A program made the position numbers and the translations under genes. The notes under the pieces are model-generated. The model was not told the DNA's origin and made no database searches. It saw only the letters and a program-made list of their open reading frames with translations. From Salinivirgaceae bacterium (GTDB lineage: Bacteria; Bacteroidota; Bacteroidia; Bacteroidales; SZUA-534), in assembly GCA_030620515.1 (NCBI GenBank), contig JAUXEM010000016.1, forward strand, positions 1-35,238: a stretch of 35,238 nt of DNA. The letters run 5' to 3'. The stretch's first letter is position 1, and every line of letters starts with the position of its first letter. Below, in pieces: positions 1-35,238 of this stretch.

Positions 1-19
1 ATTCCTAGGTCGGGGTTAT

Positions 20-67
20 ACCTAAGTAAAGCGCTACTTTGCTACGCTCGAATCGCTCAACTTAGGT
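20..67. repeat. Short inverted repeat at left edge
   Basis: ACCTAAG at 20-26 is the exact reverse complement of CTTAGGT at 61-67. The 34-nt spacer is locally GC-richer than its surroundings. It may be the end of a dispersed element cut off by the window edge. There is no T-tract that would make it a clear terminator. Confidence 0.35.
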
Positions 68-92
68 CTTATTTATAAAATCTCAAAAAAGT

Positions 93-262
93 AAATCTAT
101 TTCAATCTCACTCAATCTTTCTCAATCTCTTCTTTCTCAATCTATTTCAATCCCATCAATCTCTTCTTTTCAATCTCTTTCAATCCCATCAATCTCTTCC
201 TTTCAATCTCAATCAATCTCACTCAATCTTTTTCATTAATCTACTATCAATCTTTTTCAATC
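93..262. repeat. Degenerate tandem repeat, pyrimidine-rich
   Basis: Imperfect units of about 33-34 bp built on the words AATCTCTTC, TTTCAATC and CCCATC. The clearest adjacent units run 124-157, 158-190 and from 191 on. On the other strand they read as GATTGAAA-type units. No open reading frame spans the tract. It lies just downstream of the minus-strand DivIC gene. A repeat with closely related units closes the window at 35105-35238. Function unknown. Confidence 0.75.
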
Positions 263-277
263 TGTCTAAAGACAACC

Positions 278-586
278 CTACTCCTCTTTAATCACAATAA
301 AAATATCCTCATCATCTCTTTTCATAAGGTACTCTTCGCGAGCGAATTTCTCTAAATTATCTCTATTCGACTCTAACTCTTTAATTTGCCGTTGATCCTC
401 TTCAATCTTATTAATAAAATAATCTTTTTCTTGCTCAATTTGCTTTAGTTTTTGTACATCTTGATATCGATCTAATAGATTATTTTGGTCGAACAATAAT
501 AACCACACACCAAATATAAGAATTGTTAAAACGAACTTATTTCGAAGAATAGGAAAGGTTATATGCCAAATTTTTTTGCTTGTCAT
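278..586 (-). CDS. DivIC/FtsB-like septum formation initiator
   Basis: This 102-aa protein has the architecture of the DivIC/FtsB family. It has a short cytoplasmic N-terminus, one membrane helix at about residues 18-33, and then a periplasmic coiled coil rich in Lys, Glu and Gln at about 38-82. A C-terminal segment containing AREEYLMKR matches the AR-x-x-y-x-M/K motif typical of the family. Such proteins act as divisome scaffolds, linking FtsL- and FtsQ-type partners at the septum. The ATG at 586 lies about 16 nt downstream (minus strand) of a TAnnTTTG element at 602-609. The gene stands alone between the left-edge repeat and the ThiS-like gene. Identification rests on layout and motif, since the family is short and poorly conserved. 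Confidence 0.85.
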   Translation of the reverse strand: MTSKKIWHITFPILRNKFVLTILIFGVWLLLFDQNNLLDRYQDVQKLKQIEQEKDYFINKIEEDQRQIKELESNRDNLEKFAREEYLMKRDDEDIFIVIKEE

Positions 587-601
587 ACTTTATATTTTTA
601 G

Positions 602-609
602 CAAAAATA
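602..609 (-). promoter_or_regulatory. Putative -7 promoter element of the DivIC gene
   Basis: The minus strand reads TATTTTTG, a perfect TAnnTTTG Bacteroidota -7 element, ending 16 nt before the ATG. No good -33 TTG was found at the usual 19-21 nt spacing, so only the -7 match supports it. Confidence 0.4.
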
Positions 610-694
610 TAAATCAAATTTTATATTAAGCAATATTACTAAGGAAACTTATTAGCAAGTTTTAAAAAAAAAGAATAATGATGATTTAGCTTAA

Positions 695-904
695 TCAACC
701 ACCACTAATCAAATGCATTACCATAACATTATCACCATCCTTTATATGCGCATCATTGTATTGGTCTTTTTTAATCAGCCTACCATTTATTTTAATAACT
801 AGCATTTTAAAAGTAAAATTCTTTACTTTAAGTAACTCATTCACGGTTAAATTATCCAAATCCAAAAATTCGGTTCTATTATTTAAAGTTATCTCCATAT
901 TCAT
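695..904 (-). CDS. ThiS/MoaD-like sulfur carrier protein
   Basis: This 69-aa beta-grasp ubiquitin-like protein ends in the diagnostic Gly-Gly. In this family that C-terminus is adenylated and then thiocarboxylated to donate sulfur. Its start overlaps the end of the upstream ThiF-like gene by 26 nt, so the two are translationally coupled. ThiS supplies sulfur for the thiamine thiazole and MoaD for the molybdopterin/tungstopterin dithiolene. Sequence alone does not separate them well. No other thiamine gene is present, and the pair lies divergent to a tungsten-type aldehyde oxidoreductase, which favours a pterin cofactor role. That assignment is inference. A second in-frame ATG two codons downstream is an alternative start. 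Confidence 0.8.
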   Translation of the reverse strand: MNMEITLNNRTEFLDLDNLTVNELLKVKNFTFKMLVIKINGRLIKKDQYNDAHIKDGDNVMVMHLISGG

Positions 905-1490
905 TCATTTTTCCAAGTAATAACTCAATTGCCTGATTTGCCTGCATATTTGCAACTATTCCAACACGAGGACCCAAAGGAGGTAATTCCTCAGACACTT
1001 CGCTTATACTATCTCCACATATGTATATATTATCGTATTTCGTTATTTTAATATCGTTCGACTCACCCCAACCAGCCATTCCGGAACCAACTATTAAAGG
1101 CATATTAGGGAATTTGTCCTGCATTGTTTCAATTAACATTTGTTTCTCACGCGAATCGTCAAATGCTTCAATCATAACATCACAATCACTATAATTAGCT
1201 AATAATTCGACAGGCGTAAGTTTTTTATCAAAAATAGTAAGTTCTAAATAAGGATTTATTCTATAAAGATTATCAGCTAAAGCCTTAACTTTTTTCATGC
1301 CTATTTGATCATAAAAGTAAAACTGTCTATTTAGGTTTGATTCATCAACAATGTCAAAATCGGCCAATACCAACCGTCTAACCCCAACTCTAACAAGCGA
1401 AACAGCACAATTTGATCCTAAACCACCAACGCCTGCAATACCAACTTTTTTATTTTGTAATTTTTCTCTTATCTCTTTGTATGTCATCAT
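879..1490 (-). CDS. ThiF-family (E1-like) adenylyltransferase, short form
   Basis: This E1-like enzyme of about 203 aa would adenylate the C-terminal Gly of the neighbouring ThiS-like carrier. A Rossmann nucleotide loop GVGGLG lies at about residues 20-25, followed by ADFDIVDESNLNRQ, the Asp and Asn-x-x-Arg-Gln signature of the ThiF/MoeB/HesA fold. It has the ~200-aa length of the short ThiF family 2 and lacks the C-terminal zinc CxxC pairs of MoeB and long ThiF. The in-frame TTG at 1493 is less likely than the ATG at 1490 (or 1487). AGAGGT lies about 10 nt upstream of that ATG. The gene is divergent from the aldehyde oxidoreductase and overlaps the carrier gene, suggesting a dedicated sulfur-relay pair. 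Confidence 0.85.
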   Translation of the reverse strand: MMTYKEIREKLQNKKVGIAGVGGLGSNCAVSLVRVGVRRLVLADFDIVDESNLNRQFYFYDQIGMKKVKALADNLYRINPYLELTIFDKKLTPVELLANYSDCDVMIEAFDDSREKQMLIETMQDKFPNMPLIVGSGMAGWGESNDIKITKYDNIYICGDSISEVSEELPPLGPRVGIVANMQANQAIELLLGKMNEYGDNFK

Positions 1491-1793
1491 CAAATATTTA
1501 CCTCTTTAATACATTTAAAAGCAGCTATTGTTTGTAATCTTTAAAGATAAGTAAGAAATAAATTCAGCAAAATAAAACAATTTCAATAGGCTTTTTTTTC
1601 TATGTTTTATATAACATATTTCACATTAAATCATTCTTTGTTTAATAGCAACAAATTCTAATTAGCTGAATATAAACCACTTCAACACATATTTCAAATA
1701 ATCAATTCTACCTTTTATCTAAATAACTGACTCTAACCGATTTGCAAAACAATGCATAATGACATTTTTCATGATTCAGCCATAAGTATTTCT

Positions 1794-1801
1794 TATTTTT
1801 G
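1794..1801 (+). promoter_or_regulatory. Putative -7 element of the aldehyde oxidoreductase gene
   Basis: TATTTTTG is a perfect TAnnTTTG match. It would place the transcript start near 1807, giving a leader of roughly 28 nt. No convincing -33 TTG is present at the normal spacing. Confidence 0.45.
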
Positions 1802-1821
1802 CATTAGTTACTAAAAAATAT

Positions 1822-1827
1822 AGGAGG
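1822..1827 (+). promoter_or_regulatory. Perfect Shine-Dalgarno AGGAGG
   Basis: AGGAGG lies 7 nt before the ATG at 1835. This is unusual in the window, where nearly all other genes have only A/T-rich leaders, and it fixes the start codon of the aldehyde oxidoreductase. Confidence 0.8.
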
Positions 1828-1834
1828 AATATAA

Positions 1835-3982
1835 ATGAATTTAGAAGCTATAAAAGCAGCTCACAAACTTATTAAGGAGTATAAATATCAATGGCATCCT
1901 ATTGATAAGGGATATAACAACCGTACTCTTTATGTAAATCTTGACGATAATCGTATCGAGGAAAAAAAGGTTGACCAATTAATGAAAGACAAATTCATTG
2001 GTGGTAAAGGATTTGGTTTAAAACTTCTTTGGGAAGGTACAAAGCCAGATACCAAATGGAACGACCCCGAAAATGAAATTGTTATTGCACCTGGTCCAAT
2101 TGCTGGAATTACACAATATTCAGGTACTGGAAAATCGTTAGTAGTATCTGTATCGCCAACCGATTTCATTATGGATAGTAATGTGGGTGGTTTTTATGGT
2201 CCATTCTTAAAATTCTGTGGATTCGATGCTATTGAAATTCAAGGTAAAGCTAAAAACGATGTAATAATTGTTATTGACGAGCTTACTGAAACAATTCGCA
2301 TTGAAGAAGCTCCACTTGAAGAGGCTGACAGTCACTTATTAGCACTTCAGCTTACGAAAATGTACGCCGAAGAGGGTAAAGAAATAAATGTTTCAGTTGT
2401 ATCAGCTGGTAAAGCAGCAGACAATTCTTTAATTGGAATGCTTAACTTCAGTTTTTACGATAAAAAACGTAAAGAAGTAAGACTTAAGCAAGCTGGTCGT
2501 GGTGGTATTGGTAGTGTATTCCGCAATAAGAAAATTAAAGCCTTAGTAACTAGGGTTAAAAATATTGATGGTAAGCGTAACAACGTTGTTGATTTACCTG
2601 CTATTCAGGAACGAGGAAAGAATTTTAATCGTGAGATGCGTGATCTAGATGATTCTCAATGCAAAATGAAGCAAATGGGTACTGCTCACCTTATGGAGAT
2701 AATGAACGATTACGATTTACTACCTACCCACAATTATAAATTTGGTGCTCATAAAGACATTAATAACATTGACTCCGTAGAATGGAAAAAACGCTTTACT
2801 CAAGGTGTTCCTGATGGATGTTGGTTAGGTTGTAACATGAGCTGTGCTAAAGGCATAGATAATTACAAATTAAATACAGGTCCTTACAAAGGACAAGAGG
2901 TTATTGTTGATGGACCAGAATATGAAAATGCTGCCGGTTTAGGTTCAAACTGTGGTATTTTTGATCCTGACTATATTATAGAAGCAAATTTTTATTGCGA
3001 CACATATGGTATTTGTACCATTACATGGGGTACACTTATGGCTTTTGTAATGGAATGTTATGAAAACGGCATTCTAAATAAAGAACGTACTGGTGGCTTA
3101 GAACTTAACTTTGGTAACAAAGAAGCTGCAATTGAGGCAATGCATCAATTAGCACGTGGCGAGGAATTTGGTAAAATTATTGGCTTAGGTATAGCCAAAA
3201 TGAAAATCATATTTGCTGAAAAAGGATGGGGAGAGAAAGCATTCTTAGACGATATAGGCATGGTTAACAAGAACCTTGAGTATTCTGAGTATGTATCAAA
3301 AGAATCGTTAGCTCAACAAGGTGGTTTTGCAATGACCAATAAAGGTCCTCAGCATGATGAAGCTTGGCTTATCTTTATGGATGCAGTAAACAATCAAATT
3401 CCTACATTTGAAGATAAAGCAGAAGCATTACACTATTTCCCAATGTTTAGAACTTGGTTCGGATTAAACGGACTTTGTAAATTACCTTGGAATGACGTAG
3501 AGCCTGTAGGCAATGCCGAAACTGATGAACCTGCAAAAGTACCTGAGCACGTTGATAATTATGTAACTATATTTAAAGCTGTAACAGGTAAAGAATTTGA
3601 TAAGCACGAAATGATTCGTCAATCGGAAAGAGTTTATAGCTACCAACGTATTTTAAATATACGTAGAGGTTATGGTACTCGTGAATTTGATGCGCAACCT
3701 TATCGCGCTGCAGGACCAGTTACTAACGAGGAGTACGAATCACGTCAAGAAAGATATGATAAGCAACTTAAAGAAACCATTGGTTATAATCCTGAAGGAA
3801 AAACAACCGATGAAAAGAAAGCTGCTTTAAGAAAACATCGTGAAGCTCAATATGAATTACTATTAGATGCAGTTTATAAACGTAGAGGATGGAATTCTAA
3901 CGGAGTACCAACCATTGAGTACTTAAAAAGCATTGATATGGATTTACCTGAATTAGTAGCAGTAGTAAAACCACTATTGTAA
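1835..3982 (+). CDS. Aldehyde:ferredoxin oxidoreductase family protein (tungsten bis-pterin)
   Basis: This 715-aa protein belongs to the AOR family, which oxidises aldehydes to acids (or acts in reverse) using a tungsten bis-pyranopterin and one [4Fe-4S] cluster, with ferredoxin as partner. Domain 1 carries FIGGKGFGLKLLW and APGPIAGI, the family's pterin-binding start. RGGIGSVFRNKKIKAL is the typical GG-x-G-x-x-x-x-SK-N-x-KAI block. Cluster cysteines are C329, C333 and C337 (a CX3CX3C pattern), with a fourth at C548 in NGLCKLPW. It is longer than the ~605-aa archaeal AOR and has no signal peptide, so it should be cytoplasmic. The gene is monocistronic and ends at a strong terminator. The physiological aldehyde is unknown. 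The divergent ThiF/ThiS pair may serve its cofactor. Confidence 0.9.
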   Translation: MNLEAIKAAHKLIKEYKYQWHPIDKGYNNRTLYVNLDDNRIEEKKVDQLMKDKFIGGKGFGLKLLWEGTKPDTKWNDPENEIVIAPGPIAGITQYSGTGKSLVVSVSPTDFIMDSNVGGFYGPFLKFCGFDAIEIQGKAKNDVIIVIDELTETIRIEEAPLEEADSHLLALQLTKMYAEEGKEINVSVVSAGKAADNSLIGMLNFSFYDKKRKEVRLKQAGRGGIGSVFRNKKIKALVTRVKNIDGKRNNVVDLPAIQERGKNFNREMRDLDDSQCKMKQMGTAHLMEIMNDYDLLPTHNYKFGAHKDINNIDSVEWKKRFTQGVPDGCWLGCNMSCAKGIDNYKLNTGPYKGQEVIVDGPEYENAAGLGSNCGIFDPDYIIEANFYCDTYGICTITWGTLMAFVMECYENGILNKERTGGLELNFGNKEAAIEAMHQLARGEEFGKIIGLGIAKMKIIFAEKGWGEKAFLDDIGMVNKNLEYSEYVSKESLAQQGGFAMTNKGPQHDEAWLIFMDAVNNQIPTFEDKAEALHYFPMFRTWFGLNGLCKLPWNDVEPVGNAETDEPAKVPEHVDNYVTIFKAVTGKEFDKHEMIRQSERVYSYQRILNIRRGYGTREFDAQPYRAAGPVTNEEYESRQERYDKQLKETIGYNPEGKTTDEKKAALRKHREAQYELLLDAVYKRRGWNSNGVPTIEYLKSIDMDLPELVAVVKPLL

Positions 3983-4004
3983 ATTTACAATCAATAAACA
4001 TATT

Positions 4005-4035
4005 AAAAAAGCTGCCTTTTAAGGCAGCTTTTTTT
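4005..4035 (+). terminator. Intrinsic terminator of the aldehyde oxidoreductase gene
   Basis: GCTGCCTT (4011-4018) pairs with AAGGCAGC (4021-4028). It is flanked by an A-run on the left and a run of seven T on the right, so it can work in both directions, also ending the facing cupin transcript. Confidence 0.9.
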
Positions 4036-4058
4036 ATTTGACATCCTTATTGAAAAAC

Positions 4059-4331
4059 CTACTCCTCAATAAAATGATAATGCTTTTTTGCGTACTTTTC
4101 AACATCCCATTTGCAATTTAATCCTTTAGGGCAAACAACAAAATCACCAGGATTAACTTCGAATTCTGATGTTTCCGTACGAATTTTAATCTTGCCCTCA
4201 ATTAAATAAAACTGTTCTTTCTCATCATAAATCCATTCAAAAGAGGATTCTTCTTTTTCCCAAATTGGCCAATTACAAATTCCTAACTTTTTAAAATCTT
4301 TTTCATCAAGCTTCTTAATCTCGATATTCAT
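4059..4331 (-). CDS. Small cupin-domain protein (DUF861-like)
   Basis: A single-domain cupin of about 90 aa. Residues resembling the Cupin_3/DUF861 barrel are visible: WPIWEKEESSFEW, then EQFYLIEGKIKIRTE (cupin motif 1 region) and FEVNPGDFVVCPKG (motif 2, with PGD and a proline). The usual metal-binding His of motif 1 is not obvious, so it may bind a small ligand without metal chemistry. An upstream in-frame TTG at 4364 is rejected in favour of the ATG at 4331, because homologous cupins begin near MNIEIKKL. It is convergent with the aldehyde oxidoreductase and lies 61 bp downstream of the rho terminator. Substrate unknown. Confidence 0.75.
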   Translation of the reverse strand: MNIEIKKLDEKDFKKLGICNWPIWEKEESSFEWIYDEKEQFYLIEGKIKIRTETSEFEVNPGDFVVCPKGLNCKWDVEKYAKKHYHFIEE

Positions 4332-4392
4332 GATAAAACATTTTATGGGGTTGCACAATATCAAATTTAACGAAATAAAAATTATTTTACAA

Positions 4393-4432
4393 TAAAAAGA
4401 AAAAGAAAAAGGCTGCTCATAAATGAACAGCC
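4393..4432 (-). terminator. Intrinsic terminator of rho
   Basis: On the minus strand a 9-bp stem (4411-4419 with 4424-4432, one G-U pair, 4-nt loop) is followed by a T-rich tract at 4393-4410 broken by single C residues. It lies just downstream of the rho stop codon. Confidence 0.85.
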
Positions 4433-4458
4433 CCTTTAAAAATATTTAATGTTATCTT

Positions 4459-6213
4459 TTATTTATCATTCATTGAGATAAGAAATTCTTCATTACTACG
4501 AGTGTTCCTTAAACGGTCTCGTAAAAAATTCATTGCTTCAACCGAATTCATATCAGCCAAATAGTTTCTTAATACCCATAAACGACTTAAGCTATCTTTA
4601 TCAATTAATAACTCATCGCGACGAGTACTCGAAAGGTTAATATCCACAGATGGATACATTCTTTTATTTGAAAGCTTACGATCAAGCTGCAATTCCATAT
4701 TACCTGTACCTTTAAACTCTTCAAAAATAACTTCATCCATTTTTGATCCAGTTTCAGTAAGTGCTGTTGCTAAAATAGTTAACGAACCACCATTCTCAAT
4801 ATTACGAGCAGCACCAAAAAAGCGCTTAGGTTTGTGTAAGGCATTGGCATCAACACCACCAGATAATACTTTACCTGAAGCTGGTGATACTGTATTGTAA
4901 GCTCTAGCCAACCTAGTTAATGAATCTAGTAAAATAACTACATCGTGTCCACATTCGGTTAAACGTTTTGCCTTTTCAAGTACAATTGAAGCAACTTTTA
5001 CGTGCTTTTCAGCTGGCTCATCAAATGTTGAAGCAACAACTTCGCCATTTACACTTCGAGCCATATCGGTAACCTCTTCAGGTCGTTCATCAATAAGCAA
5101 AACTATTAAATAAACCTCAGGATGATTAGCTGCAATAGCATTTGCAATTTCTTTAAGCAAAACTGTTTTACCAGTTTTAGGCTGTGCAACTATTAAGCCC
5201 CTTTGCCCTTTTCCAATAGGAGCAAACATATCAACCACACGTGTTGATAATGAATTTTGAGAATGTCCTGTTAAATTAAATTTTTCGTCAGGAAATAAAG
5301 GTGTTAAATAATCAAAAGGGACTCTATCACGAACTGTTTCTGGTAGTTTTCCATTAATTGCTTCAACTTTTATTAATGGAAAATACTTCTCTCCTTCTTT
5401 TGGAGGTCGTATTGCACCACTAATTGTGTCACCAGTCTTTAATCCAAATAATTTTATTTGAGATTGGCTTACATAAATATCATCTGGCGAATTCAAATAA
5501 TTATAATCAGAGGATCGTAAAAACCCATAACCATCAGGCATTAATTCAAGTACGCCCGATGTCGTTATTATAGCATCAAACTCATACTTTGGTTTATCCT
5601 CTCGTCGCTCTACCTTCTTCTTGTATTCCGTTCTTTCTGGTCTTTCTGTGCGCTCATGCTTCTCCACCTTTCTAGGCTTATCTTCTCTTGATTCTACCAC
5701 TCTTTTTGTGGGCTTATCAGCATCTTTTAAGCTGTCTGCTAAACGAGTATTTTCAATAGGTTTAAATTCTTCCTTCTCTGGTATTTTATCGTGAGAAACA
5801 CGAGCTATAACACTCTCTTTGGGAGTTTCTTTTTCAACAGCAGGTTTTTCTGACACTTTAGTTGATCCAACTACATTAGGCTGTTCGGGTCTTTCCACTT
5901 TATTTTGTGGATTTACACTAATAATCTTTTCTGTTATTACATCCTTTTTTATAGTACGAGTGCGCGCTCTGGGGCGTTTTGGCGCTTCACTAGCTACTTC
6001 ACTAGCTACTTTACTAGCAATATTTGTTTCCGGAGACGAAACTTTCTTAACTGCTTTTTTGCTTTGAGAAGCAACTATTGCTTGCTGATCAAGTATTTTG
6101 TAAATCAAATCCTGCTTCCTAAGAGTCTCTAACTTCTTTACATTCAAGCTTTTAGCAATTTCTTTTAATTCAGGAACAAGTTTCTTGTTCAACTCAAGAA
6201 TATCATACATCAT
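4459..6213 (-). CDS. rho: Transcription termination factor Rho, extended N-terminus
   Basis: This 584-aa RNA-dependent helicase ends transcription. A Rho_N helical domain occupies about residues 1-45. A disordered, highly charged insertion of roughly 160 residues, rich in Lys, Glu, Arg and Pro, follows and is typical of Bacteroidota Rho. The RNA-binding cold-shock domain comes next ([21 protein letters not shown]). The ATPase core has Walker A AQPKTGKT with K349, Walker [17 protein letters not shown], and a Q/R-loop region [21 protein letters not shown]. Two ATG codons stand side by side at 6213 and 6210. The gene is monocistronic and has its own terminator. Core length and motifs look intact. 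Confidence 0.97.
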
Positions 6214-6771
6214 GTTTTGTGATTTATTTAATCGAATTTTTTTGATTATTTGTAAGTATTTTGAAATGGACTCACGAAAAATAAGGGAGTATGAAAGAAA
6301 CTAACTTATATCTAATCCCTTGAAATCGTTGCAATGATAATTAATTAAAAGAAAAACAACAAGAGTTTTATCAAAAAAAAACAATTATTTTGACTCCTAC
6401 CCTTAATTCCGCAACTGTTAAAGTTAAATATTTGATAGTCACGGCATGAGTACTTTTTTAATGGCGCTAGCTATACTATCATAAACCCCAATCAATCAAG
6501 CTGTTTGCCAAAAAAAAGCAAGCAACTGACACCACAACTTGCGGATTCAAGGTCTTATTACTATAGATAGATATATACTAGCTTTTAAATAAGTATAACA
6601 ACCTTTTCTCACATTAGTTCAAATAAGATAATAATTAATCGTTCGTTTAATTATTAAATGTACTGTAATACCAATAATAATTACAGGATTCGAATTAACA
6701 GTTCGCCCTTTTTTTTTAAATTGCTAAACTATTTATAAAAGAAAACGTCATATATAATTAAATACACACTC
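6214..6771. other. Intergenic region between rho and the receiver/PEP-binding gene
   Basis: 558 bp of AT-rich divergent spacer. No reading frame, RNA fold or perfect TAnnTTTG element was found on either strand in front of either gene. It should carry both promoters, and a long rho leader is possible because rho is often autoregulated. Only a short CAAGTTG/GCAAGTT-type similarity near 6500-6545 was noted, too weak to call. Confidence 0.4.
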
Positions 6772-9756
6772 ATGTCCATATATAAAGACTATCTAAAAAC
6801 AAAAAAGTACTATATTAACGAAACTGCCTTTAAAATGCTCATGCAAAAGAGGATTTATAAGGTTCTAATAATTTGTAGTAATTACGATTTCTACATGCTT
6901 GAAGAAGACGGCAGAATTGACGAACAAATTTTTGAAGAATATGTATCGTTAAACCTAAGGTACCCTCCTGTTTTTGTACACGCAAGCTCATCGGAAAAAG
7001 CAATGCGGATATTAAAAAAGGACAATATTGACATGGTAATAACTATGCTTAGTATTGATGATACTGATGCATTTAAATTATCGAAAATAATAAAGGAGCA
7101 TAATCCACGTATTCCAATTATAGTTCTAACTCACTTTTCACGAGAAGTACGCTTACGTATGGGAAAAGAAGATTTAAGCGCAATTGATTATGTTTTTTCT
7201 TGGTTGGGTGATACTGAAATACTATTAGCAATTATTAAACTACTAGAAGATAAAATGAATGCCCGCAATGATATTGATATTGTAGGGGTGCAAACTATTC
7301 TTTTAGTAGAAGATAATATTCGGTTTTATTCCAGTTATTTACCCAACATATATAAAATTGTATTACAACAATCGCAAGATTTTAAGCAGGAAGGAGCCAA
7401 TGAGTTTCAACAAATGCTTAGAAAAAGAGGGCGTCCTAAAATTATATTAGCAACCAATTATGATGATGCCGTAAAATACTATGAAAAGTATAAACACAAT
7501 ATGCTTGGAGTAATTACAGATGTTAGATACAAAAGGAATGGCAAAGAAGAACCAGAAGCAGGGTTTCAATTCTATAATCACATTAGAAAAGACAATAAAC
7601 ATCTTCCTGTTCTAATTCAATCTTCTGAAATTGAGAATAAAGAAACTGCGGAAAAAATTGGCGCACTATTCATTAGTAAAAACTCATCGAAATTAAATAA
7701 AGAGTTAAGTACGTTTATTAGGCGCAATTTTGCTTTTGGTGACTTTATATTCCGTAAACCTGATCGCTCTATTATGGGCAGAGCATCAAATCTTAAGGAA
7801 TTCCAGCGCCTGATTCTTACTATTCCAGATGAATCACTAATTTATCATTCTGAAAAAAATGACTTTTCAAGATGGTTTAGTGCCCGTGCTCTTTTCTCAT
7901 TAGGCTCTATTTTTAGAGATGCTCAGATTGACGATTTTGACAATTGCGATGAAGTAAGAGAATACATGCACAATGAAATGTCTAAATACCGTTTAAATCG
8001 TGGACGAGGAATTATTACTAAATATAGCAACAAAAATTTCGATAAATATTGCATGTTCTCAAGAATTGGCGATGGGTCTTTGGGTGGCAAAGCAAGAGGA
8101 TTAGCATTTATTGATAGTATCATAAAAAAGCACCAAATTCTCTATCAATTCGAAAATGTAGCAATTACAATCCCTCGAACCATCGTATTATCTACGGAGG
8201 TTTTTGATGAATTTATGGATAAAAACAATCTATATGGTGTTGCTTTATCGGAATCAGACGACAATGAGATACTTGAAGCATTTAACAGGGCAACTTTGCC
8301 AGAAAATATCATTCCAGCATTACATGAATATCTTGATATAAATAACAAACCATTAGCAGTAAGATCTTCCAGCGTGCTTGAAGATTCACACTACCAACCA
8401 TTTGCTGGCATATACTCCACGTACATGGTTCCCTTTTCTGATTATAGAGAACAAATGATGAGCATGCTTTGCCAAGCCATTAAAAGTGTGTACGCTTCTA
8501 CATTCTTTAAAAATAGCAAAGCTTATATGAAAGCTACTAAAAATGTTATCGATGAAGAAAAAATGGGCATTCTAATTCAAGAAGTATGTGGAAGCCAATA
8601 TGGTAACAGATTTTACCCAACTCTATCTGGAGTTGCTCGATCAATAAATTTTTATCCTATCGATCCTGAAAAACCAGAAGATGGAACCGTTAGTATTGCT
8701 CTTGGCTTAGGTAAACAAATTGTTGATGGTGGTAAATCCTTGCGTTTTAGTCCAAAATACCCTAAAAAAGTATTGCAAGTTTCCAACCCAAATATGGCTC
8801 TTCGCGATACACAAAAATTCTTTTACTCGATAAATACTGACATTGAAGAATTTAAACTTTCAACCGACGACGGAATAAATTTAGAAAGATTAAAAATAAA
8901 AGTTGCCGAGGATGATAAATCTATTTCACACATAGCATCAACATTCGATTATCAGGATTCAATTCTTCGAGATGGAGTTAATTATTCTGGAAAAAAACTA
9001 ATTACGTTTGCTAATATATTAAAATACAACTCGTTCCCATTAGCTGAAATTATTGAGACACTTTTACGCATTGGTGCTCAAGAAATGAATAACCCTGTAG
9101 AAATAGAATTTGCTGCAAATTTAAATACTAAACCAGGAGAACCATTTATATTCAATTTTTTACAAATAAGACCAATTGTAGAAAATGAAGAAACAGCGTC
9201 TGTTGATATATCAAAAGATAAAAAAGAGGATTGGCTGCTAAAATCAGATACCGCACTAGGCAATGGAATAATTAAAGATGTATATGATATAATATATATC
9301 AAACCAAATACTTTTGATGCAGCAAACAACCCTTTAATTGTACCTATCCTAGAACGTCTTAATAATGATTTTACTAAAGCTGATAAAAATTACATTCTTG
9401 TAGGCCCAGGTAGATGGGGCTCAAGCGATCATTGGCTTGGTATCCCTATTAAATGGTCGCAAATATCCCAAGCTAGAGTAATTATTGAATCAGGATTAAA
9501 AGATTATAGAATTGACCCAAGCCAAGGAACACATTTCTTCCAAAACCTAACCTCGTTTAGAGTCGGTTACTTTACAATAAATCCGTTTATTAATGACGGT
9601 TTTTTCGATACCGATTTTTTAGATTCGAAACCTGCAAAATATGAAGATGAATTTTTACGACATGTTCAATTCAAACATCCTATGGAAATAAAAATTGACG
9701 GTAAAAACAACAAAGCTTTAATTAAAAAGCCAAAAAAAATACAACAAGCATATTAA
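6772..9756 (+). CDS. Receiver-like plus PEP/pyruvate-dikinase-type ATP-binding domain protein
   Basis: This 994-aa cytoplasmic protein has three parts. Residues ~28-155 form a receiver-like fold that lacks the phospho-acceptor Asp (VITMLSID in its place). Residues ~172-320 form a second receiver with ILLVEDN, Asp in GVITDVRY, Ser in LIQSSE and Lys in FISKN, so it looks phosphorylatable. From ~420 a PPDK/PEP-synthase N-terminal ATP-grasp follows: SLGGKARGLAFI and LAVRSSSVLEDSHYQPFAGIYSTY. The phospho-histidine swivel domain and PEP/pyruvate TIM barrel of real dikinases are not seen. A C-terminal block contains GPGRWGSSDHW. Related proteins occur in Bacteroidota without assigned function, to my knowledge. 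A nucleotide- or PEP-responsive signalling enzyme is plausible but unproven. Confidence 0.8.
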   Translation: MSIYKDYLKTKKYYINETAFKMLMQKRIYKVLIICSNYDFYMLEEDGRIDEQIFEEYVSLNLRYPPVFVHASSSEKAMRILKKDNIDMVITMLSIDDTDAFKLSKIIKEHNPRIPIIVLTHFSREVRLRMGKEDLSAIDYVFSWLGDTEILLAIIKLLEDKMNARNDIDIVGVQTILLVEDNIRFYSSYLPNIYKIVLQQSQDFKQEGANEFQQMLRKRGRPKIILATNYDDAVKYYEKYKHNMLGVITDVRYKRNGKEEPEAGFQFYNHIRKDNKHLPVLIQSSEIENKETAEKIGALFISKNSSKLNKELSTFIRRNFAFGDFIFRKPDRSIMGRASNLKEFQRLILTIPDESLIYHSEKNDFSRWFSARALFSLGSIFRDAQIDDFDNCDEVREYMHNEMSKYRLNRGRGIITKYSNKNFDKYCMFSRIGDGSLGGKARGLAFIDSIIKKHQILYQFENVAITIPRTIVLSTEVFDEFMDKNNLYGVALSESDDNEILEAFNRATLPENIIPALHEYLDINNKPLAVRSSSVLEDSHYQPFAGIYSTYMVPFSDYREQMMSMLCQAIKSVYASTFFKNSKAYMKATKNVIDEEKMGILIQEVCGSQYGNRFYPTLSGVARSINFYPIDPEKPEDGTVSIALGLGKQIVDGGKSLRFSPKYPKKVLQVSNPNMALRDTQKFFYSINTDIEEFKLSTDDGINLERLKIKVAEDDKSISHIASTFDYQDSILRDGVNYSGKKLITFANILKYNSFPLAEIIETLLRIGAQEMNNPVEIEFAANLNTKPGEPFIFNFLQIRPIVENEETASVDISKDKKEDWLLKSDTALGNGIIKDVYDIIYIKPNTFDAANNPLIVPILERLNNDFTKADKNYILVGPGRWGSSDHWLGIPIKWSQISQARVIIESGLKDYRIDPSQGTHFFQNLTSFRVGYFTINPFINDGFFDTDFLDSKPAKYEDEFLRHVQFKHPMEIKIDGKNNKALIKKPKKIQQAY

Positions 9757-9881
9757 ATTGATATACAATTACTTAATGAGTTGTCTTTACAAAACGTGAC
9801 ATTTAGCATAAATAAATATGTTCTATTTTAGTGTTGTAGAATATGTTGCACACTTTAAAACAAACACCAAACTTTACACAA

Positions 9882-9911
9882 AATAATTAGGGAAAATAAC
9901 ACCTAATTATT
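9882..9911. promoter_or_regulatory. Perfect 10-bp inverted repeat upstream of gdhA
   Basis: AATAATTAGG (9882-9891) and CCTAATTATT (9902-9911) pair perfectly across a 10-nt A-rich spacer, about 55 bp before the gdhA ATG. T-rich DNA with a run of eight T follows at 9916-9934. It could be an operator, a leader attenuator, or a weak terminator for the upstream gene. Which of these is not decided by sequence. Confidence 0.5.
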
Positions 9912-9959
9912 GAATTAATTTTTAAGTTTTTTTTACAAGATATTTTATAAAAACAGTAA

Positions 9960-11303
<1,344 letters not shown>

Positions 11304-11345
11304 TTCCTATATTATAAGACTATTAAATTTGTAATATAAATTCAG

Positions 11346-11377
11346 AAGCCACCGTGAGAAATCAAGGTGGCTTTTTT
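11346..11377 (+). terminator. Intrinsic terminator of gdhA
   Basis: AAGCCACC (11346-11353) pairs with GGTGGCTT (11366-11373), with a 12-nt loop and six T immediately after the stem's C. It lies 43 nt after the gdhA stop. Confidence 0.9.
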
Positions 11378-11492
11378 AAAGTGAAAAAAATTCGTTAAAC
11401 CTGACCAATAAAAAAGCATCCACGAGCAACGACTTTAGACTTGGTTTCTAAAATAACAAAGCTAAAACCTACCAAATTCGTAAAAAACAATC

Positions 11493-12230
11493 TTATTTTA
11501 TTAAATCTACAAGTGTAGGGATATTAATTACAGTAACTACTTTTCTGTTAATTATAATTATTCCCAATTCATCCATCTCTTTTAAAACTCTACTTACCGA
11601 AGGGCGTGCAACACCAAACATTTCGGCTAATTCCGATTGTGTTTTATCAAGAACAAACGAATCGCTATTCCCCTTCTTTAATTGCTCGTTTAAATAATAA
11701 GCAACTTTACCTTTAAGTGTATTTAAACCAAGTAGCTTAATCTTGTGTGATTGATTTTGAGCTCTACATGTTATTATATTTAAATAGTTTTGAAGAATAC
11801 GTTCATCACTCATTAAAAACTTAAGTAAATTACGCTTTGGTATTTCCAATAACCTAGTATCACTTTTTGCAACTATATCATAAGGTATAGTATTATCTTT
11901 TCCAAAAAGAAAAGCACTTCCTAATGCATCTGGAGCTTTAAATTCCTCAATATGCAACACTTTACCTTCAGCACCAATTACTTCGCCAACAATATTGCCT
12001 TTTACAATTATGAGCAAGCTGTTTATTACATCTCCATTACTAAATATTATATCACCCTTACAATACTCTACAACCCTATGCTTATGAGTTTTAATCATAT
12101 CTCCTACAGCCCTAGGTTTAAAACCATTAAATAAGTAATTACTACTTAATAAATCGGCAAAATTTAAAAAACAAAAACTGCATTTATCATTACAAGGTTC
12201 AACAATATCTTTGGCAAAAACTGGCTGCAT
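11493..12230 (-). CDS. Crp/Fnr-family regulator with N-terminal cysteine cluster
   Basis: This 245-aa regulator has a cyclic-nucleotide-binding-like beta-barrel at about residues 45-140. A long dimer helix follows, then a winged helix with TQSELAEMFGVARPSVSRVLKEM as the helix-turn-helix. The N-terminus carries C13, C17 and C20 (CX3CX2C), with further cysteines at about 57 and 155. This recalls the [4Fe-4S]-binding N-terminus of Fnr, although the spacing differs. It stands divergent from the nitrate reductase operon, so it probably senses oxygen, NO or redox state and activates that operon. The assignment to a named subgroup (Fnr, HcpR, Dnr) is not possible by eye. Confidence 0.85.
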   Translation of the reverse strand: MQPVFAKDIVEPCNDKCSFCFLNFADLLSSNYLFNGFKPRAVGDMIKTHKHRVVEYCKGDIIFSNGDVINSLLIIVKGNIVGEVIGAEGKVLHIEEFKAPDALGSAFLFGKDNTIPYDIVAKSDTRLLEIPKRNLLKFLMSDERILQNYLNIITCRAQNQSHKIKLLGLNTLKGKVAYYLNEQLKKGNSDSFVLDKTQSELAEMFGVARPSVSRVLKEMDELGIIIINRKVVTVINIPTLVDLIK

Positions 12231-12363
12231 AATTATAATATTAAAATTCCATTTTAAATATAGATATAAAATGATGATAAAGTACTATTGTGTAGTAATA
12301 CTATGACATCAAACATAAGTCAAATTCATCTTAATACAATTAGTCTTGTCAAAATAAGTTTAG

Positions 12364-12379
12364 TGTCACATTTGTTACA
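12364..12379 (+). promoter_or_regulatory. Crp/Fnr-like operator TGTCAC-N4-GTTACA
   Basis: The half-sites TGTCAC and GTTACA are inverted with one mismatch, separated by ATTT, as in Crp/Fnr-family 16-bp boxes. The centre (12371.5) lies about 42 bp before the transcript start predicted from the -7 element at 12401-12408. This is a class II activator position. Confidence 0.6.
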
Positions 12380-12400
12380 ATCAATGGCTTATTAAAATAG

Positions 12401-12408
12401 TAAATTTG
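12401..12408 (+). promoter_or_regulatory. Putative -7 element of the nap operon
   Basis: TAAATTTG is a perfect TAnnTTTG match 33 nt before the first ATG. No -33 TTG lies at normal spacing, which fits an activator-dependent promoter. Confidence 0.55.
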
Positions 12409-12441
12409 ACTATAACAACATAACTATTTTAAAATTATAAG

Positions 12442-13326
12442 ATGGGGAATAAAGAAAAAGGCAAACAATCTAGGCGAAAATTTCTACAGAATATTGGCGT
12501 TGCTGGTGTTGGTGCTATTTCAGCTCCTGCAATACTATTCACAGCATGTAGTAGCAGTTCCGATAAAAAGACTAAGGTTCTTACACCCGATAACAAATTA
12601 ATTGAAATTGATTCTGAAAATGGCTTAGCTATTGATACCACTGACAAATCTTATTTGAACAAAATAGGTCGTGAAGGTATTCCAGGCAAAAAGTTTGTTA
12701 TGGTTATTGATTTGGGTAAATGCCGTAATGAACGAAAATGCATGAAAGCTTGTCAATCTGAGCATCAATTAAAGCCTGAACAACACCATCTGAATGTGTT
12801 AGAAATGGAGAACCCCAGTAGCGGACAAACCTATTTTATGCCTAAATTATGCCAACATTGCGATAACCCACCGTGCGTAACAGTTTGCCCAGTAGATGCT
12901 ACATTTAAACGCCAAGATGGAATTGTATTGGTTGACAATGAGCGTTGCATTGGTTGTCGCTTTTGCATAGCTGCATGCCCCTACTCAGCTCGTACTTTTA
13001 ATTGGACCGAACCACGCGATTCCGAAGAATATAAAGATATAACCTACAACATGGAACTTAATGTTCCTCAGAAAAAAGGAACCGTAACCAAATGTGCATT
13101 TAGTGCCGATAGAATTAGAGAAGGAAAACTACCTTATTGCAATTCGGCTTGCCCAAATGGTGTTTATTATTTTGGCGATGCTAATGAAGACTTAGTTACT
13201 AATGGCACCACTAAAGAGACGGTTCGTTTAAGCAAATTACTAAAACAAAATTCTGCTTATACTTTAATGCCTGAACTGGGAACACAACCAAGTGTATATT
13301 ATTTACCTGCAAGAGAAAATAGCTAA
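12442..13326 (+). CDS. TAT-exported four-cluster ferredoxin subunit (NrfC/HybA/PsrB-like)
   Basis: This 294-aa periplasmic electron-transfer subunit starts with a twin-arginine signal (SRRKFLQNIG). It is followed by a hydrophobic stretch and an LFTAC lipobox-like site, so it may be lipid-anchored. Sixteen cysteines form four [4Fe-4S] motifs: CRNERKCMKAC, CQHCDNPPCVTVCP, CIGCRFCIAACP, and a split set CAF...CNSACP. The family (DmsB/NrfC/PsrB/HybA) passes electrons between an NrfD-type quinone-interacting membrane subunit and a periplasmic redox partner. The next gene encodes exactly such a membrane subunit, starting 10 nt later. It heads the nap operon, so it probably feeds quinol electrons to NapAB through the downstream cytochrome c. 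That route is inferred from order. Confidence 0.88.
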   Translation: MGNKEKGKQSRRKFLQNIGVAGVGAISAPAILFTACSSSSDKKTKVLTPDNKLIEIDSENGLAIDTTDKSYLNKIGREGIPGKKFVMVIDLGKCRNERKCMKACQSEHQLKPEQHHLNVLEMENPSSGQTYFMPKLCQHCDNPPCVTVCPVDATFKRQDGIVLVDNERCIGCRFCIAACPYSARTFNWTEPRDSEEYKDITYNMELNVPQKKGTVTKCAFSADRIREGKLPYCNSACPNGVYYFGDANEDLVTNGTTKETVRLSKLLKQNSAYTLMPELGTQPSVYYLPARENS

Positions 13327-13336
13327 AAGTACTTTT

Positions 13337-14650
13337 ATGGAAAATATTAACGAAAAATTTGCAACCATCGAAAAAGATTTATTAGCCCCCGTTAAATGGG
13401 GTAAAAAATCAATAATATGGATGGGTTTTCTAATGGTTACTCTAGTAGTTTGTATGTTTTTCTACTACCAACAAATTAGAAATGGTCTTGGTGTAACTGG
13501 ACTTAACGACTTTGTTTCATGGGGAATATACATATCGAATTTTGTATTTTTTGTAGCAGCAAGTTTAATAGGAATGCTAATAAGCTCAGTATTAGGCTTA
13601 GCTGGTTCTAAATGGATAATGCCTATTTCACGCATAGCAGAAATTATAGCTGTTTCGTTTGCCATGGTAGCCGGTCTAATTATAATTTCCGATATGGGTC
13701 GCCCAGACAGACTGCATCATGTTTTTTTACATGGACGTATTCAGTCTCCAATTATTTGGGATATAGCAATCGTTTTAACCTACGTTGCAGTTAGTGTACT
13801 TTTACTATATGTTCCTTTAATTCCTGATATTGCATTACTAAGTAAGAAGCAAAATGGATTACCACGAATACAAAAATGGATGTACAAAATACTTTCTTTA
13901 GGATGGGCAAATCACCCAAATCAGTATAAACTAATTAAAAAGTATTTTAAACTATTAGCCGTACTTATTATTCCAATAGCACTGGCAATTCACACGGTTA
14001 CTTCTTGGCTTTTTGCAATGACATTACGTGCTGGTTGGGATTCACCAATTTTCGGACCTTATTTTGTGTCAGGCGCATTTGTAGCCGGTTGTGCAGCAGT
14101 AACAATAGGTATGTATTTCTTTCGCACTAGCTATAATCTAAAATCATACATTACCGATTATCATTTCGATAAAATGGGAAAGCTATTGGTTTTAGTTGCA
14201 CTGGTATATGTTTACTTCAATATTAACGAAATAATTGTTCCTGCATACAAATTAAAAGGTGGCGAAGCAGAGCATTTAAAAAGCATGCTTTTTGGTCACG
14301 ATGCTCTTATGTTTTGGCTTGTACAGATTGGTGGGTTGGTTTTACCTTTCATTTTATTACTATTTAAGAAAATGAGAAAACCTTTACCATCTTTAATCAT
14401 CTCAAGTGTAATTCTATTGGGCGCATGGTTTAAACGCTACTTAATTGTGGTACCCGTTCAGCAGCACCCTTATTATCCAATACAAAATGTGCCCGACAGC
14501 TTTATGCATTACACACCAACAATTGCCGAAATAGCAATAACGGTAGCATCTTTTGTTTTGTTTTTAATTATAGCAACGGTTCTTTCAAAAATATTCCCAA
14601 TAATACCAATTTGGGAACTTAAAGAGGAAGTTAAAGAACAAATCCAATAA
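13337..14650 (+). CDS. NrfD/HybB-like quinone-interacting membrane subunit
   Basis: This protein of about 437 aa has ten predicted membrane helices, beginning with SIIWMGFLMVTLVVC and ending with a helix before the charged tail KEEVKEQIQ. Ten helices fit the longer NrfD-superfamily members (HybB, ActC, QrcD) better than eight-helix PsrC. These oxidise or reduce quinones and pass electrons to the partner ferredoxin. The in-frame ATG at 13292 overlaps the previous gene by 35 nt. The ATG at 13337 (MENINEKF) is preferred because the earlier residues only read through the preceding gene's end. It is tightly coupled, with 2 nt to the cytochrome gene. Confidence 0.88.
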   Translation: MENINEKFATIEKDLLAPVKWGKKSIIWMGFLMVTLVVCMFFYYQQIRNGLGVTGLNDFVSWGIYISNFVFFVAASLIGMLISSVLGLAGSKWIMPISRIAEIIAVSFAMVAGLIIISDMGRPDRLHHVFLHGRIQSPIIWDIAIVLTYVAVSVLLLYVPLIPDIALLSKKQNGLPRIQKWMYKILSLGWANHPNQYKLIKKYFKLLAVLIIPIALAIHTVTSWLFAMTLRAGWDSPIFGPYFVSGAFVAGCAAVTIGMYFFRTSYNLKSYITDYHFDKMGKLLVLVALVYVYFNINEIIVPAYKLKGGEAEHLKSMLFGHDALMFWLVQIGGLVLPFILLLFKKMRKPLPSLIISSVILLGAWFKRYLIVVPVQQHPYYPIQNVPDSFMHYTPTIAEIAITVASFVLFLIIATVLSKIFPIIPIWELKEEVKEQIQ

Positions 14651-14652
14651 TC

Positions 14653-15519
14653 ATGAATAAAAAATTTTATATATTATTTACGCTGGTCTGCTTAAGCTTT
14701 TCACTAATAGCACAGGAATCATGGGAGGTTATAGCAGAGGAAAACGATAATTTAAGTATTATAATGTTCGACGAAGAATTGGAATTGTCTGGACAAATAA
14801 TTTATGACAACTCCTGCAAATCGTGCCACGGGAATCCTGAAAAAGCAGACTTCTCAAAAATGCTGCCTGAGCCAGGTGATATTGCATCGGAATCGTTCCA
14901 AAACCAGACAGATGGTTCCTTACACTACAAAATAAGAATAGGAAGAGGTGCAATGCCTAAGTTCGAAGATGCATTAGATAGTGAGGAGGTATGGAATTTA
15001 GTAGCGTACATTAGGAGTTTCAATAAAAACTACATACAGAAAAAACCAAATTTGGAAGGTATTGTAATTCCAAAATTTAGCCTTGCATTAAGTTTTGACG
15101 AGAATATTGACAAGCTTGTTGTAAAAACAATTGGTGATGACAATAATCCAATGAGTGAAGTTGAGCTAAAAGCATATATTAAAGGTTCATTTGGAAACTA
15201 TTTATTAGGTAAAACCTTGACCAACGAAATGGGCATAGGTTATTTTAATGTTGATGCAAAAATGCCTGGCGATGCCGAAGGTAAACTAGAAGTAATTGTT
15301 AAAGCAAGAAAAGGATATGGTTCTGCAAAAACAATGCAAAAAATGATAATGGTGCAACCATCTACATTTGAAAGTGCTATTAAGGGACGTCATTTATGGA
15401 GTACGGCAAAACAAGCACCTATATGGTTAAAAGTCACATTTTTCTTTACTATTATAAGCATATGGCTAATGATACTGTACGTTGTTTTTGGACTTAAAAA
15501 ATTAAAAAAATACAGCTAA
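14653..15519 (+). CDS. Membrane-anchored monoheme cytochrome c with beta-sandwich-like domain
   Basis: This 288-aa protein has a Sec signal peptide (about residues 1-20, ending near SLIAQE). A class I cytochrome c domain follows, with heme site C55-K-S-C58-H59 and probable axial Met101 in GAMPKF. Residues ~125-235 look like an all-beta, Ig-like region (repeated short hydrophobic/Gly pattern with [12 protein letters not shown]). A C-terminal helix at about 258-282 anchors it, with a basic cytoplasmic tail. It lies between the NrfD-like subunit and napA, so it may carry electrons from the quinol-oxidising module to NapAB. The beta-domain's role is unknown. No standard nap locus that I know contains this exact protein. 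Confidence 0.82.
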
Positions 15520-15530
15520 ATCGCAATACT

Positions 15531-18320
15531 ATGAGTTTAAATCGAAGAGATTTTATAAAAAGATCAGCTGCCATTGCTGCCATATCTGCAGCTGGAATTA
15601 CCATACCTAAAAAATTAACAGCCTCACTCCCATCGTCTGAAGGGAATTGGAAATGGGATAAAGCAGTATGCCGATTCTGTGGAACGGGCTGTGGAATTAT
15701 GGTAGCCACAAAAAATGATAGAATTGTAGCTGTAAAGGGCGACCCATTAGCTCCCGTTAACCGTGGTTTGAATTGTATTAAAGGGTATTTTAATGCTAAA
15801 ATTATGTATGGCGAGGATCGTTTAAAAAAACCATTACTACGTGTAGATGCGAATGGCAACTTTAGTAAACAAGGAAAATTTAAACCTGTTAGCTGGAAAC
15901 GTGCCTTCGATGAAATGGAGCTTCAAATTAAAAAAACATTAAAGGAACTTGGTCCTACTGGCTTAGGAATATTCAGTTCTGGTCAACATACTATAATGGA
16001 AGGTTATGCGGTTTCAAAACTTATGAAAGCTGGTTTCCGATCACATAACATCGACCCTAATGCAAGGCATTGTATGGCATCGGCTGTGGTAGGTTTTATT
16101 CAAACATTTGGAATAGACGAACCAGCTGGCAATTATGATGATATTGAATTAACGGATACCATTATTTCGTGGGGAGCCAACATGGCTGAGATGCATCCCA
16201 TTTTATGGTCACGTGCAACTGAAAATAAACTCTCTAACAAAGAACGTGTAAAGGTGGTTAATATGTCCACTTACACTAATAGAACTTCTGACTTAGCCGA
16301 TTTAGAAATTATTTTTAAACCAAATACCGATTTGGCAATTTGGAATTATATTGCGCATGAAATTGTGTACAATCATAGCGAAGCAATTGATTGGGATTTC
16401 GTAAATAAATACACTGACTTTGCCACCGGCGTGGTTGATATAGGGTATGGCATGCGTACACCCGACCATCCTAAATTCTCTGAAAAAGAGAAAGAAACCG
16501 TAAAGCACGAAGTGGCTAAAACTTTAAGTGAAGACGAAGGTACTGCCTTAAGTTATTTAGGATACAAAGCTGGCGATACCATGGAAATGAAAAATCGCAA
16601 GTCAGCAGTTAAGCATTGGAAAATATCTTACGATGATTTTAAAAAAGCACTTAAAGCATACGATTTAGATTTTGTGGCAAAAGTATCGAAAGGTGACCCA
16701 GAGGAAAGTATTGAAGATTTTAAAAAGAAACTAAAGCAACTTGCCGATTTATATATTGAGCAAGGACGAAAAGTAGTTTCCTATTGGACTATGGGTTTTA
16801 ATCAACATACACGAGGATCATGGGCAAATGAGCAAGCTTATATGGTTCATTTGCTTTTAGGCAAGCAATCTAAACCAGGAAGTGGCGCTTTTAGCCTAAC
16901 TGGGCAACCATCAGCTTGCGGTACAGCTCGCGAAGTAGGTACTTTCTCACACAGACTACCTGCCGATTTAGTTGTGAAAAATCCGAAACACCGCGAAATA
17001 TCTGAAAAAATATGGAAAGTGCCAGCCGGAACAATCAATCCAAAACCAGGTTCGCATCTAATGAAAATCCATCGCGACATTGAAGATGGTAAAATAAAAT
17101 TCGCCTGGATAAATGTGTGTAATCCATACCAAAACTCGGCAAATGCAAACCATTGGTTAAAGGCTGCACGCCAAATGGATAATTTCATAGTTTGTAGTGA
17201 TGGTTATCCTGGTATATCAGCAAAAGTATCAGATTTAATTCTGCCATCGGCAATGATTTTTGAAAAATGGGGTGCCTATGGAAATGCAGAAAGAAGAACA
17301 CAGCATTGGAAACAGCAAGTTACACCTGTAGGTGATGCAATGCCCGATACTTGGCAATTTGTTGAACTTGCTAAACGTTTTAAATTACGTGATGTTTGGG
17401 GGGCACAACCAATTCCAGGTTTGGAAGGTGGACTACCCGATGTATTAAGCCAAGCACAAGAAATGGGTTATAACCCAAATGATACTTTATACGATGTGCT
17501 TTTTGCAAATAAAGAAGCTAAATCATTTGCATGGCCCGACCCAGTTGGGCAAGATACTTTAAACACCGAAGCTGCCAGCGACAAACGAAAAGTTTTGGGT
17601 AGCGACGATAAACCATTTGAAGGATATGGATTCTTTATTCAGAAATATATTTGGGAAGAGTACCGAAAATTTGGTTTAGGAAATGGTCACGATCTAGCCG
17701 ATTTTGACACTTACCATAGTGTGAGAGGACTTAAATGGCCAATTGTAAATGGCAAAGAAACACTTTGGCGTTTTAATGCAAAGTACGACCCTTATGTTAA
17801 AAAAGCGGGTTCTAATGATTTTGCATTCTACGGTAAAGCATTAAATAAAATAGGGCAAGGTGACTTGAAAAACATTAACCCAAGTCTTGGTAAAGCTGAC
17901 TTTACCAATAAAGCAAAAATATTTTTCCGCCCATATATGGAACCACCTGAGTCGCCAAACAAGGAGTATCCGTTGTGGATGTGCACTGGTCGTGTACTTG
18001 AACATTGGCATAGTGGCACAATGACCATGCGTGTGCCTGAGTTATACCGTGCCGTTCCCGAGGCTCTTTGTTATATGAATCCTAAAGATGCTGCAGATTA
18101 TGGCTTTATTGAGGGCGACTTAATTTGGGTAGAATCGCGAAGAGGAAAAGTAAAATGCCATGTTGAAACTCGTGGTAGAAATCGTCCTCCAAAGGGCTTA
18201 ATATATGTGCCTTGGTTCGACGAAAAAGTATTTATAAATAAAGTTTGTTTAGATGCCACTTGCCCAATGAGTAAAGAAACTGATTTTAAAAAATGTGCAG
18301 TGAAAATTTTTAAAGCTTAA
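15531..18320 (+). CDS. napA: Periplasmic nitrate reductase catalytic subunit NapA
   Basis: This 929-aa molybdo-bis-MGD enzyme reduces nitrate to nitrite in the periplasm. It has a TAT signal ([11 protein letters not shown]). The [4Fe-4S] ligands are C47, C50, C54 and C82 (CX2CX3CX27C), and C181 in [13 protein letters not shown] is the molybdenum ligand. Blocks such as [44 protein letters not shown] and [15 protein letters not shown] are characteristic of NapA and distinguish it from formate dehydrogenase and NasA. It is about 100 residues longer than E. coli NapA. The extra residues, including a Lys/Glu-rich segment around 315-385, recall the ~925-aa epsilonproteobacterial form. It starts 11 nt after the cytochrome gene. 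Confidence 0.96.
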
Positions 18321-18330
18321 CAGTAAATAA

Positions 18331-18474
18331 TCCTCGGGGAAAGCCTCAAAAAAACAAAAGAGGCAGGCCCACGAGACATTAAAATTCAAAAAATCAAATT
18401 TCAAATATCAACAAACAAACGAGGAAAGCCTCGAGAAACCTGCCCGCTGTAAAACTTTGGCAGGCGAGTTATAG
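18331..18474. repeat. Dispersed palindromic repeat, copy 1 (napA-napG gap)
   Basis: The 182-bp gap between napA and napG is almost filled by this element. It has a CCTCGGGG/GCCTC head (18332-18347) and a block at 18362-18394 matching 25994-26026 at about 29 of 33 positions. A CGAGG-AAAG-CCTCG hairpin follows at about 18420-18432. CCTGCC/GGCAGG arms lie at about 18439-18465. It breaks the otherwise tight operon spacing. Confidence 0.75.
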
Positions 18475-18502
18475 CTAAATTGATTAAATAATTTTAATAT
18501 AT

Positions 18503-19306
18503 ATGACATCGAGAAGGGAAGCATTAAAAAAACTATTAAACTCAGCTATGGTAGTTGGTGGTGGTGGATTAGTTTGGGGAAATATAGCAAAAGCTTCTCA
18601 AAGTAGTCCAGTTACACTTCGTCCTCCAGGTGCTATTGAAGAAAATAAATTCATTCAGGCTTGTATTAAGTGTGGGAAATGTGTTGAAGCTTGCCCTTAC
18701 GATACTCTAAAACTAGCTACTATAGGAGAAACTAGTGCACTTGGCACGCCCTATTTTGAGCCTAGAAAAGTACCTTGTTACTTATGCACAAATTATCCTT
18801 GTACCGAGGCTTGCCCATCTGGAGCATTAGATTTAAAGGAACTGCAAAAGGAGTCTGAAGACAAGTCTGAAGATAAATCTGAGGAAATAAATATTGAGAA
18901 TGCAAGAATGGGTCTTGCTGTAATACACAAAGAATCGTGCATTGCATTTGGTGGTGTTCAGTGCGATGCTTGTTATCGCGCTTGTCCGCTTATGGGTAAA
19001 GCCATTGTGCTTGATAAAGAAGTAAATGAGTTTACTCAAAAACATGCTAATTTAAAGCCTGTTGTTAACAGCGATTACTGTACTGGCTGTGGAATATGCG
19101 AACAGGTTTGTGTGGTTGAAAAAGCAGCAATTTTCATACTACCAGTTGAACTGGCAACCGGCAATGTTGGAGACCATTACATACGTAGCTGGAAAGAAAA
19201 TGATGAGTCTAAATTAAAGAATCAGAAATTAATTGAAGAAGGTAAGGATACTGACGTTGAGTCGGCTATTGATTATCTAAATTCGGACGAAGAATTATTT
19301 GAATAA
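18503..19306 (+). CDS. napG: NapG, TAT-exported ferredoxin of nitrate reductase
   Basis: This 267-aa protein starts with a twin-arginine signal (SRREALKKLL). It has four [4Fe-4S] motifs: CIKCGKCVEACP, CYLCTNYPCTEACP, CIAFGGVQCDACYRACP and CTGCGICEQVC, the arrangement of NapG/MauM. With NapH it forms a quinol dehydrogenase that passes electrons to NapAB. An acidic insertion with two EDKS repeats lies at about residues 114-130, between clusters two and three. It lies downstream of a dispersed repeat and overlaps napH by one base. NapG rather than NapF is indicated by the TAT signal and cluster pattern. Confidence 0.93.
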   Translation: MTSRREALKKLLNSAMVVGGGGLVWGNIAKASQSSPVTLRPPGAIEENKFIQACIKCGKCVEACPYDTLKLATIGETSALGTPYFEPRKVPCYLCTNYPCTEACPSGALDLKELQKESEDKSEDKSEEINIENARMGLAVIHKESCIAFGGVQCDACYRACPLMGKAIVLDKEVNEFTQKHANLKPVVNSDYCTGCGICEQVCVVEKAAIFILPVELATGNVGDHYIRSWKENDESKLKNQKLIEEGKDTDVESAIDYLNSDEELFE

Positions 19307-20139
19307 TGAGTATTATAAGAAAATATCGCTTTTTAATAGCACGTCGTTTTGTCCAAATAGGCTTACTGCTTTTATTTGTGGGAGGCAACTACTTTAACTG
19401 GACTATTTTAAAAGGCAATTACAGTTCAGGTTTGTTTCTGGATACTATTCCATTAACCGACCCCTATGCTGTACTTCAAATATTATTTAGTGGTTTTATG
19501 GCTGGAACCGATTTATTAATAGGAGCTGCTATTATTTTACTAATATATGGATTCCTATTTGGCAGAGTATTCTGTTCATGGATTTGTCCCATAAATATTA
19601 TTGCTGATGCTGCTATTTTTACATCGAACAAATTGGCAAGTAAACCAAAAATGAAATTATCGCGCCGAACTAGATACGGAGCAATGATTTTAGGACTGAT
19701 TCTTTCAACGTTGCTTGGAATATCAGCATTTGAAGCAATTAATCCTATTGCAATTTTACACCGAGAAATAATTTTTGGCTTAGGTACAGGTTGGACAATT
19801 ATTGTTGCCTTATTCATATTCGATGTAACAATTACCAAACACGGGTGGTGTGGGCATCTTTGTCCCTTAGGAGCATTTTATTCATTAATTAGCCGCTTTT
19901 CTTTATTAAAAATTAAACACAATAACGATAACTGCACAAACTGCATGAAATGTTTTGCTGTTTGTCACGAACCCCAAGTTTTAAGTATTATTGGCAAACA
20001 AAATGGTTTAATTAAATCGGGCGAATGTACTAATTGTGGAAGATGCGTTGAAGTATGCGAAGACAATGCCCTTAATTTCAACTTGGGTAAAAACAATAAA
20101 ATAAATATCCTCGGAGCAAGCTCACGAGGTTTCAAATAA
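19306..20139 (+). CDS. napH: NapH, membrane quinol dehydrogenase subunit
   Basis: This 277-aa polytopic protein has four membrane helices. The CSWICP motif (NapH CX3CP type) follows helix 2 and CGHLCP follows helix 4. A C-terminal cytoplasmic part carries two [4Fe-4S] motifs (CTNCMKCFAVC and CTNCGRCVEVC). NapH oxidises quinol and passes electrons to NapG. It starts in a one-base TAATG overlap with napG. The last ten or so codons, NILGASSRGFK, and the stop codon lie inside a dispersed palindromic repeat, so the native C-terminus has probably been replaced or extended. Confidence 0.93.
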   Translation: MSIIRKYRFLIARRFVQIGLLLLFVGGNYFNWTILKGNYSSGLFLDTIPLTDPYAVLQILFSGFMAGTDLLIGAAIILLIYGFLFGRVFCSWICPINIIADAAIFTSNKLASKPKMKLSRRTRYGAMILGLILSTLLGISAFEAINPIAILHREIIFGLGTGWTIIVALFIFDVTITKHGWCGHLCPLGAFYSLISRFSLLKIKHNNDNCTNCMKCFAVCHEPQVLSIIGKQNGLIKSGECTNCGRCVEVCEDNALNFNLGKNNKINILGASSRGFK

Positions 20140-20236
20140 AAAAGAGATAATTATTAGCAGCAACCTGCCCGACTAGTTATTCAGGCGAGGCTGTAAGGAA
20201 CCTGCACCTTGCAACTATGGCAGGCGGGTAAAACCC
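20109..20236. repeat. Dispersed palindromic repeat, copy 2 (napH 3' end)
   Basis: It starts inside napH with CCTCGGAGCAAGCTCACGAGG (a near-perfect hairpin around 20109-20129). It continues past the stop with AACCTGCCCGACTAG and a second AACCTGC...GGCAGGCGGG pair at about 20200-20228. The head matches the in-gene copy at 25988 closely. It fills most of the 144-bp napH-napB gap. Confidence 0.7.
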
Positions 20237-20283
20237 ACAATAGTGGAATTAAATGATATTTATAATTCAATAATAAGATAGAT

Positions 20284-20853
20284 ATGAGAGCAATAGCAAT
20301 AATTTTAATGATGGCGTTTTTTGTAGCTTGTAATCAGAATAGCAATAACGATAGTATAGATGAAAACAAACTTGGGTTTATTGATGCAAGTGTAAAATCA
20401 GAAGAGACAAACTTAAAAGAGAAAGCTAAATTTTCAGATACCCAACCTGGAAAGTCGGAAGCAATTAATAGAGCTTTCGAAAATGCTCCTCCTATGATAC
20501 CACACACAACTGAGGGCTTTTTCCCTATTAAAATAGATAATAACATTTGTTTAAGTTGCCACCTACCTGATAAAGTTGAAAAGACGGGAGCTGTAGCCAT
20601 TCCAAAAATGCATTTTACTAACCTGCGCCCAAAAATGAAACTAATAGACGGCAAATATGAGTTTAGCGCCAGCGACACATTGCATAGAGAAAAAATTGAA
20701 ACCCTAAATTCTGCATATTTTAACTGCAATCAATGCCATGCCCCACAAGCAAATGTGACAGTAAATATTAAGAATCTTTTTACACCAGAATTTAGAGAAG
20801 AATTTGGGATAAAGGAATCTACATTAGATAAACAATTTGAAGACGGATTATAG
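20284..20853 (+). CDS. napB: NapB, diheme cytochrome c subunit
   Basis: This 189-aa electron-transfer subunit partners NapA in the periplasm. It has a lipoprotein-type signal ending MMAFFVAC, suggesting a lipid anchor at C16. The two heme sites are C89-L-S-C92-H93 and C148-N-Q-C151-H152. Candidate second axial ligands are H74 (MIPHTT) and H110 (PKMHFTN), both in NapB-typical positions. About 50 residues of charged linker separate the signal from the domain. Ordinary NapB is soluble and shorter, so a lipidated form is a small oddity. It lies 144 bp after napH because of the repeat. Confidence 0.92.
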   Translation: MRAIAIILMMAFFVACNQNSNNDSIDENKLGFIDASVKSEETNLKEKAKFSDTQPGKSEAINRAFENAPPMIPHTTEGFFPIKIDNNICLSCHLPDKVEKTGAVAIPKMHFTNLRPKMKLIDGKYEFSASDTLHREKIETLNSAYFNCNQCHAPQANVTVNIKNLFTPEFREEFGIKESTLDKQFEDGL

Positions 20854-20874
20854 TTTAGCAAAAAAACATTGACA

Positions 20875-21219
20875 ATGAATATAAGTAGTGTAATTATTAA
20901 AACAAGATCAACATACTTTAATAAAATAGTTGAAATTCTTACTAATTCGAATTTGTGTGAAGTACATGCCTCTGAAAACCAAAAAATAGTAATTACCCTT
21001 GAAGGAAAAAACACTGAGGAAGAGATAAATAAACTTAAACAAATAGAAAAAATGGAGGGTGTAGTTTCCGCTGAAATGGTTTATGCATATAGCGAAGATG
21101 AACTAGAAAAAGAGCGAAACAAGATTGAGCAAGCCACCCAAGTACCCGAATGGTTAAACAACGAAAATATTAAAGCAGAACAAATTAAGTACAAAGGCGA
21201 TTTAAGATCTAAAACATAA
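20875..21219 (+). CDS. napD: NapD, TAT-signal-binding chaperone
   Basis: This 114-aa ferredoxin-fold protein binds the NapA twin-arginine signal and prevents early export. The opening ISSVIIKTRSTYFNKIVEIL matches the NapD 'I-S-S-x-V-V' start. The mid-part IEKMEGVVSAEMVYAYSED corresponds to the family's L-x-x-x-x-G-V-x-s-x-x-x-v-Y block. A longer charged tail follows. An in-frame TTG at 20869 precedes the ATG at 20875, and the ATG is preferred. It is the last nap gene. No napF, napL or napC is present. Confidence 0.85.
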   Translation: MNISSVIIKTRSTYFNKIVEILTNSNLCEVHASENQKIVITLEGKNTEEEINKLKQIEKMEGVVSAEMVYAYSEDELEKERNKIEQATQVPEWLNNENIKAEQIKYKGDLRSKT

Positions 21220-21319
21220 ACACTTATCATTTTTTTTAGAACACTAAATACTACGCCATAATTATTTTCCTTTTAGGTAAAATAGACTCAACTATTTTCA
21301 CCTCGTATCATGCTAATTG

Positions 21320-21354
21320 AATATTAATTTTTAGTTTTGCTAAAAATTAATATT
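21320..21354. promoter_or_regulatory. Perfect 15-bp inverted repeat with -7 element, abutting the PEP mutase start
   Basis: AATATTAATTTTTAG (21320-21334) is the exact reverse complement of the 15 bases at 21340-21354, with loop TTTTG. The right arm ends directly before the ATG at 21355. A perfect TAnnTTTG element (TAGTTTTG, 21332-21339) sits at its centre, so a bound repressor would cover the promoter. Alternatively, a longer transcript would fold it into a hairpin that hides the start. Confidence 0.65.
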
Positions 21355-22656
21355 ATGGCAAAGAAAGTCTATATTGGCATGAGTGCTGATTTAATTCATC
21401 CAGGACACTTAAATATTATTAAAGAAGGTGCAAAGCTTGGTGAAGTTACTGTTGGAGTGCTAACTGACGAAGCAATTGCAAGCTACAAACGCCTGCCTTA
21501 CCTAAGCTACGAACAACGTAAACTAATTGTTGAAAGCATAAAAGGAGTAGTAAAAGTAATTCCTCAAAATACCTTAGACTACGTTCCAAACTTACGTGCT
21601 GAGAAACCTGATTTTGTTGTTCATGGCGACGATTGGAAAGAAGGTATACAGAAAAAGACAAGACAAGACGTTATTGATGCCATATCAGATTGGGGTGGTA
21701 AAGTAATTGATATTCCTTATACACCAGGCATTTCGTCAACAAAGCTTAACGAAAACCTTAAAGCAATTGGTACTACTCCAGAAATTAGAATGAAACGCTT
21801 ACGTCGCTTAATTCAAGCTAAACCTATTGTACGCATTTTAGAATCGCATAGTGGCTTAACTGGATTAATTGCCGAAAACATTAAAGTAAATATAAATGGT
21901 GCCGAGCATGAATTTGACGGAATGTGGTCAAGCAGTTTAACCGATTCAACATCGAAAGGCAAGCCAGATATTGAAGCGGTTGACATTACAACACGCATGC
22001 ATGGTTTAAACGACACTTTAGAGTGTACTACAAAGCCTATAATTTATGATGGTGATACAGGTGGTAAAATGGAACATTTTGTATTCACCGTAAGAACGCT
22101 TGAACGCCACGGCATTTCAGCTGTAATTATTGAAGATAAAACAGGATTAAAAAAGAATTCTCTTTTTGGTACAGCGGTTCCACAAACACAAGATACAATT
22201 GAAGATTTTAGTGGAAAAATAAGAGCTGGGAAAAACGCTCAAGTAACCGACGATTTCATGATTATTGCTCGTGTTGAAAGCTTGATTCTTGGAAAAACCG
22301 TTGAAGAAGCCTTAGAAAGAGCTCATGCTTATGTTAAAGCAGGTGCCGATGGAGTAATGATACACAGTAAGGAAAAAACTGGATTGGACATAAAGGAATT
22401 TTGTGAAACATTTCGCAAAACCAATAAATCGACTCCAATTGTTGTTGTACCATCTACGTTTAATCACATAACTGAAAATGAATTTGCAACATGGGGTATT
22501 AACGTAGTAATATATGCAAACCATATGCTAAGAGCCTCTTATCCAGCAATGGTCGATGTCGCAAAATCAATTCTTTCCAATGGCAGATCGTCTAATGCAA
22601 ATGATAAATGTATGCCAATTAAAGAAATTTTAGAATTAATACCAGGAACCAAGTAA
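21355..22656 (+). CDS. aepX: PEP mutase with N-terminal cytidylyltransferase domain
   Basis: This 433-aa two-domain enzyme starts phosphonate synthesis by turning PEP into phosphonopyruvate. Residues 1-135 form a HIGH-type nucleotidyltransferase (HPGH at 15-18, ISSTK at 126-130). Residues ~145-433 form the isocitrate-lyase-superfamily mutase, with WSSSLTDS (191-198), DGDTGG (232-237) and the mutase signature [10 protein letters not shown] (260-269). The EDK-x5-NS signature separates true mutases from phosphonopyruvate hydrolases and lyases. Bacteroides aepX proteins share this layout. The first domain may activate a finished phosphonate as a CMP ester (inference). A TTG 18 nt upstream is rejected as start. 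The stop overlaps the next start (TAATG). Confidence 0.93.
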
Positions 22657-23783
22657 TGATAAATCCAAAGAACTTTTACAACTGGTTAACAAAAAGTAAT
22701 GTTGACTTTTTTAGTGGGATACCAGATTCTTTGCTAAAAAATATTTGTGCATATATTACGGATAATGCGCCAAAAACAAATCATATAATTGCTGCAAACG
22801 AAGGAAATGCAATTGCTCTTGCAGCAGGTTACCACATGGCAACCAATAAAATCCCTTTGGTTTACATGCAAAACTCAGGAATTGGTAATGCGGTAAACCC
22901 TTTACTATCGTTAGCCGATAAAAAGGTTTATAGTATTCCTGTGCTATTAATGATTGGTTGGCGTGGTGAACCTGGTGTAAAAGACGAGCCTCAACATGTT
23001 AAGCAAGGTGAGGTTACTTTAGATTTACTTGAGGCAATGCAAATTCCATATTTGGTACTCAGTAAAGATGAAAACGAAGCAGAGGCTCAAATTCAACAAG
23101 CTATAAGCAAAATATCGGAAACAAATGAACCTTTTGCCTTAGTGGTTAAAAAAGGAACTTTTGATAACTATTCTATTAAAGAAAGTATTAAAACAGATTA
23201 CGAACTTTGTCGCGAAGATGCTATTAAGCAAGTTGTTAACAACTTGAAAGGCAACGAAATAATTGTTTCAACAACTGGTAAAACATCACGCGAGTTATTT
23301 GAGTGCAGAGCTGCATTAAAACAGCCACATCACTCCGATTTTCTTACGGTAGGCTCAATGGGGCATTCGAGCCAAATAGCATTGGGAATAGCAATAGCCA
23401 AACCAAATAAAACAGTAATTTGCATTGATGGCGATGGAGCCTTACTCATGCACATGGGAGCTTTAGCCATTGCTGGCGAAATAAGTCCAAGTAATTATAT
23501 TCATATTGTAATTAATAATGGGGCGCACGAATCGGTTGGCGGACAACCAACTATTGCTTTTAATGTAGATATCCCTGCTCTTGCAAAAGCAAATAAATAT
23601 AAGTCAGCATTATCGGTATCGTCGGCAGATGACTTGAACATGGCACTTAAAAATATCAGTAAAGAAAACTGTCCTATTCTTATTGAAGTAAAAGTACGTG
23701 TAGGTTCGCGCGATGATTTGGGCAGACCAACAATATCTCCAGTAGAAAACAAGAAAAGTTTCATGAAAAACTTGCAATCATGA
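22656..23783 (+). CDS. aepY: Phosphonopyruvate decarboxylase
   Basis: This 375-aa ThDP-dependent enzyme decarboxylates phosphonopyruvate to phosphonoacetaldehyde, pulling the unfavourable mutase reaction forward. The N-terminal part has the ThDP pyrimidine-domain block NEGNAIALAAGYHMAT with the catalytic Glu. The C-terminal part has the ThDP-Mg motif beginning GDGALLMHMGALA and ending in NN (INNGAHESVGGQP). The length is normal for the family, which is shorter than pyruvate decarboxylases. It overlaps aepX by one base and the next gene by four (ATGA), so all three are translationally coupled. Confidence 0.94.
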   Translation: MINPKNFYNWLTKSNVDFFSGIPDSLLKNICAYITDNAPKTNHIIAANEGNAIALAAGYHMATNKIPLVYMQNSGIGNAVNPLLSLADKKVYSIPVLLMIGWRGEPGVKDEPQHVKQGEVTLDLLEAMQIPYLVLSKDENEAEAQIQQAISKISETNEPFALVVKKGTFDNYSIKESIKTDYELCREDAIKQVVNNLKGNEIIVSTTGKTSRELFECRAALKQPHHSDFLTVGSMGHSSQIALGIAIAKPNKTVICIDGDGALLMHMGALAIAGEISPSNYIHIVINNGAHESVGGQPTIAFNVDIPALAKANKYKSALSVSSADDLNMALKNISKENCPILIEVKVRVGSRDDLGRPTISPVENKKSFMKNLQS

Positions 23784-24919
23784 TTGAGCAAAAGGTTTTT
23801 TATAAAAACCAACTTGACCAATTAAAATTATCCCTTGAAAATATTGAATCGCAAAATATATTTGTGGTACGAGCTAATAAATCTTACCCCGCTTCGGGGG
23901 CAGAGTCTTTTATTGATGAATTACTCGAAAATAATTATACTTCTTTTTACGACTTCGACCCCAACCCTCAATTAGAGGATTTAAAGAAAGGTATTGCATT
24001 ATTCAAAAAGGGTGAATACAAACTAATTATTGCCATTGGTGGCGGTAGTGTTCTTGATATGGCAAAGCTAATTAGCGTATTTGCTCACCAAAATAATAAA
24101 TACGAAGACATAGTTATTGGGAAAGCTGAAATAGAAAATGCAAAAACACCTTTAATTGCTATTCCTACTACAGCAGGAACAGGAGCTGAAGCAACCCAGT
24201 TTGCAGTATTATATATTGATAAGAACAAGTATTCGGTTGCTCACCCTTCCATATTACCTAATACTGTTTTTCTATCATCAGTATTTTCTCATTCAGCAAA
24301 TGCCTACCTTACAGCTTGTACAGGTCTTGATGCATTTTGCCAAGCAGTAGAATCGGTTTGGAGTGTTAATGCAAATGCGGAATCGGAAAAATATGCTTTG
24401 GAAGCTATTGAATTAATTTGGGGGCATCTGCGCCAAGCAGTTAAAGAGAATGATGTAATGGCAAAAGAAAAGATGCAAACAGCATCATTCTTGGCAGGTA
24501 AAGCAATTAACATTACCAAAACAACAGCTCCGCATGCTTTATCGTATGCTTTCACTAGCTATTATAATATACCACACGGGCATGCAGTAGCTTTAAGTTT
24601 ACCCTTCTTTTTAAATTACAATTACAATTTAACCGAAGTGGACTGTACCGATGCCAAAGGTGTAGAAAAAGTTAAAGAGAGAATAGATAAAATTCTTAAT
24701 ATTTTCAACATTGATATTACAAAAGCACAACAAGCTTTAGTAGTCTTTTTGAATGATATAGACATTAGTATTAATATTTCAACATTAATATCAGAGTTTA
24801 ATCCAAACATTATAATTGACAATGTAAACACACAAAGGTTAAACAATAACCCACGAAAAGTGTCTAAACAAACAATTCAAAACTTACTAAGTACCTTAAA
24901 TATACAAGTCACGGTGTGA
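23780..24919 (+). CDS. Iron-type alcohol dehydrogenase, probable phosphonoacetaldehyde reductase
   Basis: This 379-aa group III alcohol dehydrogenase has the nucleotide-binding GGGSVLDMAK (88-96 region) and PTTAGTGAEAT. Metal ligands at the usual places are D184, H252 and H266. The fourth ligand, normally His in D-x3-H, is Gln188 (GLDAFCQ). Coupled by ATGA to phosphonopyruvate decarboxylase, it most likely reduces phosphonoacetaldehyde to 2-hydroxyethylphosphonate, like PhpC/FomC-type enzymes. No aminotransferase (aepZ) is nearby, so aminoethylphosphonate is not the obvious product. Function rests on context plus family resemblance. Confidence 0.85.
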   Translation: MIEQKVFYKNQLDQLKLSLENIESQNIFVVRANKSYPASGAESFIDELLENNYTSFYDFDPNPQLEDLKKGIALFKKGEYKLIIAIGGGSVLDMAKLISVFAHQNNKYEDIVIGKAEIENAKTPLIAIPTTAGTGAEATQFAVLYIDKNKYSVAHPSILPNTVFLSSVFSHSANAYLTACTGLDAFCQAVESVWSVNANAESEKYALEAIELIWGHLRQAVKENDVMAKEKMQTASFLAGKAINITKTTAPHALSYAFTSYYNIPHGHAVALSLPFFLNYNYNLTEVDCTDAKGVEKVKERIDKILNIFNIDITKAQQALVVFLNDIDISINISTLISEFNPNIIIDNVNTQRLNNNPRKVSKQTIQNLLSTLNIQVTV

Positions 24920-24923
24920 GTTT

Positions 24924-24942
24924 CTGCCTGTTTGGCAGACAG
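24924..24942. repeat. Small hairpin after the alcohol dehydrogenase
   Basis: CTGCC and GGCAG pair around TGTTT (24924-24938), followed by ACAGG. It resembles the CCTGCC/GGCAGG arms of the dispersed repeat family and may be a fragment. No T-tract follows, so a terminator is doubtful. The rest of the 151-bp gap to the next gene shows nothing else. Confidence 0.35.
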
Positions 24943-25070
24943 GTTAATTAATAGCTGGTTGTAATAATAAAACGAATGCGTTTAATAAAGCACTCACCCC
25001 GTTGCTATCAATTAGTTAACCATAATAATTGCGGAATAAAGGAAGTAACTTATTATAAAAATAATAATTA

Positions 25071-28000
25071 ATGAATGTTTTCGAATTAGTACTTTCCCCC
25101 TTTATATATATAATTAAACAACTATTTTTATATAGCTACCAATTAACTGGAAACTATGGCATTTCCATTATTCTATTGAGTTTTGCAATATCGTTACTTT
25201 TGCTTCCTATATTTATTTTAATTGAAAAGGCTAAAAAGAAAGACGATGTAGCTAAGCTAAAAATGAAGCCTTTAATAGACGAAATTAAAAACTGTTACAA
25301 GGGTCAAGAAAGGTACTATTACTTAAAAACATTAAACCGACAATTTAATTACAGCCCAGTTCGTGCTTTAATTCCAATATTAAGTCTGCTTTTGCAGATA
25401 CCATTTTTTATAGCGGCATATCAGTATTTAGAACACTTTGAACCCTTAATAGGCGTAAGCTTTGCATTTATTGCCGACCTAAGTCAACCTGATGCTCTTT
25501 TTGGCAATATTAATTTTTTACCCATTGCCATGACTTTTGTGAATTTACTAACAGCCTATTTTTACACAAAAAATGGTAATACTGCCGAACGAAAACAAAT
25601 GCTTGTTGTAGCTGGTGTTTTTCTAATTCTATTATTTAACCTCCCAGCAGGTTTGGTACTTTATTGGACAATGAATAATATGTTTAGTTTTTTCAGATTA
25701 TTCATTACGAATCGTGAAGCATTTAAAAAGGTTGAGAATAAAAACCCATTTATTAGAGAAGGATATATTGAATTTAAAGCACGATTAATCCCCATACTAC
25801 CAAAGCTACTAAACACCTTTTTTTTAACAACCGCAATAGTAATTTTATTGCAAGTAATTTCTGCCCTAGGCAATGACTTTAATAACATTTTTCAGCAATT
25901 AATTTCAGGCTTGGGAATAAGTATTGGCGTAACAGTTTCTATTGCTTTACTTGTTTTAATGCATAAAATAAATGGCACAGTAAATTACCTAGGGGCAAGC
26001 CCACAAGGCATTAAAATTCAAAAAAACAAACCTGCCCGAATAAGTCAGGCAGGTTTCAAATTTCAAAAGAAAAACGAGGCAAGCCTCGGGGAAATATACA
26101 CAAAGAGATTAAAGGATAAAAATGCAAAAGACTTCATACTTACAATTTTGCCTACTTTTAAACCAATGTTGTTTGTTTTTTTAACAATTACAATTGGGTC
26201 GCAAGTAAACTGGGCATTGCAGCATAGTTTTAATAGTATAATTCAACGTGTATTTGGTTCCATTATTGGCAGTATAGTTGCTACTAGTATTTTAGCTACT
26301 ATTATTCTTTTTTATCAAGGACACATAACACTCAGCATTAAGCAACTTGGCATACAAATTTGGGCAATTAGAAAAACAAAATTTAGAATAGACCCAACAG
26401 TATATTTCTCTATCCTTTTTTTATCGATATACTTTTACTTGGCAGGCTTATTCTATTTTACTGGTATAAATACGGCTTTAAATAGCATAGCATTAGTATT
26501 TGTTTTATTGATTCAATTATTGGGATTAAAAAGTTTTATCAGTTCTAAAAAACATACAAGCAAAGCAGTATTTATTACTTCTGCGTTAGCCTTAATTGCA
26601 ATTGCACTATTTCAATTAATAGGTTCTTTTATTTTACTTTTTGACATTGGCATTGTTTTTAACCTCTCATTATCAAATATAATTTTAGCTGGTTTTATCT
26701 TTACATTAATAACCATAATCTACTACTTAAAAAGCTCAAAAACAGAATTACTCACGCCAAATACATCAATGACAATAGTATATTCATTAGCTCTTTTTTA
26801 TGTGTTAAGTTTAGTGTTTTTCTGGAGCCCACTTATAGTATATTCCTCGTTCCCTGAAACATTCTCGTTCCCTGCTATTCATATTTTGGCTAAAAACTTT
26901 TTACTATTTGCCATTCTTTTTGCTAGTTCTTATATTTTATATGTTCTAATATCCAAAAAATTAAAATTCTTATTTACATCAATATTAGTTGCTCTTAGTT
27001 TTGTATTCTTTTTAAATAGCTTTATAATTCCTGTAAATGTGGGCACTTTACAGCTAGGTAAATATATTGAAGCATCAGCTTTAGCAATGCACCCTTTTAT
27101 TTACTTGGCAGAAGGACTTTTTTTAATTACCATTTTTCTTTTAACAAAATGGTTACTGCTTGGTAAATACCATAAACATGTAACTATTGCACTGGTTTCT
27201 TTAACTCTTATTCTTACTAGTCAAAGCCTTATTTCTGCAATTAGTGGGGGTGATTTTTTTAGCAAAAGTGAGGATAGTTTAAAACTACCTAATACCATAT
27301 CCTTTTCTAAAGACAAACCAAATGTAATATTCATTATTCCAGATACTTTTATGGGAATGCACATGAAATACATTTTAGAAGAATCGCCAGAATTAAAAAC
27401 AGAGCTTGACGGTTTTGTTTGGTATCCTAATACACTATCGGTGTCAACAAATACAGCACCTTCAATTAGTTCAATGTATGTGGGTCACGATTTTAATCTT
27501 GACATATTAAATCAAGATAATAAGCATACCATGACCGAAAAGATTACCGAGGCTTCTGAATTGTTCTGCAACAAAGTTAAAGAGCAAGGATATTCCTTAA
27601 CAAGTACTAAAATGGTTTATTCAAAAATCGATAAAAACACTTATGATTATTATCTACCAAATTGGCATTCCGACTGGAACAAATGGAATAAATCATTAAA
27701 CATTGGCGGCGCAAAAGAACTAGACTTTGCTATACTTTGGAAAAATGCAGTTTTCTATGGTTCACCACTTTTCATAAAATCTAGAATTTACGACAATGGT
27801 GACTGGATTAGGATGGAAAATGAAACCAACAAGAATTCTACGCTTACAAAAGAATTAAATTTTACTAGACTACTACCCTTAATATCTGACACAAATAATG
27901 ATAAAGGTAACTTCATTTATATTCACACAAAAGCTACTCATGGGCCATGGCATGTAGTTAATAATAATGGTGAGCTAACCATGAATGTTGGTTCTTATGA

Positions 28001-28472
28001 GAATCAGAAATGGTTTATTAATGAATTTGCAAAATGGATAAAGTGGATGAAGAAAAACAATGTTTACGATAATACAAAGATTATAATGGTTGCTGACCAT
28101 AGTCACAACTTACCAGACAAAGAGTTAAACGAATATGGAGGAATATTTAAATGGGGAAAAGAAGGACAAGAAAAACTATCGGCTCGTGATTTCTGGAGAG
28201 TGAATTCACTTTTAATGGTGAAAGATTTTAATTCAAATGGTAATATTAAAGAAGATTGGCGATTCATGAGTAATGCAGATGCCCCAGCTATTGCCTTTAA
28301 CGAAAATGACCCTACAAAAATTGAACCGCCAGAATCAAGAACTCTTCCGGTTTTTTATGTGGGTAATTTGCCAAGATCGACCAAAAAGAAATATTTGCCA
28401 ATTTACATGCAATACGAAGTAAAAGATAGTGTTTATGATCCTAAGAATTGGACTCTTGTTAAAACAGAATAA
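25071..28472 (+). CDS. YidC/Oxa1-like domain fused to polytopic region and alkaline-phosphatase-superfamily transferase
   Basis: This 1133-aa membrane protein begins with a recognisable YidC/Oxa1 core (about residues 1-215): YGISIILLSFAISLLLLP, a charged hairpin, LLLQIPFFIAAYQYL and FNLPAGLVLYWTMNNMFSF. S41 stands where insertases have the groove Arg. Residues ~245-740 hold roughly a dozen more helices. Residues 306-342 are encoded by an inserted palindromic repeat. The C-terminal periplasmic domain (~750-1133) resembles LTA synthase and phosphoethanolamine transferases: metal Asp758 (FIIPDTF), candidate nucleophile Thr795 (or Thr793) in STNTAPSISSM, His957 (THGPWH), and Asp1009-His1010 (ADHSH). 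It follows three phosphonate genes, so it may move a phosphonate or phosphoglycerol-like group onto a surface lipid or glycan. Function not established. Confidence 0.85.
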   Translation: MNVFELVLSPFIYIIKQLFLYSYQLTGNYGISIILLSFAISLLLLPIFILIEKAKKKDDVAKLKMKPLIDEIKNCYKGQERYYYLKTLNRQFNYSPVRALIPILSLLLQIPFFIAAYQYLEHFEPLIGVSFAFIADLSQPDALFGNINFLPIAMTFVNLLTAYFYTKNGNTAERKQMLVVAGVFLILLFNLPAGLVLYWTMNNMFSFFRLFITNREAFKKVENKNPFIREGYIEFKARLIPILPKLLNTFFLTTAIVILLQVISALGNDFNNIFQQLISGLGISIGVTVSIALLVLMHKINGTVNYLGASPQGIKIQKNKPARISQAGFKFQKKNEASLGEIYTKRLKDKNAKDFILTILPTFKPMLFVFLTITIGSQVNWALQHSFNSIIQRVFGSIIGSIVATSILATIILFYQGHITLSIKQLGIQIWAIRKTKFRIDPTVYFSILFLSIYFYLAGLFYFTGINTALNSIALVFVLLIQLLGLKSFISSKKHTSKAVFITSALALIAIALFQLIGSFILLFDIGIVFNLSLSNIILAGFIFTLITIIYYLKSSKTELLTPNTSMTIVYSLALFYVLSLVFFWSPLIVYSSFPETFSFPAIHILAKNFLLFAILFASSYILYVLISKKLKFLFTSILVALSFVFFLNSFIIPVNVGTLQLGKYIEASALAMHPFIYLAEGLFLITIFLLTKWLLLGKYHKHVTIALVSLTLILTSQSLISAISGGDFFSKSEDSLKLPNTISFSKDKPNVIFIIPDTFMGMHMKYILEESPELKTELDGFVWYPNTLSVSTNTAPSISSMYVGHDFNLDILNQDNKHTMTEKITEASELFCNKVKEQGYSLTSTKMVYSKIDKNTYDYYLPNWHSDWNKWNKSLNIGGAKELDFAILWKNAVFYGSPLFIKSRIYDNGDWIRMENETNKNSTLTKELNFTRLLPLISDTNNDKGNFIYIHTKATHGPWHVVNNNGELTMNVGSYENQKWFINEFAKWIKWMKKNNVYDNTKIIMVADHSHNLPDKELNEYGGIFKWGKEGQEKLSARDFWRVNSLLMVKDFNSNGNIKEDWRFMSNADAPAIAFNENDPTKIEPPESRTLPVFYVGNLPRSTKKKYLPIYMQYEVKDSVYDPKNWTLVKTE
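25986..26095. repeat. Dispersed palindromic repeat, copy 3, inside a coding sequence
   Basis: It encodes residues 306-342 of the YidC fusion. It contains GGGGCAAGCCCAC with a block at 25994-26026 shared with copy 1. A perfect 9-bp pair follows, AAACCTGCC (26028-26036) with GGCAGGTTT (26048-26056), and then the hairpin CGAGGC-AA-GCCTCG (26075-26088). The insert is in frame with no stop and codes a basic hydrophilic loop between helices. Confidence 0.8.
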
Positions 28473-28595
28473 ACTTTCTTTACTCTTACTTGTATCTAAA
28501 TAAAACAGCCCATGGCTGAGATAATTACTGAGACAATCCTGCTTGAATCTAGGGCATGTGAATCAAACCTCATCATGAGCACAAATTATAAACTG

Positions 28596-29003
28596 ATGAA
28601 AGAAACAATACAAACCACTTATTTAGGTGAACTAAGAACCGAGGCTATTCATGTTCGTTCTGGTAATAAATTAATTACCGATGCTCCAGTTGATAATCAG
28701 GGTAAAGGCGAAACCTTTTCGCCTACCGATTTACTGGCAACTTCATTGGCTAGTTGCATTCTTACCATTATGGGAATTAAAGCTCAGGCAAATGGTTTTA
28801 ATATTGATGGTGCAAAAGCCAAATCGTGGAAAATAATGAGTGAGAATCCTCGACGTGTTGCCGAAGTGAAAATTGAGTTTGATTTTACAATGTGCACTTT
28901 AAGCAACAAGGATAAAGCTATTTTAGAAAGATTAGTTAAAGTTAGCCCTGTTCCTTTAAGTTTGCATGAAGAAACAAAACAAACTGTTTCAATAAAATTC
29001 TAA
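28596..29003 (+). CDS. OsmC-family protein
   Basis: This protein of about 135 aa has the OsmC/Ohr fold, recognised by TEAIHVRSGNKLITDAP, FSPTDLLATSLASC and a closing EETKQTVSIKF. C54 (LASCILT) matches the peroxidatic cysteine. The second, resolving cysteine, which lies in a C-P/S-V context in the family, is Ser117 here (KVSPVPLSL). Earlier in-frame ATGs at 28512 and 28575 would add 28 or 7 residues with no family counterpart (the first including ESRACESN). The ATG at 28596 fits the usual start MKETIQTTYLG. It is monocistronic and convergent with fabD. The protein may handle organic peroxides or have lost that activity. Confidence 0.8.
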   Translation: MKETIQTTYLGELRTEAIHVRSGNKLITDAPVDNQGKGETFSPTDLLATSLASCILTIMGIKAQANGFNIDGAKAKSWKIMSENPRRVAEVKIEFDFTMCTLSNKDKAILERLVKVSPVPLSLHEETKQTVSIKF

Positions 29004-29015
29004 GAAAAAAAGGTA

Positions 29016-29052
29016 TAAAAAGAGCCTCTCCAAACGGAAAAACTCTTTTATA
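29016..29052. terminator. Weak terminator between the OsmC-like gene and fabD
   Basis: AAAAGAG (29018-29024) pairs with CTCTTTT (29043-29049) around an 18-nt loop that can pair further (TCC with GGA). Both flanks are A/T-rich, so it may serve either facing gene. The AT-rich stem keeps confidence low. Confidence 0.4.
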
Positions 29053-29100
29053 TTGTTTTATGATAAACGCTATAAAGATATTATCATTAGATTTTTTTTA

Positions 29101-29985
29101 TTAAGCAATGCTTGCACTTTCGCAAGCCATTTTACGATCCACTTTTTTTATCATGCCTTGTAATGCTTTACCCGGTCCAACCTCAGTAAATGAGTCGGCA
29201 CCATCGGCAATCATGTTTTGCATAATTTGTGTCCAACGCACCGATGCTGTTAATTGAGAAACTAAATTTGCCTTAATTTCCACAGGATCTGATATTGGTT
29301 TAGCATTTACATTTTGGTAAACCGGACAACTAGGAGCACTAACCTCTGTTTCGTTAATAGCAGCTTCTAATTCTACTTTTGCCGGGTTCATTAATGGTGA
29401 ATGAAATGCCCCACCCACAGGTAACTTTATAGCTCTTTTAGCACCAAGCTCGGTTAATTTAGCACAAGCTTTATCAACACCCTCAACCGATCCTGAAATA
29501 ACCAATTGCCCCGGAGTATTATAGTTTGCAGGTACTACTACCTCGTTAATTTCTGCACAAACTTTCTCAACCACATCGTCGCCCAAACCAATAATTGCAG
29601 CCATTGTAGATGGTTCTGCTTCACAAGCTTTTTGCATTGCCATAGCTCGCTTAGAAACTAACACTAAACCATCTTCGAACGATAAAGCACCAGCAGAAAC
29701 TAAAGCTGAGAATTCGCCTAAAGAGTGACCTGCTACCATTTCTGGTTTAAAATCATCGCCTAAAACTTTTGCTAGAATAACCGAATGCAAAAATACAGCA
29801 GGTTGCGTTACTTTAGTTTGTTTTAAATCTTCGTCTGTTCCTTCAAACATTAAATCGGTAATTTTGAATCCAAGTATTTCATTGGCTTTCTCAAACATAT
29901 CCTTAGCTAATGGTGAATTGTCGTACAGGTCTTTTCCCATTCCAACGAACTGGGCGCCCTGTCCCGGAAAAACGTAAGCTTTCAT
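29101..29985 (-). CDS. fabD: Malonyl-CoA:ACP transacylase FabD
   Basis: This 294-aa enzyme moves malonyl from CoA to acyl carrier protein for type II fatty acid synthesis. It has the GQGAQ motif at residues 8-12. The nucleophile is Ser88 in GHSLGE, with Arg113 (SKRAMAMQ) for carboxylate binding and His195 (GGAFHSPLM) as general base. The length is slightly below the 305-315 aa norm but the ending looks complete (GPGKALQGMIKKV). It stands alone, with a good promoter match at 30136-30168 and a leader of about 145 nt. Confidence 0.96.
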   Translation of the reverse strand: MKAYVFPGQGAQFVGMGKDLYDNSPLAKDMFEKANEILGFKITDLMFEGTDEDLKQTKVTQPAVFLHSVILAKVLGDDFKPEMVAGHSLGEFSALVSAGALSFEDGLVLVSKRAMAMQKACEAEPSTMAAIIGLGDDVVEKVCAEINEVVVPANYNTPGQLVISGSVEGVDKACAKLTELGAKRAIKLPVGGAFHSPLMNPAKVELEAAINETEVSAPSCPVYQNVNAKPISDPVEIKANLVSQLTASVRWTQIMQNMIADGADSFTEVGPGKALQGMIKKVDRKMACESASIA

Positions 29986-30063
29986 TTATGTGTAATTTAG
30001 TTAAAATTATCTTTTTAAAGCCAATACCATTGCAAATATTAGCTTAAATAAATCCATTTTCAT

Positions 30064-30116
30064 GGAACACTCATTTCACCATGTACTTTTACATAATCAT
30101 TCTTCGTGAGTGTTTC
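30064..30116. promoter_or_regulatory. Inverted repeat in the fabD leader
   Basis: GGAACACTCA (30064-30073) and TGAGTGTTTC (30107-30116) pair at nine of ten positions over a 33-nt loop, between the predicted fabD promoter and its start codon. Role unknown. An mRNA stem is possible. Confidence 0.35.
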
Positions 30117-30135
30117 ATAATTTAATTTCAACCGA

Positions 30136-30168
30136 CAAAAGTATAAAAATTAACAAATATCAGTCAAA
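30136..30168 (-). promoter_or_regulatory. Putative fabD promoter (-33 TTTG, -7 TACTTTTG)
   Basis: On the minus strand TTTG (30165-30168) and TACTTTTG (30136-30143) are separated by 21 nt, close to the Bacteroidota TTTG-N19-21-TAnnTTTG consensus. It is the best two-part promoter match found in the window. The rest of the gap up to folE (30169-30341) shows no other feature. Confidence 0.55.
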
Positions 30169-30341
30169 TGTGCATCATAATTTTTCATTACTTATAAAAC
30201 GGAGCTTACTTGTACTTTTATAGGTTTAATGGGGAATAAAATTATTTTATTGCTTTTTACGGCAACAGAAGCAAAATTATATCTATTTTCTAATACTTAG
30301 GGTTCACTCAAAAAAAATAGTAGAATCTTTATATTAGAGAA

Positions 30342-30980
30342 TTAATGCAGTTTTGTGCCTATTATATGCATAAACTCTTCACGTGTTGCCTGATTATTAA
30401 GGAAAGCTCCTGTAAAAGCAGATGTTGTTGTAACCGAACTTTGCTTTTGAATACCTCGCATTTGCATACACATGTGCTGTGCCTCAATAACAACTGCAAC
30501 ACCTACCGGATTTAGCACATCTTGTATGCAATTTTTAATTTGGTTTGTTAAACGCTCTTGCACTTGTAATCTACGAGCAAATAATTCAACAACTCTAGCT
30601 ATTTTGCTTAATCCGGTAATTGTACCATCGGGTATATAGGCAACATGTGCTTTGCCAAAAAACGGTAGCATATGATGCTCGCACATTGAGTATATTTCAA
30701 TATCTTTTACTACAACCATTTGGCTATAGTCTTCTTTAAACAAAGCCGATTTTAAAATTTCATCAGGTTTCGAGAAATATCCCTGAGTAAGAAACTGTAA
30801 TGCTTTAGCAACGCGTAAAGGTGTTCTTTCTAAACCTTCTCTATCAATATTTTCACCTAAAGCTTCAAGAATTCCTTCATAATGTTTTTGTATAATTTTG
30901 GTTTTTTCGTCATTAAACCTATCAATTCTTGAATAGCCAAAATCATCATCTACCTCTATCCCATTATTAATTATATCCAT
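30342..30980 (-). CDS. folE: GTP cyclohydrolase I
   Basis: This protein of about 212 aa turns GTP into 7,8-dihydroneopterin triphosphate, the entry to folate, biopterin and queuosine. Zinc ligands are visible as Cys and His in [10 protein letters not shown] and the second Cys in [20 protein letters not shown] and [22 protein letters not shown] are typical family blocks. The start is the ATG at 30980, preceded by GGAGG, rather than an in-frame TTG at 31025. One base separates it from the upstream 6-pyruvoyltetrahydropterin synthase gene, so the two make one transcript whose second enzyme uses the first one's product. Confidence 0.96.
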
Positions 30981-30981
30981 G

Positions 30982-31398
30982 TTAGTCCTCCCCGTAATAT
31001 TCTGCGAAATTATTTTCCGTTTCAATCAATTTCAACTTGTGTAGTTTTGCATTCACTTTAGCTACTTCAGGTTCAAGAACCTTCCAAATCTCAATTATTA
31101 TATTCTCTGTTGAAACTATTTTATCTGTTAAAAAGTCTACTTCAACATTTAGATTCTTATGATCGAGCTTTTCAATTATATGCTCGTTTACAATATGGCT
31201 TAAATCTTTTAAATTAACTATAACGCCAGTTTTTTTATTTACCTCGCCTTTTACGGTAACAAACAATTCATAATTATGCCCATGCCAATTAGGGTTTGCA
31301 CATTTACCATATAGTTTGTAGTTTTCCTCTTCGGATAACTCAGGACTAAATAATCTATGTGCACTATTAAAACGTTCGCGACGAGTAAGATAAACCAT
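30982..31398 (-). CDS. 6-pyruvoyltetrahydropterin synthase, eukaryotic-type motif
   Basis: This protein of about 138 aa acts on dihydroneopterin triphosphate. Zinc ligands are H14 (NSAHRL), H39 and H41 (WHGHNY). The catalytic Cys33 sits in CANPNWHGH (C-X5-HGH), the spacing of the mammalian enzyme, rather than the C-X3-HGH of QueD. LDHKNL carries the Asp-His pair, and ENN near the end contains the pterin-anchoring Glu. The ATG at 31398 is chosen over 31458 because family members start near here and a TAnnTTTG element lies at 31432-31439. It is coupled to folE, so a biopterin-type product is likely. QueD function is the alternative. Confidence 0.85.
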
Positions 31399-31431
31399 AA
31401 AAAATAATACTTCTGTTACTAAAACATGAAA

Positions 31432-31439
31432 CAAATATA
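31432..31439 (-). promoter_or_regulatory. Putative -7 element of the pterin operon
   Basis: The minus strand reads TATATTTG, a perfect TAnnTTTG. It gives a leader of roughly 28 nt before the ATG at 31398 and argues against the ATG at 31458, which would lie upstream of the promoter. Confidence 0.5.
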
Positions 31440-31581
31440 CTATTCTAATTATCAACATGAAAAAATTACTAATAATAAATGAACGTTTTTATTCTTTGCT
31501 AGCGCAATAAAACTACCACTCTGCCATGTACATAATTTTGCTTATAACGAAAATAAATCCTTTATCACTATGCATTAAAAG

Positions 31582-31606
31582 CATGTATAAAATCACTTCA
31601 TACATG
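31582..31606. promoter_or_regulatory. Inverted repeat upstream of the MaoC-like gene
   Basis: CATGTAT (31582-31588) and ATACATG (31600-31606) form a perfect 7-bp pair with an 11-nt spacer. TATCTTTA at 31630-31637 is a near -7 element (one mismatch). The spacing suggests an operator just upstream of the promoter. No regulator gene is adjacent. Confidence 0.4.
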
Positions 31607-31665
31607 GTTTATGTTAAGAGAGTAAAACCTATCTTTACACCATTATTTACTAACATAATAAAATA

Positions 31666-32133
31666 ATGAGCAAATTAGTCATAAAAAGCTTTGATGAATT
31701 AGAAAAATTAATTGGCAAAGAGTTAGGAGAGTCTGAATACATAACTATTACTCAAGAACAAATTAACAAATTTGCAGATGCTACACTTGACCATCAATGG
31801 ATTCATACCGATGTTGAACGAGCAAAAAAGGAATCACCTTTCAAGAATACAATTGCTCATGGTTACCTTACCATTTCTCTACTTCCATTTTTATGGGATC
31901 AAATAGCTGATGTTCAGAATTTAAAAATGCAAGTTAATTATGGCATTGATAAATTCAAATTTAATCAACCTGTTATTGTTAATAGTGCAATTAAATTAAA
32001 AGCAAAACTAAATAATGTGGTTAATTTAAGAGGTATTACCAAAGCAACTATTGGTGCAAAACTTGAAATTGAAGGAAATAAAAAGCCAGCATACGAAGGA
32101 GAAATTGTATTTCTTTATCATTTTAATGACTAA
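31666..32133 (+). CDS. MaoC-like (R)-enoyl-CoA hydratase
   Basis: This 155-aa hot-dog protein resembles MaoC/NodN hydratases, which add water to enoyl-CoA. The hydratase-2 pair is Asp42 and His47 in DHQWIHTD, spaced five apart as in PhaJ. The following IAHGYLTISLLPFLW is the typical central helix. Length is normal for a single-domain member. It is first in a four-gene run with a DUF4251-like gene, a 3-hydroxyacyl-CoA dehydrogenase-like gene and ackA. This suggests short-chain acyl-CoA metabolism, although the dehydrogenase family is normally (S)-specific. Confidence 0.88.
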   Translation: MSKLVIKSFDELEKLIGKELGESEYITITQEQINKFADATLDHQWIHTDVERAKKESPFKNTIAHGYLTISLLPFLWDQIADVQNLKMQVNYGIDKFKFNQPVIVNSAIKLKAKLNNVVNLRGITKATIGAKLEIEGNKKPAYEGEIVFLYHFND

Positions 32134-32145
32134 TAATTGTTTATA

Positions 32146-32670
32146 ATGAAAGTTTATCTACTCATTGGTTTCTTAGTTTTATTTGACTTAACACAAGCTC
32201 AAGAAACAAAATCGAAAAAAGAAATAAGACAAGAAAAGAATGAATTAGCTTTTCAGGAATCAAAAGCTTTAATAGAGAGTATAAATTACGAGTTTGTTGC
32301 CATTCAGGCTAATCCACAAGGAGGAAAAACCATTAATTTAACTACAAATCCAAATCATTTAAAAATAATTGGCGATAGCATAGATTCGTATCTTCCATAC
32401 TTTGGAAAATCACATTCAGCAAGCTTTGGAAGTTCAGATAGTGGAATAAAATGCAGTGTGAAACACGCTAAGTATGAAGTAACAATAAATGACAATAAAC
32501 TACAGCAAATAGTTAAATTCTCTGGTAAAGGAAAGAATGACAATTATAAATTTTCGCTTACTATTTCAAGTAATGGTTCGGCAACATTATTTGTTAATTC
32601 AAATAAAAAATCGGGAATAAGTTATTTTGGTAATGTGCAAGGAATTAAACCAGATAAAAAACAAAAATAA
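32146..32670 (+). CDS. Secreted DUF4251-like protein
   Basis: This protein of about 174 aa has a Sec signal (about residues 1-17, ending DLTQAQE). A charged helix follows, then a beta-rich domain with the family's LPYFGKS block and paired strands ending in a Gly/Ser-rich tail. It resembles DUF4251, a Bacteroidota-limited family of unknown function. The start is the ATG at 32146, not the TTG at 32137. It lies 12 nt after the MaoC-like gene and 2 nt before the dehydrogenase, so it is co-transcribed with enzymes it has no obvious link to. Confidence 0.75.
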   Translation: MKVYLLIGFLVLFDLTQAQETKSKKEIRQEKNELAFQESKALIESINYEFVAIQANPQGGKTINLTTNPNHLKIIGDSIDSYLPYFGKSHSASFGSSDSGIKCSVKHAKYEVTINDNKLQQIVKFSGKGKNDNYKFSLTISSNGSATLFVNSNKKSGISYFGNVQGIKPDKKQK

Positions 32671-32672
32671 AT

Positions 32673-33623
32673 ATGTCAGAGCTTATTATTGAATCTATTG
32701 AAGAATTTGGGTTAAGTAACGAAGTTAAAACTAAACAGCTTTTTTCAAAAGTTGGCATTATTGGTTGTGGATCAATTGGGCAAGAAATTGCTAAAATGTT
32801 TAGTCAACGAGAACTTGAAGTGATTTTTATTGAATTAACACAAGAAAAAATTGACTTAGGCATAAAATGCATTGAAGCAAACCTAGATAATATGATAGAG
32901 CACTGGGGAATGACACCTGGTGAAAAAAGGGCAATCTTATCACGTATTAGTGGATATACTGATTTCAAACATCTAGCGGAATGCGATCTTGTTATTGAAT
33001 CTATAAGATCAAAAACCCGCGAAAGACAAATAAGTGCCCGAATAGAGGTATTTAAGGAGATTGAAAAGTATGTTTCTGAAGATTGCATTATTGCAACCAA
33101 TTCAAATACAATAGTTATTACCGAATTAGCATCTGAATTAGAACACAAAAACCGCTGTGTTAGTCTTCATTTTTTAGCAACCTCGCTAAATATTCAAATA
33201 ATTGAAGTTGTGAGAGGTTTATATACTTCAAACAAAGCATACGATAGGATACTTTTTTTTATTAAAATGATTGGAAGAGAGGCTATTGCTTGTGAGGAAT
33301 CGGCAGGGCTAATTAGTGTTAGAATATTTGTAGCACAGCTTAACGAAGCATGCGAGGTTCTTGTTGAGAGAGTTGGATCAATGGAAGATATTGACAAAAC
33401 CATGCGCATTGGCTTAGGACAAAATTTAGGTCCATTCGAAATGGCTGATAAAATTGGACTTGATAAAGTAAACCGTTGGATGAAAAACCTATACCGCGAA
33501 TTCGGCGATAAAAAATATTTGGCTAATCCGCTTATAAAAAGATTAGTTCGTGCCAATCACTTAGGTAGAATTACCAAAGTTGGCTTTTACAAATACGATG
33601 ATAACGGTAGAAAAATTAGCTAA
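32673..33623 (+). CDS. 3-hydroxyacyl-CoA dehydrogenase-like protein, divergent active site
   Basis: This 316-aa protein has an N-terminal NAD-binding GCGSIG at 31-36. The 3-hydroxyacyl-CoA dehydrogenase C-terminal domain contains LGPFEMADKIGLD. Compared with the human enzyme's Ser137, His158, Glu170 and Asn208, the Ser (S144), His (H166) and Glu (E178) are kept. The Asn falls on Val216 (GLISVRIF), and the usual HFFNPAPxM block is HFLATSLNI. It may act on an unusual substrate or be weakly active. It sits between a DUF4251-like gene and ackA (18 nt gap) in one operon. Confidence 0.85.
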   Translation: MSELIIESIEEFGLSNEVKTKQLFSKVGIIGCGSIGQEIAKMFSQRELEVIFIELTQEKIDLGIKCIEANLDNMIEHWGMTPGEKRAILSRISGYTDFKHLAECDLVIESIRSKTRERQISARIEVFKEIEKYVSEDCIIATNSNTIVITELASELEHKNRCVSLHFLATSLNIQIIEVVRGLYTSNKAYDRILFFIKMIGREAIACEESAGLISVRIFVAQLNEACEVLVERVGSMEDIDKTMRIGLGQNLGPFEMADKIGLDKVNRWMKNLYREFGDKKYLANPLIKRLVRANHLGRITKVGFYKYDDNGRKIS

Positions 33624-33641
33624 CTATTTAAAGAAATTAAC

Positions 33642-34850
33642 ATGAAAATATTAGTATTGAACTGTGGTAGTTCGTCTATAAAATATCAGCTTTGGGATAT
33701 GTCCCAGAATAAATGTTATGCTACTGGCGTAGCTGAAAAAGTTGGATTAAAAGGTTCTTTTGTAAAATTAGAAAAAGATAATAACCAGCAAGTGCGTTTC
33801 GATGGTGAGATTATTGACCACCAAATGGGCATTGAATATATTCTTGGAATTCTTATTAGTAAAAAACATGGCTTAATTAACTCCCTTAATGAACTTGATG
33901 CTGTAGGTCACCGAGTTGCTCATGGAGGCGAATCATTTAAAAAGAGTGCTTTTATTGACAACAATGTATTAAACAAAATTGAATCTTGTAGTGAGCTGGC
34001 TCCGCTTCATAATCCTGCTAACCTGAAAGGAATTAATGCTATAAGCCAATTAATTCCTGGCATAAAACAAGTGGCTGTTTTTGACACAGCTTTCCATCAA
34101 ACTATGCCTGAGGATGCCTATATGTATGCTATTCCTTACTCTTTATATAACAAATACAAAATTCGCCGCTATGGTTTTCATGGTACAAGCCACTCATACA
34201 TTTCGAAAAAAGCTTGCGAAACTTTAAATGTAGATATTAACAATCAAAAAATTATAACATGTCACTTAGGTAATGGTGCATCAATGTGTGCTATTAAAAA
34301 TGGTAAATCAATAGATACTTCAATGGGATTCACACCTGTTGAAGGGCTAATAATGGGGACTCGTTCAGGTGATTTAGATATAGGTGTAGTAAACTACATA
34401 ATGGATAAAGAAGAACTTGAATTAAGCTCTGTAAATACCATATTTAATAAGCAAAGTGGTATGATGGGTATTTCGGGAGTTTCATCAGATATGCGAGAAA
34501 TTCAAACAGCAGCATGGGAAGATAAAAATGAAAGAGCACAACTTGCTTTAAATATGTATTACTACCGAATAAAAAAATACATTGGAGCATATACTGCTGT
34601 ACTTGGCGGTATTGATACTCTTATTTTTTCTGGTGGAATTGGTGAGAATGGTCCGGTAATGAGACAAAAAACTTGCGAAGACCTAGCGTATTTAGGCATT
34701 AAGATTGATGCAGAAAAAAATGAATCTACTTTTGGAGTAGAACAAATTATTTCAACTACAGATTCAAAAGTAACGGTAATTGTAGTACCTACAAACGAGG
34801 AACTTGTAATTGCTGAAGATACATTTGAGATAGTTTCAGAAATGAAGTAA
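33642..34850 (+). CDS. ackA: Acetate kinase
   Basis: This 402-aa enzyme interconverts acetyl phosphate plus ADP and acetate plus ATP. It has the signature start LVLNCGSSSIKYQLW (Asn and Ser of the phosphate site), GHRVAHGGESF with the substrate-binding Arg, DTAFHQTMP with the catalytic Asp, and RRYGFHGTSHSYIS. GEGP-like FSGGIGENGP lies near the C-terminus. Length separates it from the ~355-aa butyrate kinases. It is last in the MaoC-like/DUF4251-like/dehydrogenase run and precedes a palindromic repeat. No phosphotransacetylase gene is in the window. Confidence 0.96.
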   Translation: MKILVLNCGSSSIKYQLWDMSQNKCYATGVAEKVGLKGSFVKLEKDNNQQVRFDGEIIDHQMGIEYILGILISKKHGLINSLNELDAVGHRVAHGGESFKKSAFIDNNVLNKIESCSELAPLHNPANLKGINAISQLIPGIKQVAVFDTAFHQTMPEDAYMYAIPYSLYNKYKIRRYGFHGTSHSYISKKACETLNVDINNQKIITCHLGNGASMCAIKNGKSIDTSMGFTPVEGLIMGTRSGDLDIGVVNYIMDKEELELSSVNTIFNKQSGMMGISGVSSDMREIQTAAWEDKNERAQLALNMYYYRIKKYIGAYTAVLGGIDTLIFSGGIGENGPVMRQKTCEDLAYLGIKIDAEKNESTFGVEQIISTTDSKVTVIVVPTNEELVIAEDTFEIVSEMK

Positions 34851-34854
34851 ATAT

Positions 34855-34926
34855 CTGCGGAACAAGCCCACGAGACATTAGATTTAAACCTGCCCGTATT
34901 CATCTTTGGCTGGTGGGTTATGCCCA
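34855..34926. repeat. Dispersed palindromic repeat, copy 4 (after ackA)
   Basis: CAAGCCCACGAGACATTA (34863-34880) matches copies 1 and 3. AAACCTGCCCG follows, with a degraded partner arm GGCTGGTGGG near 34909-34918. It lies directly after the ackA stop and may serve as a 3' hairpin. Confidence 0.65.
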
Positions 34927-34989
34927 AAAAAAATAAAATAATAGCTGAACTAATTTTGAGGCATGTGCCAATTTAAATTTAAGCAGAAA

Positions 34990-35238
34990 TCTATTATCTT
35001 CAATCTGTTTCCATTCAATCTCTTTCAATATATTTCACCACACCCGCATGAATGACTCTTGTCGGGCAAGGATTACTCAGATTAACACAGATTAATATCC
35101 TCTCAATCTTCTTTTCTCCAATCTATTTCAATCTTATCAATCTTCTTTTTCAATCTATTTCAATCTTATCAATCTTCTTTTCTCCAATCTATTTCAATCT
35201 TATCAATCTTCTTTTTCAATCTATTTCAATAAATCTTC
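34990..35238. repeat. Right-edge tandem repeat
   Basis: Pyrimidine-rich units like those at 93-262. The ordered part alternates 34-bp (35105-35138, 35171-35204) and 32-bp (35139-35170, 35205-35236) units, a 66-bp higher-order period that runs to the window end. The segment 35044-35100 interrupts the style and holds an 8-bp direct repeat CAGATTAA (35078-35085, 35088-35095). No coding potential. Confidence 0.8.

Follow-up and report, generated by a model that had tools for sequence, protein, structure and literature searches.

The window, by which we mean the whole 35,238-nt Salinivirgaceae contig analyzed here (JAUXEM010000016.1), carries on its forward strand a single open frame of 1133 aa (25071–28472) whose product, P0001, consists of a YidC/Oxa1-like core, many extra predicted helices and then an alkaline phosphatase (AP)-superfamily domain. 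A first-pass annotation of the sequence had described this frame as uninterrupted, and it is indeed open throughout. The features of the locus are as follows.

21337–22656, + strand: PntC-PepM fusion, an N-terminal PF01467 cytidylyltransferase joined to PEP mutase (TIGR02320, 417.5 bits, cut-off 319.6; PF13714, PF01467)
22656–23783, + strand: phosphonopyruvate decarboxylase, Ppd (TIGR03297, 522 bits, cut-off 312.5)
23780–24919, + strand: iron-containing alcohol dehydrogenase, probable phosphonoacetaldehyde reductase giving 2-hydroxyethylphosphonate (PF00465/PF25137; role assigned from the cluster)
25071–28472, + strand: YidC-like/AP-superfamily fusion protein P0001, 1133 aa (open frame and domain matches)
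25155–25715, + strand: YidC/Oxa1-like core, residues 29–215 (PF02096, TIGR03592, solved YidC chains)
25191–25193, + strand: Ser41, aligned with the basic groove residue conserved in YidC, R366 in E. coli (column comparison; alignment to E. coli-type chains)
25716–27245, + strand: middle membrane region, residues 216–725, with ~13 further predicted helices (hydropathy scan; poorly conserved)
25979–26114, + strand: dispersed ~135-bp repeat, one copy inserted in frame and encoding residues ~303–348 (own-genome matches; missing from relatives' proteins)
27288–28469, + strand: AP-superfamily (sulfatase/LtaS/MCR-like) catalytic domain, residues 740–1133 (PF00884; 46-member profile against the PDB)
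27342–27344, + strand: Asp758, putative metal ligand (invariant, 75/75)
27453–27455, + strand: Thr795, putative nucleophile (invariant, 75/75)
27939–27941, + strand: His957, putative phosphate-binding His (invariant, 75/75)
28095–28100, + strand: Asp1009-His1010, putative metal ligands (invariant, 75/75)

The PntC-PepM and Ppd genes (21337–23783) lie upstream of the fusion gene, and the three upstream genes together probably serve 2-hydroxyethylphosphonate synthesis. The best NCBIfam match of the dehydrogenase is to the phosphonate Fe-ADH PsrA (TIGR03405), with 173.7 bits, below the cut-off of 423.7. In Fom1, a PF01467 domain joined to PEP mutase yields CMP-HEP (PMC6697681). Three relatives in the window's family (G001, G003 and G005) share the order pepM-pntC, ppd, ADH, a PF04464-like transferase and two fusion genes. 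The window's own genome has its PF04464-like gene outside this cluster, together with a second fusion gene on a separate 4098-base contig, C153; the separation may be genuine or may result from assembly. The first-pass annotation had picked out the three phosphonate genes correctly but missed this partner. Like the TagB/TagF/TarF CDP-glycerol phosphotransferases, the partner has a PF04464 match, and its substrate is presumably likewise a headgroup activated with CDP or CMP; unlike them, its Pfam matches are weak (29.6 and 45.1 bits), it carries its own N-terminal membrane motif, LYIDP(G/A)(T/S), and its gene lies outside the window, and a comparison of the partner with NCBIfam gave no match. 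Some phosphonate clusters in the window's family occur without a fusion.

A hydropathy scan of P0001 gives ~17 candidate membrane helices, of which ~13 lie beyond the core, in line with the dozen or so further helices noted earlier. The middle region (216–725) has a mean identity of 32.5% to relatives of the same family and almost none to Spirochaetota homologues. Within it, residues ~303–348 are not ancestral: they are an in-frame insertion of the dispersed repeat, which has 43 matches in the same genome and no counterpart in the relatives' proteins. The fusion is not an assembly chimera, because independent genomes of the window's family, and Spirochaetota more widely, show the same architecture. 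Apparent frameshifts in the fusion copies of G005 proved to be runs of N.

The YidC-like core that had been recognized from the sequence is matched by Pfam 60KD_IMP/YidC (PF02096, residues 29–215, 84.8 bits, cut-off 35) and by NCBIfam yidC_oxa1_cterm (TIGR03592, 89.7 bits, cut-off 84.3), and solved YidC structures match residues 14–213. As in the YidC/Oxa1/Alb3 insertases, residues P46, Q109, P111, D141 and G194 are kept in most fusion members. Unlike these insertases, the fusions lack the large periplasmic P1 domain, are joined C-terminally to a transferase and form a separate clade: in a quick tree that carried a long-branch warning, one branch (SH-aLRT 100) divides fusion domains from canonical YidCs, and the same tree groups all seven YidC-like domains from the window's family together (support 99). 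The basic groove residue is described as strictly conserved in all YidC homologues (PMC8920935), and we found K or R at this column in 18/18 canonical YidCs, whereas the 125 fusions that have a residue at this position carry T (67), N (31) or S (27), never a basic one. By this comparison, the groove of the fusion proteins has changed in character and is neutral-polar. Insertion could survive without this charge, because R366 of E. coli YidC is dispensable if position 517 is aromatic or hydrophilic (PMC8920935); the fusions keep a Tyr-Trp pair (Y198, W199) at the matching position. The YidC-like part is also the best-conserved portion of the aligned proteins, with a mean identity to Spirochaetota homologues of 41% vs 25.7% for the catalytic domain. 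Conservation together with the lost groove charge suggests an active but altered role for this part, which the first-pass annotation had read as a recruited membrane platform. A separate canonical YidC is present in the window's own genome. AlphaFold prediction of residues 1–300 with three sequences reached a pLDDT of 51, too low to interpret.

The C-terminal domain matches Pfam Sulfatase (PF00884) at residues 750–1024 with 37.5 bits (cut-off 25). The FIIPDTF, STNTAPS, THGPWH and ADHSH blocks singled out in the first-pass annotation contain D758, T795, H957 and D1009/H1010, respectively, all unchanged in 75/75 aligned fusion homologues. Listeria LtaS binds its metal through Glu263, phospho-Thr307, Asp481 and His482, and its His422 contacts the phosphate (PMC4192460); the order and spacing of the P0001 residues agree with this set, a correspondence we assigned from motif and spacing. 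Like LtaS, EptA and MCR, the fusion places membrane helices before a periplasmic AP-superfamily domain and has an acidic residue, a Thr nucleophile, a His and an Asp-His pair at corresponding places, so that its earlier assignment as an EptA/LtaS-type transferase is supported by a predicted Thr nucleophile and conserved metal-site residues. Unlike these enzymes, it has Asp instead of Glu as first metal ligand, an N-terminal YidC-like core with many more helices, and genetic ties to CMP-activation modules. The family is also divergent: compared with the PDB, a 46-member domain profile gave modest E-values (9e-6 for LtaS, 0.007 for MCR-1), with sulfatases as its best matches and phosphonate monoester hydrolases (2vqr, 2w8s, 4upk) also among them. 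In sulfatases and phosphonate monoester hydrolases the nucleophile is formylglycine, made from Cys or Ser. The 75 aligned members all have Thr at this position and lack a formylglycine-type Cys or Ser, which argues for transfer rather than sulfate hydrolysis. The catalytic domain modeled alone by AlphaFold gave a pLDDT of 34, again too low to interpret.

The fusion family is widespread, and in spirochaetes it is common and present in several copies per genome. In the window's own family we found it in 4/20 genomes, and in none of 394 other genomes of the phylum; beyond the window's own genome, the only match at 1e-15 in the phylum search was a 620-aa frame with the YidC core alone. A genus-wide search found the fusion in ~139/196 Treponema genomes, a hand count made from 155 matches at 1e-12 minus 16 (1e-13 to 1e-15) judged by score to be canonical YidC. 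Homologues in Treponema and other Spirochaetota are 900–1000 aa long and often stand in tandem, with up to four per locus. The catalytic domain was detected in 84 of 345 sampled Spirochaetota genomes, and each of the 20 Spirochaetota loci read has at least one complete YidC-plus-sulfatase frame. A pattern scan of genome contigs returned two loci only: one (L024) is a distant Treponema match in which the fusion is cut by the contig end, and a Verrucomicrobia locus was set aside as canonical YidC with the groove Arg kept. The idea of a plasmid-borne family was dropped, as the plasmids searched gave no match. A search of open-access full text found no description of the fusion.

We then compared gene neighborhoods, labeling neighbors from phmmer comparisons with proteins of the window and of Treponema (threshold 1e-5, or 1e-4 for the Spirochaetota loci). 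Within 8 kb of 40 Treponema fusion loci, a PF04464-like gene occurs at 32/40 and some CMP-activation module also at 32/40, with PEP mutase at only 9/40. The modules take three forms. In the first, PntC-PepM and Ppd accompany a protein in which a nucleotidyltransferase is fused to a class V aminotransferase; the second consists of fusions of a nucleotidyltransferase with a class I/II aminotransferase (656–686 and ~609 aa); and in the third, a class V aminotransferase is found beside a stand-alone PF01467 protein. The 611-aa nucleotidyltransferase-class V aminotransferase fusion matches the T. denticola PntC-AEP transaminase (6PD1/6PD2) with 904 bits; this enzyme, Tde1415, makes CMP-AEP (PMC6697681). 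Genes of the Pnt phosphonyl-tailoring pathway (PepM-PntC, Ppd and PntC-AEP transaminase; Rice et al. 2019, PMC6697681) adjoin fusion homologues, with two differences: the window has a dehydrogenase in the place of the transaminase, and final transfer in the published pathway is left to LicD-like enzymes, with neither the fusion nor the PF04464 partner named in the main text of that paper (which has no ‘YidC’ or ‘sulfatase’). Glycosyltransferases and nucleotide-sugar enzymes, named from sequence starts, are further frequent neighbors. The 40 loci hold 73 fusions vs 38 PF04464 genes, one PF04464 gene often standing with two or three fusions, a ratio that would fit one donor pool serving several acceptors.

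At the level of genomes, 62/63 PEP mutase-positive Treponema carry the fusion vs 77/133 PEP mutase-negative ones (Fisher p = 8e-11, kinship among genomes ignored), and in the sole exception, G465, PEP mutase adjoins a PF04464-like gene cut by the contig end. Conversely, 22 of 34 Treponema PEP mutase loci have a fusion or PF04464-like gene within 8 kb, which is a low estimate because the sample omitted most known linked loci and many contigs are short. These results support a genuine functional tie between the fusion and CMP-activated phosphonates. The tie is not a constant one: only 9/40 loci have PEP mutase within 8 kb, and because 77/139 fusion-positive genomes are without it, phosphonate is not obligatory. 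Phosphonate would instead be one of several likely headgroups, since most loci adjoin PF04464 and other nucleotidyltransferase-aminotransferase modules. The survey of homologues proposed with the first-pass annotation found co-occurrence by genome but not at most loci; homologues located mainly away from phosphonate genes were what that annotation had named as counter-evidence, and the 2-hydroxyethylphosphonate link it had drawn, while backed by the cluster in the window's family and by the Treponema genomes, was too narrow. On these sequence comparisons, the fusion very probably transfers headgroups in the envelope and is linked with phosphonates without being confined to them.

Starting from the domains, conserved catalytic residues, gene linkage and family spread observed above, we propose that P0001 acts last, on the periplasmic side, in a pathway that decorates the cell surface and in which a lipid headgroup is flipped and then transferred, a model whose chances of holding as a whole we consider evenly balanced. 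The upstream enzymes would convert PEP to phosphonopyruvate, phosphonoacetaldehyde and 2-hydroxyethylphosphonate, which would be activated as CMP-HEP. PF04464 enzymes transfer headgroups from CDP-glycerol, and the cytosolic PF04464-family transferase, encoded here on C153, would take the headgroup off CMP and load it onto a membrane lipid or a glycan linked to lipid. LtaS-like AP-superfamily transferases draw the headgroup from lipid outside the membrane; because the lipid would be made in the cytosol, we propose a flipping step, in which the YidC-like part and its helix-rich extension would carry the polar headgroup across the membrane, much as YidC scrambles lipids in vitro; a zwitterionic or anionic headgroup would be well accommodated by the neutral polar groove. 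The AP-superfamily domain would then take the headgroup on Thr795, with the metal held by D758, D1009 and H1010, and pass it to an envelope acceptor. Inference enters with the formation of CMP-HEP, the lipid intermediate, its flipping, the acceptor and the exact substrate. We counted against the model the low-confidence AlphaFold predictions, the fusion genomes free of PEP mutase, the PF04464 gene on C153, the fusion-free clusters, the dehydrogenase score below cut-off and the incidental nature of lipid scrambling by canonical YidC in vitro. The surface attachment of phosphonates after CMP activation has been called enigmatic (PMC6697681). The fusion family is a concrete candidate for this step in the window's lineage as well as in Treponema and other Spirochaetota; its members probably carry out the last reaction that fixes phosphonates and related groups on the cell surface.

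Several other readings of the same locus must be weighed. P0001 might be an EptA/LtaS-type transferase that uses an ordinary phospholipid donor (PE or PG), with the YidC-like part as an anchor and the phosphonate genes merely sharing a glycan locus. The profile matches to LtaS and MCR-1, the majority of fusion loci without PEP mutase and the common glycosyltransferase and nucleotide-sugar enzyme neighbors would all suit such an enzyme, but we consider it rather unlikely, given the fusion in nearly every PEP mutase genome, the other nucleotidyltransferase-aminotransferase modules usually held by loci that lack PEP mutase, and the conservation of the YidC-like part, which exceeds that of the rest of the protein and would be unexpected in a passive anchor. 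Alternatively, the YidC-like part might still insert or chaperone a membrane protein, such as its own middle region or the PF04464 anchor, beside an AP domain acting as a transferase. The dispensability of R366 in E. coli leaves room for this; against it stand the uniform absence of a basic groove residue from the fusions, the separate canonical YidC of the genome and the seeming waste of an insertase for each transferase copy, so that we give it only a small chance.

That the AP domain is instead a hydrolase, either a phosphonate mono-/diester hydrolase or a sulfatase that trims or recycles surface headgroups, would be in keeping with a profile closest to sulfatases and also matching phosphonate monoester hydrolases. 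It seems very improbable to us, with an invariant Thr where formylglycine enzymes have Cys or Ser, and with the gene lying among synthesis genes rather than uptake or C-P lyase genes. Returning to the proposed flipping and transfer of a lipid headgroup, its boldest form is that the fusions are a widespread, undescribed flippase-transferase class, in which a YidC fold with a neutral polar groove, acting as headgroup flippase, and a periplasmic transferase together perform the final surface-attachment step for phosphonates and other CMP-activated headgroups in spirochaetes and certain other bacteria; this we advance tentatively, as a possibility that may well fail. If the YidC-like part does move lipids, an insertase fold would have been recruited for lipid flipping. 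Lipid scrambling in vitro has been shown for E. coli YidC and yeast Oxa1 (PMC10491306), where, in canonical YidC, it is an incidental property.

The middle region of the YidC-transferase fusions can contain repeated two-helix units that carry the motif SQ(L/V/I)NWA...FDD, and the number of these units differs from paralogue to paralogue. Four are present in the second fusion of the window's genome (contig C153; L034, 1-2139) and four in one fusion of G005, a relative from the same family (L029, 12467-14959), while the window fusion has one clear unit at residues 366-416; a scan of three other relatives for this pattern returned no units. The window fusion gene also contains a dispersed repeat of ~135 bp, inserted in frame between two membrane helices, where it contributes ~46 extra residues. 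This repeat has 43 matches across the genome; 28 copies besides the one in the fusion gene were inspected, and no ORF of at least 100 aa encloses any of them.

Dispersed repeat in the window
25979-26114: ~135-bp copy, in frame within the fusion gene
18359-18398: further site

In G005, two fusions lie in tandem (L029, 12121-15500) and have in common a 188-bp block at 98% identity, whereas the 270 bp preceding it are only 80% alike, with an N run separating the two blocks in both genes. This difference in identity suggests gene conversion within the YidC-like part.

The window's own genome encodes another PEP mutase/Ppd pair on contig C37 (L140, 7677-11320), which sits within an O-antigen or capsule-like cluster that includes a TarF-like PF04464 transferase and lacks a YidC-transferase fusion. 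In the window, the phosphonate genes are immediately preceded by a periplasmic nitrate reductase-type cluster, and we saw no functional link between the two there.

Gene cluster preceding the phosphonate genes
12442-21219: nitrate reductase-type cluster encoding a molybdopterin oxidoreductase, NrfD, NapG, NapH, NapB and NapD

In Treponema, the neighbours of the YidC-transferase fusions include proteins that join a nucleotidyltransferase to a class I/II aminotransferase. These fall into two families, one of 656-686 aa (17 loci) and one of ~609 aa (6 loci), and likely serve another CMP-activated headgroup.

Nucleotidyltransferase-class I/II aminotransferase fusions, examples among further Treponema loci
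L108, 11273-13285
L117, 2484-4313
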